Below, one piece after another: positions 1 to 64,000 of a stretch of 64,000 bases of DNA (its first letter is position 1; each line of letters begins with the position of its first letter). Below the pieces are notes generated by a model. That model saw only the letters and a list, made by a program, of their open reading frames with translations, was not told where the DNA came from and ran no database searches. This stretch comes from Halolamina litorea (GTDB lineage Archaea; Halobacteriota; Halobacteria; Halobacteriales; Haloferacaceae): contig NZ_JANHGR010000003.1 in NCBI RefSeq assembly GCF_026616205.1, positions 1 through 64,000 of the forward strand. Reading direction: 5' to 3'. Made by a program: the position numbers and the translations under genes.

Positions 1-856
1 TCTCCCGGGCGACGCTCGTCCACTCGACGTTTACCGTCCGCGGAATGTGGCCGGACGCCCGGGCGGGAACGGTCGTTTCCCCGCGGTACTCTTCGGGCGA
101 CCGGACGTCGACGAGCGTAACGTCCGTCGAGAGCGCGTCGTATACGTCGTCACGGTACGCCCGAATCTGATCGTTCGGGGGCTGGGCGTCGTACTGAACG
201 GGGGTAACGTCCGGCTCGCGCTGAGTCGTCCGATAGTCGTTCTCCGTCCAGTACTGCTTGCCGCCGTCGAGCAAGCGGACATCTCGGTGCCGGTAGTGTT
301 TCAGCACCCAGTAGACGAAGGCTGCGAACTCGTTCATGCCGTCGCTGTATAGAACAACCGTGCTGTCGGCTGTGACTCCCCGTTCGCCGAGAATCGAGGC
401 GAGGCGCTCCCTGCCAGGAACGGTTCGGCCGCCGGCGTCGCTGAAGTCCCGCTGTGGGTCAAGCTCCACCGCGCCCGGGACGTGTCCCTCGTCGTACGTC
501 GTCGAGACCTCGATAAGCCGGAACTCGGGATCGTCGGTCTCGAACGCTGAGAGCATCTCCCGGGCGGCGTCCGGGCTCACGAGGAGCCGTTCGGGATGGC
601 CCGTCCGATCGCCACCCATCGGTCGGGCCCGCACACTGTAACAGGTCTGTCGGCCGTCGTGGATCGCAGGTGCGCTCTCGACCAATCCCGCCGACTGTAG
701 CTTCTCCAGCCCGTATCGGGCCGTCCGCGAGCCCAACAGCGTCGCCTCGGTGATCCCCTTGAGCGTCATCGACCCCTCGCGGGTTAGCTCCTTGAAGATG
801 AACTTGGCGCTGGGCGGCAGGTCCTCCAGCGTGTCTTCGGCGTCGAAGAATTGCAT
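1..856 (-). CDS. HTH-rhodanese sulfurtransferase, cut by window edge
   Basis: The reading frame is open from ATG 854-856 down to the left edge, so the C-terminus is missing. Residues 1-75 look like a winged helix (the 'LLGSRTARYGLEKLQSAGLVE' style of recognition helix and wing). After that come rhodanese folds: the first contains 'EVSTTYDEGHVPGA' and 'VVLYSDGMNEFAAF', and a second begins with 'TLVDVRSPEEYRGE'. In tandem thiosulfate sulfurtransferases the first domain lacks the catalytic Cys; here an Asp occupies that place, so the active Cys would lie beyond position 1. It is divergent from a rhodanese/MBL gene, which suggests a shared role in persulfide or thiosulfate handling. The HTH may make it a sulfur-responsive regulator; that is inference. 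Confidence 0.8.
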   Translation of the reverse strand, partial: MQFFDAEDTLEDLPPSAKFIFKELTREGSMTLKGITEATLLGSRTARYGLEKLQSAGLVESAPAIHDGRQTCYSVRARPMGGDRTGHPERLLVSPDAAREMLSAFETDDPEFRLIEVSTTYDEGHVPGAVELDPQRDFSDAGGRTVPGRERLASILGERGVTADSTVVLYSDGMNEFAAFVYWVLKHYRHRDVRLLDGGKQYWTENDYRTTQREPDVTPVQYDAQPPNDQIRAYRDDVYDALSTDVTLVDVRSPEEYRGETTVPARASGHIPRTVNVEWTSVARE

Positions 857-968
857 TTCTCTCCCAATATCGGTCCACGGGAGTAATAAACACATTGTTG
901 CCGCGGTACCAGCCTATCGTGCACGCGTAAGAAGTTATTAACTCAGCTAAAGGAACTCTAGACCGTCC

Positions 969-987
969 AAAATACCGGAGATATTTT
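969..987. promoter_or_regulatory. Small inverted repeat between divergent sulfur genes
   Basis: AAAATA (969-974) and TATTTT (982-987) form six-base arms around a seven-base spacer, in the 214-base space between the two divergent genes. It could bind a dimeric regulator, but arms this short and AT-rich could arise by chance. Confidence 0.25.
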
Positions 988-1041
988 CGATAACGGACGC
1001 GCACCGACGTGTCTGCGACAAATTATTCTCGCCGCTCGAAC

Positions 1042-1050
1042 GGTTATACG
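1042..1050 (+). promoter_or_regulatory. TATA-like box of the rhodanese/MBL gene
   Basis: A TTATA core (1044-1048) lies 23-27 bases before ATG 1071. This spacing fits a leaderless haloarchaeal transcript and supports 1071 rather than the upstream in-frame GTG at 1050. Confidence 0.5.
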
Positions 1051-1070
1051 TGTACTCACCGTGCAATACC

Positions 1071-2252
1071 ATGAAGATGGTCGAGACAATCACTGCAGAA
1101 CGACTGCGCGACCTGATCGATGCCGACGAGGAGTTCGTCCTCTTCGACACACGATCGCCGGACAGTTTCGAGGACTGGCACATCGCCGACGCCCGGAACG
1201 TCGAGTACTCCAGCAACGACGACGAACTGATCGGCGAGTTCGACCCAGACGTGATCGGCGACGATGACACCGTCGTGACGATCTGCGCCACGGGGAGCTC
1301 CGCCGGCAAGTTCGCCACGTACCTGGAGGCTGAAGGCTACGCGGACGACGTCAAGACCGTCGACGGCGGCATGGAGGCTTGGAGCATGGTGTACGACGAG
1401 GTTCCCATCGCCACCGAAAACGACGACCTCGTCGTCGTCCAGCTCCAGCGTCGGTCGAAGGGCTGTCTCGGCTACCTCGTCGGCTCGAAGCGGGCTGGCG
1501 AAGCCGCGCTCATCGACGTGACCCGGGCGACCGACGAGTTCCTCGATGCCGCCACATCGCGGGGACTAGCGGTCACGAGGGTCCTCGATACGCACATCCA
1601 CGCCGACCACATCTCGCGTGGTCGCCGATTGGCCGACCGTCTCGGTGTGCCGTACCACCTCGGCGCGCCCGCTGAGAGCCGGGACCCACAGTTCGAGTTC
1701 GACCCGATCGAGCCGAACGATACCGTCGAACTCGGCGACGTGGAGATCAAGGCGGTCCACACGCCCGGCCACACGACCGGGATGACCTCGTACCTCGTCG
1801 ACAACGAGGCGCTGCTCACGGGCGATACACTGTTCGTCGAGTCCATCGGCCGGACCGAACTCCAGTTCGCTGACGCGGACGCCCGCGACGGCGCCCGTAT
1901 CCAGTACGACACGCTCCACCAGGCGATCATGACCGCGCCTAACGACGTGAAGATCCTCCCGGGGCACTTCTCCGTCACTGACGACGGCGAGTACGTCGAC
2001 GTGACCCCGGGCCAGCCGATGTTCTCGACGGTTGGCTACCTCTGGGAGAACAACGAGATCCTCCGACTGCCCGAAGAGGAGTTCGTCGACCACATGTTCG
2101 AGAACCTCCCGTCGAAGCCGCCGAACTACGAGCGGGTCATCGCGACAAACGCCGGCGAGTACGAACCGGAAGACACGGACGAAGAGACCGAACTCGAACT
2201 GGGTCCGAACCGTTGTGCGGCCACCGAGGAGAGCGCTATCGCAGACGACTAA
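1071..2252 (+). CDS. Rhodanese / metallo-beta-lactamase fusion, persulfide dioxygenase-like
   Basis: 393 residues. The N-terminal rhodanese domain (about 5-95) carries the active-site loop 'TICATGSSAGK' with its catalytic Cys. The C-terminal MBL domain has 'THIHADHISRG' (HxHxDH), 'HTPGHTTGM', 'LLTGDTLFVESIGRTELQ' and a late 'LPGHFS' histidine. The 'GRT' motif and His/Asp pattern match ETHE1-type persulfide dioxygenases. Natural fusions of the two domains couple sulfane-sulfur transfer to persulfide oxidation in the cytoplasm. No signal peptide is seen. It faces an HTH-rhodanese gene across 214 bases, so the pair probably serves sulfide or persulfide detoxification. Substrate is inferred from family. 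Confidence 0.85.
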   Translation: MKMVETITAERLRDLIDADEEFVLFDTRSPDSFEDWHIADARNVEYSSNDDELIGEFDPDVIGDDDTVVTICATGSSAGKFATYLEAEGYADDVKTVDGGMEAWSMVYDEVPIATENDDLVVVQLQRRSKGCLGYLVGSKRAGEAALIDVTRATDEFLDAATSRGLAVTRVLDTHIHADHISRGRRLADRLGVPYHLGAPAESRDPQFEFDPIEPNDTVELGDVEIKAVHTPGHTTGMTSYLVDNEALLTGDTLFVESIGRTELQFADADARDGARIQYDTLHQAIMTAPNDVKILPGHFSVTDDGEYVDVTPGQPMFSTVGYLWENNEILRLPEEEFVDHMFENLPSKPPNYERVIATNAGEYEPEDTDEETELELGPNRCAATEESAIADD

Positions 2253-2460
2253 CGCTGCGCCCGGTCCCACGGATTCTCCAACGCGCTCCGAACCCGGCCG
2301 TCGGCGTTCGGACCCGCCGCCCCGTTCGACGACTGTGACGAAGTGAAAGGCCAGCCCCTGTTTTTCGGAGGCATCGAGCGAGCCACGGCTACCGCTACTC
2401 TATCTAACGTATAAACAAACCGAACAAAAAACTATTACAGTTGTTACCACGACTCTATGT

Positions 2461-4122
2461 GTGACTGGTTATCAACAGACCCTGAAGCCGTTCCTCTGGC
2501 GCGCACAAAACATCACCCCGGAGCGGGAAGTCGTCGCCCGGACCCACGAGGGGATGAAGCGGTACACCTACGCCGACTACGGTGACCGTGTCGGGCAGTT
2601 GGCGAACGCCCTCGAAGCAGCCGGCGTCGAAACGGGGGACCGTGTCGGGACGATGTGTTGGAACACCGACCGGCACTTCGAGACGTACTTCTCTGTCCCG
2701 AACCTCGGGGCGCAACTCCACACGATCAATCCGTTGTTGCCGGATGGACATATCCAGCATATCGTCGACGACGCCGACGACAAGCTGATCTTCGTCGATC
2801 CGTCGCTGGCCGAGAAGCTCGCCTCGGCGTACGACCCCGAGGCCTTCGAGAGCGTCGAGCAGTTCGTGATCATGGGCTCGGAGGTGCCCGACCTGCCACT
2901 GGAACCGATCACCGACTACGAGTCGTTCATCGGCGACCAATCGACGAGCTACGAGTTCCCGGAGCTCGACGAGGAACAGCCCGCGGGGATGTGTTACACC
3001 TCGGGGACGACGGGCATGCCGAAGGGTGTCGAGTACACCCACAAGATGCTCCACGCCCACACGATGGCGACGATGGTCCCACAGGCGCTGGGCATCGACA
3101 ACTCCGACGTGGTGATGCCGGTCGTGCCGATGTTCCACGTCAATGCCTGGGGGATGCCGTTCACGGCGGCTGCTGCCGGGGCCAAGCAGGTCTTCCCCGG
3201 ACCGTCGCCGGACCCGTCGGACATCGCCCGACTCATCGAAGAGGAGGGTGTGACGCTCGCTGCGGGCGTCCCGACGGTCTGGCTCGGCCTCCTCGAGTAC
3301 GTCGGGGAGAACGACGTCGACCTCTCCTCACTCGACCGAGTCGTCATCGGTGGGGCAGCGGCGCCGAAGGCGCTCATCGAGCAGTACGACGAACTCGGTG
3401 TCGAGGTCGTCCACGCCTGGGGGATGACCGAGATGTCCCCGGTCGGGACGGTCGCGAACCTAAAACACGACCTCAAGGACGCCCCGAAGGAGCAGCAGTT
3501 CGACGTGAAGTCGAAACAGGGGCTGATCGTCCCCGGCCTCGAGTTCAAGGTGGTCGGCGACGGCGGCGACGAGATCGACTGGAACGGCGAGGACTTCGGC
3601 GAGCTGCTCGTCCGCGGGCCGTGGGTGACGATGGAGTACTTCAACCGGCCGGCGGCCAACGAGGAAGACTTTGACGGGTCGTGGCTCCGGACCGGTGACA
3701 TCGTCACCGTCGACACGGACGGCTACATCGAGATCGTCGACCGCGCCGACGACGTGATCAAGTCCGGTGGGGAGTGGATCTCCTCACAGGAACTCGAGAA
3801 CGCGATCATGGCCCACGACGACGTGAGCGAGGCGGCAGTGATTGGTGTGCCACACGAGCGCTGGCAGGAACGACCCGTGGCGATGGTCGTCGCGCCCGAG
3901 GGGACCGACCGCGAGCAGTTGAGCGAGGAACTCCGAGAGATGCTCCTCGAGGAGTACCCGAAATGGTGGGTCCCGGACGGCTTCGAGTTCATCGACGAGA
4001 TCCCGAAGACCGCCACTGGGAAGTTCTCGAAGAAGGACCTGCGGGAACTGTACGAGGGCGAGGAAAGCGAGTTGCTCGATGAAGACGCTCCTGCAGAAGC
4101 GGCACCGGAAGGGGAGGACTGA
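2461..4122 (+). CDS. Acyl-CoA synthetase (AMP-forming)
   Basis: 553 residues, GTG start; the nearby ATG at 2457 is out of frame. This is an ANL-superfamily ligase that activates a carboxylic acid with ATP and CoA through an acyl-adenylate. The P-loop 'YTSGTTGMPKGVEYTH' is near residues 178-193, 'HAWGMTEMSPVG' holds the Thr-Glu pair, 'LRTGDIVTVDTDGYIEI' gives the conserved Asp, and the C-terminal 'PKTATGKFSKKDL' supplies the catalytic Lys near residue 517. The closest match in feel is the medium/long-chain fatty acyl-CoA synthetase group. The last 25 residues are acidic. It stands alone; a thiolase 8 kb away might share a beta-oxidation role, but they are not an operon. Confidence 0.9.
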   Translation: MTGYQQTLKPFLWRAQNITPEREVVARTHEGMKRYTYADYGDRVGQLANALEAAGVETGDRVGTMCWNTDRHFETYFSVPNLGAQLHTINPLLPDGHIQHIVDDADDKLIFVDPSLAEKLASAYDPEAFESVEQFVIMGSEVPDLPLEPITDYESFIGDQSTSYEFPELDEEQPAGMCYTSGTTGMPKGVEYTHKMLHAHTMATMVPQALGIDNSDVVMPVVPMFHVNAWGMPFTAAAAGAKQVFPGPSPDPSDIARLIEEEGVTLAAGVPTVWLGLLEYVGENDVDLSSLDRVVIGGAAAPKALIEQYDELGVEVVHAWGMTEMSPVGTVANLKHDLKDAPKEQQFDVKSKQGLIVPGLEFKVVGDGGDEIDWNGEDFGELLVRGPWVTMEYFNRPAANEEDFDGSWLRTGDIVTVDTDGYIEIVDRADDVIKSGGEWISSQELENAIMAHDDVSEAAVIGVPHERWQERPVAMVVAPEGTDREQLSEELREMLLEEYPKWWVPDGFEFIDEIPKTATGKFSKKDLRELYEGEESELLDEDAPAEAAPEGED

Positions 4123-4141
4123 CCGGGCTTCCCGATTTTCT

Positions 4142-5524
4142 TCACATGAGCTGGTCGAGTTCGTCCGGACCGAACAGCAACCAGTTCTCGTCGACGTCCT
4201 CGGCAAGGCCATCGACAAATCCACTTCGGGAAAATAGTGCGAATCGCTCTGTCCGATCTGAGGGTCCCCACCGGACGTCGGTAGCTTTCTCAGTTAGTGA
4301 ATTGACGAGCCCGTAGCCCACCGGTTCAGTCGTCCACTTGCACTCCCCGAACAGAATTCTGTCGTCACTTGGTGCAAGGCCGACGATATCGATCTCCTGT
4401 CCACCGTACCACCACCGACCAAGGTCGGAATACGGATCGACTTCCCCCTGTCGAATGGCTTCCCAGATGGCCTCCTCACAGATGTCCTCAAACGTCGAGG
4501 AGACGTAATCTGGCAGCCTCGGCTCGATGGTTCCCTCATACACAATCTCCGGCGCTTCTTCGATACTCGAACGATTCGGCTCGACGAACCGAAACCAGAA
4601 CCGGAGGAACTCGTCGGCGACGATGTACCGGGAACGTTTGGACTGCTTTGCTGACGCTGTGACTGGTGTTTCTCGAGAGATCAATCGGAGCCGGCGGAGC
4701 GTCTGGAGATACTTTGAGAGCGGGCCTGATCCGACTCCAGTCGCACCGGCAATCTCGTTGGGCGTTGTGTGGCCGGTTGCGATCGCTTCAAGGATGCTCA
4801 GATACCGTGCAGGGCTCCGGAGCTCGGTTCGAAGCAGGAATTCCGGCTCGTTGTAGAGCATCGCTGTCGACGACAAAATCTGTTGCTGGATGTTCTCAGC
4901 GACCGATTGGCTGTAGTCGAACTGTGTTAGATACATCGCTGTCCCCCCGGTCACGCTGAACGATCTCACAGCGTCCTCAAATCCATAGGTGATCACGTCC
5001 CGGGCATCTTGGAACGAGAAGGGCTGCAGATCGATCTGGCCTGTCCGCCGACCGTAGAGGGGACTCTCGTGACCCAGTACCTCAGACTCCATTGTGCTCA
5101 CACTGGAGCCACACAGGACGAGCATTGAGTCGGTTTCTGAGAGTTGTTCGTCGATGAATGCCTGGAGGTACGAGGGGAGCGAATCGTTCTCCTCCATTAG
5201 GTACGGGAATTCGTCGATGACAACGATGAGTCGCTCGTCTGCAAGCACCTCGGAGAGATACGCGAGTGCGTCCTCCCAGTCTGTGATCCTCGGTGGTCGC
5301 TCGTCGACGTGAGCGGCGATCTGCTCGACGAATTTTTCGCGTTGTCGCTGCTCGGACTCCTGTGCTGCGAGGTAGTAGATGTGTGGCCGATCGGTACAAA
5401 ACTCCTTCAGCAGCGCTGTCTTCCCGATTCGTCGCCGTCCATACACCACGAAGTATTCGGCCTCCTGTGATGCGTAGGCAGCCTCCAGCGCATCGAGCTC
5501 TGCCTCCCTGTCGAAGAAGGTCAT
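4142..5524 (-). CDS. Archaeal ATPase (ATPase_2 / DUF234 family)
   Basis: 460 residues. Walker A 'GRRRIGKT' is at residues 29-36 and a Walker B-like 'LIVVIDEFPYL' near residue 105. A winged-helix stretch follows ('TPNEIAGATGVGSGPLSKYLQTLRRLRLI'), then a DUF234-like C-terminal domain with 'LFGECKWTTEPVG', resembling the nuclease-like end of this family. Such STAND-type ATPases are abundant in archaea, sit on mobile or accessory DNA and have no settled function. The gene converges on the acyl-CoA synthetase with a 19-base gap. Two palindromes cover its start codon and promoter, suggesting autoregulation. Confidence 0.85.
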   Translation of the reverse strand: MTFFDREAELDALEAAYASQEAEYFVVYGRRRIGKTALLKEFCTDRPHIYYLAAQESEQRQREKFVEQIAAHVDERPPRITDWEDALAYLSEVLADERLIVVIDEFPYLMEENDSLPSYLQAFIDEQLSETDSMLVLCGSSVSTMESEVLGHESPLYGRRTGQIDLQPFSFQDARDVITYGFEDAVRSFSVTGGTAMYLTQFDYSQSVAENIQQQILSSTAMLYNEPEFLLRTELRSPARYLSILEAIATGHTTPNEIAGATGVGSGPLSKYLQTLRRLRLISRETPVTASAKQSKRSRYIVADEFLRFWFRFVEPNRSSIEEAPEIVYEGTIEPRLPDYVSSTFEDICEEAIWEAIRQGEVDPYSDLGRWWYGGQEIDIVGLAPSDDRILFGECKWTTEPVGYGLVNSLTEKATDVRWGPSDRTERFALFSRSGFVDGLAEDVDENWLLFGPDELDQLM

Positions 5525-5553
5525 TATCTAGATAATCATTATTGCGATAATGA
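5523..5553 (-). promoter_or_regulatory. Tandem palindromes at the ATPase start
   Basis: ATTATCTAGATAAT (5523-5536) is a perfect 14-base palindrome touching the start codon. TCATTAT and ATAATGA (5536-5542, 5547-5553) form a second one. The two 14-mers ATTATCTAGATAAT and ATTATTGCGATAAT begin 15 bases apart. The upstream one lies 13-30 bases before the ATG, where the TATA box of a leaderless transcript would be, so repressor binding would block transcription. Confidence 0.55.
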
Positions 5554-5683
5554 CTTGTGTGTTTCGCCCGGTGGAGAGTTCTGGATGCAAGAGACGGTTT
5601 CGCCGCTGGTTTCGGTCAGCTTAGCCAGCCTCAAGAGCGACCTAATGCTGGGGCCCCATTGGACGGAAATATCTACACAACCC

Positions 5684-6340
5684 TCAGAACGGGCTTGAAC
5701 GACCATCATCCCCACCGACCTGTTCGTACATCTCCTCCGGGAACGGAACGCTCCCCCAGATCGAGTAGGGACACTGCTCTTTCCCGATGCAGTACCGCTG
5801 CATATCGTCGTTGTCGCAGTTCATCGGCAACGGCGTCTCCCCCTCAATCGTGTTCGAGAACTCATAGCGGACTTGGTAGGCCGTTTCCTGTTCGTCGTAC
5901 CACGGCCAGCGGGAGAAAACCGCCATCAGGTCGTCGACGATCTCGTCGATGTCGCTCTCGTGGTACTGGGGGAGCCACATCACCATCCGGGCGAAGTTGT
6001 AGAGGTCCTTTCGGACGGGCTTCTTTTGGTGCAGTCGCTCCTCCATGGCGGCCATACAGGGCAGCTCGAAGAGGTCCGCGATCCCCTCGACGTCGATCTG
6101 TTCGGCCCCTGATCCTCCTCGCCCGATTCGGTACTCGTTGACCCGACCATCCCGGTTGATTGTGACTGCCGGGTGGGTGCTGTGGTCGGTGAGCATTTTT
6201 GCGAGGCTGCTCGGACTCGAGATGCCGTCGATGACTGATGCCTCCCAGTCGGAATCGGGTCTGTACGCTTCGAGCCCTTCGTAGAGTTCTTTTGCCGTGT
6301 AGAACTCCCCGGGCTCGACGGCATCGGCGCCTGAAAGCGC
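5684..6340 (-). pseudogene. 5'-truncated primase-associated-like gene
   Basis: A continuous frame reads '...EPGEFYTAKELYEGLEAYRP...' down to a natural stop at 5684. The first usable ATG is internal (6196), and upstream the frame runs straight into ABC transporter DNA near 6325-6340 and then a stop, so the N-terminus is lost. The preserved part is about 210 residues and ends with 'MNCDNDDMQRYC' then 'CPYS', a C-x8-C-x5-C cluster resembling iron-sulfur-like ends of haloarchaeal primase-associated proteins. That family assignment is from memory and tentative. The loss of the 5' end is directly visible. Confidence 0.6.
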
Positions 6341-7215
6341 TCGACGGCCTCGACCTCACGGTTCGCGAGGGGGAGGCGTTCGGGTTTCTCGGTCCGAACG
6401 GTGCGGGAAAATCCACAGCAATCAACCTCCTACTGGGGTTTCTGACGCCGAGCGGGGGGATCGGCACCGTTCTGGGCCACGACGTCGTGACGGAGTCGCG
6501 CCACGTCCGCCAGCGTGTCGGGCTGCTTCCGGAGGGGTACAGTCCGTTCGACCGGTTGACAGCGAGAGAGCATCTCGACTACGCCATCGCGGCGAAGGAC
6601 GCGGACGACGATCCCGACGTGCTCCTCGACCGGACTGGCTTGGCACGGGAGGCACGCGACCGGCCGGCTGGCGAGTACTCGACGGGGATGCGGCAACGAC
6701 TGGCGTTGGCGACGGAACTCGTCGGCGACCCGGAACTGCTGATTCTGGACGAACCCTCGTCGGGGCTCGACCCCGGTGGGATGGCCGAACTACGCGAAGT
6801 GGTCCGAGAGGAAACTGAGCGCGGCACGACAGTGTTCTTCTCCAGCCACGTGCTCCCCGAGGTCGAAGCGGTCTGTGACCGCGTCGGAATCCTGCGGGAC
6901 GGCCGGTTCGTCGCAGTCGATACCGTCGATGGACTCCGTGCGACCCTCCATACCGAATCCACCGTGACCCTCTCGGTCGAGGACCCTCGTCTCGACGTCG
7001 ACGGTATCGATGGCGTCTCCTCGGTGGTCGTCGACGACTCACAGCTCCGGGTGACCTGTACCGATCCGGCCGCCAAGGCGGCAGTGATACAGCACGCCGC
7101 CGACGTGACGACCGTCCGGGACGTGCAGGTCGAGGACGCGTCCCTCGAAGAACTGTTCACCACGGTCACGAACGGAAACGAAGTCGCCGGAAGTGGTGCG
7201 GAGGTGGACGCGTGA
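6334..7215 (+). pseudogene. N-terminally truncated ABC transporter ATPase
   Basis: From 'LKALDGLDLTVREGEAFGF' onward this is a good ABC-2 type ATPase: Walker A 'GPNGAGKST', signature 'YSTGMRQRL', Walker B 'LLILDEPSSGLDP', H-loop 'FFSSHVLPEVEAV', and a C-terminal domain. The usual first 15-20 residues before 'ALDGL' are missing. The preceding sequence belongs, antisense, to the primase-associated-like gene. An in-frame start exists at 6238, but its product would begin with a meaningless Arg-rich leader. The stop overlaps the permease start (7212-7215). It was an exporter ATPase and is now probably dead. Confidence 0.7.
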
Positions 7216-7440
7216 TGGGGAGCGTGCTCCGAATCGCGAAGAACGACTTCACGAACGTCCGCCGTTCGCGCCTCCTCTGGGGTGTCGTCGGCGCCTACGC
7301 GGCGTTCACGGTTCTGCTCGTCGTGTCGCAAGCCACGACGGCAATCACGAGTGCGACGGAGCTTCTCGTCGGTGTGACGGGTATCACCGCCGTCGTGTTG
7401 CCTGCGGTCGCCCTCGTCGCCGGCTACCTCGCCGGCCGCG
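7212..7440 (+). pseudogene. ABC-2 permease fragment
   Basis: It starts with GTG/ATG overlapping the ATPase stop and reads 'SVLRIAKNDFTNVRRSRLLW' followed by two hydrophobic segments ending 'VALVAGYLAG'. This is the N-terminus of an ABC-2 (NosY-like) permease normally about 250-290 residues long. Near 7430-7440 homology stops and the DNA becomes the reverse of the PIN gene. Only about 75 residues remain. Confidence 0.65.
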
Positions 7441-7838
7441 ATATCGGTCGTGTAGATGTACACCTCGGTCGCCGTCCCCGCGCTGAGATGCTGGGCAGCG
7501 AGGGCGGCGAGGGCGGCGTCGGCACGCTCGACCTCGTCGGCGGGTCGGTCGTCGGCGTTCGCGATGTACCGCTGGACGCCATCCATCACCCGCGAGACGA
7601 CCGGCTCGGAGAACTCGAGTGGCGCCGCAACCGTCGCCCATCCCTCGTCGATCGCGGTGTCGACGGGTGGCGCCTCGACGTCGGGATCGTCGACGGTCAG
7701 CTCCTCGTACACCCGTTCGGGCAGGACGAAGGTGATGTCGTTCCGGCGAGCGAATCGGCGAACAGCCTTGTAGCGGCTGTTCGAGGGCTGTCCCATCGCG
7801 ACGAACAGGCCGGTGTCGGCGATGTGGAGCCGGCTCAC
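7436..7838 (-). pseudogene. PIN-domain (VapC-like) protein lacking its C-terminus
   Basis: GTG start at 7838, overlapping the stop of the HTH gene (GTGA). It begins 'LHIADTGLFVAMGQPSN', with the first acidic residue of a PIN nuclease, continues through 'VERADAALAALAAQHL', and reaches the conserved 'YTTDIAAGE' acidic motif. There it runs into the antisense of the ABC permease. The frame stays open to 6579, giving a 419-residue chimeric product, but everything after about residue 134 is antisense ABC transporter. The last beta strand and helix of the PIN fold are lost, so toxin activity is doubtful. Confidence 0.65.
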
Positions 7839-8434
7839 GCGTCGTCAGCCGCGTCGCCGTCGTCGATATCCAACTCGTCGAGTCCTGCCCCTGTCTCCTC
7901 GATGTCGTAGTGCTCGTGGACGACGGGCCGCAGCGCCTGCAGAATCATCTCCGCGGCCAGCGGCGAGATGTCCAGATCCTCAGCCATCAACCGGTGGGTC
8001 ACCTCGCCGCGTTCCCGAGCGACGGCGTAGGTGAGCGCCGTTGCGAGGCCGGCGACGCCGTGGCGGTCGATGTAGGTGTGGATGTCCGCATTCGTCTCGC
8101 GACGGCCGACGGCGTCGATGAGCGCCGGCGTGATCGTGTACTCTCGGTCACCGGCGGCCGTCGTCACGGTCAGGTCGATCTCACGGGCGGCGTACCGGCG
8201 CGGCTGCTCGTCGTCGGTGACGTCGACGACGCCGGTGTCGACGAGCCGGTTGACGTAGCTGTAGGCGGTTCCCTGTGCGAGGTCGAGGTCGTCCATCACG
8301 TCCTGGACCGTCGCCTCCTCCTCCCGAGCGAGGTACGCGTACAGCTGGGCCAGCTGTGGCTCCTCGAGGAGGTCCGCGACTGAGAGGAAGTCCCGGACGA
8401 TGTCGCCGTGGGCGCGATCTGAAGTGCGTGACAC
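7835..8434 (-). CDS. Winged-helix protein paired with PIN protein
   Basis: 199 residues, GTG start. An HTH near residues 25-75 ('ATVQDVMDDLDLAQGTAYSYVNRLVDTGVV') is followed by a wing and an alpha/beta C-terminal domain. The tail 'EETGAGLDELDIDDGD' is very acidic. Translation is coupled to the PIN gene, an arrangement typical of haloarchaeal antitoxin/toxin-like pairs where the HTH protein represses the operon and may neutralise the nuclease. With the PIN partner truncated, it may now be an orphan. Antitoxin role is inferred from arrangement. Confidence 0.7.
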   Translation of the reverse strand: MSRTSDRAHGDIVRDFLSVADLLEEPQLAQLYAYLAREEEATVQDVMDDLDLAQGTAYSYVNRLVDTGVVDVTDDEQPRRYAAREIDLTVTTAAGDREYTITPALIDAVGRRETNADIHTYIDRHGVAGLATALTYAVARERGEVTHRLMAEDLDISPLAAEMILQALRPVVHEHYDIEETGAGLDELDIDDGDAADDA

Positions 8435-8484
8435 GGATCGTTCTTGATTACAGTTTACAGCGAATCAGTAATCAGTGTTTGGGG

Positions 8485-8555
8485 TCACTCCGCTGGCACC
8501 GCGACGAGGTGCTCCTCGAGGTCACGCGTCCAGTACGTCGCGAGCCCGCCCGGTT
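8485..8555 (-). pseudogene. Tiny C-terminal gene relic
   Basis: On the minus strand the bases read 'GLATYWTRDLEEHLVAVPAE' and a stop. It looks like a natural haloarchaeal C-terminus, but no upstream gene body is present. It may be a leftover of a deleted gene; the short length makes this uncertain. Confidence 0.25.
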
Positions 8556-8708
8556 GTGACTACGCACGCAACGGCTATCTCTCAGATGGGGAGGCTCGGT
8601 CGCTTATCGAGGCGATTGGCACGCGTCGGAGCTGGGAGAACAGCCCATACGTGACGCAACTGCCCAGCCATCTAGAGTAGCGAAGAGAGGTTGCGAACGC
8701 TACTGCCT

Positions 8709-10703
8709 CTACTGGAACTGTTTCCGAAGCGCATCCTCGACGACATCTGCCAGCGATTCAGACGGCGTGTCCTCGTTCTCGACGACAGCACCCAGCAACG
8801 CAGCTATCGAGCCATCGTCACGAATCGGAACCGCCCCGTCAGCGTCGTCGACGCCGACGGCCCCGCGCAGGTGCTCTAGAGCGAACGCCTCAACACTCTC
8901 GCCCTCTGCGGTCGCACTCGAAAGAAGGGTACTGAGCACCGGGCCGGCATCAAGTGAGAGCGCCTCGACTTCGGCGTCGAGATCGTCCCACGGTTCGTCC
9001 CCTCGGAGAATGTCGGCGATGTAGGCGTCGACGGCCTCCCGGACGAACACCGCCAAGGGTGTCTCAGCGGCTTGACCACGCTGCTGGGCAAGCAAGCCGA
9101 TGGCGGGGTCGACGGTGACGGTGAGCGCATTTGTACTAACAGGCGTTCCAGAGCTGTCGTCGCTCGTCGACGTCTGCTCTTCGGCCTCGGACACGATGTC
9201 CCCCTCTGTAGACTCAGTCTCAATGGTGGAGTCACTACTGGAAGCAGCCCCCGATGCCTGCGTCGAACCACCATCAGTTGCTTCCACACTCTCCATCGAC
9301 GCCTTCGGCGCCGAGCGAATATGGAGCTGCTCTCGAAGCGCCTCCACGTCGACGTCTTCTCGTCCGAGTTCGACTGATTCGCGCCGATGTGCTGCTGGCG
9401 CTGTGTCGACAGCGTCCAGTAGGGCAGCGTCGATGCGATCGGCGTCGAACTGCCCAGCCCTGTTCCGTACCCGACGCTCAACGTACTCAGTGACCCATGG
9501 TGGAGCAACGTAGGTCCCGTCCCGATAGAGCACTTCCTTCCCACGGGATCCAGTTGGCCACGAGAACGAGTCCCACTTGTCCTTGTACCTCTCCAAGGAC
9601 TTCCCCTGTTGGTGCGTGACGACGACGTGAGTTGGCGAGATCGTCTCAACGACGTCGTCAAGGACTTCCTCAGAGGGGTGATTCGAGAACCGATGGCTCG
9701 AAACAGTCCCGGCGAACTCACTCCCGGTTGCGGCCTCAGTACCCCCACCCTGCACTTGGACGAGTGAGGCACTCGGGTCGTCGGCGATAGACTCGAACAG
9801 GCGGGCGCTGCTGCCCTCCACAGGGACTTCCGGGCCGGCGATGGTCACTGCCCCGTGCTCGAAGCAGGCATCGGGCATAGCGAACTCTGGAACCGTTTCG
9901 ATACGGTCCTGTTCGTAGCCGAGGGCGGTGTAGAGCTTCGCTGCTTACCCGGCCAAGATGACGGGAACGTCAACATCGAGTTCGTCGTCGACGCCGGCGA
10001 GAAGGATTGCGAGGTGAACCCCAGTAAGCCCACTTGCCGTACAGAGTGTGCGCGAACCAGCGTTGGTTCGTTCGGAAATCGTGGCGACAGTCCGGGTGAG
10101 GTTCTCCTCGAACGCTCCGGTCGTCGCCGCCGTCAGGAAGAGGATATCCACGTCGGCGTAGGCCTCGGCGTCGAAGCCACGGTAGCCAGCAGCGTCGCGC
10201 TCGGTGAAGTCGCCAGTAGCGAGCATCGTCACTTGGTCGTCGCCGTCAGCGGCGCGAATGAGGAAGCCACAGGCGCCGGGCGCGTGGCCAACAGGAACGG
10301 GCCGAACGCGAAGGGTGTCTCCGAGAACGTCGTGCCACTCCGAGATCGCTTTGACGCGGTCAAGCACCTCGTCCGTGTTCGAGAGTCCGTACTGATCGGC
10401 TCCTTCCGAGAGGACGTCATCGAGAATTGACGCCGTTCCGGCACTCGTCAGAATCGGGGCTCCATCACGATGTGCCTCACCAAGGGACTGGTAGTGGTCA
10501 AGGTGGGCGTGAGTAAGCAGGATGGCTGCGAGGTATTCGTCTTCTCCGAGCAGCTCGTCCGTATCGACACCGTCGCCGGCGTCGACGAGCACGCAGGGCG
10601 TCAGCTCCGTGTGGTCCTCCTCAATACGGATGAGAAACGACTCGTTGCCCCGACGTGGGTTCGCATGCTCGTACGAGATGTCCACTTGTTGGGTAACAAC
10701 CAC
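8709..10703 (-). pseudogene. Beta-CASP metallo-beta-lactamase nuclease with internal stop
   Basis: One frame of about 660 codons starts near GTG 10703 (or 10685) and ends at 8709, interrupted only by TAA at 9945-9947. Before the stop is the MBL core with 'ILLTHAHLDHYQSLG' (HxHxDH) and 'LATGDFTERD'. After it the same frame continues 'AAKLYTALGYEQDRIETV' and 'SSHRFSNHPSEEVL', a beta-CASP-like region with late histidines. Then come a Ser/Thr/Glu-rich linker and a helical C-terminal domain. A CAA to TAA change would explain the break. Relatives process or degrade RNA in the cytoplasm. Unless the stop is read through, the product is a 250-residue fragment. Confidence 0.75.
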
Positions 10704-10774
10704 CTTCGTTATCAACGTATGGGGGTCACCTCTACACTCGCCGTCCAGCTTCGTGAATGTGTCACCGCTCGCGC

Positions 10775-11380
10775 TTATGAAGCGGAGTCGGTGCCGTCGA
10801 GTCGGCGACCGAGGGCCGCCAAAAGGTCGTCCGGTCGACTGCCTGCGGGAAGCGACTTCGTCCCCCCGTCGACGAGCTCCATCCGGAGCGTTCCGTCCTC
10901 CTCCGTGACGGACCTGACGTCTTTGTACGGAATCCGCTCCGTCTGGTCCCCCACAGTCCAAGATCTGTTGAGCAGGTCCATCGAACCATCGTGGTGGACT
11001 GTCAGCGCCGACTCACCGAGGGTCACGACGGCGAGGTCGTAGCTTTTCGGACAGTCAAAGCCGACCACGGAGTCGGAACCGACCGCTAGCGAGTGAATAG
11101 TTGATGTATCGTCTAGGCCGAGTTCACCCGCCACGGCACGGCGGACGCTCCTCGTTCCGTCGTCGAACGCATCCCCACTGTGTCGGTTCACGGCCCGCAC
11201 CCCGGCGACAGCGATTCCCAGACCGGCGACCAACACGCCGATTCCCAGTACAGTCCGGTCGGCCGCGAACAGGAAATTGCCGCCTAGCATCACCGCGAGA
11301 GTGACGACCCAGGGCCACTGCCAGCCAACGGACCACACCCGTGTGACTGTCCCGACGTCGATCGTTCCCTCCTCAGACAC
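10775..11380 (-). CDS. Two-TM membrane protein with PH-like tail
   Basis: About 201 residues from GTG 11380; an in-frame GTG at 11401 would add seven. Two hydrophobic helices lie near residues 20-65 ('WPWVVTLAVMLGGNFLF' and 'LGIGVLVAGLGIAVAGV'), followed by a soluble domain rich in beta strands ('ALTVHHDGSMDLLNRSW', 'IPYKDVRSVTEEDGTLRMEL'), reminiscent of bacterial PH folds. I do not recognise a named family. It is downstream of a frameshifted gene and upstream of the broken nuclease on the same strand. Confidence 0.6.
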   Translation of the reverse strand: MSEEGTIDVGTVTRVWSVGWQWPWVVTLAVMLGGNFLFAADRTVLGIGVLVAGLGIAVAGVRAVNRHSGDAFDDGTRSVRRAVAGELGLDDTSTIHSLAVGSDSVVGFDCPKSYDLAVVTLGESALTVHHDGSMDLLNRSWTVGDQTERIPYKDVRSVTEEDGTLRMELVDGGTKSLPAGSRPDDLLAALGRRLDGTDSAS

Positions 11381-11729
11381 GGTTTGTGCCTCCGGAATCA
11401 CGCCACTCGTCGTCGACTGTCAGGCGAGTCGGTACGTTGGGAGTGTCCTTCCGCCTCGCTTTCGAACCGTGGTCGCTCGTAGTTCCGTCCGTCCAGCGGT
11501 TCGTCCGGAACCCGCGGGGATGGCGTGGACTGTGGACTCGGCCGCATCGAGTGCTCGCTGACGCCTGATGCGTTCGGCCGCCTCCACGACCGTCTCGAGC
11601 GCGACATTCGACCGGCACGTGAAATTCTTCCGCTGACAACGTCTCAGGTGGGTTGCGGAATCGAATTCCATTGGACTTGCCGGGGAAGTCTTGGTCGCTG
11701 GGCGTCTCACCACGCTCGGGTTCTGTCAT
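11373..11729 (-). pseudogene. Frameshifted small gene
   Basis: Protein-like text is spread over three frames in order. First comes 'GIRFRNPPETLSAEEFHVPV' from ATG 11729, then a second frame with 'ALETVVEAAERIRRQRALD' and 'AAESTVHAIP', then a third with 'VPDEPLDGRNYERPRFESE'. Each part has haloarchaeal codon bias only in its own frame, which points to two frameshifts (near 11600 and 11530). The single-frame reading turns into Arg/His-rich text after residue 45. The original product was about 115 residues with a helical centre; the family is unknown. Confidence 0.5.
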
Positions 11730-11849
11730 CGAACGAGTCCCGATACGCGTTGGAGTGCCAAAACACTATTGCAACAAACGCACAATACTCATGTTGGTCA
11801 CCCGTTCTCCAGGAAACAGATAGAGTAAACTGCGTCTCGGGTAGGCCGG

Positions 11850-11886
11850 TTGACATTCTCCCCGCCCCGAATGGCGAGGATGTCAA
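11850..11886. repeat. IS605-like terminal hairpin
   Basis: TTGACAT (11850-11856) and ATGTCAA (11880-11886) enclose a nested imperfect stem, CTCCCCGCC against GGCGAGG, around CCGAAT. A 'gacat..ctccccgcc..ggcgagg' hairpin is typical of the ends of haloarchaeal IS200/IS605-type elements. No transposase is nearby, so this is a relic or a MITE end. Confidence 0.45.
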
Positions 11887-11929
11887 AGGGCGTCTAGTTG
11901 GGTACGTGGCCGCTCACGACAGGTGGCTC

Positions 11930-12148
11930 TCAGGAGGATATGTAGCCGATCAGCTGGCTCGCCACATCCTCGGTGCGGTCGTCGATCAGGCTACGGGCCG
12001 TCGTGTCGTCGATGTCCGCTGTGTCGACGCCGGCGGCGTCGCGGTCCTTGGTCTCGGTGTCTACAAAGCACGTCGTGAAAACAGGAAGTCCCACCCGCAA
12101 ACGGCGAACCGCGTCAGCGGTGAGCGAGTAGGATGGAGAGGAAGTCAC
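11930..12148 (-). CDS. Doubtful 72-residue ORF in a 500-base gap
   Basis: The space from 11730 to 12243 has no convincing gene. This ORF is the best candidate: its second half, 'TADIDDTTARSLIDDRTEDV', is acidic and haloarchaeal in composition, but its start region looks non-coding. It sits just beyond the IS605-like hairpin and may be element debris or a gene end. Confidence 0.25.
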   Translation of the reverse strand: MTSSPSYSLTADAVRRLRVGLPVFTTCFVDTETKDRDAAGVDTADIDDTTARSLIDDRTEDVASQLIGYISS

Positions 12149-12243
12149 CGACGAGTTTCAACTATCAGTCTCCATCGTGACGAGCGATTCATTGTTCGAG
12201 TCGGTACTCCGTTGCCGACGGGCTGCTCGCCCTGTCGAGGGAG

Positions 12244-13425
12244 TCAAACGCGCTCGATGAGGGTGGCGATACCCTGCCCGAAGCCGATGCACATCGTGCA
12301 GAGACCGTACTGACCGTTGCATTCCGCCAGTTGCGCGGCAAGCTTCCCCAGCAACACACCGCCGGTCGCTCCGAGTGGATGTCCATGAGCGATCGCGCCG
12401 CCCCAGACGTTGGTTTTCTCCCAGTCGGCACCGGTCTCTGCCAGCCACGCGAGAACGACTGGGGCGAACGCTTCGTTCACTTCGAACCGGTCGATGTCGT
12501 CGACAGTTAGATCATTCTCGGCCAGAATCTCGGTCGTTGCTGGAATCGGGCCCGTCAGCATCGTCTTCGGGTCGACTCCGACGACGTGTGAGTCGACGAT
12601 GCGGGCCATCGGCTCCCAGCCATGTGTTTCACACGCCGCCTTCGACGCGATGAGGAGCGCCGACGCGCCATCGACGACACCGGAGGCGTTCCCTGCGTGG
12701 ATGACGCCCTCGCCTTCCTCACGAAAGACGAGCGGGAGCTCCCGCAGCGTCTCCGCATCGGTTTCCGGGCGCGGATGTTCATCACGTTTGACGGTGACTG
12801 GTCCGTCGTCGACCTCGGTCTCGACAGGAACGACCTGATCGTCGTACTTCCCGGCTGCGGCCGCATGTCCCCATCTCGTTTGGGAGTCGACGGCAATCTC
12901 GTCGACTTCCGCCCGGCTGAACCCCCACTGCTCGGCAATTCGCTCGGCCCCCTCGCCCTGGGAGGTTAACTCCTCGAAGTGCTCGAAATACGTCTCAGTG
13001 ACGTTCTCGGGGTCAGCGTAGCTACAGTCTGGGGAGGCCGTATCACTCGCCATCGGGACACGCGTCATGTGTTCGACGCCCCCGGCGACGAGCACGTCGT
13101 GCATACCCGCCTTGATCTGTCCGGCTGCGAAGTTCACGGCCTGCTGACCAGACCCACACATCCGATTGAGCTGGACGCCCGGGACGTCGTCGCCCCAGCC
13201 AGCAACCATCGGCGCGATGCGGGCGATGTTGCTCCCTTGCTCGTCAATCGGGGTGACACAGCCGTAAATCACGTCCTCGACAGCCGACCCGCCGTCGAAC
13301 CCGTTGCGTCTTTCGAGCGCTTGAAGCGGTTCCGCAGCGAGATCCTGCGGGTGAGTATCGGAGAACGACCCGCCGTGTTTTCCGAGCGGTGTCCGCACCG
13401 CGTCGACCACGTACGCGTCCTGCAT
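12244..13425 (-). CDS. Thiolase (acetyl-CoA C-acyltransferase)
   Basis: 393 residues, a normal thiolase length. It joins or cleaves acyl-CoAs (3-ketoacyl-CoA + CoA to acetyl-CoA + acyl-CoA, or the reverse). The nucleophile Cys90 is in 'LNRMCGSGQQAVN', the conserved His in 'GGAIAHGHPLGATGG', and the proton-relay Cys379 in 'CTMCIGFGQG'. The sequence pattern fits a trifunctional/FadA-like degradative thiolase, but biosynthetic use cannot be excluded. Its codon use is unlike the degraded genes around it, so it is a functional gene. No beta-oxidation partners are adjacent. Confidence 0.93.
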   Translation of the reverse strand: MQDAYVVDAVRTPLGKHGGSFSDTHPQDLAAEPLQALERRNGFDGGSAVEDVIYGCVTPIDEQGSNIARIAPMVAGWGDDVPGVQLNRMCGSGQQAVNFAAGQIKAGMHDVLVAGGVEHMTRVPMASDTASPDCSYADPENVTETYFEHFEELTSQGEGAERIAEQWGFSRAEVDEIAVDSQTRWGHAAAAGKYDDQVVPVETEVDDGPVTVKRDEHPRPETDAETLRELPLVFREEGEGVIHAGNASGVVDGASALLIASKAACETHGWEPMARIVDSHVVGVDPKTMLTGPIPATTEILAENDLTVDDIDRFEVNEAFAPVVLAWLAETGADWEKTNVWGGAIAHGHPLGATGGVLLGKLAAQLAECNGQYGLCTMCIGFGQGIATLIERV

Positions 13426-13542
13426 TATCCGAGAGTTTGCGATAGCGATGCTTCACCTTTTGGGATATGGCCCATCTCAGCGATCGGGGAAAATCGCCGT
13501 CGATGCGTATGGAAGACTCTCGATTCACTACCGGCTTGACCC

Positions 13543-15336
13543 TCACCCGAGTTCGAGTCTGTAGCTTCCGGACCCCTCTGCAAGCGTCGTTTTGTCATGA
13601 ACGTCTCCGTCGACTTTGAGCGCGACATCCATCTCTGCTGGGGCAAGGCCACTGATCTCGATTTCGCCGGCATCGGGAAGTGACGGGACGTCAATGGCGG
13701 TGTCACGCTGCCCGCCAAGCCAGCGCCAGGTGTTTTCCTCGGTGCTCTCGGGACCGTAGGACCCGAGCAGGAATTCGACCGTCTCGCTTCCGGTGCCGAC
13801 GTCGAGGTCGATGCGGGCTTGGCCGTCGTCGTCGCGGATAGTCAGTTCATCCAGCATGAACGAGAACTGCCGCCCGTTCTCGATATCCGGGTTCATCTCC
13901 GACTCCGCGATGAGTTTGCCGAACGAGAGCACGAACGTCTCGCCGTCGATAGTCGGCGGCGAGCGCTCGGCTGCAGCGAGTGCTTCAGCCGTGACATCGA
14001 GATACGCCTCGCCGTGGTCTTCACTCGGCTCGATTGCCGTGTCTTCGTACCACTCGTTGAACGACGTGACGAGCACCGGGCCGTCGGCGTAGTGCCGGGC
14101 GACGTCGGCGCTCCGCTCGTAGCGCTCTGCCGAGGGTTCGAGGGGGACGTTGTCCCGTTGATCGTGAGTGAGTTCTGTGTCGTCGAAGCCGGGCATCGCT
14201 GTCGGGATCACGTCGACGCCGACGTACTCGCTGCTCCGGTACCACTTCTCGTAGCCTGACTGGAGATCATCGATGAACTCGTCGGCGGTTCGGCCGCTCA
14301 CCGTGTACGGGTTGTACGTTGTGACAGCGTCAGCGACTTCCAGTATCGGGTGTGTTCCGAGCCCGGAGGCCGCAGGGACGCTGGCGATCAGGTACGGCCT
14401 GACCCCGGCAGCTTCGACAGCTGCCTCATACGCCGCAGCAACATCGCCGTGAAAGAGCCGCGCGACCCAGATGTAGAGGACCGGGCGACCGTCGATACGT
14501 TTGTAGCTGTCTCGATCGAAGTAGTGCTCTCCCAGATACTCGAAGTCATTCACCAACTGCCGTTGGTTCGTTTCGTCGCTGAGGTCGATCGGATCGACGC
14601 CGAACTGCCCGACTGTCTCGTAGAGGACCGACCAGTCGAGTTCGTCCGAGCGGGGGTGGCCGAGGATGTCCTCGCGGAACCGGCGGTCGTGGCCGCTGTT
14701 CCGTCCCCACCACGACACGTTCAGCCACGAAATTCCTGCCTGCCGACACCAGTCAATGTGCTGTTCGATGACGTCAGGGTTGGTGGAGTCGTAGTTGCCG
14801 AGAACGGGCGTCGACGGTGACTCGAGGCTCCACTCGCCGCCGCGGTAGTCATGTAGCGGCGCACCGTACCAGGGGTAGTAGTGTGCGCCGACGTCGCGGA
14901 CGATGTCCGGGCGCTCGGCACGGACCACAACCTCGCCCACGTGTGTGCCTGCAACGGTGATCGGCTGCGTTCCGGTCGTCGTCGGTGAGCCGGTGAGCGT
15001 GATCTCTCGTTGTTCGCCGGCGCCGAGTGTGAACGAGTGTGTCGTGATCGTCCGCCCATTCACCGCGAGTGGTAGGGTGACCTCCGTCGACGATGAGCCG
15101 GTATTCTCGACGCGACCAGTCACGACAAGTTCGCCCCCTTTGAGCAGTGCCGATTCCTCGAGAGAGAACTCGGTTTGGACGGCTGATTCCTCAGTGGTCG
15201 GTCCCCCGGTTTCGGTCGCTGACTCCGACGTCGACGTGTTCTTGGCTTCGCCCGTTCGTCCCCCACAGCCGGCGAGTGCGGCTAGCAGAGATGTACTAGA
15301 GAGTTTGAGCGCCCGCCGACGAGAGAGATCCGGCAT
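13543..15336 (-). CDS. GH99-like secreted lipoprotein glycosidase
   Basis: 597 residues. The signal has 'SRRRALKL' and a lipobox 'LAALAGC' with Cys24, so a Tat-exported lipoprotein is likely. A Ser/Thr-rich linker leads to a beta-sandwich domain (about 55-140), then a TIM-barrel-like region from 'GAHYYPWYG' (near 148) to 'SFNEWYEDTAIEPS' (near 425). Both motifs are hallmarks of glycoside hydrolase family 99 and related endo-mannosidase-like proteins; the Glu of 'NEWYE' is the likely catalytic residue. A C-terminal carbohydrate-binding-like sandwich follows. It probably cuts mannose-containing glycans outside the cell. Substrate is inferred. Confidence 0.8.
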   Translation of the reverse strand: MPDLSRRRALKLSSTSLLAALAGCGGRTGEAKNTSTSESATETGGPTTEESAVQTEFSLEESALLKGGELVVTGRVENTGSSSTEVTLPLAVNGRTITTHSFTLGAGEQREITLTGSPTTTGTQPITVAGTHVGEVVVRAERPDIVRDVGAHYYPWYGAPLHDYRGGEWSLESPSTPVLGNYDSTNPDVIEQHIDWCRQAGISWLNVSWWGRNSGHDRRFREDILGHPRSDELDWSVLYETVGQFGVDPIDLSDETNQRQLVNDFEYLGEHYFDRDSYKRIDGRPVLYIWVARLFHGDVAAAYEAAVEAAGVRPYLIASVPAASGLGTHPILEVADAVTTYNPYTVSGRTADEFIDDLQSGYEKWYRSSEYVGVDVIPTAMPGFDDTELTHDQRDNVPLEPSAERYERSADVARHYADGPVLVTSFNEWYEDTAIEPSEDHGEAYLDVTAEALAAAERSPPTIDGETFVLSFGKLIAESEMNPDIENGRQFSFMLDELTIRDDDGQARIDLDVGTGSETVEFLLGSYGPESTEENTWRWLGGQRDTAIDVPSLPDAGEIEISGLAPAEMDVALKVDGDVHDKTTLAEGSGSYRLELG

Positions 15337-15402
15337 TGGTCCAATTAAAATATTCTTGATAGATTAATAGTGTCGGCTCTTGCTCACCCGACTCGCTCTG
15401 TA

Positions 15403-15630
15403 ATGAAGCCTCAGGAGGGTGACCGCGTCCGAATCGACATCCCCGATAAAACCGACCCCGACCACGAGCGGTACCACGGTCGGCAAGGGACGATCATCGA
15501 GGTGCTCCAAGACGATGCCGGCGAGTCAACTGGGGACGAACGGGATTCAATCCTCTACCGGGTCGAACTGGACGACGGCCGCGTCGCCGACTTCCGCTGG
15601 CGTGACCTCCGTCCAGCGTTCGACGGCTGA
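15403..15630 (+). CDS. Small SH3/KOW-like protein
   Basis: 75 residues from ATG 15403; an upstream in-frame start at 15370 would add a non-conserved leader. 'GDRVRIDIPDKTDPDHERYHG' and 'GTIIEVLQDDAGE' resemble the small beta-barrel of KOW/SH3-type proteins, ending 'RVELDDGRVADFRWRDLRPA'. It is found beside SWIM-protein genes in haloarchaeal accessory DNA. It converges on the SWIM gene with five bases between the stops. Function is unknown. Confidence 0.7.
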   Translation: MKPQEGDRVRIDIPDKTDPDHERYHGRQGTIIEVLQDDAGESTGDERDSILYRVELDDGRVADFRWRDLRPAFDG

Positions 15631-15635
15631 TCTCT

Positions 15636-16154
15636 CTACCGGCGAAACTGTCCGTTCGGCTGTGGAACCTCCCCGGCCAGGATTTCCAAGTTCGTTCGTC
15701 TGAGGTGCTTACAGCCTTCTTGCCCGAGGGTATCACCCCGATTTCGCCAGTCTGGACAGGAACAGCGGATCTCCTCAACGTCGACTTGGTACGTGTTGCC
15801 GCTCTCGCTCCGGACGTCGTAGATCGGTCCCAATGCGCCGAACTGCACCACCATCTGCTCAGTGAGTGCCCGTCGCGTCCGTGGGTCGTCGATCGAGTAC
15901 CCACCGTCGCTGAGTGGCGTCGACGAGTCTGGACCCGGGCACACCTCCTGGAAGTGTCCGGCGCGGTTCCGTTCTTGCCCACAGTTCTGACAGCGGTAGA
16001 ACCGCGCCGTGTAGCTATCTCTGTCTGAGAGATCGATGTCGTAGTCCGTCGGTCGCTTCCCGATGAGTCGTTCGCTGACGATTGTTAGTTCGTGGCCGTT
16101 CGGATTTCGGATCTCCGGCTGTGCCGGTTTCGGGGGGAGTTGTCTTCGGGACAT
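15636..16154 (-). CDS. SWIM zinc-finger protein
   Basis: 172 residues from ATG 16154 ('MSRRQLPPKPAQPEI'); the longer frame to 16232 adds an unlikely leader. The middle has a Cys cluster 'YRCQNCGQERNRAG' plus a later Cys. The C-terminal part has the SWIM signature: 'IRCSCPDWRNRG' then 'GCKHLRR', i.e. CxC...CxH. SWIM domains bind zinc and mediate nucleic-acid or protein contacts. In haloarchaea such proteins travel with plasmids and integrated elements, as here beside an OB-fold protein and a TFB. Confidence 0.8.
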   Translation of the reverse strand: MSRRQLPPKPAQPEIRNPNGHELTIVSERLIGKRPTDYDIDLSDRDSYTARFYRCQNCGQERNRAGHFQEVCPGPDSSTPLSDGGYSIDDPRTRRALTEQMVVQFGALGPIYDVRSESGNTYQVDVEEIRCSCPDWRNRGDTLGQEGCKHLRRTNLEILAGEVPQPNGQFRR

Positions 16155-16367
16155 CGTTTCTGAGAGGCACTGTATCGCGCCTCCAGCCCTGCTGAGGCGC
16201 CAAAAACCGGGACCGTGGGTCGCACTAACCAACAGCGAACTAGCACAATCCCTCGGCGCGTGCGAGGCGCGGCGAACGCCGCAACCGCGCGCGAGGGGCG
16301 TCCGAGCCCGCGAGGACGACGGCTGGGGAGGTAGCTGGCCACACGAAAAAGAGAGGCCGAGATGGCC

Positions 16368-17246
16368 TTACTCAGCCCACCACGCCTCGCGCTCGGGGAA
16401 CGAGATCGACGACCGCCCCGTTAGTGCAACTGAGACGCGCCCCTCGTACCAGCTCTTCGCGACGTTCCGAAGCACCACACGTTCGCCCTCTTCGACAACC
16501 GGTTGCGCTGACCGCGACCAGACCGTCAGCTTCGTCTTCCCGCTCTCGTCTTCGATGAGCCCCACCTGTTGAATAGCTGGACTCGATGGGTCCCACAGGG
16601 TCGTCACGACGCCGCTGACACTCACCTCACGCACTGGCACATCCGCAAGCGCCGCAATGGGGAGCACCTGCCCGGCATCAGTCTGTAACTCCTCGAAGAC
16701 ACCGACGACCGCCGCCGTCTTCGAGACACCATCGACGACCCGCTCAGCCAGCCGCCGACTGATCGCCGCCCGCGACCACCCCGGCAGCATCCCTGACAGC
16801 CGCCTCGCTTCTTCGTTCACCCAGCCCAGTTCCGCTTTCGACACTTGCTCGCGCGCATCAGCCCGCTCCGGGTCTTGCCACGGATCCACCGCCGCCGCTC
16901 GCTCTTTGAACACTCGTCGCTGTTCGACGCTCGCCTCACGAACCACCGTTCTCGTTCGCGCCTCTCTATCGGAGTCCAGCCGTCGATCGAACCGCTCGGC
17001 TGTTCGCTTGATCTCCCACTCACGCGCTTCCAGTCGCTCTTCGGCTTCCAGTGTCAGCCCAGCCCGCCGCCCATCTGGGTGATTGGTGTCCACCTTCGCG
17101 TGGATCTCCATCTCCACCGTCGGCCGCAGGTTCTTCGCTCGCTCCGCCGCCTCATCCACAACCTCGAACCCGTCCTCGTCGATTTCTCGTCGTTCAGTCG
17201 TCTCTACACCCGAAACTTCATTTCCGATTGCGCTCTTACTACTCAT
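16368..17246 (-). CDS. OB-fold single-strand DNA-binding-like protein
   Basis: 292 residues. A charged helical N-terminal two thirds ('LEAEERLEAREWEIKRTAER', many Arg/Glu pairs, probable coiled coil) leads to a C-terminal OB fold at about 205-285 ('VSVSGVVTTLWDPSSPAIQQ', 'GLIEDESGKTKLTVW', 'VVLRNVAKSWYEGR'). The OB part resembles RPA-type domains. The family is common on haloarchaeal plasmids and likely serves replication or repair of the element. It lies upstream of the SWIM gene on the same strand, separated by a GC-rich 200-base leader with no gene. Confidence 0.75.
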   Translation of the reverse strand: MSSKSAIGNEVSGVETTERREIDEDGFEVVDEAAERAKNLRPTVEMEIHAKVDTNHPDGRRAGLTLEAEERLEAREWEIKRTAERFDRRLDSDREARTRTVVREASVEQRRVFKERAAAVDPWQDPERADAREQVSKAELGWVNEEARRLSGMLPGWSRAAISRRLAERVVDGVSKTAAVVGVFEELQTDAGQVLPIAALADVPVREVSVSGVVTTLWDPSSPAIQQVGLIEDESGKTKLTVWSRSAQPVVEEGERVVLRNVAKSWYEGRVSVALTGRSSISFPEREAWWAE

Positions 17247-17614
17247 TGGTCACCTAGACCGAAGGCGCTTCACAGCGTCCGACACCGCGACTTTCCCTCG
17301 CGGTTGTCTTCTCAGACCGACTAATCCTCGCACGCGCCGCTCGCGCCTTCAGCGCCCCTTGGGGCGCGAGCGGCGCGCAAAACGGGTCGAAAGCTCATGA
17401 ACCAGTACGCGCGCCGGCTCGCCGAGGGTGGATGGCCAGCGGAGTGTGTCGGCTCGTGGGGCGAGCGCGGGCGAGCAACCGACCGACCAACCCGCTGGCG
17501 TGCCGACTTTGGCACGAACCCACCCCTCGGCGACGGGGACGGCGAGCGGACGGGCCGTCGACGATTAGGGAATCGACCGCCCAGCAATGGTCAGAGAATG
17601 CATTTGCATCCGCC
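17247..17614. other. Gene-poor GC-rich gap
   Basis: No convincing gene. The main structure is the long palindrome at 17333-17377. A plus-strand ORF from ATG 17398 ('MNQYARRLAEGGWPAECVGS') reads for 79 residues but turns Arg/Pro-rich and is not supported. Confidence 0.4.
17333..17377. repeat. Long GC-rich palindrome upstream of OB-fold gene
   Basis: CGCGCCGCTCGCGCC (17333-17347) is perfectly complementary to 17363-17377. A second palindrome, GCGCCCC/GGGGCGC (17352-17367), overlaps it, so two alternative cruciforms or hairpins are possible. It lies about 90 bases upstream of the OB-fold gene. Termination, recombination or an origin-like role are all possible. Confidence 0.6.
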
Positions 17615-17860
17615 TCAGTCCTGCCACAGGGCGTAGAGGTCCTCGTATGCGATTTCGGCCACATCGCTGTTTGGCATCGGGTGAGGATGTCGAAGCAGGA
17701 GTTCCCCGCAGAAGTCACACCCCAGTAGGGTCCGATCTTCGAGACAGAGAACCGACTGCTCGTGCGGAGGGTGCTGGCACGATGGCGTCGATGCAGGCGG
17801 GCTATCGTCGATTCGGGCACGAACTGCGGTCCAGACGGCGCTCACGGGTGGTGTCGACAT
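17615..17860 (-). CDS. Small zinc-binding protein
   Basis: 81 residues from ATG 17860 ('MSTPPVSAVWTAVRARIDDS'). Cys/His residues ('CQHPPHEQ', 'LCLEDRTLLGCDFCGELL') could hold one zinc. It ends 'VAEIAYEDLYALWQD'. It follows the TFB gene on the same strand with a 73-base gap. Family not recognised; such small zinc proteins are common in haloarchaeal accessory DNA. Confidence 0.55.
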   Translation of the reverse strand: MSTPPVSAVWTAVRARIDDSPPASTPSCQHPPHEQSVLCLEDRTLLGCDFCGELLLRHPHPMPNSDVAEIAYEDLYALWQD

Positions 17861-17933
17861 GTATCTCCGTTCCTCACCCGTGAGGAACGGCACAAACCGC
17901 TCGTACTGGTGACCTCGAACGGTGCCCCACTTC

Positions 17934-18857
17934 TCACTCCTCAAGTGAGAGCAGTCGATCGCGATGGTTCCTGACTGTCTCGGTGGTTACCTCGGCGACG
18001 GCCGCCGCGTCGGCTTGCGTCAACGGCTCGTCGTGGGCACACGCCGCCATGTACAGACATGCAGCAGCGAAACCGGCCGGGTGCACACCGACTGTCACGC
18101 CGGCGTCGACGGCCCGTTCAGCAAGCTGCGCTGCCTGTCGACGAACGTCGTCGGTACAGCCGAGTGCGGAGGCGATGCGAGGTACGAACTGTGTCGGGGA
18201 AACTGGCGCCGTTGGCAATCCGAGTTCGTGATTGAGGACGTGGTAGGCGTTTGTGACCCGATCCGGTTCGACTTGCGCTATCGGCGCCACGTCGGCGATG
18301 AGCCAGGAGTGGCCGTTGCATCGACAGGCGCCGAAGACGCTTGCCGCGGCCATCGCTTCGATCGATCGACCCTGGAGGAGGTGTTGGTTCTGTGCCGTAC
18401 GGAACAGCTGGCACGCTTGGTCACGGATGGAGTCACTCAGCCCGAGCGCACTCGCGACCCGACGGACTTCGGTGAGGCCGTGGCCGAGGTTCCGTTCCTG
18501 TTTCGACCGCCATCGGCCCCGGGAATGCTCGCGACGCATCCGGGCGAGGCGTCGGCGTTTCTCGGCGCTGAGTGTGTTCCCGTTCGCGTCGCGTCGATAG
18601 CCGACCTCCGTCGAGAGCCCGCGGTCATGTCGAGCGGGTGTGAGTGCTGCGCCTGTCTGTTTCGTCGTCTCGTCGTCGCCGACGTACCACGTTGGCCCGC
18701 GATCGACTGCGAGGTCGTCGATGATGAGGCCACAGTCCTCACAGACGGTTTCTGCCGTGGTGGTTCGCACGTCTCCCCTGCACTCCGGACAGGGGTCAGT
18801 TGTACCGCGCTGGATGTCTTCGTCGAACTGCCGGTCGTGGCTGTTGCTCGTGGTCAT
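17934..18857 (-). CDS. tfb: Transcription initiation factor IIB paralogue
   Basis: 307 residues. The N-terminal zinc ribbon is 'CPECRGDVRTTTAETVCEDCG' in outline (C-x2-C-x15-C-x2-C, about 23-44). The B-finger/linker region carries 'ADRGP'-like 'AVDRGPTWYV', and two cyclin-like repeats follow (about 110-205 and 210-307). TFB recruits RNA polymerase to TBP-bound TATA boxes and recognises the BRE. Haloarchaea carry several TFBs that select promoter subsets; the short, divergent linker and accessory neighbourhood suggest an element-borne or condition-specific copy. The number of this paralogue cannot be assigned. Confidence 0.9.
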   Translation of the reverse strand: MTTSNSHDRQFDEDIQRGTTDPCPECRGDVRTTTAETVCEDCGLIIDDLAVDRGPTWYVGDDETTKQTGAALTPARHDRGLSTEVGYRRDANGNTLSAEKRRRLARMRREHSRGRWRSKQERNLGHGLTEVRRVASALGLSDSIRDQACQLFRTAQNQHLLQGRSIEAMAAASVFGACRCNGHSWLIADVAPIAQVEPDRVTNAYHVLNHELGLPTAPVSPTQFVPRIASALGCTDDVRRQAAQLAERAVDAGVTVGVHPAGFAAACLYMAACAHDEPLTQADAAAVAEVTTETVRNHRDRLLSLEE

Positions 18858-19408
18858 TGGGTTTCTGTTCAGGGCAACGCTGATTCAGCACGCCCCGCAC
18901 CCCTCGGGGGGCGAAAAACTCGCTGCGTGGACGCGTCGTCGGCTATCGGTGCCGGTTTGTCGCCGCCGGTGGCTGTGGGTGACTCACGATGAGGGGAACA
19001 TAATTAACCAACACTTCACGTCGCTTACGGCTCGTTTGTTGGTTAAGCCCGCTCGGTTCGGCTGGCCTCCTCTCAGTACGTCCGTCTGCGCAACGACGGC
19101 CCTGAGCGACCTACAAGAAAACTGGCGAGCATTGCATACCGTCAATCGACTGGTTTTTGTGGAGTATTCCGTACCACATCTCGTGTAGTTTGGATGCCTT
19201 AGAACGCTTCATAGGGGCGTCAGGCGGTTTTGAAGGACTATCACGCCGCTCGACTGGATCCATGACTCCCCAACACCCGCCAGAAACTGAGTTCCGAGGC
19301 GGTAGCGCCGGTTCTCATCAAGCACGTCGACGACGGCGGGACGATCATCCTGACCCGTATGTCACCAGCGGCGAACTTATGCTGAGCCGCGCCCAAATTC
19401 GCTGTGAC
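18858..19408. other. 550-base intergenic region
   Basis: It separates the TFB gene from the formamidase gene. No gene is supported; a frame open from 19157 into the formamidase has no coding character before 19409. It holds the inverted repeat at 19004-19046. A 'gaacttatgc' TATA-like element near 19373 sits about 30 bases before ATG 19409. Confidence 0.5.
19004..19046. repeat. Perfect 10-base inverted repeat
   Basis: TTAACCAACA (19004-19013) and TGTTGGTTAA (19037-19046) with a 23-base spacer. It could be an element end, a regulator site for the TFB gene, or a terminator-like hairpin. Confidence 0.45.
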
Positions 19409-20716
19409 ATGTCTCAACAGGAAGTCACCGATGAGCTGTACGTCGACCAGTACACGCTCGGACTCGTTGGCCCGGATCAGGAGTGGGCTGGCACCGTCGC
19501 CGACGGCGGGACGGTCACCACCTATACACCGCCGGGCTGCTGGGGGCCGATGATCACGCCCTCGTTCCGTGGCGGCCACGAGGTGACACGGCCGATCCGC
19601 GTCGAGGGCGCCGAAGTCGGTGACGCCGTCGCTATCCACATCCGTGATGTGGAGGTGACCAGTATGGCGACAAGTACGGGCTCCATGGCCGAACGCGAGG
19701 GGGCGTTCCAGGACGACCCGTTCGTCGACCACCGCTGTCCTGAGTGTGGCACTACGTGGCCCGACTCGGTCGTCGAAGGGACTGGCGAGGACGCGATCAA
19801 GTGTGCGGAGTGTGGCGCCAACGCCTCCTCCTTCGGGTTCGAATACGGCTACACAGTCGCGTTCGACCACGAGAACGCCGTCGGGATTACGCTCGATAAA
19901 GACGGCGCCCACGAACTTGCGACGAACGCCGCGGAAGTGATGGACATCCCCGAGAACTCCCGCCAACACCCGATCCTCCTGTACGAACCTGACGGGATGC
20001 CGGGGACGCTGGGACGGCTGCGGCCCTTCATCGGGAACATCGGCACGACGCCGTCGGTCACGATGCCCGACTCCCACAACGCCGGTGACTTCGGTCAGAA
20101 CTTGATCGGCGCCGAACACGATTACGGCGTCAACACCGAAGAAGATCTCGAGAAGCGCACTGACGGCCACATGGATATCCCGGAGGTGCGTGCGGGCGCG
20201 ACGCTGATCTGCCCCGTCGACGTCGACGGCGGAGGAGTGTACGTCGGTGACCTCCACGCAAACCAGGGCGACGGCGAACTCTCGCTGCACACCACCGACG
20301 TGAGCGGGACCGTCACGATGGACGTCGAAGTGATCAAAGACCTCGAACTCGACGGGCCGATCCTCCTGCCCAACGGGGAGGACCTCCCGTTCATCAGCCA
20401 GCCCTACAGCGACGACGAGCGCGACGCAGGCCTCGAGCTGGGCGCCGAACACGGTGTCGACGTGAACACCGAGATGGGGCCGATTCAGGTGGTCGGCTCC
20501 GGCGCGACGGTCAACGACGCCACGCAGAACGCATTCGACCGGGCGTCGAAACTGCTCGACATGACCGAAGGCGAGATCCGCGCACGCAGTACGTTCACCG
20601 GTGGCGTCCAGATCGGTCGCCTCCCCGGCGTCGTCCAACTCGACATGCTCGTCCCGATGGACATCCTCGCCGATCGCGGGATCGACCACCTCGTTCGAGG
20701 CCAGTACGACCTCTGA
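19409..20716 (+). CDS. Acetamidase/formamidase (FmdA/AmdA)
   Basis: 435 residues from ATG 19409, chosen for the TATA-like box about 30 bases upstream. It hydrolyses formamide or short amides to ammonia and acid. Family motifs include 'VDQYTLGLVGPDQEW', 'PPGCWGPMITPSFRG', 'HIRDVEV', 'DSHNAGDFGQN', 'YVGDLHANQGDGELS' and 'TQNAFDRASKLL'. A zinc-ribbon-like insert ('CPECGTTWPD' then 'CAECGANAS', near residues 110-140) is an addition to the basic fold. It is probably a nitrogen-scavenging cytoplasmic enzyme. It is monocistronic. Confidence 0.88.
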   Translation: MSQQEVTDELYVDQYTLGLVGPDQEWAGTVADGGTVTTYTPPGCWGPMITPSFRGGHEVTRPIRVEGAEVGDAVAIHIRDVEVTSMATSTGSMAEREGAFQDDPFVDHRCPECGTTWPDSVVEGTGEDAIKCAECGANASSFGFEYGYTVAFDHENAVGITLDKDGAHELATNAAEVMDIPENSRQHPILLYEPDGMPGTLGRLRPFIGNIGTTPSVTMPDSHNAGDFGQNLIGAEHDYGVNTEEDLEKRTDGHMDIPEVRAGATLICPVDVDGGGVYVGDLHANQGDGELSLHTTDVSGTVTMDVEVIKDLELDGPILLPNGEDLPFISQPYSDDERDAGLELGAEHGVDVNTEMGPIQVVGSGATVNDATQNAFDRASKLLDMTEGEIRARSTFTGGVQIGRLPGVVQLDMLVPMDILADRGIDHLVRGQYDL

Positions 20717-20864
20717 CCGGCGGGATCGGTCCCAGCTCGGGTTCGGTAAGCGACTGTGAGTTCTCGAACACCGATTTTGTGCAGGGGGTTTCTCGTACCG
20801 AGCGCCGCAATACTCCTCCCCTCGCTATTCTCACCCGTTCCGACACGCAGCCGGTTTGCACGTA

Positions 20865-21581
20865 CTACTCTGAAAGGTTCCCGGGTTTCCAGCCGTCACC
20901 GTCGGCGACGACCGGAAGCACTGGTCCACCGCCCCTGCGCTCCGGCCGGATCCAGTCGTGGGTGTACACCGTAGCCCCGTCGGCTACGTCCCCCTCCCCG
21001 ACTGCCCGCACCTCGATCCCGTCGGACCGAAGCCGACCGGCCGTGACCTTCTCGCCGTACTCACGGATATCGCCATAGGCGATGTACCGGCCGTCGTCGC
21101 CGGCCGCGGTCAGCCCGACGGCGGCGAGTGCGCCGATCACGCCGTCGCCGGTCCCACCGTACTCATCCAGGAACAGTTCCTCACCGGCGTCGGTAGCGAC
21201 CTCGTACGCCTCCTGCTTGTCGAGTACCTCTTCGGTCGCCCGCTGACCGAACTCGACGACGGCTTCGGGAACGTCCTCGGGCGCAGCGACACAGAGACCG
21301 GGGTCGGCCACGTCGGCCATCACGTCGACGAGATGCTCGCCGGCGTCGTCGATGATCGCCTCGACCGGCGGCGCTGTCGCCTCGAACACCAGACAGGCGG
21401 CGCTGTTGTGGGTGGTGTACGGGACACGCGGGTCAACGAGGAACTGCTGGCGGACGCTCGCCTCGAACGAAATCCCGTGCTCAGCGGCGATTTCGGCACC
21501 GAGGTTCCTGCTCACCCGTCCCGTGCCGTGATCACTGTCGAGGGAATCAGTGTCGTCGATGGCGAGGAGTAGCGTCGTCAT
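20865..21581 (-). CDS. TiaS-like IDDTD-motif protein
   Basis: 238 residues from ATG 21581. The start 'TTLLLAIDDTDSLDSDHGTG' is the kinase-like N-terminal motif of TiaS (tRNA-Ile2 agmatinylcytidine synthetase), but the protein lacks the OB fold and zinc ribbon of full TiaS (about 420 residues). It has 'PYTTHNSAACLVFEA' and 'DEYGGTGDGVIGALAAVGL', fitting a short TiaS-related archaeal family. The biochemical role is unknown; nucleotide binding is likely. It is divergent from the ABC importer with 49 bases between starts. Confidence 0.7.
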   Translation of the reverse strand: MTTLLLAIDDTDSLDSDHGTGRVSRNLGAEIAAEHGISFEASVRQQFLVDPRVPYTTHNSAACLVFEATAPPVEAIIDDAGEHLVDVMADVADPGLCVAAPEDVPEAVVEFGQRATEEVLDKQEAYEVATDAGEELFLDEYGGTGDGVIGALAAVGLTAAGDDGRYIAYGDIREYGEKVTAGRLRSDGIEVRAVGEGDVADGATVYTHDWIRPERRGGGPVLPVVADGDGWKPGNLSE

Positions 21582-21630
21582 GGCTCCGGTGTCAGAGGGT
21601 TTTTTGTTCCCCCTGCGCTTCGTTGTTTCG

Positions 21631-22893
21631 ATGACGGAACAACGCCGACGGCGTGACGTGCTCCGCGTGCTCGGAGGGCTGAGTGCGACCGGGATCACGG
21701 GACTCGCCGGCTGTACGTCTGGGAACGAGACCGGGAGTACCGATAGCCCGTCCGGGGCGACTGGTTCGGCGTCACCGACGGGAACGGACGACACGACCGC
21801 AACGCCGGCGGAGCGATCGGTCACCGACGCCGTCGGGCGGACGGTGGCAGTGCCCGAAACCGTCGACCGTGTCGTCGGACTCGGGTCGGGTGCACTCCGG
21901 TTCGTCACCTACGCTGGTGGTGCCGAATCGGTCGTCGCCGTCGAACAGTTGGAGTCGACAAACGCCGACCGACCGTTCCGACCGTACACGCTGGCGAACC
22001 AGCGCTACACCGACCTCCCAACGGTCGGGACGCGGAAGAGCCCCGATCCCGAGCGGGTGTTGCAGGCCGACCCGGACGTGGTGGTGTACGGCTATGCGAC
22101 GCCCGACGAGGCCGACGAGATGCAGAACCGCCTCGGGATTCCGGTCGTCGTGATCCGCCCCGGCGGGCTGACGCAGGACCTTCGGGATCGCTTCTTCGGC
22201 TCACTCGATCTCCTCGGGACGGTACTCGGGACGACCGAGCGCGTCGAGACGCTTCGGACGTACGTCGAGGAGAGCCTCGCGGACCTCCAAGAACGGGCCG
22301 GCCAAGTCGAGCAGCAGCCACAGGGCTACGTCGGCTACCTCGGCCGGGGGAAACACGGCCTCACCTTCACCCAGCCGAGCTACGTTCCGTTCCGGTACGG
22401 CGGCGTCGCGAACGTGGCCGAAGGCGCGACCGGCAGCGGTGACGGCGGTGGGGGCGGCGGTGGAGGCGGTGGAGGCGGTGGGGGTGGAGGCGGCGGTGGT
22501 GGAGGCGGCGGTGGCGGAGGCGGCGGCGGTGGCGGCCGAAAGGGCGCGAGACGGATCGAGATCGATCCCGAGACGCTCATTCAGTGGGACCCGTCTATCC
22601 TGTTCGTCGATCTCGGAACCGAGAGCTACGACGCACTCGAGGACCCCCAGTACGAGGGTATCACCGCGATCGAGAACGAGCAGGTGTATGCGACCATGCC
22701 GACGCGTGACTACGGGACCAACTTCGGGACCGTGATCGCGGACGCCTACGCCGTCGGCGCCGCCGCGAACCCCGACGTCTACGACGTGGACCCCGTCGAG
22801 AAGGCCAACGAGGTCTACGAGACGTTCGTCGGCGAACCCGTCTACGACGGCGTGGCCGACGCCTACGGTAACGGTTTCGGCAGCATGCTGTAG
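21631..22893 (+). CDS. Iron/B12-type ABC substrate-binding lipoprotein with poly-Gly insert
   Basis: 420 residues. A Tat-like start 'TEQRRRRDVLRVLGG' and lipobox 'GLAGC' (Cys28) place it outside the membrane. The mature part is a Peripla_BP_2 (BtuF/FhuD-type) protein: 'VTDAVGRTVAVPETVDRVV', 'LQADPDVVVYGYA', 'FVDLGTESYDAL'. Residues 272-302 are 31 consecutive glycines in the inter-lobe area, absent from normal family members. The permease begins six bases after its stop and the ATPase follows, so this is the first gene of a complete three-gene importer for an iron chelate or cobalamin. The exact ligand cannot be read from sequence. Confidence 0.85.
   Translation: MTEQRRRRDVLRVLGGLSATGITGLAGCTSGNETGSTDSPSGATGSASPTGTDDTTATPAERSVTDAVGRTVAVPETVDRVVGLGSGALRFVTYAGGAESVVAVEQLESTNADRPFRPYTLANQRYTDLPTVGTRKSPDPERVLQADPDVVVYGYATPDEADEMQNRLGIPVVVIRPGGLTQDLRDRFFGSLDLLGTVLGTTERVETLRTYVEESLADLQERAGQVEQQPQGYVGYLGRGKHGLTFTQPSYVPFRYGGVANVAEGATGSGDGGGGGGGGGGGGGGGGGGGGGGGGGGGGGGGRKGARRIEIDPETLIQWDPSILFVDLGTESYDALEDPQYEGITAIENEQVYATMPTRDYGTNFGTVIADAYAVGAAANPDVYDVDPVEKANEVYETFVGEPVYDGVADAYGNGFGSML
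22444..22536 (+). repeat. GGN trinucleotide tract, 31 glycine codons
   Basis: All four glycine codons are mixed, with local units such as GGCGGTGGAGGC. The plus strand is almost only G with interspersed C/T/A, so G-quadruplex formation and slippage are expected. The frame is kept on both sides. Confidence 0.9.
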
Positions 22894-22899
22894 GAACTG

Positions 22900-24006
22900 A
22901 TGAACGCCGACACCGAGCACACCGGCTCCGGAACCGAGGGCGGGTCACCCGAAACGGCGGCCGACGCCGTCGACGCATACGAACAGCATGTCCGGCAGAA
23001 GACCGGTGTCGTGCTGGCCACCGTCGGCGTCCTGTTCGTCCTCGCTGCGTACTCCGTGCTCTCCGGGCCGATCGGAATCCCGCTCTCACAGCTCCCCGGT
23101 ATCCTCGCAGGTAGCGTCGGGGGGACGCCCGCGCGGGTGATCTGGAACATCCGCCTGCCACGGGTCGTTGCGGCCGTCGGCGCCGGGTTCGGCCTCGCCG
23201 TCGCTGGGGCGGTACTCCAGAGTCTGCTTCGGAACCCACTGGCGTCGCCGTACACGCTCGGTATCTCACAAGCAGCCGCGTTCGGGGCGGCCGTCGCCAT
23301 CGTCGTCTTCGGCGCGGGATCGACGACTGGCGGGTCGTTCGCGTCGTGGGTGCCGTACCTGACCGGCGTCACGGCTTTCGTCGCCGCACTCGGCTCTACT
23401 GGGGCGATCCTGCTCGTTGCGCGCCTACGCCGTGCGACGCCGGAGACGCTCGTACTCACCGGGATCGCGCTCGGAGCCTTCTTCAGCGCCGGCACGTCCG
23501 CTCTCGAGTACTTCGCGACCAACGTCCAACTCGCCGCGCTGGTCGCCTGGCGGTTCGGGACGGTCTCGAACGCGACGTGGGACGGGAACCTCCTGCTGTG
23601 GACCGGCGCCCTGCTCGCTGGCGGCTACTTCGTCCACCGGTCGTGGGCGTACGAGGTGCTCGACGCCGGCGACGACACGGCCCGAACGCTCGGCGTTGAG
23701 GTGACACGGCTCCGAGTCACGGGGATGATCATCGCCTCGCTGCTGACGGCGATCGTCGTCTCGCTGTTCGGCGTCATCGGCTTCGTCGGGCTCGTCGTCC
23801 CCCATATCGTCCGCCGCGTAATCGGCGGTGACGAGCGATTCCTGATCGTCACCTCCAGCGTCGCTGGCGGCGCGCTTCTCCTCGCGTCGGACATCGTCGC
23901 CCGCCGGATCATCGCTCCAGTCGTGCTCCCCGTCGGGATCGTCACGGCGTTCGTCGGCGTACCGTTGTTCCTCTACCTCATCGTCAACGGGAGGGAGTAC
24001 TGGTGA
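22900..24006 (+). CDS. FecCD/BtuC-type ABC permease
   Basis: 368 residues, about nine or ten hydrophobic helices. The family signature is present: 'AGFGLAVAGAVLQSLLRNPL' then 'ASPYTLGISQAAAFGAAVAI'. The coupling-loop region 'DDTARTLGVEVTRLR' and the final 'FVGLVVPHIVRRVIGGDERF' are typical. The first 40 residues form an acidic cytoplasmic tail. It starts six bases after the binding-protein gene, and its stop overlaps the GTG of the ATPase. Confidence 0.92.
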   Translation: MNADTEHTGSGTEGGSPETAADAVDAYEQHVRQKTGVVLATVGVLFVLAAYSVLSGPIGIPLSQLPGILAGSVGGTPARVIWNIRLPRVVAAVGAGFGLAVAGAVLQSLLRNPLASPYTLGISQAAAFGAAVAIVVFGAGSTTGGSFASWVPYLTGVTAFVAALGSTGAILLVARLRRATPETLVLTGIALGAFFSAGTSALEYFATNVQLAALVAWRFGTVSNATWDGNLLLWTGALLAGGYFVHRSWAYEVLDAGDDTARTLGVEVTRLRVTGMIIASLLTAIVVSLFGVIGFVGLVVPHIVRRVIGGDERFLIVTSSVAGGALLLASDIVARRIIAPVVLPVGIVTAFVGVPLFLYLIVNGREYW

Positions 24007-24749
24007 TCCGGATCGACGATCTCACGGTCGGCTACGACGAGCCGGTCGTCTCGGACGTGAACGTCGCTGTCGACCGCGGGGAGCTCGTCGCGGTGCTCGG
24101 CCCCAACGGTGTTGGCAAGTCGACGCTGCTGCGGACGGTGCTCGGCCTCCAGTCGCCGCTTTCGGGGACGGTCACAGTCAACGGCGATGACGTGACGGCG
24201 CTCTCTCGTTCGGAGATCGCGACTCGGCTCGGGTACGTTCCACAGTCCGAATCGGGCGGCCTCCCCTCGACCGTGTTCGCGACGGTACTCGCCGGGCGGA
24301 AACCCCGTGCAACGTGGCGGCCAAGCGACCACGACCGCGAGGTGGTCGGTGAGGTGCTCGCTGACCTCGGCCTCTCGGATCTCGCGATGCGCCAACTCAC
24401 AGAACTCTCCGGCGGACAGCGCCAGCAGGTCCGACTCGCCCGTGCGCTCGCCCAAGAGCCCGCGGGGCTGGTGCTCGACGAACCGACGAGCAGCCTCGAT
24501 CTGCGCCACCAACTTGACGTGCTGGAACGGGTCCGAGAGCTCGCCGACGGCGGCGTCGCAGCGCTGTTCGCGTTGCACGATCTCGACCTCGCGCTCCGCT
24601 TTGCTGACCGGTTCGTGTTCCTCGCAAACGGTGGTGTCGCCGCCGTCGGAGGTGAGGACGTGGTCACCGCAGACCTCGTCGAACGCGTCTACGGTGTGTC
24701 GGCGACGGTCGCCACCGTCGACGGCCGGCGCGTTGTCGTCCCCGACTAG
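24003..24749 (+). CDS. ABC ATPase of the iron/B12-type importer
   Basis: 248 residues, GTG start inside GTGA shared with the permease stop. Walker A 'LGPNGVGKST' is near residues 32-41, Q-loop 'YVPQSES', signature 'LSGGQRQQVRLARAL' near 138, Walker B 'GLVLDEPTSSLD', and H-loop 'FALHDLDLALRF'. It powers the binding-protein/permease pair just upstream; a dimer binds the permease at the cytoplasmic face. Confidence 0.93.
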   Translation: MIRIDDLTVGYDEPVVSDVNVAVDRGELVAVLGPNGVGKSTLLRTVLGLQSPLSGTVTVNGDDVTALSRSEIATRLGYVPQSESGGLPSTVFATVLAGRKPRATWRPSDHDREVVGEVLADLGLSDLAMRQLTELSGGQRQQVRLARALAQEPAGLVLDEPTSSLDLRHQLDVLERVRELADGGVAALFALHDLDLALRFADRFVFLANGGVAAVGGEDVVTADLVERVYGVSATVATVDGRRVVVPD

Positions 24750-24777
24750 CGACCCCCGGCACCGGGTTTGCCACAGG

Positions 24778-24809
24778 TACCTTAGGTAGCTTAGTTGCCG
24801 AAGCTACCT
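24778..24809. repeat. Palindromic element, copy 1 of a 17-base repeat
   Basis: AGGTAGCTT (24784-24792) and AAGCTACCT (24801-24809) form nine-base arms. The 17-mer at 24778-24794 (TACCTTAGGTAGCTTAG) recurs on the opposite strand at 57190-57206. The site follows the ABC operon and precedes the SDR gene. Either a hairpin terminator (only three T follow) or a regulator site is possible. Confidence 0.6.
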
Positions 24810-24906
24810 TTGCTAACGAGGCTAACGGTGATGGCTGTGGGTAGGGTCGAACACCAGCGTTCCGACAGTCCGAACCTTCTCACTTGTTCCGCCTGAACAC
24901 TGCCGT

Positions 24907-25785
24907 ATGGTCGCCAGCGACATCGCCAACCGCGTCGTCCTCCTGACCGGCGGGACCAGTGGCATCGGCCGGATCGCCGCGAAGGAGTTGGCCGAGCGGG
25001 GGGCGACCGTCGCCGTCGTTGGCCGGGATCGCTCTCGGGGGGAGTCGATCGCCGCCGAGTCCTCGACGCTCCGCGGGGAGATTCGGTTCCACCGTGCCGA
25101 TTTGGCGGCTCAGTCGGCGGTGCGCTCGCTCGCCGAGGAGATCCAGGAGACGTACGGCCGGATCGATGCGCTCGTCCACAACGCGGGGCTCTCCGCCAGT
25201 CAGCGAACGGAGACCGTCGACGGGATCGAACGCACGCTCGCAGTCAACTACCTCGCACCGTACCTGCTGACCCACGAACTGATCGATACCGTGTCTGCCT
25301 CTGTGCCGGCGCGGATCGTCACCACCGGCTCCGAACTCCACCGTCGCGCCTCGCTGGACGTCGATGACCTCCAGTTCGAGACTGACTACGAAACCCGGCA
25401 AGCCTACTCGCGCTCGAAACTCGCGCTGATCGCCTTCACGCTCGAACTTGCCGACAAGCTCCCCGACGGCGTCACTGCCAACAGCTTCCACCCAGGGTTC
25501 ATCCCGTCGACGAACCTGTTCCGGGAGGCGTCGCTACCGACCCGAATCGGCGTCCGGCTCGCGGGTCTCGTCCCCGGCGTCGGTACCAGCCCGCAGACGG
25601 GTGCAGGACGGTTGGTTCGACTCGTCACTGACCCGGAGTTCAGTGATCGAACCGGCGTCTACGTTACCGGCGACGGGATCGTTTCGCCCTCCGCGGACGC
25701 CGCCGACCCGGAGCAACGGCGCCGACTATGGGACCGTACCGCCGACCTCGTCGGCGTCGATCCGGATTGGCCGAGGATGGCGTAG
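24907..25785 (+). CDS. Short-chain dehydrogenase/reductase
   Basis: 292 residues. The Rossmann motif 'TGGTSGIG' is at 14-21, 'HNAG' is present, and the catalytic 'YSRSK' places Tyr167 and Lys171. 'NSFHPGFIPSTN' follows. The overall pattern matches the retinol dehydrogenase/WWOX-like SDR subgroup, which uses NAD(P)H on alcohols or ketones; the substrate is unknown. It is monocistronic, downstream of the palindromic element. Confidence 0.88.
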   Translation: MVASDIANRVVLLTGGTSGIGRIAAKELAERGATVAVVGRDRSRGESIAAESSTLRGEIRFHRADLAAQSAVRSLAEEIQETYGRIDALVHNAGLSASQRTETVDGIERTLAVNYLAPYLLTHELIDTVSASVPARIVTTGSELHRRASLDVDDLQFETDYETRQAYSRSKLALIAFTLELADKLPDGVTANSFHPGFIPSTNLFREASLPTRIGVRLAGLVPGVGTSPQTGAGRLVRLVTDPEFSDRTGVYVTGDGIVSPSADAADPEQRRRLWDRTADLVGVDPDWPRMA

Positions 25786-25899
25786 GTCGTTCGTTCTCCG
25801 TCGGCCGAGGAGTCACTGAGCGATTCCGACGCATGAGCAATGGAGGGAAATATGCTACCCCGCAGATTAATATGTTGTCTTCTCTTAGCTTGAACCACT

Positions 25900-26505
25900 A
25901 TGACTGAGGATACGCCTCCCCGGATAAAGCCGGATGGCGGGAGCGACGGCTACGATGTCAACGAGGCGGTTGAAGAGGAGTGGGTCGAGGAGACGACACC
26001 GTTCGACCGAGTCTACGAGATCATCCAACGCGTCTACGACCCTGCGTCCGCCAGAGAGATCGCTGACCGTGCTCGTGTATCGCCGACTACAGCACGAAAG
26101 CACCTTCGAACTCTTGCACGGGCTGGTGAAGTGGCGACGTCTCAAGATGGCCAGACGACGCAGTACCGACGGTCAGAAACGGCGATCGTCACCGAACACG
26201 CACAGGCGCTCCTCACGGAACGGACGCCAGAAGAGATCGCATCCGGCATCGCAGAGATGAAGGCACAGATCCGGGAATGGCGGGAGGAATATGGCGTCGA
26301 TTCTCCCGAGGAGTTCGCCCGGGAACTGGATGTCGACGACGCCGACAGGGACCACGGCCCCCTTCTTACAGAATGGCAAACGACGCGGCGCAACCTCGCA
26401 CTCGCACAAGCCACACTTGCGATCGCTGAGGCAAGCAACAGTGGTCACCTCACTGGTGCCGACACAGACGATGATGGCCACGGCGACACGTCGGTCATCG
26501 TATGA
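25900..26505 (+). CDS. Winged-helix antitoxin-like protein (DUF7342-type)
   Basis: 201 residues. An HTH at about 45-85 ('PASAREIADRARVSPTTARK' then 'HLRTLARAGEVATSQDG') is followed by a helical, acidic C-terminal half. A TATA-like 'attaata' about 30 bases upstream fits a leaderless start. The stop overlaps the next start (ATGA). Proteins of this shape next to a TumE-like gene are common in haloarchaea and are thought to be the DNA-binding antitoxin partner; that role is inferred. Confidence 0.75.
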   Translation: MTEDTPPRIKPDGGSDGYDVNEAVEEEWVEETTPFDRVYEIIQRVYDPASAREIADRARVSPTTARKHLRTLARAGEVATSQDGQTTQYRRSETAIVTEHAQALLTERTPEEIASGIAEMKAQIREWREEYGVDSPEEFARELDVDDADRDHGPLLTEWQTTRRNLALAQATLAIAEASNSGHLTGADTDDDGHGDTSVIV

Positions 26506-26984
26506 CCGAGGACGTGGACGATCCTCACCGTTCACAGCCAGCAGAGCAATCTGAGGTTTTCGGCTCCATCGACGCCACGGCGCTCCGAAAGATCCGAGAC
26601 TTGATTGTTGCACAAGAACCGTTGGTCCAGACTGCATCGCTGGACGATCCATTGAACCCTCAGACGCTTTCGGTCGAACTGTCCGATGGGGTCGGAACAG
26701 CAACGACCGCGCGGATAGACATTCGGTGGAGCCTGACTGACAACTACACCGCACACTACACGGACGAGCAAGATCGGAACTTCCGGTTTGACTGCCACCC
26801 GAAACCCGACGCGCCGAGACGACACTTCCACCCACCACCTGACGCCCCAAGTCGTCCCGTTGAACAATCCTGCATTGCTGTCTCTGAGGCCGGCCTCGTG
26901 ACGCGGGCGGTTCTCCAACGGTGGCGGTATGCCCACACGAACGGAACGTTCGAGGGTGTTAACGACGCCGAGAATCCACCGTAG
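26502..26984 (+). CDS. TumE/DUF6516-like toxin candidate
   Basis: 160 residues, coupled to the winged-helix gene through ATGA. The core 'YTDEQDRNFRFDCHPKPDAP' and 'RRHFHPPPDAPSRPVEQSC' has the His/Pro-rich motif of DUF6516 proteins, which include TumE toxins. The N-terminal 50 residues are acidic and helical. If the family call is right, the product would inhibit growth when freed from its partner. No active-site residue can be assigned with certainty. Confidence 0.6.
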   Translation: MTEDVDDPHRSQPAEQSEVFGSIDATALRKIRDLIVAQEPLVQTASLDDPLNPQTLSVELSDGVGTATTARIDIRWSLTDNYTAHYTDEQDRNFRFDCHPKPDAPRRHFHPPPDAPSRPVEQSCIAVSEAGLVTRAVLQRWRYAHTNGTFEGVNDAENPP

Positions 26985-27096
26985 GAAGAGTCCTATCGAC
27001 GTCTTCTGCGTGGGGACGATGTCAATCTGCCGTGTGTCCAACGCGAGCTGAATGGACCAGGCTGTGACGGTGTTCGTGGATTTGTTCAGGAATCTC

Positions 27097-28437
27097 CTAC
27101 GCTTGTGCAGCGCTGGCATCGACAACACGACCTGTGAACAGCACCGTCCCGGTTGGTCGATCCCGGATCACGAAGAGGAACGGGCGGTTCGCGTCGAGTA
27201 ACGTCGGTGGAAGCGAGACGAGAGTCATCACTGATCCCGTCGCCGCTGCCGCTTCGGTCCCTTGCTCGTCGACGCCGACGTAGGCGTCGTGGTAGACCTG
27301 ATCGAGAAACAGGTTGCCGCCCACCTCCGAGAGGTCGGCCATCCGTGAGAAGTCCGCCTCATTCGGGGCGAACGCCTCGGTCATTCCCAGCGCCTCCAAC
27401 GATTGCTCCAGTTTGAACGCCGAGTCGAACTCGAAGCGTGGGAGATTGACGTAGCCACGCTGGGGTTCGAGTGCGTCGACGATCCGGGCGAGGCGCTCGC
27501 CGTCGAACGTTCGTTCGTAGGCTGCGAACTCGCCGGCAGGTGGCACGATGACGAGCATCCCGGTCGTTCCGCCGACGTACGGTAGTTCAACGGCCTGGGC
27601 TCCGTCGACGGTCGCCGCCGGGACCCTGACGTCTTGGGACATCATCTGGACCGAACTCGTCGAGCCATCGAGCGCGGTGAACGGGGCGGGCTCCGTCTGC
27701 TCCTCGTCGAACGGATGGAGCCAGTTCGCCGTGAAGTAGATCGCATTCGTCAGGACGAGCGCGGTCTGAGACGTGATCGACCCCTTCGGAAGCAGCTCCT
27801 CGATCCGGTTGTCGGTCTGTTCGGCGACCCAAGCGTTGATGCTTCGCCGGATACCGTTCGGGTTCTCGACGAAATCGACTTCGGTGAGGTCACCGCTGTA
27901 GTGGTTCTCGAGCGTGGTCAGGTATTCCTCCCTGAACGGAAACCCCTCTTGGCCCCAAATGGCGTTGGCGAGCGAGAGCTGGAACGGAACGGGATCGTCG
28001 TCGCCGTCGTACTCCGATGGGAGGTCCGCTTCATCGACGTCCTCGCCGCGGCCAGACAGCGTTCGCTGGAGTTCGTTGAACGCTGCATGGAGTTGTTGGT
28101 CACTGAGTGTGTGGTGGAGCGCCTCCTGCATCTGCTCGCGAGTGGTCCCGCTGGCACCAGCGTACGTCATCGACAGCGCGATCGTGGCACTGATCGGCGA
28201 AACCATCAGGTTCTCGGCGCCCTCAGCTGTGCGGAGTTCGTCGAACAGGTCGAACGCGAACGAGTTCGTTCCAGTTACCAACTCATCGAGGATGTCGTCC
28301 CCAACGTCTGCGTGGACCGCGGGCATCGACGACGCGCTCGCGCCGATGTCCGCTCGGGAGTTTCCCGGTGCTGTACAACCCGCGAGGGCACCGGCGAGGA
28401 GGGCGCTCGAGACGGAGAGATAGTGACGGCGGTCCAT
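27097..28437 (-). CDS. Serpin lipoprotein (inhibitory type)
   Basis: 446 residues from ATG 28437. A signal with lipobox 'LAGALAGC' (Cys21) anchors it outside. The serpin fold is complete: 'NLMVSPISATIALSMTYAGA', 'LVLTNAIYFTANWLHPFD', 'VELPYVGGTTGMLVIVPP', 'ANRPFLFVIRDRPTGTVLFTGRV'. The hinge 'EQGTEAAAATG' (391-401) is that of an inhibitory serpin. With Gly393 as P15, the scissile bond falls between Val407 and Ser408, predicting an elastase- or subtilisin-like target. Haloarchaea secrete subtilisin-like halolysins, so self-protection is a plausible role. Monocistronic. Confidence 0.92.
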   Translation of the reverse strand: MDRRHYLSVSSALLAGALAGCTAPGNSRADIGASASSMPAVHADVGDDILDELVTGTNSFAFDLFDELRTAEGAENLMVSPISATIALSMTYAGASGTTREQMQEALHHTLSDQQLHAAFNELQRTLSGRGEDVDEADLPSEYDGDDDPVPFQLSLANAIWGQEGFPFREEYLTTLENHYSGDLTEVDFVENPNGIRRSINAWVAEQTDNRIEELLPKGSITSQTALVLTNAIYFTANWLHPFDEEQTEPAPFTALDGSTSSVQMMSQDVRVPAATVDGAQAVELPYVGGTTGMLVIVPPAGEFAAYERTFDGERLARIVDALEPQRGYVNLPRFEFDSAFKLEQSLEALGMTEAFAPNEADFSRMADLSEVGGNLFLDQVYHDAYVGVDEQGTEAAAATGSVMTLVSLPPTLLDANRPFLFVIRDRPTGTVLFTGRVVDASAAQA

Positions 28438-28739
28438 ACTCACGAGATGTGGGAGGGGGACGGCGAGTATCTTCTGAAAGCACAAACCGATTTTTCAGTA
28501 AGCTATTCGACATTAGGTGCAGTGTGACGGAGTCGCCGGTAGCGGAACCATACGCGGGCTTGGGTTGCGTTGACGGCGTCGAGGAACCGCTCACGCTCCC
28601 TATAGCTCGACGGAGCAGGCTCAGCCGACAGCGCGAACCCCTCGAAAGGGGAAGTTCGTAACCGATAGCTGAGACGCATACTTCGATGGAGCGGCAAGGA
28701 GTGGACCAAACTGCCACAAAGAAGCTCCGCTCGCTCCGA
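28438..28739. other. 300-base gap, possible gene debris
   Basis: A minus-strand reading at 28503-28709 ends 'ATQARVWFRYRRLRHTAPNV' and looks like a transposase-type C-terminus, but I cannot assign it. Nothing else is supported. Confidence 0.25.
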
Positions 28740-29099
28740 TCAGTTCCCGATAATCGGCGGCTTCAACGCAGCGACTTCAGACATGATCGCCGAGACGTTC
28801 TCGTCGTCGACGCCCGCGTCGACGAGTGCCTGTTCGAGGTACTCGCCGACGAGGTCGAACTCCGATCCGGAGATGTCCAAGTGGTCGTGTGCTTCCCGCA
28901 TGTCGGCGCCGCCGTAGTCAACCGGGCCGCCGGCGACGGCGCTGATGAACTGGACCTGGTGAGCACGCAGTTCGGCCATGTCCATCCCCTCGAAGAAGTC
29001 GGCCAACTGGTCGTCTGCCAGCACCCGGTCGTAGAAGTCGTCGACGACCTGTTCGACCGCGTCCCTGCCCCCGATCTGGCTGTAGATTGTTTCGGACAT
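28740..29099 (-). CDS. Group 1 truncated hemoglobin
   Basis: 119 residues from ATG 29099 (a TTG precedes it in frame). It is a 2/2 globin: 'IYSQIGGRDAVEQVVDDFYD' carries the B10-type Tyr, 'AVAGGPVDYGGADMREAHDH' gives the glycine motifs and the proximal His in 'REAHDHL'. Such proteins bind O2 or NO and often detoxify NO. A TTATAA-like box lies near 29158-29166. The HTH_10 regulator gene just upstream on the same strand may control it. Confidence 0.9.
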   Translation of the reverse strand: MSETIYSQIGGRDAVEQVVDDFYDRVLADDQLADFFEGMDMAELRAHQVQFISAVAGGPVDYGGADMREAHDHLDISGSEFDLVGEYLEQALVDAGVDDENVSAIMSEVAALKPPIIGN

Positions 29100-29202
29100 C
29101 AACCAGTCTGAGGTACGGGCGGCAACCCGTTGGCGACTCTCGCTATCGTCTGAGGGTCTTTATAAGCAAACGATACACAAGTGACAGGGAACCGGGCAGC
29201 TC

Positions 29203-29841
29203 CTAGGCCGCAAGCAGTTGGTTCAGGAGCTTCCGCTGGGCGACCGCGAGGTGTTCACTGAACGTCGCTCCGGAGACGCCGAGTCGGTCAGCCACCTCCT
29301 CGTTTCCGGCACGGCGCGGCCTGTCGAAGTAGCCCATCTCGTGGGCGGTGGCGAGCGCTTCGTACTGCCGGTCCGTGAACGCCTCCCGCTCGACGAACAG
29401 GAGTTGCTCCCCCTCGTCGGGGGCGGACTGCGTCAGTCTCCGAAGTCGGACCGTTTCCGAGCACGAACGGAGGTCAGTGACGATTTCCTGGACCACGTCG
29501 ACGTCCTGTGCGACGAACGAGACGTGGATCGACCCGGACTCCGCGCGGACGTCCCGGATGGGGCAGCCGTGGTCGGGGATGCGTCCGCAGGGGCAGTCGG
29601 TGCTCTCGGTGGAGAACCGATGGACCGACTGGGAGCCGTCGGCGAAGACGAGCTCCGTATCGTGTTCGGACAGCCCCCCAGCGGCAGCTTCGTCGACCGT
29701 CAGTTCCCCGACGACGCCGGAGTCGGACCCTCGCCCGCCGTCGGTGTGGACCGACGCCACCTCGCTCGCCTCACTGATCGATCCCACCGGACACGCCTCG
29801 ATACCGTCGACCACCATCTCTACGTGAACCCCCGTGGTCAT
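29203..29841 (-). CDS. HTH_10 (Bat-type) regulator
   Basis: 212 residues. The C-terminal HTH_10 domain (about 152-208) reads 'FTDRQYEALATAHEMGYFD' and 'GNEEVADRLGVSGATFSEHL'. The N-terminal half is a sensor-like domain with a Cys cluster 'DCPCGRIPDHGCPI', which could bind a metal or sense redox state or NO. It lies 104 bases upstream of the truncated hemoglobin on the same strand. DmsR-like regulators of anaerobic respiration share this build; the target is inferred. Confidence 0.85.
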   Translation of the reverse strand: MTTGVHVEMVVDGIEACPVGSISEASEVASVHTDGGRGSDSGVVGELTVDEAAAGGLSEHDTELVFADGSQSVHRFSTESTDCPCGRIPDHGCPIRDVRAESGSIHVSFVAQDVDVVQEIVTDLRSCSETVRLRRLTQSAPDEGEQLLFVEREAFTDRQYEALATAHEMGYFDRPRRAGNEEVADRLGVSGATFSEHLAVAQRKLLNQLLAA

Positions 29842-30092
29842 CGCCGGCGCTACGATGCCGTCGGATAAGGGCTGACGGATTCCCCGCCGTACTCATCACG
29901 GATCGATCACGTTCCGCGCCGATCGGAGCGACCGCTGTCGACCGTATCGGACCGTGTGCCAGCGTACCGAGAAGAGGACCCTCCGGGGTGAGCGTACGGC
30001 ACTACAGGGCTGTACGAAACGGGGGGGAACGACGCCACCTCGCTCACCCGAGGGCTGGTTCGCTCGGGAGGGGCGTCAGCGAGAAGCCGCCG

Positions 30093-31385
30093 TCACGGCC
30101 AGAGCCCCCTCGCCTCGTGGGCGTCGGCGACCCGCGAGAGGGCGACGATGTACGCCGCCTCCCGCCACGGCACGTCGTACTCCCGGCGGCGCTCCGCGAC
30201 CGTGTTCCACGCGTCCAGCATCTCCGCCTCCAGTTCGTCGTTGACCCGTTCGAGCGACCACGACCGGCGATTGATGTCCTGCAGCCACTCGAAGTAGCTG
30301 ACGGTCACCCCGCCAGCGTTGGCGAGGATGTCCGGGATGACTGGCACCGAGCGCTCGTTGAGTATCTCGTCGGCACCGCTGGTCGTCGGGCCGTTCGCCC
30401 CCTCGACGACGATGTCGGCCTCGACGTCCCCCGCGTTGGCTTCGGTGAGGACGTTCCCGACGGCGGCCGGGATCAGCACGTCGACGTCCAGTTCGAGCAG
30501 TTCGTCGTTCGTCACCTCTTCCGGGGCCGGATGGCCCAGCACCCCTTCGGGCTGCTCGTGGTGTGACGGGATCGAGGCGGTGTCGAGCCCGTTCGGGTCG
30601 TAGATGCCGCCGTTCACGTCGCTGACGGCGACGATCTTCGCTCCCCACTCGTCGAGTAAGCGGGCGGCGTTGGCCCCGACGCTCCCGTACCCCTGCACGG
30701 CGACGCTGGTCTCCGAGAGCGGTTTGTCGTAGTGTTCGGCCGCTTTACGGGCGATGATCGCGACGCTCCGTCCGGGTGCCTCGTCACGGCCCTCACTCCC
30801 ACCGACGAGCGGGGGTTTGCCGGTGACGACGCCGGGGGTCGTCTCGCCTTCCTGCATCGAGTAAGCGTCCATCAGCCACGCCATCGTCTGCGGGCCGGTC
30901 CCCATGTCCGGCGCCGGGATGTCCGTGTTCGGCCCGATGACGTTCCGCAGTTCTTCGGCGAACCGTCTGGTCAACCGTTCGGTCTCCGCGTCGCTGAGAT
31001 CCTTCGAGTCGACCGCGATGCCGCCCTTCGCGCCGCCGAAGGGGAGGTCCATGACCGCACACTTCCACGTCATCCACATCCCGAGCCCGACACACTCGTC
31101 CCTCGTGACGTCCGGGTGGTACCGCAGTCCGCCCTTGTGTGGCCCCCTGACGGAGTCGTGTTGGGCTCTGTAGCCGGTGTACACCTCGACCGACCCGTCG
31201 TCCCGTTCGATGGGAACCGTCACTTCGTGGACCTTCTTCGGGTGTTTGAGTCGCTCGACGATGTTCGGGTCGACGTCGAGCTGTTCGGCGGCGCTGTGTA
31301 GCTGTCGGAGGGCGGTTTCGAGGGCCGTCTCCTCGGCAGGCTCCTCGGTCGCACCGTCGGCTGACTGATCGTGTGTAGAGGACAT
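30093..31385 (-). CDS. gdhB: Glutamate dehydrogenase
   Basis: 430 residues from ATG 31385 (GTG 31391 is an alternative). It interconverts glutamate and 2-oxoglutarate + ammonia with NAD(P)H. 'GGLRYHPDV' and '[12 protein letters not shown]' contain the substrate-binding and catalytic lysines, '[17 protein letters not shown]' follows, and '[17 protein letters not shown]' is the nucleotide-binding Gly motif. A 46-residue zinc-ribbon gene ends two bases before the start, so the pair is one operon. The symbol follows haloarchaeal practice; which paralogue it is cannot be fixed. Confidence 0.92.
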
Positions 31386-31387
31386 TG

Positions 31388-31528
31388 TCACTCGAGAGCC
31401 GTTTCGCGGTTGCGCATCTGCCCACCACAGTCAGGGCAGTGGATCGGCTGCGATGCCGAGCGGTGGATCGTTCCGCACTCGAAGCACTCGTAAGCGCTCT
31501 CTCGGTCGGAGGCGTCTGTGTCGTTCAT
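31388..31528 (-). CDS. 46-residue rubrerythrin-like zinc ribbon
   Basis: ATG 31526-31528 to TGA 31388-31390. The product has '[10 protein letters not shown]' and '[10 protein letters not shown]', two CxxC knuckles for one zinc or iron, like the rubredoxin-like tail of rubrerythrin. It stands two bases before the glutamate dehydrogenase gene, so the two are transcribed and probably translated together. Role unknown; small zinc proteins often modulate neighbouring enzymes in haloarchaea. Confidence 0.75.
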
Positions 31529-31647
31529 GCGTTGAGAGTGGAGACGCCGGGGACCCGGCGCTCCAAAAACACGTAGCGGGCGACGGGACCAGTAGCTGAT
31601 TGCTGGCTATCGAAGGGCAACAGAATGGGGCTATTGGATAGTGAACC

Positions 31648-34512
31648 CTACTCCGCCACCGTCGCACCGACCTCCTCGAACAGGGTGGCAAAGAGCTTCC
31701 GCTGAACTGTTCTGACGTGTTGGTAGAACGCTGTCGAGGAGATCCCGAGCGTCGACGCGACCTCCTCACCGCTGCTGGCTCTGGGCGACTCGAAGTAGCC
31801 GCCGTAGTACGCGGTCTGGACGACCTCGAACTGTCGGTCGGTGAGCTTCTCTAGGAACCGCGAGTAGAGGTCCCGTTCGGCCGACTGATCGAGTCGCTGC
31901 TTAGACAGCAGTTGGACGCCGTCGAACCGCTCGCGCACGAGGCGGGAGACCCGCCGCACGTCGACGCTCTCGGGGGCGTCGATGACGACGGTCGTCTCCG
32001 TTGGCGTCGCCTTCGCGCTCCTGAAGACGGCGCCGTGTTCCGCGAGTTCGACCGCCAGGAACCGTTCCGAGAACCGAAGTCTGAGTACCGTTTCGGCCCC
32101 CTCGGTACTGATCCGGCGGACGTCCCGGATGGCGACGAGGTCCGCCGCCGTGGCCTCCACGGCCACGGGGTCGCCGTCGTTCACCGTGACGAAGACGTCG
32201 TTGCCCTCCGCGTGCCGTCGGACACCACCCTGGTACACGAGGGTCGAACCCGTTTCGCGGGCGATCTTCGAGAGGACGAACTGCGGGTCGTCCACCTCGA
32301 ACGTCACCCGCGTCATCGACGTCGAGAGGAGGGCGTTCTTCCGCTCGACGGCACTGATCGCGGACGCGATCGTCTCGCCCAACTCCGTCAGTACGTCCTT
32401 CGTCCGGTCGTCGAAGGCCTGCTGCTCGTCGGCGTAGACGGTCAGCGCGCCGTAGGAGAGGTCGTTGTACGTCAGCGGGATACTGATAACCGAGAGGTAA
32501 TCACGCGAGAGCGCCGCCTTGCGCCACGACTCCGTTCGGAGCCCTTCGGCGACGTTGTCGACGACCGCGGGCTGTCCGGTAGCGACGGCACGGCCGGCCG
32601 GTTCCACGCCCTCTCCCTCGATCCGGAACGCCGGGCCGTTCAGGTACCCCTCCTCCCGGCCGTCCCAACTCCGCGGTTCGACGTGGGCCGACGTGACGTC
32701 CGGCGAGCCCACCCACGCGAACGTGAAGCGGTCCTCGGCGGCGAGGAGGCGACAGACCATGTGCTCGACCTCTTCGCGCGTTTCGGCTTGGACGATCGCT
32801 TGATCGATCTCTCGAATGATTTCGTTGATCCGGTTGAGCGAGTGAAGCTGCTCGTTGCGCCGCGTCAGTTCGCGCTCCTGCGTTCGAAGCGTCGATTCCC
32901 GGGAGACCCGGTCGAAGGCTGCTTCCGCGGTTGCTGCGAGCAGGTCAGCAAGCTCTCTGGTGATGTCGTCGAACGGACCGGCCGTGTCGGAGCCGAACAC
33001 GAAGACGCCGTGGTCGCCCAGCGGTGCGTAGCCGACCTGGTGGAGCCCACTCGTCGGATCGCCGAAGGCCGCGGCGTCGTGCACGTCCTCGAAGAAGCGC
33101 GCCTCGTTCTCCACGAAACACTGACTCACGGGGTCGTCGGCGCTCGCGGCGACGCGTTTGGCGGGGTTGTGTAGTTGCGCCATCCGCTCGGAACTGCTCG
33201 ACAGCTCCAGCGTGTTCGTCTCGGCGTCGAAGAGGTACACCGCGCTCGAATCGAGGTTCAACACGCCGGGCGTGTCGTCGACGACGTGCTGTGCGATCGC
33301 CGGGGGCGTCTCGGCGTAGAGGAACTCCCTCGCGGTCGCCTGGAGCGTCGCAAGGGCCTCCTCACGCTGCTTTCGCTCAGTGATGTCCCGGCACGTATAG
33401 AGGATGCGTCCGTCCTGAATCGAGACCTCCCGCACGTTGACCAGCAGCGTGTGCTCTTGGCCCGTCTTGTCGGTGACCGTCGTCTCGATGTTCTTCAGCA
33501 CACCCTTCGAGGCCAACTCCTCGCGGTCGAACAGGTCCTCCCCGAGCAGCTCTTCGACCGGTTGCTGGTCGTGGATCTCCGCGGCACTGTACCCGAAGAT
33601 GAAGTGAACGTTCGGGCAGACGTAGACGTACGATCCGTCCTCGTCGGTCATGAGGACGGTATCGGTCATGTACTTCAACGTCGCCCGGTGGAGCTGTTCG
33701 GACTGCCTGAGGTCGCGGTCGAGCCGGACGCGCTGTGAGACATCGATCCCTTCGACGACGACCGACACCACCTCACCCCGTGCGTTCTCGACCGGATGGA
33801 CCGACAGTTCGAGGATCCGTGGGTCGTCGGCGTCCTCGGCGCCGACGACGACCGCATCGCCGAAGCCCCCGTTCAGCCCCCTCTCGACGAGGGCCGCAAC
33901 GTCGGCACTGAGGCTCGGTTCTCCCTCCCACCACGGGAGTTCACTGAACAGTTCGCCGACCAGGGCGTCGACGGGCTCGTCGACCATCTCGCGTGCAGCC
34001 TTGTTGACCCGGCTCAGACGACCACCATCGTCGAGTACCCACGTCGCCGCACGCGTGTCCTGAAAGACGGCTTCGAACTGCTGTGCGCGCTCCCGCCGGG
34101 TCGCCGTCCGCCTCGCGGACCAGACGGCCCGCCTCGTTCGTTCGACAAGGTCGTCGACGGCGTCGTCGACGGGGTCCTCGATCGGAACGTAGTCGGTAAT
34201 CCCGGCCGAGACGGCACTGCTCGCGAGCCGTTCGCTACCGTCGTCGGTCGCTAGTACGGTCGGGAACGCTGCGGTCTCCTCCTGGAGTTCTGCGAGGAAC
34301 GTCACCCCGTCTGTCTCCCCGACCGTTTTCGCACCGACGACACAGCAGAACTCGTCGGCGCGAAACCGTGCCTTCGCGTCCGCCGCGGTCGCCGCCCTGT
34401 GGACGCTCGCGGACGTTTGTTCCTCGAGCGCCGCCACGAACGCCGGCATCCACGGCTCCGACCCGGCGACGAGTACGGCGGCGTCCTGGAACACCGATTG
34501 ATCCTCGCTCAT
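31648..34512 (-). CDS. Receiver-like/PAS/GAF/HTH_10 sensor-regulator
   Basis: 954 residues. Order: a receiver-like domain (about 10-125) lacking a convincing phosphorylation Asp, two PAS domains (about 145-265 and 270-385, the second with 'VYVCPNVHFIFGYSAAEI'), two GAF domains (about 395-540 and 570-730), a Bat-associated GAF/HTH domain, and HTH_10 at the end ('LTDRQFEVVQTAYYGGYFES', 'GEEVASTLGISSTAFYQHV'). This is a one-component version of the Bat regulator architecture, sensing light, oxygen or small molecules in the cytoplasm. It precedes the zinc-ribbon/gdh pair on the same strand, separated by 119 bases. Confidence 0.9.
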   Translation of the reverse strand: MSEDQSVFQDAAVLVAGSEPWMPAFVAALEEQTSASVHRAATAADAKARFRADEFCCVVGAKTVGETDGVTFLAELQEETAAFPTVLATDDGSERLASSAVSAGITDYVPIEDPVDDAVDDLVERTRRAVWSARRTATRRERAQQFEAVFQDTRAATWVLDDGGRLSRVNKAAREMVDEPVDALVGELFSELPWWEGEPSLSADVAALVERGLNGGFGDAVVVGAEDADDPRILELSVHPVENARGEVVSVVVEGIDVSQRVRLDRDLRQSEQLHRATLKYMTDTVLMTDEDGSYVYVCPNVHFIFGYSAAEIHDQQPVEELLGEDLFDREELASKGVLKNIETTVTDKTGQEHTLLVNVREVSIQDGRILYTCRDITERKQREEALATLQATAREFLYAETPPAIAQHVVDDTPGVLNLDSSAVYLFDAETNTLELSSSSERMAQLHNPAKRVAASADDPVSQCFVENEARFFEDVHDAAAFGDPTSGLHQVGYAPLGDHGVFVFGSDTAGPFDDITRELADLLAATAEAAFDRVSRESTLRTQERELTRRNEQLHSLNRINEIIREIDQAIVQAETREEVEHMVCRLLAAEDRFTFAWVGSPDVTSAHVEPRSWDGREEGYLNGPAFRIEGEGVEPAGRAVATGQPAVVDNVAEGLRTESWRKAALSRDYLSVISIPLTYNDLSYGALTVYADEQQAFDDRTKDVLTELGETIASAISAVERKNALLSTSMTRVTFEVDDPQFVLSKIARETGSTLVYQGGVRRHAEGNDVFVTVNDGDPVAVEATAADLVAIRDVRRISTEGAETVLRLRFSERFLAVELAEHGAVFRSAKATPTETTVVIDAPESVDVRRVSRLVRERFDGVQLLSKQRLDQSAERDLYSRFLEKLTDRQFEVVQTAYYGGYFESPRASSGEEVASTLGISSTAFYQHVRTVQRKLFATLFEEVGATVAE

Positions 34513-34643
34513 GCAGACACTCCCACTTCGTAGTTCCCCGACGCGTATATCGGCTTCCGTCCGCGGCGCTCGCCGGCGGACGGATGCTACCCGGCGAACG
34601 GGGACGGTACGGGGGAGTTCGACGGATGCCCGTCCGGGACTGG

Positions 34644-35066
34644 CTACACGTCGTCGTGGGTCAGGAGCGTCCGCTCGGTGTCGGTGGGCGGCTCCCGGGT
34701 CACCACTTCGAGGAGGTTCCCGTCCGGGTCGAGGAAGTAGAACCCCTCAGTCTCCCCCCAGTCGTAAGGGCCCTGTTTGGGGAACTGATCGTCGAGTCGG
34801 TCCACCAGCGTCTCGTACCGGTCGCGGTCGGTCTCGAAGGCCACGTGGGCCTTGTCCAGCGGATGGTCGAGGTCGGCCGCCGTCCAGCCGTCTGCGCGGC
34901 CGCTCTCGACGAGCGTGAACGTGGTGTCGCCGACGGAGAACATCGCGTGCTCGCCGTGGAAGTCGGCCGGGGGTCGATCGACGGTGAGGCCGAGCGTATC
35001 CCGGTAAAACGGGTAGCACACGGCGAGGTCGTCGACGGCGACGTTGAGGTGATCGACGCCCTCCAT
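34644..35066 (-). CDS. VOC (glyoxalase/dioxygenase) family protein
   Basis: 140 residues. Two beta-alpha-beta-beta-beta modules: 'GVDHLNVAVDDLAVCYPFYR' at the start and 'DKAHVAFETDRDRYETLVDR' in the second. 'GFYFLDPDGNLLEVVTRE' ends with the metal-ligand Glu. Likely ligands are the first-module His, the 'AHVAF' His and this Glu. VOC members isomerise, cleave C-C bonds or bind drugs. The start overlaps the stop of the cupin gene by one base (TGATG), so the two are translated together. Confidence 0.85.
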   Translation of the reverse strand: MEGVDHLNVAVDDLAVCYPFYRDTLGLTVDRPPADFHGEHAMFSVGDTTFTLVESGRADGWTAADLDHPLDKAHVAFETDRDRYETLVDRLDDQFPKQGPYDWGETEGFYFLDPDGNLLEVVTREPPTDTERTLLTHDDV

Positions 35067-35413
35067 CAGTCGTCAGCCTCCCCCCAGTCAGGTTCGTCTC
35101 GCGGCGGCGAGAGGACACCGATGCCGACCGCTGGTTCCTCACCTCGGTTCTCGGCGCCGTGAAGCTCGCCGCTCTCGAAGGCGTAGGAGGTCCCCGCGGG
35201 CAGGGGACGGGTCTCGTCGTCGAGTACCGCGGTCAGCGCGCCGCTGATCACGTAGCCGATCTGTTCGTTGTCGTGACGGTGAGTCGGGAGCGTTGCCCCC
35301 GGTTCGACGCGCCAGAACTTCATCGATGCGCGTTCACCGCGGGCTAAGTCAGCGAGGGCGACGCCCTCGGAAACCGTCGTCGGGGATCGTTCATCCGTGG
35401 TCACTCGGTTCAT
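35066..35413 (-). CDS. Cupin-domain protein
   Basis: 115 residues, single cupin fold. Motif 1 'THRHDNEQIGYVISG' supplies two His and a Glu; motif 2 'PAGTSYAFESGELHGAENRG' supplies the third His. Such small cupins bind a metal and act as isomerases, dioxygenases or sensors. First gene of a cupin-VOC operon that faces two binding-protein-like genes across an 87-base promoter region with a shared palindrome. A TATA-like sequence (35444-35453, reverse) is 31-40 bases from the start. Confidence 0.85.
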   Translation of the reverse strand: MNRVTTDERSPTTVSEGVALADLARGERASMKFWRVEPGATLPTHRHDNEQIGYVISGALTAVLDDETRPLPAGTSYAFESGELHGAENRGEEPAVGIGVLSPPRDEPDWGEADD

Positions 35414-35448
35414 CTGGCGTGTGGTGCGTAGTCACACCGAGGTAGGTA

Positions 35449-35471
35449 TAAAGGTTACCAACCAACCTTTA
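35449..35471. promoter_or_regulatory. Shared operator of the divergent cupin / binding-protein operons
   Basis: TAAAGGTT (35449-35456) and AACCTTTA (35464-35471), eight-base arms with a seven-base spacer. The left arm overlaps the TATA box of the cupin gene and the right arm overlaps that of the 35501 gene, so one dimeric repressor could silence both directions. Confidence 0.65.
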
Positions 35472-35500
35472 AGTGGTACTCGGAAGAACCCCCGATTCGC

Positions 35501-36397
35501 ATGTCAGACGACGACCGACTCCGACTGTTCCACCTGCCGTTCTCGTTCATGCTGCCCCAGCGGGTGGCCAGCGAGCGCGGCTACTTCGCCGACGAGGGCC
35601 TCGACGCCGAGCTCGTCGAACGCGAACGCAGCGACGTTGAGTGGAAGTACATCCCCGCCGAGGAGCGCCTGACCGACGACTACGGAATCGACGTCTACCC
35701 GATCTGCAAGTGGGAGAGCCTCAAGCGGACGTGGGAGATGGGCGACGGTCGTGTCGTCGCGAAGGGAACCTTCGCCGACCAGCCATACAGCGTGTTCACC
35801 CGACGCGACGACATCACCGATCCGTCGGACCTCGCCGGCGTTCCGGTCGGCATCAACGAACGGACCGGGCAGGAGTACACCGCGATGCGGGCGCTGGAGG
35901 AGCACATGGCCCCCGAGGCCGTCGAACTCGTCCACCACGGGATGCCGACCGACCGCCTGCAAGCCCTCGACGACGGCGAGGTCGACGCCGTGATCCTGAT
36001 CGAGCCTCACAGTACGCTGGCCGAACGGCTCGGCTTCGAGCGCGTCCTGGAGTTCGAGAACCACATGGGGATCGTCGGCGGCGAGGGGCTCGACCGCGAG
36101 ACGTTCGCCGGGTTCATGCGGGCGTTCGGCCGCGCGGTCGGGGAGATCAACGCCCATCCCGACCGCTACCGCGAGGCGTACCTCTCGATGCTCCGATCCG
36201 AGGAGGACGAGGCGCCGGAGCTGTTCGCCGGCATCGACCTCGACGCCGTCGAAGCCGAGCTTTCGGTGCCGGAGTACGACGTGCCCCAACTGGCCACCGG
36301 CGACGAACTCGACGAACACTTGCGCTGGATGCAGCGCCGCGAACTGGTGGACGACGACGCCGATATCGACGCCATCGTCGCCGACGGGGGTGAGTGA
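35501..36397 (+). CDS. Cytosolic NMT1/THI5-like binding protein 1
   Basis: 298 residues, no signal peptide, starting 'DDDRLRLFHLPFSFMLPQRV'. It has the periplasmic-binding-protein type 2 pattern of SsuA/NMT1 proteins: 'ASERGYFADEGLDAELVERE', 'VPVGINERTGQEYTAMRALE', 'LQALDDGEVDAVILIEPHST'. Lacking a leader and any adjacent permease or ATPase, it probably acts in the cytoplasm, as an enzyme (THI5-like) or as a ligand carrier/sensor. The stop overlaps the next start (GTGA). A TATA-like box 27-35 bases upstream supports the start. Substrate unknown. Confidence 0.7.
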   Translation: MSDDDRLRLFHLPFSFMLPQRVASERGYFADEGLDAELVERERSDVEWKYIPAEERLTDDYGIDVYPICKWESLKRTWEMGDGRVVAKGTFADQPYSVFTRRDDITDPSDLAGVPVGINERTGQEYTAMRALEEHMAPEAVELVHHGMPTDRLQALDDGEVDAVILIEPHSTLAERLGFERVLEFENHMGIVGGEGLDRETFAGFMRAFGRAVGEINAHPDRYREAYLSMLRSEEDEAPELFAGIDLDAVEAELSVPEYDVPQLATGDELDEHLRWMQRRELVDDDADIDAIVADGGE

Positions 36398-37383
36398 TCG
36401 TGGGGATCGAAGACCAACAGGCTGCCATCGACGCCGAACACGGCGACCCTGAGGGGCTGCCGGTCATGCGGGCCCGCTTCGAGCACAACGGCAGCCCGCG
36501 GTACATGCTTTACACGATGAAGCGGCTCGGCCTCGACCACGAGCACGGCTTCCACCTCGACTTCGAGTTGGTCTCGGACGAACTCGAAGGCGAAGTCGAG
36601 ACCGTCGAGGCGAAGCTACAGGACGGCGAGGCCGACCTGATCGACATCGACTACATCTCGACGGCCCGCGAGCGCGCCGAGGGCGCGCCGATCGTCGCGT
36701 TCTACCCCTACGGCCGAACCGTCGGCGGCCTCGTCGCCCACGAGGACAGCGACATCGACTCGCTCGCCGACCTGCAGGGGAAGGACGTCGGCGTCGTTCG
36801 TCGGCTCGACAAGAACTGGATCCTCGTCCGTGCGGCGACCCGGGAGCAGTACGGCTTCGACGCGGACGAGGCGGCGACGCCGATCGAGGCCGGCTCGAAG
36901 GTCGAACTCACGCGGATGATCCGCGAGGGCGAGGTCGACGCCGTCCTGCAGTTCTGGCCGATCGTCCCCGAGATCACCGAGACCGGCCCCTACGAGGAGG
37001 TGCTCCCGATGGCCGAGCTCGTACAGGACCTCTCGGGCACCGACAACAAGCTCCCGATTTCGACGTTCCTGACGAGCGAGGAGTACCTGGACCACCACCG
37101 CGAGACGGCCCGCGCGTTCGCCAGCGCATACCGAGCGACCGTCGACCGCCTCGTCGAGGACGACGAGCCGTGGGAGGTCGTCGGCGAGAAGCTGATGACC
37201 CACGACGACCCGGAGATCGTCCGGGCGGTCCGTGACGGTTGGCGCGACATGGTCGTTCGGGACTGGGACGAGGAGACGATCGACGGGATGGAGGAGCTGT
37301 TCGACTCGCTGTACGCCATCGGCGGCACCGACGCGCTCGGTGTGGACCACATCCCCGACGGGATGTTCCGACTGCTCGAGTAA
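36394..37383 (+). CDS. Cytosolic NMT1/THI5-like binding protein 2
   Basis: 329 residues, GTG start (36394, or 36400). Again a type 2 binding fold without export signal: 'RYMLYTMKRLGLDHEHGFHL', 'AKLQDGEADLIDIDYISTAR', 'DLQGKDVGVVRRLDKNWILV', 'IREGEVDAVLQFWPIVPEI'. It is a diverged paralogue of the preceding protein and is translationally coupled to it, so the two may form a heterodimer. No CCCFC-type THI5 motif is seen. Its neighbours (cupin, VOC) point to a small catabolic or biosynthetic pathway. Confidence 0.7.
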   Translation: MIVGIEDQQAAIDAEHGDPEGLPVMRARFEHNGSPRYMLYTMKRLGLDHEHGFHLDFELVSDELEGEVETVEAKLQDGEADLIDIDYISTARERAEGAPIVAFYPYGRTVGGLVAHEDSDIDSLADLQGKDVGVVRRLDKNWILVRAATREQYGFDADEAATPIEAGSKVELTRMIREGEVDAVLQFWPIVPEITETGPYEEVLPMAELVQDLSGTDNKLPISTFLTSEEYLDHHRETARAFASAYRATVDRLVEDDEPWEVVGEKLMTHDDPEIVRAVRDGWRDMVVRDWDEETIDGMEELFDSLYAIGGTDALGVDHIPDGMFRLLE

Positions 37384-37780
37384 CGGACCGGGGGTCAGCA
37401 CGTTTCGCCGATGTCGTCTCGGCTGCCGTCCCGAGGACTGAGACGGCTCCCCGGGGCAGAGTCGACATCGTACCAGTGAAAATACGATCATTAATGTTCG
37501 TCACCGCTGAGGCGTCCCCCAGACGGGGGGAGCACACAGCGCTCGGGCCGAACGGGGACTGCTCCGAAACGAACCCGCGAACCTACTGGAACCTAGTCGG
37601 GGTGTAACAAATTTCCGCGGTCCCGTACTGCCTGTGAGGGGCCCGTATTGGGTCTGGAAAAATGGTTCTCGACGACCCCACCACGAACATCGGTGTTCAG
37701 CCGGCCCGCAGCGGTACAGCGGGCGTGCAGGAGTCACTCGGCGCGCACAGAGCCGGTGCGCCCACGGCAGGGGGGGCGAT
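37384..37780. other. 397-base leader of the giant secreted protein gene
   Basis: No gene is supported. An in-frame extension of the next gene to 37634 lacks a signal peptide and coding character. An AT-rich stretch near 37480-37497 may hold a promoter. GCCCGC and GCGGGC near 37706-37726 could form a small hairpin. Confidence 0.4.
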
Positions 37781-40700
37781 ATGCGACGACTGACGGGGTT
37801 CGTCGTCGTCCTCGTCGTGCTGCAGCCGGCGGTTGCGGGCGTCGTCTTCGCCGATACCGCCATCGCACAGCAGTCCCACGACCTCGGCTTGACGATCGAC
37901 GAGGATGGGGTTGGTGATGACTCCGACGGGGACGGCTACTACGACGAGGTCTCGCTGGTTTTCAGCGCCGACACCGAGACCGGCGAGTTCGGCGGCGGTG
38001 AACCCTACCTGAAGGTGTTCGTCAACGACACGCGGATCAGGCCTTCACAGTACGGCAGCAGCAACATCCTCGAGGAGCGCCCCGACTTCCGCACGACGAT
38101 CTTCCTGCAGTCGTCCGAGATCGCGAACCTCACGAAGGGACCCCAACGGGTCCGCGTCGAACTGTGGGAGGACGACTTCGTGACGGACGACAAACTCGGC
38201 GAGGTCACCGTGACCGTGCCGATGGAGCCGGAGGCGGCCGACACGCCCGTTCGGCAGGCCGCGACGGAGGGCATCGACGCGATCATGCCCATCTACGCGA
38301 GCGCCCAAGAGCAGGGGTTCAACCCCGAGTACTGGGAGGGCGTCTCCCAAGACCGAACTGAGGTCGCCGTCGAGATCGGCGTCGACGCCGTCGGGGGGGA
38401 GATCACCCCCGGGCCGATCGACCTCCTTGAGGTTCCGGGCGCCGGGGCCTACTCGCTGGGGATGCAGCTCATGGACCTCACGGAACAGGGAGTGTACATG
38501 GTGGCGGCGTTCCAGGCACAGCGGGACGCGACGGTCCTCGAGATGGCCGCACAGGAGAACACCGAGTTCCGTCGGAGTTTGGAACGGTTGCGGGAGAACC
38601 ACCGCGAGATCGATGAGGAAGTCGATCAGGACGGCGATGGCGACTTCGACGAGGCCGACGAGCGACAGCTCTACCGTGAGCGCCAACGGCTCCTCCGGGA
38701 GGCCTACGGCACCCTCGAAACGTACGAACGGGAGACCCGTCGCGTGATCGAACGCGGCGAGAGTTGGGGCGTGCTGGACGTGTGTGAGAGCGACCCGGAC
38801 GACAGCCTGTTCACGTCTTTCTTCGTCGCGCTCTGTGACCGTTCGGTCGACATCGACGAGGACCAGCTCAGGGACTTCGAGAACGCGACCGGCGACCTGA
38901 AGACGGTGATGCGCGCCGACTGGCGCTGGACGAACGCGTGGCTCGCCAACTCCACCGAGTACGGCATCGAGCCACTCAGCGGGCAGGCCACGGCGGAACC
39001 CCGGCCGGAGATCACGGTCGTCGAGGTCCCCGACACCGTCGTTCCGGGCGAGACCGTCACCGTCCGCGTCGAAACCACGAACGACGGTGCGAACGCCTCG
39101 GTACAGACGATCGCCGTCTCGTTCCCCGACGGCATCTCGCGGGACGCCGTCACGGCCGTCGGCGACAACTTCGGCGTCGAGTCGCCTTCGACACCCGCCG
39201 ACGGCTACCGGATGCTCCTCACCGAGGGCGAAACCGTCGGTGCGAGATACGGGACCGAGACCATCCCGCTGCAGTACCCGCTGTTCGAGGTCGGGAACGA
39301 GGTCCCTGCCGACGAGTCACGCTACCTCGAACTCGAGGTCACGATCCCGGAGGACTACACGGCGGACACGTTCAGCCTCCAGATCAAGTCGGTCGCGCGA
39401 GGGGACGACTGGGTCTCCGACCCCGCGGTCGGGGCCACCGATGCCATCGACCAACAGGGCGAGTTCGTTCGCGAGGAGACCATACAGGTGTACGCTGACC
39501 GCGACGACGACGGGATCAGGGACGGCATCGACGAGTGCCCCGACAGCGCCGAGGACGCCGACGGGGTTGCCGACGACGACGGCTGTCCCGACGGCGACAT
39601 CAGGGCGACGATCGACGGGCGAACCACCGTCGCCGTCGGGGAGTCACTCACCCTCGACGCCTCGGGCACCTCCGTCGACCCCGCGACTGACGGATCGCTC
39701 AGCTACGAGTGGGAGGTCGTCAGCCAACCGCAGGGCGCCAGCGTCGCGCCGCCGACCGGTGTGACGGGTGACGTGTCGTTGCCCGTCGCCGGCACCTACG
39801 AGTTCCGCGTCACGGTGACGAGCGACCGCGGCGGGTCCGACACCGCCCGGCTCACCGTCACCGCGCAGAACGAGGCACCGACGGTTACCGCCTTTACGCT
39901 GTCGGCGGCGGGGAGCGACCAGCTCCAGGTCGCGTTCGACAGCTCTGAACCGCTGGGACAGGTGACCGTGGAGATCACGGACGCCTCCGGTGCGACCGTC
40001 GCGACGTTGTCGCGGGACGACTTCTCGACTGACGGCGGCACGTACACGGCCACGACGACCCAGCTTCCCGCCGGAGAGTATACGGCGACACTCACCGACG
40101 CCGTCGACGATAGCGGTGCGAGCGCCGATGCGGGACAGTCCGGGACGGCAACGCTCGACGGCGCGTCTCCGACGGCCGCCGCCGCCAGCGACGGCTCGCC
40201 AACCGACGACGGCAGCTACGAGGTGACGCTGGATGCTGGCGCCACGAGCGACCCGGATACGCCGGCGAGTGACCTGACGTACGAATGGTCGGTGACAGCC
40301 CCGAACGGGGCATCGAGCGTCCCGACGCCGTCCGGACAGGGCGGCACCGTTGAACTGCGGACGCCCGGGACCTACGAGTTCGGCGTCACGGTCTCTGACC
40401 CGGCTGGGAACACGGACACGGCGACGACCACCGTCACCGTCCCCGAGGCCAGCGACGATCCCGATGAAACCGACTCTGAGTCACCGGATCAGAACGACAA
40501 CACCACCGCTCCAGAGGTGGTCGATTCCTGTACCGTCATCGACGAGCCCGGTACCTACGAACTCACGGGTGACCTCGACACCTCCGGCCCGGGGCCGTGC
40601 ATCCACGTGCGTGCGAGCGACGTGACCCTCGACGGGAACGGCTACACCCTCTCCGGGGACGGCGTCGAGGACTCCATCGGCCTCCTCGTCTACAACGGCT

Positions 40701-42721
40701 CCGCCGAGGGGTTCGAGGACAACGAACCGCTGACGAACGTCACCGTTCGTGACCTCACGATCCGCGAGTTCGAGCGTGGCGTCCGCGCGGGACCGACCCT
40801 CGACAACGGCGGGCCGCGGGTTCGGTTCGTCGACCTCACCGTGGGCTCGGCCGGCGGCATCACGCTGTTCGGCGCCGACGACAGCGTCCTCCGGAACGTC
40901 ACCGCGACCGACGGCGAGAACGGTCTCTACCTCTGGGAGACGAGTAACGTGACCGGTGAGAACCTCACCATCACCGACAACACCGAGGTCGGGCTGTTCT
41001 TCGCCCAGGTCGTCGAGGGGAGCCGGTTCAGCGACCTCACGGTCAGGAACAACACCGGCGGCGTCTACTTCAGCACCGACACCGTCGACAACCGCGTCAC
41101 CGACGCGAGCGTCCTGAACAACGGCGAGTACGGCGTCAGCTTCTCGGATTCCAGGGAGAACCTCTTCGCCCAGTCGACGATCAGCGGGACCGACGGCCCC
41201 GCCGTCCTCGTCGACAACTCGCGCCGCGACCGGGTCGAAGACGTCGAGGTCCGGAACGCCGACGGCGTCGTGTTCGAGGTCCGTTCGGACAGCGAAATCG
41301 GGTTCGCGAACGTCCTGATCGGCCCGCGAGTCTCGGTCTCGACGCCCGACGACGGCTCGGCCGTGACCTTCCAGGGAGATTCCGACGACCCGATGCAACT
41401 CCGCGCGACCCCAGTCGCCGACTTCGACGGCGACGTCCCCGGTCGTGCGCTGACGGAGCGGGTGATCGCAGTCTCCAACGCCGACTCGAACGTCGTGGTG
41501 ACGTTCACGCCCGACCCTGCAGACGACGCGGACCGGCAGCAACTGTTCCGGCTCACTGGTGACCAGTGGGCGCCCATAGACGGTGCCGCGGGGTCGCCGC
41601 TGACGCTGACACTCGACGGGTCCGAGACGGTGACACCCTTTGCCGTCGATGACGACGGGGGCGAGACCGACGGCGGCGGGGCCGATGGAACGGATGATGG
41701 TACCGAGGACGCCGACGACGGAACGGACGACAGCGACGACGGAACTGACGAAAGCGACGACGCAGCGACGACGGAGCGGACGCTCCAGATCATCTCGACC
41801 GGGGAGAACGAGTTCGAGTACGAGTTCGTCGTCGAAGGGACCGCCGCGAAGAGCAACACCGACACGATGGCTGCCGACTCGGGCGACTCCGTCGAGTCCA
41901 TCGGCTCGAACCGGGTCAGGATAAGCGGCTCGACCGGCGATAACAGCGGCGACGCGTTCGCCGTCACCGGCGAACTCGTCAGCGCCGAAGTCGTGGGCGG
42001 CGAGTCGAACTTCGAGATCATCCTCGGCTCTGAGGACATCACCGACGAGGTGACCGAATCCGAGGCTGATGGGGACTCTGACACGTCCCTCCTGACGGTG
42101 CTCTCGACCGAGGACAACCAGTTCGAGTACGAGATCGTCGTCGACGGAACCGCGGCCAAGAGCAACACCGACGACGTCGCCGCCGACTCCAGTGATGACG
42201 TCGAGTCCGCCGGCGACGGGACGGTGGTCATCTCCGGGTCCACCGGGGACAACTCCGGCGACGCCTTCGAGATCACCGGTACGGTCGAGGAAGCCCGGGT
42301 GATCGGCGTCGACTCCGGCTTCGAGATCGCCGTCGACGGCGACCCGATCGACGTCAGCACGTCGACGGCGGCGGACGGCGAGAACGACGGGACGGACGAC
42401 GATGGCGATTCCGAGGACGAGACCACCGGGCTGGTCGGCGACGAGTCCACGTTGGAGATCCTGGCGACCTCCGAGGAGCAGGTCGCCTACGAGGTCGTCG
42501 TCGATGGGAGCGCCGCGAAAAGCAACACCGACGACGTCGCCGCCGACTCGAGCGATCGGGTCGAGGTCAGGGACGACGGGACGGTGCTCATCATCGGCAC
42601 CACCGGAGACAACTCCGGCGACGCCTTCGAGATCACCGGGGAGATCGTCTCCATCGAACTCGAGGGGGGAGACGCCCGACTCGTTTTCGAGGGAGAAGAC
42701 GTGACGGACCGGGCCGACTGA
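37781..42721 (+). CDS. Giant secreted multidomain surface protein
   Basis: 1646 residues from ATG 37781, chosen because it gives a Sec signal ('RRLTGFVVVLVVLQPAVAG'). Order: C2-like N-terminal domain with Ca-type Asp clusters; helical region with EF-hand-like 'DQDGDGDFDEAD' (near 286); beta domain; thrombospondin type 3-like 'DRDDDGIRDGIDECPD' (near 572); two PKD-type domains (about 607-690, 795-887) with another beta domain between; parallel beta-helix (about 915-1190); Asp/Gly-rich linker; and three related C-terminal domains (1334-1646). No PGF-CTERM or C-terminal TM is seen, so it is released or held by partners. Adhesion or glycan binding is likely. Confidence 0.88.
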   Translation: MRRLTGFVVVLVVLQPAVAGVVFADTAIAQQSHDLGLTIDEDGVGDDSDGDGYYDEVSLVFSADTETGEFGGGEPYLKVFVNDTRIRPSQYGSSNILEERPDFRTTIFLQSSEIANLTKGPQRVRVELWEDDFVTDDKLGEVTVTVPMEPEAADTPVRQAATEGIDAIMPIYASAQEQGFNPEYWEGVSQDRTEVAVEIGVDAVGGEITPGPIDLLEVPGAGAYSLGMQLMDLTEQGVYMVAAFQAQRDATVLEMAAQENTEFRRSLERLRENHREIDEEVDQDGDGDFDEADERQLYRERQRLLREAYGTLETYERETRRVIERGESWGVLDVCESDPDDSLFTSFFVALCDRSVDIDEDQLRDFENATGDLKTVMRADWRWTNAWLANSTEYGIEPLSGQATAEPRPEITVVEVPDTVVPGETVTVRVETTNDGANASVQTIAVSFPDGISRDAVTAVGDNFGVESPSTPADGYRMLLTEGETVGARYGTETIPLQYPLFEVGNEVPADESRYLELEVTIPEDYTADTFSLQIKSVARGDDWVSDPAVGATDAIDQQGEFVREETIQVYADRDDDGIRDGIDECPDSAEDADGVADDDGCPDGDIRATIDGRTTVAVGESLTLDASGTSVDPATDGSLSYEWEVVSQPQGASVAPPTGVTGDVSLPVAGTYEFRVTVTSDRGGSDTARLTVTAQNEAPTVTAFTLSAAGSDQLQVAFDSSEPLGQVTVEITDASGATVATLSRDDFSTDGGTYTATTTQLPAGEYTATLTDAVDDSGASADAGQSGTATLDGASPTAAAASDGSPTDDGSYEVTLDAGATSDPDTPASDLTYEWSVTAPNGASSVPTPSGQGGTVELRTPGTYEFGVTVSDPAGNTDTATTTVTVPEASDDPDETDSESPDQNDNTTAPEVVDSCTVIDEPGTYELTGDLDTSGPGPCIHVRASDVTLDGNGYTLSGDGVEDSIGLLVYNGSAEGFEDNEPLTNVTVRDLTIREFERGVRAGPTLDNGGPRVRFVDLTVGSAGGITLFGADDSVLRNVTATDGENGLYLWETSNVTGENLTITDNTEVGLFFAQVVEGSRFSDLTVRNNTGGVYFSTDTVDNRVTDASVLNNGEYGVSFSDSRENLFAQSTISGTDGPAVLVDNSRRDRVEDVEVRNADGVVFEVRSDSEIGFANVLIGPRVSVSTPDDGSAVTFQGDSDDPMQLRATPVADFDGDVPGRALTERVIAVSNADSNVVVTFTPDPADDADRQQLFRLTGDQWAPIDGAAGSPLTLTLDGSETVTPFAVDDDGGETDGGGADGTDDGTEDADDGTDDSDDGTDESDDAATTERTLQIISTGENEFEYEFVVEGTAAKSNTDTMAADSGDSVESIGSNRVRISGSTGDNSGDAFAVTGELVSAEVVGGESNFEIILGSEDITDEVTESEADGDSDTSLLTVLSTEDNQFEYEIVVDGTAAKSNTDDVAADSSDDVESAGDGTVVISGSTGDNSGDAFEITGTVEEARVIGVDSGFEIAVDGDPIDVSTSTAADGENDGTDDDGDSEDETTGLVGDESTLEILATSEEQVAYEVVVDGSAAKSNTDDVAADSSDRVEVRDDGTVLIIGTTGDNSGDAFEITGEIVSIELEGGDARLVFEGEDVTDRAD
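41780..42718 (+). repeat. Three tandem ~90-residue domains
   Basis: Units begin near 41780, 42089 and 42449. Each has 'EYEFVV'-like strand, 'AAKSNTDDVAADSSD' and 'GSTGDNSGDAFEITG' cores. Units 2 and 3 are more alike, suggesting recent duplication. They resemble the beta-sandwich repeats common in haloarchaeal surface proteins. Confidence 0.8.
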
Positions 42722-42744
42722 GCCGGATCGGACTCCCCCCGTTT

Positions 42745-43395
42745 TCAGGGACCGAGCGACGCGATGTCGGCGCCGACCGTCGCCAGCGCGTCGGCGGGGT
42801 TCGGGTCGTTGTCGGCCAGATGGGTGTACCGGTGTTCGGGGACCCGTGAGAGCGCCGCCGTGACGGCCTCGCTGTAGGCGTCGACCCCCGGCTCCGTCGG
42901 GTCGTCGCCGCCCCAGACGTCCCGGAGGACGGTCATCGAGTCGATTCGGACCTCGACACGGCGGGGCTCGTAGCGAGTCAACAGCTCCGAGAGCCCCAGT
43001 TGGAGGGCGACGTACTCGGCGGTATTGTTTCCCGACCGGGAGCCGACCGGGCGACCCAGCCGGGCGAGTTCGGTCTCCTCGGCGTCCATGATGACCGCTC
43101 CCGCTCCGGCCGGCCCGGGGTTGCCCCGCGAACTGCCGTCGACGTAGAGGACGAACTCGTCTCCGTCCGTCCCGGAGACTGCCGGCCGCGCGAGAGCGTC
43201 GGCCGACAGCCCTTCGATTGCGTCCCGTAACTCCCCGCGAGTGGTCGCGGGGTCGAACAGCCCCCCGTAGCCGGGGACGGCATCGTCGATGGCGTCCGTG
43301 GCCACCGCCATCTCGTAGCCGACGCCGGCCAACACCTCGTCGACGAGGCCGGCCAGCGGCGAGAGGTACTCTGCCGGGAGGGGTTCGTCGGTCAC
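42745..43395 (-). CDS. rnhA: Ribonuclease HI with N-terminal extension
   Basis: 216 residues. A 70-residue N-terminal domain is followed by RNase HI: 'LYVDGSSRGNPGPAGAGAVI' (first Asp), 'NNTAEYVALQLGL' (Glu), 'VEVRIDSMTVLRDVWGG' (Asp), and 'DNDPNPADALATVG' (last acidic site). It cuts the RNA of RNA-DNA hybrids. The haloarchaeal type I enzyme has this same extended build. It converges on the giant protein gene. Monocistronic as far as seen. Confidence 0.85.
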   Translation of the reverse strand: MTDEPLPAEYLSPLAGLVDEVLAGVGYEMAVATDAIDDAVPGYGGLFDPATTRGELRDAIEGLSADALARPAVSGTDGDEFVLYVDGSSRGNPGPAGAGAVIMDAEETELARLGRPVGSRSGNNTAEYVALQLGLSELLTRYEPRRVEVRIDSMTVLRDVWGGDDPTEPGVDAYSEAVTAALSRVPEHRYTHLADNDPNPADALATVGADIASLGP

Positions 43396-43567
43396 GAGCG
43401 CGCCCTCCGCGGTCGGTTCCGTTGCCCACCGGCACTCGGGGGTCGCTGCGCGCGCCGCTGCATACTGCCCCCTCGGCGGCCGAGCGCCATAACCCCTTCA
43501 GGTAGCGGTGATCGAGAGGTCTCACGGCGGCGGCGACGATCTCGCCGCCGCCGACCAACGGTGCGGG

Positions 43568-44899
43568 TCAGTTCGACGGTTCCGAACCTGTTTCCGCTGG
43601 TTCCGCGGTCCCGCTGTCGGGACTGACGACGGTTCGGTCGGGGAGTGACGACCCCCGTTCGGGTGAGCGAGTCAGAAGCCGCTGGAGCAGCGTCTCCTCG
43701 CCCGGATCGGATTTCTCGATCACGTCGTACTCGACGATGACGCCGCCGTCGGCCGCCGGGGAGAGTCGGAAGTAGTTGAGACGGTACGACGAGTAGTAGA
43801 CGGGCGGGAGCACGCCGAACAGCGGGTCGACCCGGTGGAGGCGCTTGAGCCACGTACCGGTGTTGAGGGCGAGGGAGTCCCCGACTTCGGTCACTGATGG
43901 CCGGTGGGTGTGTCCGTAGACGTACACAGCGACCTCGGAGTTCGACGCGAACACCGTCCTGGCCCGGTTGAGGTACTTCTCTACCGGTTCGACGTCCGTC
44001 CGCGAGCGCGTGAGGCCGAACCGTCTGAGCGTCTTCCGGGCGTCGCGTACGAACACCGAGAGCGGGACCGCGATCGCCAGCAACAGCAGGACGAGCACCA
44101 GGTTCCCCGCCAGGACGAGTTCGACGAGCCGCCCGGCCGGGCCGAACAGTCCGAGGAACTGCTGGATCAACGCCAGCGGCAGCGACCACACACCGAACCG
44201 ATCGAGCGCGAACACGCCGACGTACAGCAGCCCGACGTTGAACAGGAGCAAGAAGGGCACAACCGAAAAGCGAAGCCACGCGCTCATCTCCCGGTAGAAG
44301 TAGTTCGAGACCATCCAGTCGGGGATCTGAGTCATCGGCGTCACCGCTTGGATGTCCTTCAGCCAGTTGTACTTCCCACGACCCGAGAGTCGCCCTGCAC
44401 GGCTCGTGATCTGACGGTTCACGAAGTAGCCCGGCGGGTTCGCGTAGGGGTTTCCGAAGTCCGGGATCCGATTGTTGGGGTCCTCCTGCATCCCGTGTTC
44501 GACGTGGACGAGGTAGTCGCCGACCGGGCGCTCTATCGCGACTTCCTGTTCCAGCGTGACGTTGTACTCCGCCAGCCGGTCGACGTACTCGGGATACGCG
44601 GCGAGTTCGTAGTCGTGGTTACCCGGGATGAGCGTGATCGGCATCTCCCGTCCGGTCGTCCTGAGTTGCTCGAACAGTTCCGGGTAGCGCTCGACGAGCG
44701 CGTCGAACTTCGCCGGCCCCTCAACGCCCGTGAACTCCCACAGGCCGAACGCGTCGCCGTTGATGATCAGTTCCGCGTCCTCGTCGCGCCCCGCGAGATC
44801 ACGAAGGAAGTCGAGCAGTTCGTCGAGGAAATCGACCTGCTCTAACTGCTCGTCGCCGCCGATGTGCAGGTCGCTGATGAGGTAGTACGTATCAGGCAT
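43568..44899 (-). CDS. Membrane metallophosphoesterase
   Basis: 443 residues from ATG 44899. Calcineurin-type motifs: 'LISDLHIGGDE' (DxH), 'LIINGDAFGLWEF' (GD), 'LIPGNHDYELAAY' (GNHD), and 'VYVYGHTHRPSVTE' (GHxH). Between GNHD and GHTH lies an insert of about 150 residues with two or three TM helices ('VVPFLLLFNVGLLYVGVFAL', 'VLVLLLLAIAVPLSVFV'), anchoring the enzyme. The tail is Ser/Pro/Glu-rich. Possible substrates are UDP-sugar lipids, phospholipids or nucleotides; it is not assignable. Confidence 0.85.
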   Translation of the reverse strand: MPDTYYLISDLHIGGDEQLEQVDFLDELLDFLRDLAGRDEDAELIINGDAFGLWEFTGVEGPAKFDALVERYPELFEQLRTTGREMPITLIPGNHDYELAAYPEYVDRLAEYNVTLEQEVAIERPVGDYLVHVEHGMQEDPNNRIPDFGNPYANPPGYFVNRQITSRAGRLSGRGKYNWLKDIQAVTPMTQIPDWMVSNYFYREMSAWLRFSVVPFLLLFNVGLLYVGVFALDRFGVWSLPLALIQQFLGLFGPAGRLVELVLAGNLVLVLLLLAIAVPLSVFVRDARKTLRRFGLTRSRTDVEPVEKYLNRARTVFASNSEVAVYVYGHTHRPSVTEVGDSLALNTGTWLKRLHRVDPLFGVLPPVYYSSYRLNYFRLSPAADGGVIVEYDVIEKSDPGEETLLQRLLTRSPERGSSLPDRTVVSPDSGTAEPAETGSEPSN

Positions 44900-45099
44900 G
44901 GCAGGGGCCTCGACGGGATGGGAGCCCAGTTCACCCCAACCGTTTGACTGGACTCGGCTTATCCGTTCTTCCCCCGTGGCGGCCGGTTGGTGACCAGTTC
45001 CTGACGACTGCCGGCCGTCGTCGGGTCGGCGCGCCCTAGTTGGATTTGCATATCGATGCAAGCCACGTCCTACTCGCCTCTGCTGGCGGACCGTCGACG

Positions 45100-45600
45100 C
45101 CTGCCGTGAGACGATGTCGACAACGGCCTCTCGTCAGGGCCGTTCCGAGGTCGGTCGCTGCTGGTCGACGCCTCGACGGACGTTCGTCATCAAGTCGGCG
45201 GCGACGTCGACGGGGGCTTGCTCACGCACACCCCTCTCGGGTACCTCCCCGGAGTACTCCAGCTCGGCTGTTTCCGGTCACCCACCGGGACGAGTTCGGG
45301 ACTGGAACGCTCGGCCTCGAGTTCCGCGGTTAACAGACGCTCGCCCGCATCGAAGCGGCGGACATCGCCGTTCTCGACGGCACGTTCTGGGAGACCAACG
45401 AGATCGGCGAGCAGGCGGATGTTCCGCACCCACCGATCCAAGAGTCACTCGACACGCTGCCGCTCTCCCGGACGACGGTGTACTTCACTCACCTGAACCA
45501 CACGAACCCGGTGCTCGACGACGGCTCGTGGGAGTCCGAGGCACTCTCGGACGCGGGCGCACACGTCGTCGAACCGGGGCAGCACTTCGACCTCGGGTAG
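45100..45600 (+). pseudogene. pqqB-like MBL-fold relic
   Basis: Recognisable pieces lie in order: 'LLVDASTDVRHQV' and 'LLTHTPLGYLPGVLQLG' (from 45158, where HAHxGHYxG would be expected), then another frame with 'FGTGTLGLEFRG', an in-frame TAA (45331-45333), and 'TLARIEAADIAVLDGTFWE', 'VYFTHLNHTNPVLDDG' to a stop at 45600. The order and the 'DGTFW' and 'THLNHTNP' motifs match PqqB-type metallo-beta-lactamases. At least one frameshift, one stop and degraded metal ligands show it is dead. Confidence 0.65.
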
Positions 45601-45938
45601 CGTAGCCGAGCGCCTCGGGGCGGTCAGAAGGAGGCTGGTAGCCGGAGCCGAGACAGACGCGTGGGGGCCCGACGGTCGCTGGCAGGTGACGGGTTCGACC
45701 GATGGCCTCAGCCCCGGTTAATACCGGGTCCGCGTCGACGACGTCGACGAGCTAATCCCGGGCAACGGACCCGGACGGGCGACGATCGGGCGACCTACTC
45801 ACAGTAAGCCCGACTTACTTCGCGGACCGGCCGGCGGCTCGAACCGCGTGATGCCGTCGGGTACCACGGAGCAAGACCGGGAAAGTATCGTTTTCGCCCG
45901 TCATAACAAAGTCGAGATAGGACCAGCCTGGCCGTACA
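45601..45938. other. 338-base gap before cetZ
   Basis: No gene. A short stretch near 45690-45800 ('VRVDDVDELIPGNGPGRA' with a stop before it) looks like further gene debris. The cetZ promoter should lie in the AT-richer part near 45890-45925. Confidence 0.35.
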
Positions 45939-47132
45939 ATGGAAGTAGCCGCTATCGGAATCGGCAACGGGGGGTGTAAGGTCGTGGACTCGTTCATCGA
46001 GGTGTCGGGCGAGACCGGGGTCGAGGTCATCAGCGATGCGTTCGCGCTGAACACCGCCGAGTCCGACCTGAGCGTCGTGAACGAGATCCCGGCCTCGAAA
46101 CAACTGCTTCTCACCTCACCGGAGATGCGGGCCTCGGGCACTGGGAACAAGCCGGAGCTCGGCGCGGAGTTGATGGAGCAGAACCTGACCGTCGTAAAGA
46201 ACGCACTCGCGTCGATCCCCCATCACTCGACCGATGCGCTCCTCGTGGTCGCGGCACTCGGTGGGGGGACGGGCAGCGGGGGCGCACCCGTTCTCGCGAA
46301 CGAACTCCGGACGTGGTACGACATCCCGGTGTTCGGCCTCGGAATCCTCCCCAGCGAGCACGGCCATCTGGAGTTCAACGCCGCGCGGTCGTTCATGGAC
46401 TTCGGGAAGACGACTGACAACCTCTTCGTCGTCGACAACGCTCGCTACCTGAGTTCCTCCGACTCGATCCAGGAGAGCTACCGGCGCATCAACCGCGACA
46501 TCGCCCAGAAGTGGCTGACGTTCCTCAACGCGGGTGAACAGTCCGAGGACGGCGCCGAGATGTACGTCGACGCTGCGGACCTCTTCGCCGTCTTGGAGAT
46601 GGGCGGAATCTCGGTCCTCGGCTTCGCTTCGGAGGCTGCGGGGTCAGCGGACAGTGGTGGGCTGATCGAACGGTTCCGGACCAACGGTTCGCAGATTGAC
46701 CACAACGTCCGGACCCGAAAACTGGTCGACACGGTGAAAGCGGCAACGCGAAACCTCACGATGGAGGCTGACCTCGAGACGGCAGAAGGGGTTTCCCTCC
46801 TCGTCTCCGGGCCGCCAGCGGCGCTGACCCAACAAGGCATCGAGCAATCCCGACAGTACCTGCAGGACCTGACCGGCGCACAACGGGTCTCCCATGGTGA
46901 CGACCCACGAGCCGGGTCGGAAGAGCTGTCGGCGGCAGTGCTCTTCTCGAACGTCGGCTCCGCCCACCGAGTGGACGAACTCAAACAACGGGGGAAGAAC
47001 GCCAAACGGGAGATCGAACGTCGCCGGCAGGAGCGGGCCGCCAAGCGACGCGACATGTTCTCCGATCCAGACGACGAGCTCGGCTCGTTGTTCGATCCGC
47101 AGGAGGGGGTCGGCTCCGGCCACCGGTCCTGA
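45939..47132 (+). CDS. cetZ: CetZ tubulin-like GTPase
   Basis: 397 residues. The nucleotide-binding 'IGIGNGGCKVVDSF' starts at residue 6, and the tubulin signature 'LGGGTGSGGAP' is at 107-117. 'LLVSGPPAALTQQGIEQSRQ' belongs to the C-terminal domain, and the tail is charged ('KREIERRRQERAAKRRD'). CetZ proteins assemble with GTP and control haloarchaeal cell shape, including rod formation for swimming. This sequence could be CetZ1 or another paralogue; I leave the number open. Monocistronic, preceded by gene debris. Confidence 0.9.
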   Translation: MEVAAIGIGNGGCKVVDSFIEVSGETGVEVISDAFALNTAESDLSVVNEIPASKQLLLTSPEMRASGTGNKPELGAELMEQNLTVVKNALASIPHHSTDALLVVAALGGGTGSGGAPVLANELRTWYDIPVFGLGILPSEHGHLEFNAARSFMDFGKTTDNLFVVDNARYLSSSDSIQESYRRINRDIAQKWLTFLNAGEQSEDGAEMYVDAADLFAVLEMGGISVLGFASEAAGSADSGGLIERFRTNGSQIDHNVRTRKLVDTVKAATRNLTMEADLETAEGVSLLVSGPPAALTQQGIEQSRQYLQDLTGAQRVSHGDDPRAGSEELSAAVLFSNVGSAHRVDELKQRGKNAKREIERRRQERAAKRRDMFSDPDDELGSLFDPQEGVGSGHRS

Positions 47133-47291
47133 CAGGCCCCCACAGGAGACGGCTTCGTGTTCCAGCGCGCCCCGCGCGGGATCGTCGCCGACGAGGCCGA
47201 CGCCGGTGATCTCGACGCGTTCGCCGTCGCCGTCGTCGCCGACGGTGAAACCATTTGGGAGGTCGAAATACGTGTTGGGGCCGTTCGCCAC
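47133..47291 (-). pseudogene. N-terminal gene fragment downstream of the nucleobase permease
   Basis: A GTG start nine bases after the permease stop opens a frame with strong coding bias: 'TYFDLPNGFTVGDDGDGERV' and 'GDDPARGALEHEAVSCGG'. It then runs without a stop into the antisense of cetZ, reaching 46644. I take only the first 50 or so codons as genuine; the rest of the gene seems lost where the cetZ block begins. Family unknown. Confidence 0.4.
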
Positions 47292-47300
47292 CCCACTCGT

Positions 47301-48875
47301 TTACTCCCCTTTCACGTAGCGTTCGTAGGCCGACCGGAAGGCGCCGGTCTCCTCCGTGAGTTCCTCCCACTCGTCGAGGCCACGCTCCGCCCGAGTCCCT
47401 TCCACGGTGTTGTCGAGGACGAACGCGACGAGTCCGCCGACGGCCATCCCGGTGCCGCCGACGACGTAGACGGTGTCGGCGACGACCTGCAGCGCGGCGT
47501 CGGGGAGGAACGGTGCGGTCAGCAGCGGGCCGACGACGGGGGTCGCCGCGACGCCCTGCTGGAAGGCGGCGGCGCTCCCCACGTTGCCCATGTAGGCCGG
47601 CATCGCCAGTCCGAGGAAGAGCGCGATGCCGACGATGAAGACGTTCCGAGAGGAGTCCAGATCGACGTGTTTCAGGTTCGAGAGGCCGACAGCAGCGATC
47701 TGACCGAACATCGCCACGTAGAGCCCGCCGACGATGGGGTCGGGGATCGTCGAGATCAGCGCGCCGAAGTAGCCCACGAACCCGGCCAGCAGCATCAGGA
47801 TCGCGCCGATCTGGATGACGAACCGGGAGGCGACGCCGGTGAGGCCGATAGCGCCGATGTTCTCGGAGTAGGAGGTCGAGCCGTTCCCAGTGCCCATGAC
47901 CCCCGCGAAAACGGTCGCGACCCCCTCCATTCCGATGCCGTGGTCGATTCGGCGCGCGGAGGGGGCGCGCTCGCCGGCGAGGCGCGCGACGGCGTGGTAG
48001 TCGCCGAAGGATTCGATCATCGAGGCGACGACGCCGGCGAACATCCCGATCACGAACGAGGTCCGGAACGTCGGCCAGCCCCACTGTAGCGGCGTCGGAA
48101 TCTGGACGAGGCTGGCCTCCCGGACGGGCGTGAAGTCGACGAACGCCGGCGACCCGGCGGGCAACACGCCGAACACCGAGAGCGCCGCCGCGAGCACCCA
48201 CGCACCGACGATTCCCAGCAGTACCGGGTAGAGCCGGAACACGCGGTGGCTGTCACTCAGGTACTGGCTGAACGCGACGATCAGGAGTACGGTCAACCCG
48301 AGCAGCCACCACGCCTGATCGGCGCCAGTCACCTGTGGGGCATTGAACAGCGAGAGCCCGATGAGGGCGATGGTGGGCGCGATGACCACCGGCGAGAGGT
48401 AGCGCTTGAGCCGACCCATCACGCCGAGGTAGCCGAACGCCACCTGTGCGAACCCGCCGACGATAACCGCCCCCTGAAGGGCCAGAATCGCCTGTTCCCA
48501 GTTGTCCGTGCCGATGAATCCGATGATGGCGATGGCCGGGGCGAGCATCGAGAACGTCGCCCCTTGGACGATCGGGTAGCGGTTCCCGAACGTGGTCTGG
48601 AGCAGCGTCCCAACCCCGGAGACGACGAAGAACGTGCCGATGTAGAGGGGCAACACGTCGTCGGGCATCCCCATCGCCCCGGCCAGCGCGAGCGGGACGG
48701 CGATGTTCGCCCCGACCATCGTCAGGTAGTGCTGGAGGCCGAGCAGTACCGACTCGCCCGTCGGCGGGCGCTCGTCGACGCCGTACTCGACCTCGTCTGC
48801 CTGTTCAACCGACTCCGAACCCGGCTGGCCCGCCATCCCCTCCGGCGGAGTCTCCGGGTGCTCTTCTCCGGTCAT
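47301..48875 (-). CDS. Uracil/xanthine permease (NCS2 family)
   Basis: 524 residues, about 12-14 hydrophobic segments. 'LGLQHYLTMVGANIAVPLAL' at the start, 'GATFSMLAPAIAIIG', and 'GVVASMIESFGDYHAVARLA' (conserved Glu on TM8), then 'GVMGTGNGSTSYSENIGAIG' (TM10 region) are NCS2 hallmarks. It imports a nucleobase with a cation. The acidic 40-residue N-terminus is cytoplasmic. Whether it prefers uracil, xanthine or urate cannot be told. Confidence 0.92.
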   Translation of the reverse strand: MTGEEHPETPPEGMAGQPGSESVEQADEVEYGVDERPPTGESVLLGLQHYLTMVGANIAVPLALAGAMGMPDDVLPLYIGTFFVVSGVGTLLQTTFGNRYPIVQGATFSMLAPAIAIIGFIGTDNWEQAILALQGAVIVGGFAQVAFGYLGVMGRLKRYLSPVVIAPTIALIGLSLFNAPQVTGADQAWWLLGLTVLLIVAFSQYLSDSHRVFRLYPVLLGIVGAWVLAAALSVFGVLPAGSPAFVDFTPVREASLVQIPTPLQWGWPTFRTSFVIGMFAGVVASMIESFGDYHAVARLAGERAPSARRIDHGIGMEGVATVFAGVMGTGNGSTSYSENIGAIGLTGVASRFVIQIGAILMLLAGFVGYFGALISTIPDPIVGGLYVAMFGQIAAVGLSNLKHVDLDSSRNVFIVGIALFLGLAMPAYMGNVGSAAAFQQGVAATPVVGPLLTAPFLPDAALQVVADTVYVVGGTGMAVGGLVAFVLDNTVEGTRAERGLDEWEELTEETGAFRSAYERYVKGE

Positions 48876-48951
48876 CAGGAGTTCGTGCAGGGGTGCACGG
48901 TTCTCCTACAAAAAGCGGGTGGCTTTTGTCCCGCCCCGGCGGCCCGACCCG

Positions 48952-49080
48952 CTACGCGAGCGTCGTCCTCGCGCTCCCGCAGTTTGGACAGCGAGCGAAC
49001 TCGTAGAGTCCCCACTCGTTCGAGACCGTCGCTGCGAAGTCGAGCCCACAGTCGTGGCAGGTGAACGCCGCGCGCGTCAC
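48952..49080 (-). CDS. 42-residue zinc ribbon protein
   Basis: GTG 49078-49080 to TAG 48952-48954. 'FTCHDCGLDF' and 'ARCPNCGSAR' give two CxxC knuckles separated by 21 residues, enough for one zinc ribbon and nothing else. Such stand-alone ribbons are frequent in haloarchaea. Upstream of the permease on the same strand, 76 bases apart. The bases from 49081 to 49257 show no gene. Confidence 0.6.
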   Translation of the reverse strand: MTRAAFTCHDCGLDFAATVSNEWGLYEFARCPNCGSARTTLA

Positions 49081-49257
49081 AGGTCTCCCCGTCCAGGCCG
49101 TCGCCAGTTCGGAACACGGGCCATACACGAAGAGAGGGTTCCCGCGCTATCAGGCTCGGGGTGGGAGGACGAGGGCGTTTTCCCGGGGCGGACTCGCCAC
49201 AGGCGGCTGAACGGCACACACTCGTCGTCCGGAGTTCCACTCTCCAGCCGGACCGCC

Positions 49258-49704
49258 TTAGCTCACTTCCGTCTTCACGACGATGGCCGGCCTGCTCGTC
49301 AGCCGGAGGACCCGGTCGGTGACGCTGCCGAGCAGCGTGCGGTACTCCTCGGAGCGGCGCTTCGTCCCGAGAACGAGCAGGTCGGTGTCGGCCTCGTCGG
49401 CGTACTCGACGATCGTTTCGGCCGGGTCGCCGTGTCGGATCGTCCCGACCACGTCGACGCCGACATCCGACGCGTCGGCACGGACCGCATCGAGAGTCTC
49501 CTCGCCGATCTCCTCGAGGCCGTGTTCCGGCCCCTCGGCGCCGTCGACGTACTCATCGCCGCTGTAGGCCGTCACGACGCTCTCGTCGACGACGTAGAGC
49601 ACGTGCAGCGTCGCACCGTGTTCCCGTGCGAGATCGATCGCGTGGGCCGTCGCGTCCTCGGAGGCGACCGTTCCGTCGGTCGAAAGCAAGATGTCGTCGT
49701 ACAT
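49258..49704 (-). CDS. Universal stress protein (UspA)
   Basis: 148 residues, one Usp domain. 'YDDILLSTDGTVASEDATAH' at the start (ATP-binding Asp), 'ATLHVLYVVDES', and 'DLLVLGTKRRSEEYRTLLGS' in place of the usual G-x2-G-x9-G-[ST], so the nucleotide loop is somewhat altered. Cytoplasmic dimer that binds ATP or AMP in stress. Monocistronic, convergent with nothing. Confidence 0.88.
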   Translation of the reverse strand: MYDDILLSTDGTVASEDATAHAIDLAREHGATLHVLYVVDESVVTAYSGDEYVDGAEGPEHGLEEIGEETLDAVRADASDVGVDVVGTIRHGDPAETIVEYADEADTDLLVLGTKRRSEEYRTLLGSVTDRVLRLTSRPAIVVKTEVS

Positions 49705-49782
49705 CTCGTGGGGCTTCGCCTGCCGATCAGATAAAGGCCGTTGCCGTTCCCCTCGGGCGGGAACCGTCGCCCCGCAGCCCGG

Positions 49783-50832
49783 TCACTCCTCGCGTTCGTC
49801 CTCGCTGTCGGCACTCAGCCGTCGGGCGGCGGCCGCGGCGCCGGCACCGACACCAGCGAGTGCAGCCAGACCACCGAAGCCGGGGCCGTCAGTGGCTGTC
49901 GGCGTTCCAGTCTCCGTCTCCGGCGGTTCCGTGGCGGGTTCGGTCGCCGGGGGCTCGGTTTCGGGTGCCTCGGTCTCCGTGGCCGGCGGTTCGGTCTCCG
50001 TCGGCGGGGCCTCCGTTGGGGTCGCCGTCCCCATGCCGTCGACGGTCAGGTCGCCCACCATCGAGTTCGGGTGGACCTCACAGATGTAGAGCACCGCGTC
50101 GGTGGTCGCCTCGAACGTGAGCGTCTGGGTTGCGTCCTCCGTGCTGGTGATCTCGGTCGCGTAGAGGTTCTCCCCGTCGTCGTCCCGGATGGCGATGTTG
50201 TGGGGTTCGCCGTCGCCGTTGATCCAGCCGAAGGTGTACTCCTGGCCGGCTTCGAGTTCGATCGTCGGGTTGCTCTCGCCCTCGATCGACTCGGGAGCGA
50301 GCCCCTCCCACGCCCTGACGTAGCCGTCGAAGACGTAGTCCGACTCCTCGATGAGTTGCTGGATCAGTTCCTCGCGGCTGTCACCGGCCCCCCCGCCGGC
50401 CTGCTGGCCAACGTTGATGTCCCCGCGCATCGACTGCGGGTGGGGCTCACAGTAGTACTGGTACATCTCCTCGGTGGCCTCGAACTCGATGCTCGCCGTT
50501 GCTCCCTCCTCGGCGACCGTGTCGGTCCGGTGGAGCACCTCCTCGGCCTCGTTGATGATCACGAGGTTGTGGGTGAGCCCGTCGCCGTTCTCGAACTCGA
50601 TCCGGTAGGTCTCGCCGGGTGTGAACTCGAGTGTCGGGTTCGTCGTGTCGGCGATGCCCTCGGGAGCGACGCCTACCCAGCCGCTCTGTTCGCCGAGGAG
50701 TTCGAACGTCTCCGCGACATCCCCGTCCTGTGCTGCGACCGGACTCGCCACCCCTGAGAGTCCGACCGCGACGCCGGTCGCTCCGACCAACTGTACGAAC
50801 CGTCGACGGCTACTCGTCGTGGAGTCCTGCAT
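49783..50832 (-). CDS. Double cupredoxin (halocyanin-like) with PGF-CTERM-like tail
   Basis: 349 residues from ATG 50832. Tat signal 'SSRRRFVQLVGATGVAVGLS', then two plastocyanin-like domains. Each has a His ('LTHNLVI', 'EPHNIAI') and a C-x2-H-x3-M loop ('YYCEPHPQSM', 'YICEVHPNSM'), so two type 1 copper sites are possible. A Thr/Pro/Glu-rich stalk (glycosylation likely) leads to 'GPGFGGLAALAGVGAGA' and Arg residues, the pattern cut by archaeosortase A and lipid-attached. Role: electron transfer at the outer membrane face. Confidence 0.88.
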   Translation of the reverse strand: MQDSTTSSRRRFVQLVGATGVAVGLSGVASPVAAQDGDVAETFELLGEQSGWVGVAPEGIADTTNPTLEFTPGETYRIEFENGDGLTHNLVIINEAEEVLHRTDTVAEEGATASIEFEATEEMYQYYCEPHPQSMRGDINVGQQAGGGAGDSREELIQQLIEESDYVFDGYVRAWEGLAPESIEGESNPTIELEAGQEYTFGWINGDGEPHNIAIRDDDGENLYATEITSTEDATQTLTFEATTDAVLYICEVHPNSMVGDLTVDGMGTATPTEAPPTETEPPATETEAPETEPPATEPATEPPETETGTPTATDGPGFGGLAALAGVGAGAAAAARRLSADSEDEREE

Positions 50833-51009
50833 GCCCCGTCCTTTGGACACCGGCGACCATAGGTAGGCACCTTCAGATGTCCACCTCGCCGACGGTAGGA
50901 ACCTACTTCGGGCACGCTCAAGGCAGAATCCCGGAAAGTCACAGGGCCTGCGTCCTCACCTTGACAGTCGCCGGTGTAGATTCTTACTCTCGTGACACGA
51001 AGGGTCGGT

Positions 51010-51390
51010 ATGCTCCGGAAACTGCTCACCGCCGTCTGTACCGTCGAGGTGGTCGCGCCGGCGGCACTCGTACGGAATGCTGAACGACTCGCCATGGAGA
51101 ACCCCGACGAGTGTGAGTGGCGGTCGTGGGTGATGCCCGGTGCCCGACTCGAAGGGCTCCTCTTCCTCGTCGCGATGTGGCGCAGCGACGTGTCCTACGC
51201 CCGGTTCAAGCGCTTCCTCGGCCTCGTCGGTCTGCTCGCGCTGCTGTTCCCACGTGCCTACATCGACTACGGCACGCGGATGGCCTACACGAGCACGTCG
51301 ACGCCGAAGTGGCGCCCGTGGGTGTACGTTGGCACGCGACTCGTCGGACTGGTTTACGTCCTCGTAGCCCTGGACGAACTCCGCGAGTGA
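51010..51390 (+). CDS. Small membrane protein
   Basis: 126 residues from ATG 51010. 'RKLLTAVCTVEVVAPAALV', a charged centre, 'FLGLVGLLALLFPRAYIDYG' and 'VYVGTRLVGLVYVLVALDEL' suggest two or three membrane helices. Not recognised; close relatives appear as hypothetical proteins in haloarchaea. It is on the plus strand before an ArsR-type regulator, 131 bases apart. Confidence 0.65.
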   Translation: MLRKLLTAVCTVEVVAPAALVRNAERLAMENPDECEWRSWVMPGARLEGLLFLVAMWRSDVSYARFKRFLGLVGLLALLFPRAYIDYGTRMAYTSTSTPKWRPWVYVGTRLVGLVYVLVALDELRE

Positions 51391-51521
51391 GCCGTAGATT
51401 GTGGTCCGGTGTGGGCTCGATCGTTCGCCGCGAGAATCACGGCACGGCGTGGCGATGGGCGGGTGCCCAGAAGCTGACCGACCCAACGGGCATATAGTGA
51501 CACGGGCGTAACTGCCGAACG

Positions 51522-51890
51522 ATGGAAACGAACGGAGCATCGGATGAGGAGCAACCTCCGGGCTACGAACGCGTCGAGCAGGAACTCCTGCGGGAGACGT
51601 TCGAACTCGACGAAGTCACGGCGTTCTTCCAGACCATGGCGAACTCGACGCGGCTTACGATACTGTATATCCTCATCGAGGACGGTCCTGTCGAGAGCGC
51701 CGACCTCGCCGACGCCGTCGACCGCGAGCAGAACTACCTCTATCACCACCTCAACGAACTGGAGGAGGCGGACCTCGTCCGAAAGCGCCGTCAGAATGGC
51801 ACCAGCGTCTACGAACTCTCCCCCGACGGCGGGCAGTCCGTTCCACGGCTGCTCGACGCCATCGACGACTACGCGGCGCGGATCGAGTGA
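51522..51890 (+). CDS. ArsR-like winged-helix regulator
   Basis: 122 residues. The winged helix covers about 30-105: 'FFQTMANSTRLTILYILIED', 'GPVESADLADAVDREQNYLY', 'HHLNELEEADLVRKRRQNGT'. No metal-binding Cys is visible, so it is not a classic arsenic sensor; HTH_20/ArsR-type regulators of other signals fit better. It may act on its own gene or the neighbours. It converges on the HTH_10 gene with ten bases between stops. Confidence 0.8.
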   Translation: METNGASDEEQPPGYERVEQELLRETFELDEVTAFFQTMANSTRLTILYILIEDGPVESADLADAVDREQNYLYHHLNELEEADLVRKRRQNGTSVYELSPDGGQSVPRLLDAIDDYAARIE

Positions 51891-51900
51891 GCGTCGCTGC

Positions 51901-52578
51901 CTACAGGAACGCCCGTACGTAGCCCTCCATCACTCGCCGCTCGATCCGCTGGAGTCGCTCGCTCACGGTCCCCGGGGCCACGTCGAACGCCTCGGCGATC
52001 TCGCGGTGGGTCGCCCCCCGCGGTACGTCGTAGTAGCCGACCCGGACGGCATGGCGGAGCAGCGACCGTTGGCGCTCGGTCAGGCCGGCGAACGCCGCCT
52101 CCGACGCCGGCGCGACGGTGCTCAGCTTCTCGACGGTGACCTCGACGCTGGCCGGGAGGTCGGCCGCCGCCCGTTGGATACCGCTGTCGGTCCCGACGAC
52201 CCTGAGGCGGCTCTCGGCGGCGTCGCCGCGCTGGCGGTGGACGATCGGCCAGTCGACGACGAGGTCGTGGCGGTAGAGCAGCGAGATCAGGTCGTCGACG
52301 GGGTCGAGGTCGCGGTAGTGGGCGTAGACGAAGCTGTGGTCGCCGGCGTCCTCGACGGCGTACTGGCGCACCTGCTCGCTGCTCTCGAACAGCGCGCGGA
52401 CCGTTCCGGGATCGCCGTCGATCTCCGAGAGACCGACGTAGTAGTCGCCCGCTGAGGGACCCAAGTACCGCGTCGTTGCGAGCGAGACGGCATCAGAGCG
52501 GTCGACTGCGTCGAAGATCGACGCCTGCTGGCGCTGTGAGAGGACGATGGTCGCCGAGCGGAGCGTCTCGTTGGTCAT
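51901..52578 (-). CDS. HTH_10 regulator divergent from P450
   Basis: 225 residues from ATG 52578 (GTG 52587 is an alternative). C-terminal HTH_10 'LTERQRSLLRHAVRVGYYDV' and 'HREIAEAFDVAPGTVSERLQ'. The N-terminal half is a sensor domain without recognised cofactor motifs. It is divergent from the cytochrome P450 gene across about 100 bases containing an inverted repeat, which suggests it controls that gene. Confidence 0.85.
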   Translation of the reverse strand: MTNETLRSATIVLSQRQQASIFDAVDRSDAVSLATTRYLGPSAGDYYVGLSEIDGDPGTVRALFESSEQVRQYAVEDAGDHSFVYAHYRDLDPVDDLISLLYRHDLVVDWPIVHRQRGDAAESRLRVVGTDSGIQRAAADLPASVEVTVEKLSTVAPASEAAFAGLTERQRSLLRHAVRVGYYDVPRGATHREIAEAFDVAPGTVSERLQRIERRVMEGYVRAFL

Positions 52579-52613
52579 CGTCGACACCCTCTGGGCGCGC
52601 CGAGGTAACGCTT

Positions 52614-52641
52614 ACTACCTAAAGCCCCCTCGCATGGTAGT
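52614..52641. promoter_or_regulatory. Inverted repeat between HTH_10 and P450 genes
   Basis: ACTACC (52614-52619) and GGTAGT (52636-52641), followed by AGGTAC. It sits 36-64 bases from both starts, in the promoter zone of both genes. Confidence 0.4.
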
Positions 52642-52679
52642 AGGTACGCTCAACCCGATACCGACCGTATTTGCTGGTA

Positions 52680-54017
52680 ATGAGTTCGGACCACGCACGC
52701 GGCGAGTTCCCGCCAGGCCCGGACGGGCTCCCGGTGGTTGGTGCGGTCCCGCAGTCGATCCGCGGCGGCCTCGACTTCACCGAGCGCGTCGCCCGGGAGT
52801 ACGGCGACATCGTCCACTGGGAGGGGCTGGGCGACCACTTCTTCCAACTCAACGACCCCGAGGCCATCGCGCAGGTGCTCGTCCACAACAACACGAACTA
52901 CGTCAAGGGCGAACAGTTCCAGCGCATCCTCCGGCCACTGACGGGTAACGGAATCCTCAACAGCGAGGGCGAGGAGTGGCGACGGAACCGTCGCATGATC
53001 CAGCCGGCGTTCCACCCTGACCGGATCAGCGTCTACGCGGAGATGATGGTCGATCAGACCGAGGCCACGTTGGCGGATTGGCGCGACGGCGAGACGCGCT
53101 CGATCCACGAGGACATGATGGAGTTGACGTTGCGTATCGTCGCCGAGGCGCTGTTCGGCGTCGACCTCGACCGGTACGTCGACGACATCGAGGAGGCGAT
53201 GAACACGTTCCTGCCTGCGAGCGCCAGCCTCTCGAACATCCTCGCTCCGGAGGGCGTGCCGCTTCCCTCCCGGCGGAAGATGGCCCGCGCTCGGGAGACC
53301 CTCGACAGCGTGGTCGACGAAATCATCGCCCAGAAGCGCGAGACCCCCGGCGAGGACGACGTCATCTCGATGCTGCTCGACGCCCAACAGGAAGGTGCGC
53401 CCCTGAGCGACGAGGACATCCGCGACGAGGCGATCACGCTGCTGACGGCCGGCCACGAAACGACCGCTGTCTCGCTGACGTACACGACGTACCTGCTCGC
53501 CCAACACCCGGCTATCGAGGAGAAACTCGTCGCCGAACTCGACGAGGTCCTTGACGGCGAGCGCCCGACGACGGGCGACCTCGCCGACCTCACCTACACC
53601 GAGCAGGTCGTCGAAGAGTCGATGCGGCTGTTCCCGCCGGTCCCGAGCATCGTTCGGGAGGCGAAGGAGCCCGACACGATCGACGGCTACCGGATCCCGA
53701 CCGGCTCGAAGGTGTTCATGAGCCAGTGGGTGGTCCACCGCGACGGGCGCTGGTACGACGACCCGCTCGCGTTCCGGCCCGAGCGCTGGACCGACGAGAT
53801 GCGCGCGGACCTCCCGAAACTCGCCTACTTCCCGTTCTCGGCGGGGCCGCGGCGCTGCATCGGTGACCGGTTCGCCATGCTCGAAGCGCGGCTGATCCTC
53901 GCGATGCTCTACGGGGACTACCACCTCGAACTGGACTCGGGGCGCAACGTCGAGGTGATCCAGACGATCACCTCCCGACCCGACGAAGAGATCCGGATGA
54001 CGGTCCACGAGCGGTAG
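52680..54017 (+). CDS. Cytochrome P450
   Basis: 445 residues from ATG 52680. Heme loop 'FSAGPRRCIGDRFA' with Cys393, I-helix 'LLTAGHETTAVSL' near 257, and ExxR 'EESMRLF' near 313; 'FRPERWTDEM' is present. It is a soluble monooxygenase without membrane anchor, resembling haloarchaeal P450s such as Halobacterium CYP174; the subfamily is not assigned. It needs a ferredoxin partner not found nearby. The divergent HTH_10 gene is the likely regulator. Substrate unknown, possibly a terpenoid or fatty acid. Confidence 0.93.
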   Translation: MSSDHARGEFPPGPDGLPVVGAVPQSIRGGLDFTERVAREYGDIVHWEGLGDHFFQLNDPEAIAQVLVHNNTNYVKGEQFQRILRPLTGNGILNSEGEEWRRNRRMIQPAFHPDRISVYAEMMVDQTEATLADWRDGETRSIHEDMMELTLRIVAEALFGVDLDRYVDDIEEAMNTFLPASASLSNILAPEGVPLPSRRKMARARETLDSVVDEIIAQKRETPGEDDVISMLLDAQQEGAPLSDEDIRDEAITLLTAGHETTAVSLTYTTYLLAQHPAIEEKLVAELDEVLDGERPTTGDLADLTYTEQVVEESMRLFPPVPSIVREAKEPDTIDGYRIPTGSKVFMSQWVVHRDGRWYDDPLAFRPERWTDEMRADLPKLAYFPFSAGPRRCIGDRFAMLEARLILAMLYGDYHLELDSGRNVEVIQTITSRPDEEIRMTVHER

Positions 54018-54067
54018 CGGTTGGACTAGCGGGGGTGTTCATCCACCCCCCGGCCCTACTGGAGCGT

Positions 54068-54454
54068 ATGTCCCTGCAGGTCGAAACCGCCGCACGAACC
54101 GATATCGTCGACGTGACTGCCGACGTGGCCGAGGCCGTCCCGAGCGGCGTCGATGGCGTCTGTACCGTCTTCGTCCCGCACACCACCGCGGGCGTCGTCG
54201 TCAACGAGAACGAGTCGCGGCTGCTGGCGGACCTCGAAAGCGCGCTTGAACGACTCGTCCCCCGCGGCGAGGGGTACGACCACGACGCCATCGACGACAA
54301 CGCCGACGCCCACCTCCGGGCCACACTTCTCGGCGAGAGCGTCTCGATCCCGGTCGTCGATGGGTCGCTGGCGCTCGGAACGTGGCAATCGGTCCTGTTC
54401 GTCGAGTGTGACGGCCCGCGAACGCGGTCGCTGGAGGTGGCCATCACGTCGTAG
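54068..54454 (+). CDS. YjbQ/UPF0047 family protein
   Basis: 128 residues from ATG 54068. Motifs 'FVPHTTAGVVVNENES', 'DDNADAHLRATLLG' and 'GTWQSVLFVECDGPRTR' are those of the UPF0047/YjbQ trimeric family, with a His/Asp/His-type pocket. Members have thiamine-phosphate-synthase-like activity in vitro, but their role is unsettled. Just downstream of the P450 gene, 50 bases apart, same strand. Confidence 0.9.
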   Translation: MSLQVETAARTDIVDVTADVAEAVPSGVDGVCTVFVPHTTAGVVVNENESRLLADLESALERLVPRGEGYDHDAIDDNADAHLRATLLGESVSIPVVDGSLALGTWQSVLFVECDGPRTRSLEVAITS

Positions 54455-54485
54455 TGAGCCGGGTGGGGGCGACGACCGCGCCGCA

Positions 54486-55127
54486 CTACGTGAGGTGCGT
54501 CTCGAACCACGCCGCTGCCGTGTCGGCGACCGCCTCGAGTTCGCCCTCGCCCTCGAAGAGGTGGCCGGCGCCCTCAACCACCTCCAACTCTTTCGTCCCG
54601 CGCAGTCGGCCGAACGCCTCCCGATTGAGCTCCAGCACCTGCGTGTCGGCGCCGCCGACGATGAAGAGTGTGGCAGCGCTCACGTCCTCCAGTCGCTCGG
54701 AAGCGAGGTCGACCCTCCCGCCCCGTGAGACGACGGCGCCAGCGTCGTCGCCGCGGTCGGCAGCGGCCCGCAGGGCGGCCGCCGCGCCGGTGCTCGATCC
54801 GAAGTAGCCGAGCTTCAGGTCCCGGGTGTCCTTGCGGTCCCGGAGCCACGCCGTCGCCGCGAGCAGCCGGCCCGTCAGCAAGTCGATGTCGAAGCGGGTC
54901 TCGTACTCGCGGTCCTCCTCCTCAGTGAGCAGGTCGAACAGGAGCGTTCCGAGGCCGTGGTCCCGCAGAACCTCGGCGACGAAGGTGTTCCGCGGACTCT
55001 TCCGACTGCTGCCACTCCCGTGAGCGAAGAGGACGAGCCCGGTGGCCCCCTCCGGAACGGCGAGTTCGCCCTCCAGTTCGACGCCGTCGGCAGGGATCGT
55101 CACGGACTCCTGTATCGTGTCAGTCAT
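54486..55127 (-). CDS. Alpha/beta hydrolase (dienelactone hydrolase-like)
   Basis: 213 residues. Oxyanion region 'LVLFAHGSGSSRKSPRN', nucleophile elbow 'LGYFGSSTGAAAALRAA' (Ser of GSSTG), Asp in 'ATLFIVGGADTQV', and His in 'VVEGAGHLFEGEG'. Cytoplasmic; substrate unknown. Converges on the YjbQ gene with 31 bases between stops. Confidence 0.9.
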   Translation of the reverse strand: MTDTIQESVTIPADGVELEGELAVPEGATGLVLFAHGSGSSRKSPRNTFVAEVLRDHGLGTLLFDLLTEEEDREYETRFDIDLLTGRLLAATAWLRDRKDTRDLKLGYFGSSTGAAAALRAAADRGDDAGAVVSRGGRVDLASERLEDVSAATLFIVGGADTQVLELNREAFGRLRGTKELEVVEGAGHLFEGEGELEAVADTAAAWFETHLT

Positions 55128-55205
55128 GTTCGAACGAACGGCCCGACGCCTCGTTACGGTTCGTACCGGGTTCCGACGAGATGGGAACCGAGTTCAGTCG
55201 TCCGG

Positions 55206-56165
55206 TCAGGTGAGTGCGACCCCGTCGGTGGCCAGGTAGCCGGCCACGACGACGACGAACGCGCCGAAGCGATGGAGGCCGACGTACCACGGCTCCGGTC
55301 TGACCTCCTCGGTCCCGCCGAAGCCGATGAGCTCGAAGGACTTCGAGACCGAGATATAGGCCCCCGACGCGAGGAACCCGAGGACGCCGACGACGGTGAG
55401 GAAGATCCCCAACAGGGACGGGAGTCCGATCCAGCCGCCGTTCGTGAGAGGGACGGAGGCGGCGACGGTGACGAACGCGATCGCGGCGACGACTCCCGCC
55501 AGCCCGTCCGTCGTCTCGAAGACCCCGCGCGTTCCGCCGAAGACGACCATCGCCGTCCAGAGCGCCGAAACGAGCACGATCGCCGCCCAGGCCGGCTCGT
55601 TCGGAAACAGCGCGTCGACGGCCGCGGCCTCGACGCCGTCGATCGAGTTAGGGTAGGTCCAGTCCGGTAGCCCGCGGCTGACGACGACCGGCCGCACGGC
55701 GTACCGAAGCACACCCGGAATCGCGGCGATGGATGCCACAAGCGCCCCTCGGCGGAAGGCGTCGACGGCCTCCCGATCCCGTCCGCCGGCGTTTCCGGTC
55801 CCGAGCACGAGCAGCGACCCGAGAAGGGCGACCCACGCGATCGGTGCGAGCACCGCCTTCACGGCCATCCGACCGACGGCGCCGTCCGCGGCGGGGCGGA
55901 GCGGTTTCTCGATCGTCTTCGGTTCGTCACAGCCGTCGTAGTCGAAGGTCGACCCCTCACAGAACGTGTCGGGTGGCCGTTCCGGGTTGTCGACGGTGAC
56001 GGTGCCGCTAACCTCGTTCGTGATCACGTCACCCGCGTAGGCGACGGAGGCACCGTTCAGTACACACAGCAGCACGATGGCACCGATCGCCGCCCGGAGG
56101 CTCGGGGTCCAATCCCCGAACTCGTGGGGGCTGAGGAGGGCTTCGACGTACGGTTTAAGGGACAC
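55206..56165 (-). CDS. Yip1-like membrane protein
   Basis: 319 residues. The start 'SLKPYVEALLSPHEFGDWTP' and five or six hydrophobic helices fit Yip1-type proteins. A loop of about 60 residues after the first helix contains two Cys ('TFCEGSTFDYDGCDEP') and may lie outside, where a disulfide could form. Role unknown. Divergent from the AIM24 gene; 115 bases between starts. Confidence 0.7.
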   Translation of the reverse strand: MSLKPYVEALLSPHEFGDWTPSLRAAIGAIVLLCVLNGASVAYAGDVITNEVSGTVTVDNPERPPDTFCEGSTFDYDGCDEPKTIEKPLRPAADGAVGRMAVKAVLAPIAWVALLGSLLVLGTGNAGGRDREAVDAFRRGALVASIAAIPGVLRYAVRPVVVSRGLPDWTYPNSIDGVEAAAVDALFPNEPAWAAIVLVSALWTAMVVFGGTRGVFETTDGLAGVVAAIAFVTVAASVPLTNGGWIGLPSLLGIFLTVVGVLGFLASGAYISVSKSFELIGFGGTEEVRPEPWYVGLHRFGAFVVVVAGYLATDGVALT

Positions 56166-56280
56166 GACAATTCCTCTCCCCCGCGGCCGACATATAGTTC
56201 GTGATCACCGGATAGTGACGGCTATTCGGCGACCGAGAGCCGATAGCTTTTGTACGAATGGGAGACCATCTACCTTCGTC

Positions 56281-56943
56281 ATGGACCTCCAAGCGTTCAT
56301 CGAGGCGAACGACGCCGTCGAAAGCGGCGACGGCTTCCACAAAGCGAACAACCGACTGCTCGCCATCGGCGTCGACGGGACGGTGACGCTGAAAGCTGGC
56401 GCGATGATCGCCTACACCGGCGACCTGACGTTCACCGGGAAGTCCTCCGCCGAGGGCGGCATCGCCGGCTTCGTCAAGAGTGCGGTCTCCAACGAGGACT
56501 CCCCCGTGATGGAGGCCGAAGGGACGGGGACGCTCTACGCCGCCGAGCAGAGCAAGAAGATCCAGATCCTCTCGCTCGACGAGGGCGAATCGATCTCGGT
56601 CAACGGGACCGACGTGCTGGCCTTCGAGGACGACGTCGATTACGAGATCAACACGATCGGCAGCCTCTCCGGTGCCGCCGCGGGTGGACTCACCAACGTC
56701 TACCTCACCGGCCCGGGCGACGTGGCGATCTCGACACACGGCGACCCGCTCGTGATGGAACCGCCGGTGACGACCGACCCCGACGCGACCGTTGCTTGGA
56801 GCGCGAACCTCTCGCCCTCCATCGGGACCAACAAGCTGATCGAGATCGGCCAGGAGTCCGGCGAGTCCTTCCAGATGGAGTTCACCGGCGACAACGGCTT
56901 CGTCGTCGTCCAACCCCACGAGGAAGGCGGCCAGATGCAGTAG
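56281..56943 (+). CDS. AIM24 family protein
   Basis: 220 residues from ATG 56281. 'AGAMIAYTGDLTFTGKSSAE', 'GTGTLYAAEQSKKIQILSLD', 'GESISVNGTDVLAFEDDVDY' and 'NVYLTGPGDVAISTHGDPLV' are typical of the AIM24/DUF124 beta-prism family. No signal peptide. Bacterial and archaeal members have no proven function. Short intergenic space on both sides. Confidence 0.9.
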   Translation: MDLQAFIEANDAVESGDGFHKANNRLLAIGVDGTVTLKAGAMIAYTGDLTFTGKSSAEGGIAGFVKSAVSNEDSPVMEAEGTGTLYAAEQSKKIQILSLDEGESISVNGTDVLAFEDDVDYEINTIGSLSGAAAGGLTNVYLTGPGDVAISTHGDPLVMEPPVTTDPDATVAWSANLSPSIGTNKLIEIGQESGESFQMEFTGDNGFVVVQPHEEGGQMQ

Positions 56944-56959
56944 GCAGACCGCCCGACGG

Positions 56960-57136
56960 AGGGGTTTCCGGCCGTCGGCCGAACCGTCGGCCATCGAGGA
57001 CCTGATGGACGACGTGCTACAGGGAACGCTCGACCCCTCGCCGGTGTTCACGAAGGAGGTCGCTCTCGAAGTCATCGACGAGGGCTACCGCGCGATGGAC
57101 GAACGCGAGGCAGTGAAAGTGCTGGTCCGGGTCTGA
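56960..57136 (+). pseudogene. C-terminal relic of a Zn alcohol dehydrogenase
   Basis: An open frame gives 'PSAIEDLMDDVLQGTLDPSP' then 'VFTKEVALEVIDEGYRAMDE' and 'REAVKVLVRV' plus stop. This is the exact type of C-terminus found in zinc-dependent (MDR) alcohol dehydrogenases, normally about 350-390 residues long. The Rossmann and zinc-binding parts are absent; the preceding sequence belongs to the AIM24 gene. A start at ATG 57005 could give a 43-residue peptide, but it would be meaningless. Confidence 0.6.
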
Positions 57137-57189
57137 GCCCCGAGGCCGGCTTCCGTGGATATCCGTCTCGGAGTAGCCGACAACGGTGG

Positions 57190-57209
57190 CTAAGCTACCT
57201 AAGGTAGCT
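57190..57209. repeat. Palindromic element, copy 2 of a 17-base repeat
   Basis: AGCTACCT (57193-57200), central A, AGGTAGCT (57202-57209). Bases 57190-57206 are the exact complement of 24778-24794. Two looser copies of GGTGGCT[AT]A flank it (57186, 57212). It lies about 140-160 bases before the first bPH2 gene. Confidence 0.6.
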
Positions 57210-57349
57210 CAGGTGGCTTAGATAGCTTCGCCATCTATGCTTCCTTCGGCAGCGAAGTGGGGAATGAGGCAGCCGGGGACGGGACAGTCGAGAGGTCCGT
57301 GCCATCCCACGGCGGTACGATTAAGCCGCCGTTGTGCGACCCATCCGTC

Positions 57350-57994
57350 ATGAGCGACTCCTCCGACGACGCGACGGACGATCCTCCAGCGGCGACGGCG
57401 TCGACGCCGCCCGACGAGTCCGAAGGTGGCGACAATGACGCGGACGACGGACAGTCGTCTGTCGCGGCCGCCGCCGGAATCGACACCGACGTGCTCGACG
57501 TGCCACGGGAGCTCGCGTCGACAGTCCGCCTGCAGTGGGTCATCGGGTCGGCTCTCGGCGCCATCATCGTCGGCGTCGTGGCGACCGGGATCGCGTTCGG
57601 CGTCGGTTCCGAAACGGCACTCCTCGATGGGGGACTCGAGTCCGCTGCGACCGTCGGTGGCGCAGCGTTCGCGCTGCTCGTCCTGGTGGGCGTGGTTCGT
57701 GCCCTATTGCTGTACCGCTCGTGGAGCTACGTCGTCCGCGCTGACTCGCTGTACCTCAGTCGTGGGGTGTTCACGCGAGTGCGAACAGTCGTTCCCTACG
57801 TGCGGGTCCAGCACATCGACACGACCCGTGGGCCGCTGGAACGCGTGCTCGGCCTGTCGACGCTGGTCGTCTACACTGCCGGCTCACGCGGCGCCGACGT
57901 GACGATCCCCGGGCTGACCCCCGAGCGCGCGTCGAAGCTTCAGGAGCGACTGGAGCGGCTGGCTATCGAGTCCGACGAGGCGGATGCGGTATGA
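57350..57994 (+). CDS. bPH2 (YdbS-like) membrane protein
   Basis: 214 residues from ATG 57350; a TATA-like 'attaag' about 27 bases upstream fits a leaderless start. A disordered acidic N-terminus (about 1-50), two TM helices ('VIGSALGAIIVGVVATGIAF', 'AAFALLVLVGVVRALLLY'), then a bacterial PH domain 2 with 'YVVRADSLYLSRGVFTRVRT', 'VVPYVRVQHIDTTRGPLERV'. YdbS/YdbT-type pairs are suspected to act on the membrane or secretion stress. The second bPH2 gene follows at once. Confidence 0.85.
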   Translation: MSDSSDDATDDPPAATASTPPDESEGGDNDADDGQSSVAAAAGIDTDVLDVPRELASTVRLQWVIGSALGAIIVGVVATGIAFGVGSETALLDGGLESAATVGGAAFALLVLVGVVRALLLYRSWSYVVRADSLYLSRGVFTRVRTVVPYVRVQHIDTTRGPLERVLGLSTLVVYTAGSRGADVTIPGLTPERASKLQERLERLAIESDEADAV

Positions 57995-58010
57995 CCGTGG
58001 GGGCTCGATA

Positions 58011-59561
58011 GTGACGACGGAATCACTCACCGGCCGCGCGTTCCACCTCCACCCGCTCTCGATCCCCTACCGGCTCCTCGAACAGGGCGTCGGCCTCGTC
58101 GTGGCCGCAGTGTTCATCGGCGGATCGGCGTTCGGCGCGGTCGCGGGCACCCTCGGCGTGACCCTCGCGATCGGGCTCGCGGTGGTCCTGGCGGCGGGCG
58201 TGGTCGGCTACGCCGTCGCCTACTACCGCCGCTTCGAGTACGAACTCACGGCCGACACGTTCGACATCCGGTCGGGCGTCTTCGGCAGGCGCGAACGGGA
58301 GATCCCGCTCCATCGGATCCAGAACGTCGACATCAGCCAGAACGTCGTCCAGCGCGCGCTCGGGATCGCAGAGATCCGTCTGGAGACGGCCGGCGCCAGC
58401 GGCGCCGAAGCCCAACTCAAGTTCGTCGGCGTCGATCGGGCGAACCAACTGCAAGGGGAGATCAGCCGACTGCGCCGCGCCGGCGACGACGGCGACGAGG
58501 CCGCCGACGCCGAGTTCGAGACCGTCTTCGAAATCTCCGACCGGGAGTTGGGGCTACTCGCGCTGACCTCCGCCGACGCCCAACTGATCCCGCTGCTGTT
58601 CCTGGGGGTGTCGGTGTTCATGCCGGCGCTCGGCTCCCTGTTCGGCGTCGAGTGGCTCTCGTTCGTCCCCGGGCCGGGGCTCGGTCGGGTGTTCGGGGCG
58701 CTCCTGAGCGTCGTCGGGATCCTCCTCTTCGCGGTCGTCTACGGCGCGATCAACGCCGCGACGTACTACGGGTTCACCCTGCGTCGTGCCCCCCAGGAGA
58801 TGCGCTACGAACGCGGGCTCCTCCAGCAGTACAGCGGGACGATCCCGCTCTCGAAGGTACAGTCGCTGACGATCAGGGAGAACGTCCTCGCGCGGGCGCT
58901 CGGCTACGCCTCGCTGGATATCGAGACCGCCGGACAGAGTGGCGGCGAGGGCAACTCCGGGGGGTCGCAGTCGGCGGTCCCGTTGGCCGAACGGAGCCGC
59001 GTGCTCGAACTCACGAACTCCGTCGAGGCTGTCGGCGACCTCAGCTTCGAACGGCCGCCCAAACGGGCCCGGGAACGCTACGCCGTCCGCTACGCCATCG
59101 TCGTCGCGGTGGTCGTCGCGCTGCTCTACCTGATCCAGCGCGTCGCCGGGATCACCCTCTACTGGTGGGTCCCGCTGTTCGTCCTCCTGCTCGTGCCCCT
59201 CGCCGCTCACCTGAAGTGGAAGAGCCGCGGCTACCACCTCGGCGAGGACCACGTCGTGACCCGGAACGGCTTCTGGGTTCAGGAGCTAAAAATCGTCCCC
59301 TACTACCGGGTGCAGACGGTTCTGAGCACCGAAACGGTGTTCCAGCGCCGCCGACGCCTCGGCACGGTGACGGTCGACACCGCCGGCGCGCGCAGCCTCA
59401 CGAACGACGACGCGCGAGCCGTCGACGTGGCCGACGACACGACCGAGCAACTGCGTGAAGCGGTCGGAGAACGGCTGTACGACTCGCTGCGTCGACGGCG
59501 CGCTGGCGCGGACCATCGAGACGTCGGCGACACACCGAGTGAGAACGGGGACCCGTCGTAG
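58011..59561 (+). CDS. Triple bPH2 (YdbT-like) membrane protein
   Basis: 516 residues from GTG 58011, 16 bases after the previous stop; ATG 57984 would overlap that gene. Three bPH2 units, each with a TM pair: 'YELTADTFDIRSGVFGRRER', then 'MRYERGLLQQYSGTIPLSKV', and 'HVVTRNGFWVQELKIVPYYR'. Each is followed by 'R.L..' and 'T.VDTAGA'-like strands. This is the YdbT partner of the preceding YdbS-like protein, so a membrane complex is likely. The ABC pair follows 66 bases later. Confidence 0.88.
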   Translation: MTTESLTGRAFHLHPLSIPYRLLEQGVGLVVAAVFIGGSAFGAVAGTLGVTLAIGLAVVLAAGVVGYAVAYYRRFEYELTADTFDIRSGVFGRREREIPLHRIQNVDISQNVVQRALGIAEIRLETAGASGAEAQLKFVGVDRANQLQGEISRLRRAGDDGDEAADAEFETVFEISDRELGLLALTSADAQLIPLLFLGVSVFMPALGSLFGVEWLSFVPGPGLGRVFGALLSVVGILLFAVVYGAINAATYYGFTLRRAPQEMRYERGLLQQYSGTIPLSKVQSLTIRENVLARALGYASLDIETAGQSGGEGNSGGSQSAVPLAERSRVLELTNSVEAVGDLSFERPPKRARERYAVRYAIVVAVVVALLYLIQRVAGITLYWWVPLFVLLLVPLAAHLKWKSRGYHLGEDHVVTRNGFWVQELKIVPYYRVQTVLSTETVFQRRRRLGTVTVDTAGARSLTNDDARAVDVADDTTEQLREAVGERLYDSLRRRRAGADHRDVGDTPSENGDPS

Positions 59562-59627
59562 CGAACGCCTTCCGAGTGGACAGCCGCCCGTCCCTTTCAA
59601 GTAGTCTGGAGCGAACGTAGCAAGCAT

Positions 59628-60419
59628 ATGCCCTCTCAGGACGGATCGGCGCCGCTCGCGATAGAGACCCGCGGCCTCGGGAAACGGTACGGGGACGTAC
59701 TCGCCGTCGACGACCTCGATCTGGCCATCGACGCCGGCGTCGTCTACGGCTTCCTCGGCCCGAACGGCTCGGGGAAGACGACGACGATGCGGATGCTGAC
59801 GACGCTCACTCGGCCGACCTCGGGTGAGGCGTTCGTCGCCGGTACGCCCATCACCGACCGCGACGGCGTCATCGACCACCTCGGCTACCTCCCCGAGAGC
59901 CCGCCGGTGTTCGAGGAACTCACCGCCCGGGAGAACCTCCACTACGTCGCCTCGCTCCACGACATCCCCCGGGCCGAAGCGAGCGAGCGCATCGAGTCCT
60001 ACCTCGAACGGTTCGACCTCGTGGACGCCGCGGATCGACGCGTCGAGGGCTACTCGAAGGGGATGCGCCAGAAGCTCGGACTCGTCCAAGCCGTGCTCCA
60101 CGAGCCCGAAGTGATCTTCCTCGACGAGCCGACGTCCGGCCTCGACCCCCGTGCGGCCCGGACGGTGAAGGACCTCGTCGCCGAACTCTCCGAGCACGAC
60201 GTGACGATCTTCCTCTCGACACACATCCTCTCGGTCGTCGAGGAACTCGCCGACCTCGTCGGCGTGCTCCACGAGGGGGCGCTCGTCGCCGAGGGGACGC
60301 CGGCCGAACTCACGCGCCGCGCCGAACGCGACGAATCGACCAGCCTCGAACGGGCGTTCCTCGACCTCACCGAGGACCACGACGACGAACCGATCGACCG
60401 CGAGGAGGTGCCGACGTGA
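59628..60419 (+). CDS. ABC-2 type transporter ATPase
   Basis: 263 residues. Walker A 'FLGPNGSGKTTTMRML' near 41-56, signature 'YSKGMRQKLGLVQAVL', Walker B 'VIFLDEPTSGLDP', and H-loop 'FLSTHILSVVEELADL'. A C-terminal acidic tail follows. The stop overlaps the permease start (GTGA). Exporter of unknown substrate (antibiotic, lipid or copper-type ABC-2). Confidence 0.92.
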   Translation: MPSQDGSAPLAIETRGLGKRYGDVLAVDDLDLAIDAGVVYGFLGPNGSGKTTTMRMLTTLTRPTSGEAFVAGTPITDRDGVIDHLGYLPESPPVFEELTARENLHYVASLHDIPRAEASERIESYLERFDLVDAADRRVEGYSKGMRQKLGLVQAVLHEPEVIFLDEPTSGLDPRAARTVKDLVAELSEHDVTIFLSTHILSVVEELADLVGVLHEGALVAEGTPAELTRRAERDESTSLERAFLDLTEDHDDEPIDREEVPT

Positions 60420-62113
60420 GCGACGAGGGGGCGGCAGCCGGCCGCGACGGGCTCGGCGTCCTCAGCGCTACGCTTCGACACAGCCGGACCATCGCGGCCG
60501 TCGACGTGCGCCGGAACCTCCGGAAGGCGGTCGACACCAAGACCCAGATCGCCGTCTTCGTCGTCTTCGTCGGACTGTTCGGCGCCGGCGCCGGCTACGG
60601 GGCGTACGTCTTCGGGAACGAACTCGGGTTCGGGGCCGAGTTGCCAGTCGCTTGGTCGACCCTCGAAATCGCACGGGGCGTCTTCGCCGTGCTCTGGCTG
60701 TTCCTGACGCTCATCGTCGCCGTCCGGACGGTCGGGACCCGCGGCGAACTGTCGAACGAGGTCGGCCTGCTCTCGGTCGTGCCGACGCGGGAGGCCGCCC
60801 TCGGGATGGTACTCTCAGAAAGCGTCCTCGCTGGGAGCTACGCGGTACCGATGTTGACCGCAGCAGCGATCGGCTACGTCGCAGCTACAGGGGTTTGGGG
60901 GCTGCTGCTGACGGTGCCGGTCGCCGCGACCGCGGCTTCGATCACCGCCGTATCCGTCGCCTATCCGCTCGGACTCGGAATTCGCCACGCCGTCACCCGG
61001 ATCGGCTTCGTCGTCAGACACCGGACGGTGCTGGTCGTCCTCGTCTTCGTCGCCTACATCGCCCTGATAGCGACCGGCGCGCTCGGCAACGTCGTCCTGC
61101 AGGTGTTCGAACCGATGCAGCGGGCCCCGACCGGGTGGTTCGCCGACGTGGCCCTCGCGGGGACGAACGAGGTCACCGCCGACCCGCTTCGAGCGGGCGC
61201 CGCGGTCGTGCTCACGCCGGCTGTAGTCGCGCTCAGCGCAGTCGTCACGACCCGCATCGCCGACCGGCACTGGTTCGCCGACTCCGTACTGGCCGGCACC
61301 GAGGCCGAGGAGCAGGAGGCGGTCGACAGGCTCCGACGGGTCGAGGACGCCATCGCCGGAGTCGTCGGGCGGCCGACCGCCGCAGTAACCGTGCTGGCGT
61401 GGAAGCGCGCGGTCCGGGCGCCGCTGAAGCTACTCTACGTCGCGTACCCCCTGCTGTTCGTCGTCGGCTTCCTGACCGAGACGATCCAGACCGGGGAGGT
61501 GCCCGCGATCGGTGCGGGGTTCGCGCTGGTGTTCGTCGCGTGGGCCGGCGCGGTCGTGTTCACCCTGAACCCGCTGGGCGATCAGGGGACGGCGCTGTCG
61601 GCGACGGTGCTGTCACACATCGACGGCCGCGGGTTCGTCGCCGCACACGTCCTCGCCGGCGCGATAGTCACGATCCCGCTGGGGACGGTCATCACGGCCG
61701 TCGTCGCCGTGCTGTCGCCGCTGCGTTCGGGGATGGTCGCCGCCGTCGTGCTGGCGACGCCCGTGAGTATTCTCGTCGGGAGCGCCGTCGCCGTCGGGAT
61801 CGGGATGGCGTTCCCGCGCTACGACGCAGTGAACATCACCCGGTCGACGAAGGCGGTCGTCCCGAGCCTGCTCGCGTTCGCGGTCTTCAGCGGCTACCTG
61901 CTGGTGACGGTGGCTTCGGGGGCCATCGTCGCCGAACCGTCCATCCAGCCGTTCGTCGCGGCCATCCTGACGTGGGCGCTCCCGTTCGGCCTCGGCGTCG
62001 ACGCCGCCGGGGTCGGACTCGCGGCCCGTGTCGCGCTCGTCCCACTCGGGATCGCGCCGTTCGTCTCGGCGTCCTACGCAGTCGGGCGGTTCGACCGGGT
62101 CACGGTGAACTGA
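60416..62113 (+). CDS. Large ABC-2 permease
   Basis: 565 residues, GTG start. About 12 hydrophobic segments, roughly twice the usual ABC-2 permease, suggesting a full-length rather than half transporter membrane part. The start 'RTIAAVDVRRNLRKAVDTKT' is a membrane-surface helix typical of these permeases. 'VLTPAVVALSAVVTTRIADR' precedes a cytoplasmic loop 'GTEAEEQEAVDRLRRVEDAI'. Works with the ATPase encoded just upstream. Confidence 0.88.
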   Translation: MSDEGAAAGRDGLGVLSATLRHSRTIAAVDVRRNLRKAVDTKTQIAVFVVFVGLFGAGAGYGAYVFGNELGFGAELPVAWSTLEIARGVFAVLWLFLTLIVAVRTVGTRGELSNEVGLLSVVPTREAALGMVLSESVLAGSYAVPMLTAAAIGYVAATGVWGLLLTVPVAATAASITAVSVAYPLGLGIRHAVTRIGFVVRHRTVLVVLVFVAYIALIATGALGNVVLQVFEPMQRAPTGWFADVALAGTNEVTADPLRAGAAVVLTPAVVALSAVVTTRIADRHWFADSVLAGTEAEEQEAVDRLRRVEDAIAGVVGRPTAAVTVLAWKRAVRAPLKLLYVAYPLLFVVGFLTETIQTGEVPAIGAGFALVFVAWAGAVVFTLNPLGDQGTALSATVLSHIDGRGFVAAHVLAGAIVTIPLGTVITAVVAVLSPLRSGMVAAVVLATPVSILVGSAVAVGIGMAFPRYDAVNITRSTKAVVPSLLAFAVFSGYLLVTVASGAIVAEPSIQPFVAAILTWALPFGLGVDAAGVGLAARVALVPLGIAPFVSASYAVGRFDRVTVN

Positions 62114-62198
62114 GCGGGCCGACTGCGCCGCGTTCGGTCGCTCGCCGAAACTCTCCGCGGGGCGTACGCTTATGCCCCGACTGCCACACCTGCCCGTA

Positions 62199-63866
62199 AT
62201 GGCTTCGAGCGTCCCCGCGAGCGAACAGTTCCGGATCATCCTCGAAGAGGTCGAGGAGTACGAGGAGAGCCTCGACGAGGCGTTCCCCGACACGGGGATC
62301 GAGTGGGAGGCCGAGAAGGTCGAACGCTGGCGGGGGTTCGCAGCCCGACTCGACGCCGTGGACCGCGGCGATCTCGGGGACGACGCTCGCGCGGACTACG
62401 ACGTGCTCGACCGGGAACTCACCCACCGGATCACACGCTACGAACACGAGATCCACCTGATGCCGGTCAACCACGAGGGCGGTCCCCACTCGAAGTTCGT
62501 CCGGCACCCGACCCGACAGTCCTTCGAGAACGGCGAGGACTACGAGCGCTACCTCCACCGCCTCGAGAACGCCGACGAGTACTTCGACGCCGCCCGGGAG
62601 CTACTGGAAGCGGGCGTGGAGCGCGGCTTCACCCCGCCGCGGTCGGTGCTCGACGGCCACGGCGAGATGATCGACTCGTACCTCGTCGAGGACCCGACCG
62701 AAAGCGCCCTCTACGAGCCCTTCGAGTCGATCCCGGAGCGCATCGACCCCGCGGAACGCGAGCGGTTACGGGAGGCCGGTGCCGACGCAATCCTCGACGC
62801 CGTCGTCCCCGCACTCCGGGAGTTCCGGGAGTACCTCCTCGAAGAGTACCTCCCGGCGGCACGTGAGACGACCGGCTACGCCGACCTCGACGGCGGCGAG
62901 GCCTACTACGAGCACCTCGTCCGGTACTACACCACCCTCGACGTGACACCCCAGGAGGTCCACGAGATCGGTCTCGACGAGGTCGACCGCATCCGGGAGG
63001 AGATGCTGTCGGTCATCGACGACGCCGGCTTCGACGGCGACTTCGGTGAGTTCGTCGAGTTCCTCCGGACGGACCCGCAGTTCTACCCCGATTCGGCCGA
63101 GCAACTGCTCAGCGAAGCCAAATCGATCGCGAAGGAGATCGACGGGCGACTGCCCTCGCTGTTCACCCTCGACGCGATGCCGACACGGCCCTACGCCGTC
63201 GAGCCGGTTCCCGAGGACATCGCCCCGGACTACACGAGCGGCCGGTACGTCTCCAACGGCACCGACACCGATCCGGGAACGTTCTGGGTCAACACCTACG
63301 ACCTCGACAGCCGCCCGCTGTACGGCCTCCCGGCGCTGTTCCTCCACGAGGCGGTCCCCGGCCACCACCACCAGATCGCTCACGCACAGGAACAGGAGGG
63401 CATCTCCGAGTTCCGCCGGGAGAACTTCGTGAACGCCTATATCGAGGGGTGGGCGCTGTACGCCGAGCGACTGGGCCTCGAACTGGACGCCTTCGAGACC
63501 CCCTACGAGCAGTTCGGTCGGCTCAGCAACGAGATGTGGCGGGCGTGTCGGCTCGTCGTCGACACGGGGCTCCATACGATGGGGTGGACCCCCGAGGAGG
63601 CCCGGTCGTTCATGGCCGAACACACCGCGATGTCGATGCACAACGTCCGGACGGAGGTGGATCGCTACGTCGCGTGGCCGGGACAGTCGCTGGCTTACAA
63701 GATGGGCGAGATCCGCATCCGAGAGCTCAGAGCCGAGGCCGAGGACCGCCTCGGGCCGGCGTTCGACGTGCGGGCGTTCCACGAACAACTGCTCGCCGAC
63801 GGCCCAGTGGTGCTACCGTACCTCGAGGAGTCCGTTCGGGAGTGGATCGCCGACGAAACCGCGTAG
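62199..63866 (+). CDS. DUF885 metallopeptidase-like protein
   Basis: 555 residues from ATG 62199; TTATG-like TATA element at about 62168-62175 supports it over the upstream in-frame ATG 62172. The family hallmark 'LFLHEAVPGHHHQIAHAQEQ' (HExxxxHH, near 382) and 'NAYIEGWALYAERLGLELDA' provide likely zinc ligands; 'GPAFDVRAFHEQLLADGPVV' ends the fold. DUF885 proteins are related to M32-type carboxypeptidases and are predicted to be zinc peptidases. No export signal, so cytoplasmic. The last 134 bases of the window carry no gene. Confidence 0.9.
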   Translation: MASSVPASEQFRIILEEVEEYEESLDEAFPDTGIEWEAEKVERWRGFAARLDAVDRGDLGDDARADYDVLDRELTHRITRYEHEIHLMPVNHEGGPHSKFVRHPTRQSFENGEDYERYLHRLENADEYFDAARELLEAGVERGFTPPRSVLDGHGEMIDSYLVEDPTESALYEPFESIPERIDPAERERLREAGADAILDAVVPALREFREYLLEEYLPAARETTGYADLDGGEAYYEHLVRYYTTLDVTPQEVHEIGLDEVDRIREEMLSVIDDAGFDGDFGEFVEFLRTDPQFYPDSAEQLLSEAKSIAKEIDGRLPSLFTLDAMPTRPYAVEPVPEDIAPDYTSGRYVSNGTDTDPGTFWVNTYDLDSRPLYGLPALFLHEAVPGHHHQIAHAQEQEGISEFRRENFVNAYIEGWALYAERLGLELDAFETPYEQFGRLSNEMWRACRLVVDTGLHTMGWTPEEARSFMAEHTAMSMHNVRTEVDRYVAWPGQSLAYKMGEIRIRELRAEAEDRLGPAFDVRAFHEQLLADGPVVLPYLEESVREWIADETA

Positions 63867-64000
63867 CGCCGGGCCGCCAAACGCCCCAGCAACGGTCCAC
63901 AGACAGCAACGAGCCGGGAACTAACTGGTCGCTGATAGGTATTTACGATAGATTCATGCGCTCAAACAGGTAATATCTCCTATCGGCTCGCTACCACACC

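Follow-up and report, generated by a model that had tools for sequence, protein, structure and literature searches.

A divergent locus in the haloarchaeon Halolamina litorea is, in our judgement, probably a cytoplasmic PQQ-handling module serving dehydrogenases that would be loaded with their cofactor inside the cell; we favour this reading on grounds of homology, synteny and co-occurrence. The locus lies within the window, a 64,000 nucleotide stretch (positions 1 to 64,000 of contig NZ_JANHGR010000003.1, forward strand) of a 3.02 Mb genome in four contigs, whose closest named relative, judged by the P1 protein described below, is Halolamina salifodinae (87% identity). Five observations were made: the homology of the locus protein P2 to the bacterial PQQ-binding protein PqqT, the synteny of the block, its co-occurrence with PQQ-type dehydrogenases (PQQ-DHs), the lack of signal peptides, and the lack of PqqC. 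From these we infer PQQ binding by P2, delivery of PQQ to the dehydrogenase, a chaperone role, and PQQ import.

The genes of the locus are real and conserved. Two are read from the minus strand: a 140 aa VOC protein of glyoxalase/FosA-like fold (34644–35066; Pfam PF00903, E 6e-8) and a small cupin of 115 aa (35066–35413; Pfam PF07883, E 3e-18) whose HxH...H metal motif was intact by eye. Facing them on the plus strand are P1, a cytosolic SsuA/THI5-type protein of 298 aa (35501–36397; Pfam NMT1, E 7e-12), and P2, a signal-less PqqT-like protein of 329 aa that is predicted to bind PQQ (36394–37383; Pfam NMT1/THI5, E 4e-12); putative back-to-back BRE/TATA core promoters (35446–35473) lie between the two pairs. 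The genes of each pair (VOC/cupin and P1/P2) overlap by 1 to 4 bases, and P2 begins within the stop of P1; the true start of P2 may be the GTG at 36400 instead of 36394. An earlier, sequence-only reading of this DNA had proposed four open reading frames here, two of them for binding-fold proteins having neither signal peptides nor transporter partners. All four frames are present at the positions it gave, and P1 and P2 both score above the Pfam NMT1/THI5 cut-off; direct reading and orthologue alignments showed no N-terminal hydrophobic, Tat or lipobox segment in either protein, and within the window neither has a permease or ATPase gene as a neighbour. The structural observation of that reading was right, and its guess of cytosolic binding proteins was partly right.

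By sequence and by predicted structure, P2 is a cytoplasmic relative of PqqT of Methylorubrum extorquens AM1, nearer to PqqT than to other binding proteins. A P2 profile searched against the PDB matched PqqT (9b1u, 9b1v and 9ooz) at E 2e-58, the next chain being no better than 4e-6; a single-sequence phmmer search from P2 reached PqqT at E 8e-23, and no further family fell under 0.001. The two proteins are about 24–26% identical and share the same fold over nearly their full length: the AlphaFold model of P2 (pLDDT 82.5) gave VIA Z values of 33.1, 32.6 and 32.5 against PqqT (rmsd 2.1 Å, 297 residues aligned; next family 23.6) and Foldseek TM values of 0.80/0.88. PqqT has a Kd for PQQ of 50 nM (PMC12124388), and exchange of its Lys142 for Asp builds a lanthanide (La) site beside the PQQ (PMC12828617). 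The numbering was checked (9b1u equals 9ooz plus 27, and Lys142 is the Lys of ALDKNW in PqqT); this lysine aligns with K140 of P2 (LDKNW), which is invariant in 22 homologues, archaeal and bacterial. PqqT W162 (mature numbering) is likewise kept, as W188 of P2, whereas PqqT Tyr161 (9ooz numbering) is replaced by Phe187, the aromatic being kept and the residue changed. By analogy with PqqT, P2 would be expected to bind PQQ. The cytosolic use of binding-protein folds that had been suggested for this locus is supported; the suggestion that this use was new, with no known relative, is not supported, P2 being a relative of PqqT.

We scanned 84,980 genomes, from which 33 haloarchaeal loci were fetched, and made class-wide counts over 292 haloarchaeal genomes. 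P2 and strong matches to P1 were found in the identical 40 of the 292 genomes. The cupin was divergent from P1 in 33/33 loci, P2 stood after P1 in every one of these loci with a continuing contig, and a VOC gene was linked to the P1–P2 block, on either side, in 31 of the 33. The claim of one conserved divergent unit was therefore not refuted by loss of the arrangement. The four-gene unit is conserved, as proposed, but is larger in relatives: P3, a third cytosolic THI5-like protein of the same fold (L041, 11907–12878), usually follows P2, and did so in all loci with a continuing contig, Halolamina excepted. Orthologues of P3 (68–81%) co-occur with the P1/P2 genomes, again with the exception of Halolamina, and one further genome has P3 as a broken copy; the binding-fold proteins form a set of three (P1, P2 and P3) in most P2-positive genomes. 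The Halolamina locus, unlike that of most relatives, is without P3, and Halolamina has only a P3 paralogue (54–55%) located elsewhere in the genome; in the genome of the window this paralogue belongs to an ABC cluster (L082), where it overlaps the gene of a binding protein of the Tat-lipoprotein type. Recurrent neighbours of the block are aldehyde oxidoreductases (AOR, XDH-type and ALDH) and a CaCA cation antiporter.

Public records label P1 and P2 "ABC transporter substrate-binding protein", and the two could be ordinary solute-binding proteins of that type, with a signal peptide hidden by an annotation or start error and a transporter encoded at a distance. Paralogous ABC systems do exist in the genome, and the bacterial relatives of P2 are secreted and accompanied by ABC genes. 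These relatives, the binding proteins of alphaproteobacterial XoxF/PQQ-ADH loci, are about 31% identical to P2 and share its PQQ-dehydrogenase context: 7/7 examined records (Sinorhizobium pSymB, Gemmobacter, Pseudosulfitobacter, Phaeobacter, Shinella, Phyllobacterium and Alloyangia) lay within PQQ-alcohol-dehydrogenase clusters, in some cases with xanthine-dehydrogenase-family genes nearby, as in the haloarchaeal loci. ABC ATPase and/or permease genes adjoined the relatives in these records, and both proteins whose N-termini were read had signal peptides. The haloarchaeal proteins differ on each count. Alignment showed no signal peptide in P2 or in 19 haloarchaeal homologues, the orthologues of many genera share one signal-less start position, and P2 starts inside the P1 stop; a permease or ATPase gene directly adjoined the block in none of the 33 loci, and three of these (L043, L048 and L053) have, a few genes away, an ABC cluster that includes a lipoprotein of its own. 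An exported protein in disguise is thus highly improbable. The sequence-only reading had held that homologues with signal peptides or ABC neighbours would speak against it; taken literally such homologues exist, among bacteria, but not among the haloarchaeal orthologues. P2 accordingly departs from PqqT, which is periplasmic, in being archaeal and signal-less, in having no adjacent ABC ATPase or permease gene, and in its translational coupling to P1 and usually P3. We propose that cofactor loading shifted to the interior of the cell, which would account for a periplasmic protein in bacteria and a cytoplasmic one in archaea.

Like PqqT, which lives with PQQ alcohol dehydrogenases, P2 keeps company with PQQ-type dehydrogenases. 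A PQQ-DH was present in 38/40 P2-positive genomes versus 11/252 P2-negative genomes (Fisher P 3e-35) and, counted by genus, in 12/13 versus 6/64 (P 6e-9); the genomes are related and the P values overstate their independence, the genus count being less affected, as is the split within the genus Halolamina, where two genomes have both P2 and PQQ-DH and four have neither. In 11/33 loci, genes for PQQ-DH or for its small partner, c6, lay no further than 10 kb from the block; c6 and PQQ-DH co-occurred in 49/50 genomes, and c6 gave no family match in Pfam or NCBIfam. The haloarchaeal PQQ-DH matched solved quinoproteins at E 1e-64; it scored 373 bits against the 480 cut-off of NCBIfam TIGR03075, and it also resembles the "empty" quinoproteins of TIGR04528. 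Most of the linked PQQ-DHs retain the CysCys, GGE, Asn and Asp-Tyr-Asp (DYD) motifs of the lanthanide-type XoxF methanol dehydrogenases, from which they differ in being about 29% identical, in having an N-terminal extension and no signal peptide (none was found in the linked enzymes), and in always being paired with c6. The genome of the window has four PQQ-DHs, which are divergent types without the CysCys pair; none lies within the window. P2 is not universally needed, since 11 PQQ-DH genomes do without it; one P2-positive genome without a PQQ-DH (G037) is a single contig from which plasmids are perhaps missing.

Some copies of the c6 protein start with a Tat-like RRxFLKALG sequence, which is lost in most of the P1-linked copies. 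A rule that P2-positive genomes have only cytosolic PQQ-DHs was ruled out by five P2-positive genomes with Tat-type c6 only (G032, G107, G151, G163 and G262) and by several P2-negative genomes with signal-less c6. P2 is thus not a simple marker of unexported dehydrogenases, and therefore it is loading, not final location, that we read as cytoplasmic. The Tat pathway carries folded proteins, and for this reason the five genomes with Tat-type c6 only would fit cytoplasmic loading.

PqqC was found in 0/40 P2-positive genomes, with Sinorhizobium positive controls recovered at E 1e-126 to 5e-129, and a search for PqqE gave matches only to generic radical-SAM proteins, below the cut-off. Because PqqC is absent, PQQ would be obtained from outside. 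An ABC system with a lipoprotein, which in the window's genome lies in its own PQQ locus (L078, 14143–17453), was present in 33/49 PQQ-DH genomes versus 2/243 others, and in 32 of the 33 no more than 15 kb separated its lipoprotein gene from c6; such a system is a likely candidate for the PQQ importer in many of these genomes. Each of the 50 genomes with PQQ-DH or c6 had the P1–P2 block, the ABC lipoprotein system, or both. Another explanation is that P1–P3, the cupin and the VOC protein are not carriers but enzymes of an alternative biosynthesis of PQQ or a PQQ-like quinone, or of adduct repair, with P2 binding the product or an intermediate: the lipoprotein was lacking in 16/38 P2-positive PQQ-DH genomes versus 0/11 P2-negative ones, as if the block replaced import (P 0.009, a value that ignores phylogeny and depends on the E-value limit). 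The missing PqqC is in keeping with this, as are the resemblance of P1 and P3 to THI5/DszB/MqnA-D-type enzymes with a binding-protein fold and the invariant Cys69-x-Trp71 of P1, which follows the strand at 65–69 (C69 and W71 also occur in bacterial relatives). Set against it are the generic nature of the PqqE matches, the two limits on that P value, and the fact that resemblance of fold is not activity, and we regard alternative supply as very doubtful. Doubtful to a somewhat greater degree is its fuller form, in which P1–P2–P3, the cupin and the VOC protein would make or repair PQQ or a PQQ-like quinone in the cytoplasm, independently of PqqABCDE, and lanthanide-type dehydrogenases would be loaded inside.

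The remaining proteins are less readily placed. The AlphaFold model of P1 (pLDDT 87) had SsuA as its best fold match (Z 22), with PqqT at 18.7; assignment of P1 to one PDB family was rejected, as it matched only type 2 binding proteins in general, SsuA first. P3 is nearest to ThiY and THI5 (E 3e-12 and 5e-12), which are pyrimidine/thiamine binders; THI5 is an HMP synthase, and ThiY binds formyl-aminopyrimidine. P1–P3 resemble THI5, DszB and MqnA/MqnD in placing the type 2 binding-protein fold in the cytosol, where those proteins act as enzymes; they differ from these and from ThiY in their linkage to PQQ dehydrogenases, and the likeness is one of fold or sequence. P3 may also be a cytosolic counterpart of the lipoprotein of the L078 ABC system, since the two are 38% identical. 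A further alternative is that the ligand of these proteins is a substrate of the PQQ pathway, be it an alcohol, an aldehyde or an acid (or else a lanthanide carrier), and that they serve in the cytosol as sensors or carriers instead of handling PQQ. The SsuA sulfonate binders nearest to P1 and the pyrimidine/thiamine binders nearest to P3 would agree with this, and so would the recurrent antiporter and aldehyde oxidoreductase (AOR, XDH-type or ALDH) neighbours. P2, however, is far closer to PqqT than to any substrate binder and keeps the Lys beside PQQ, and none of the proteins is fused to a DNA-binding domain; we consider substrate binding unlikely. Under the PQQ-handling reading, the cupin and the VOC protein probably serve that pathway as accessory enzymes, and the small-molecule pathway earlier proposed for the locus finds support.

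The inverted repeat TAAAGGTT-N7-AACCTTTA was confirmed at 35449–35471, the exact position at which an eight-base-arm palindrome had been reported. Neither the window nor the rest of the 3.02 Mb genome holds a second copy (0 occurrences in 100 shuffles), and the repeat is also perfect in Halolamina salifodinae, where the spacer is different. Perfect arms, unique in the genome and kept around a changed spacer, would suit an operator for a dedicated regulator of one regulon. The arms overlap both TATA boxes, as claimed, but only TATA and BRE-like bases are conserved between genera: TAAA-N15/16-TTTA, which corresponds to two back-to-back TATA boxes at fixed spacing, was kept in 33/34 loci, and TT/AA were conserved at BRE-like positions (TAAA...TT...AA...TTTA), whereas the GGTT/AACC arm bases occurred only in the two Halolamina sequences and varied across the other genera. 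Complementarity of the arms within loci was no higher than in swapped-halves shuffles (56 cells versus a mean of 56.2, P 0.58), no relaxed motif was found around the genome's own PQQ locus (L078), and no linked regulator gene was constant across loci. The shared operator is rejected as a conserved feature outside Halolamina by complementarity equal to that of the shuffles, and the haloarchaeal motif and the linked regulator expected along with it were not borne out; an operator of a dedicated regulator is quite unlikely. As judged from the aligned loci, the conserved element is a pair of predicted archaeal promoters set back to back, and their fixed geometry across loci suggests that the two overlap and are regulated together or compete.

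Under the mechanism that we propose for PQQ handling, PQQ would enter from outside, in many genomes by way of an ABC importer with a lipoprotein encoded beside PQQ-DH genes. P2 would hold the PQQ in the cytosol, perhaps with Ca2+ or Ln3+, and would pass it to PQQ-type dehydrogenases folding in the cytoplasm; the loaded dehydrogenase would either stay there or exit folded, via Tat, with c6. P1 and P3 would act as companion binding-fold proteins and the cupin and VOC proteins as accessory enzymes, and AOR, XDH-type or ALDH enzymes would join the pathway in other genomes; their presence as neighbours suggests that an alcohol is oxidised to an acid.

PQQ enzymes are considered rare among archaea (PMC7300363), and we found no description of PQQ handling in haloarchaea in the open literature. 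Nearly all archaea that carry the block have PQQ-type dehydrogenases as well, a pattern that suggests intracellular management of PQQ without PqqC. If this is true, dozens of haloarchaea would have intracellular PQQ binders annotated as ABC transporter substrate-binding proteins; cofactor loading would be cytoplasmic, which it is not in Gram-negative bacteria; and the archaea concerned would consume PQQ (perhaps lanthanides as well) and rely on other microbes.

The small partner gene of the haloarchaeal PQQ-type dehydrogenase, c6 (L042:4907-5812), belongs to a family without Pfam or NCBIfam matches (other members at L079:8575-9486 and L081:8704-9636) that is a constant neighbour of these dehydrogenases; some members begin with a Tat-like signal, which others have lost. 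Four such pairs were found in the genome of H. litorea (loci L078, L079, L080 and L081), all of them missing the adjacent-cysteine motif and keeping Asp-Tyr-Asp.

Around the predicted PQQ binder P2 and the THI5-like P3 of other haloarchaea, P2 was duplicated in tandem in Haloplanus (L057:10894-13051 and L066:8241-10409), and P3 was repeatedly adjoined by a CaCA-type sodium:calcium antiporter gene (L042:14694-15713, L075:14906-15940, and in L043, L048 and L065), possibly tied to the metal requirement of PQQ enzymes. In the window, the gene immediately 3' of the block (37634-42721), for a large PKD and right-handed beta-helix (NosD-like) protein, falls outside the conserved region. Downstream of the VOC gene, on its strand, lies a PAS-GAF-HTH_10 (bacterio-opsin-activator-like) regulator gene (31648-34512), and a haloarchaeal serpin (serine protease inhibitor) is encoded at 27097-28485 (E 7e-107).

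Elsewhere in the same genome, overlapping genes for a signal-less THI5-like protein and a Tat-lipoprotein binding protein (L082:6974-9068) sit within an ABC cluster whose cargo is perhaps a thiamine precursor. In 32 of 33 genomes, genes for PQQ dehydrogenases show linkage to a lipoprotein ABC system with an ATPase and two permease genes (here L078:14143-17453), a candidate archaeal PQQ importer.
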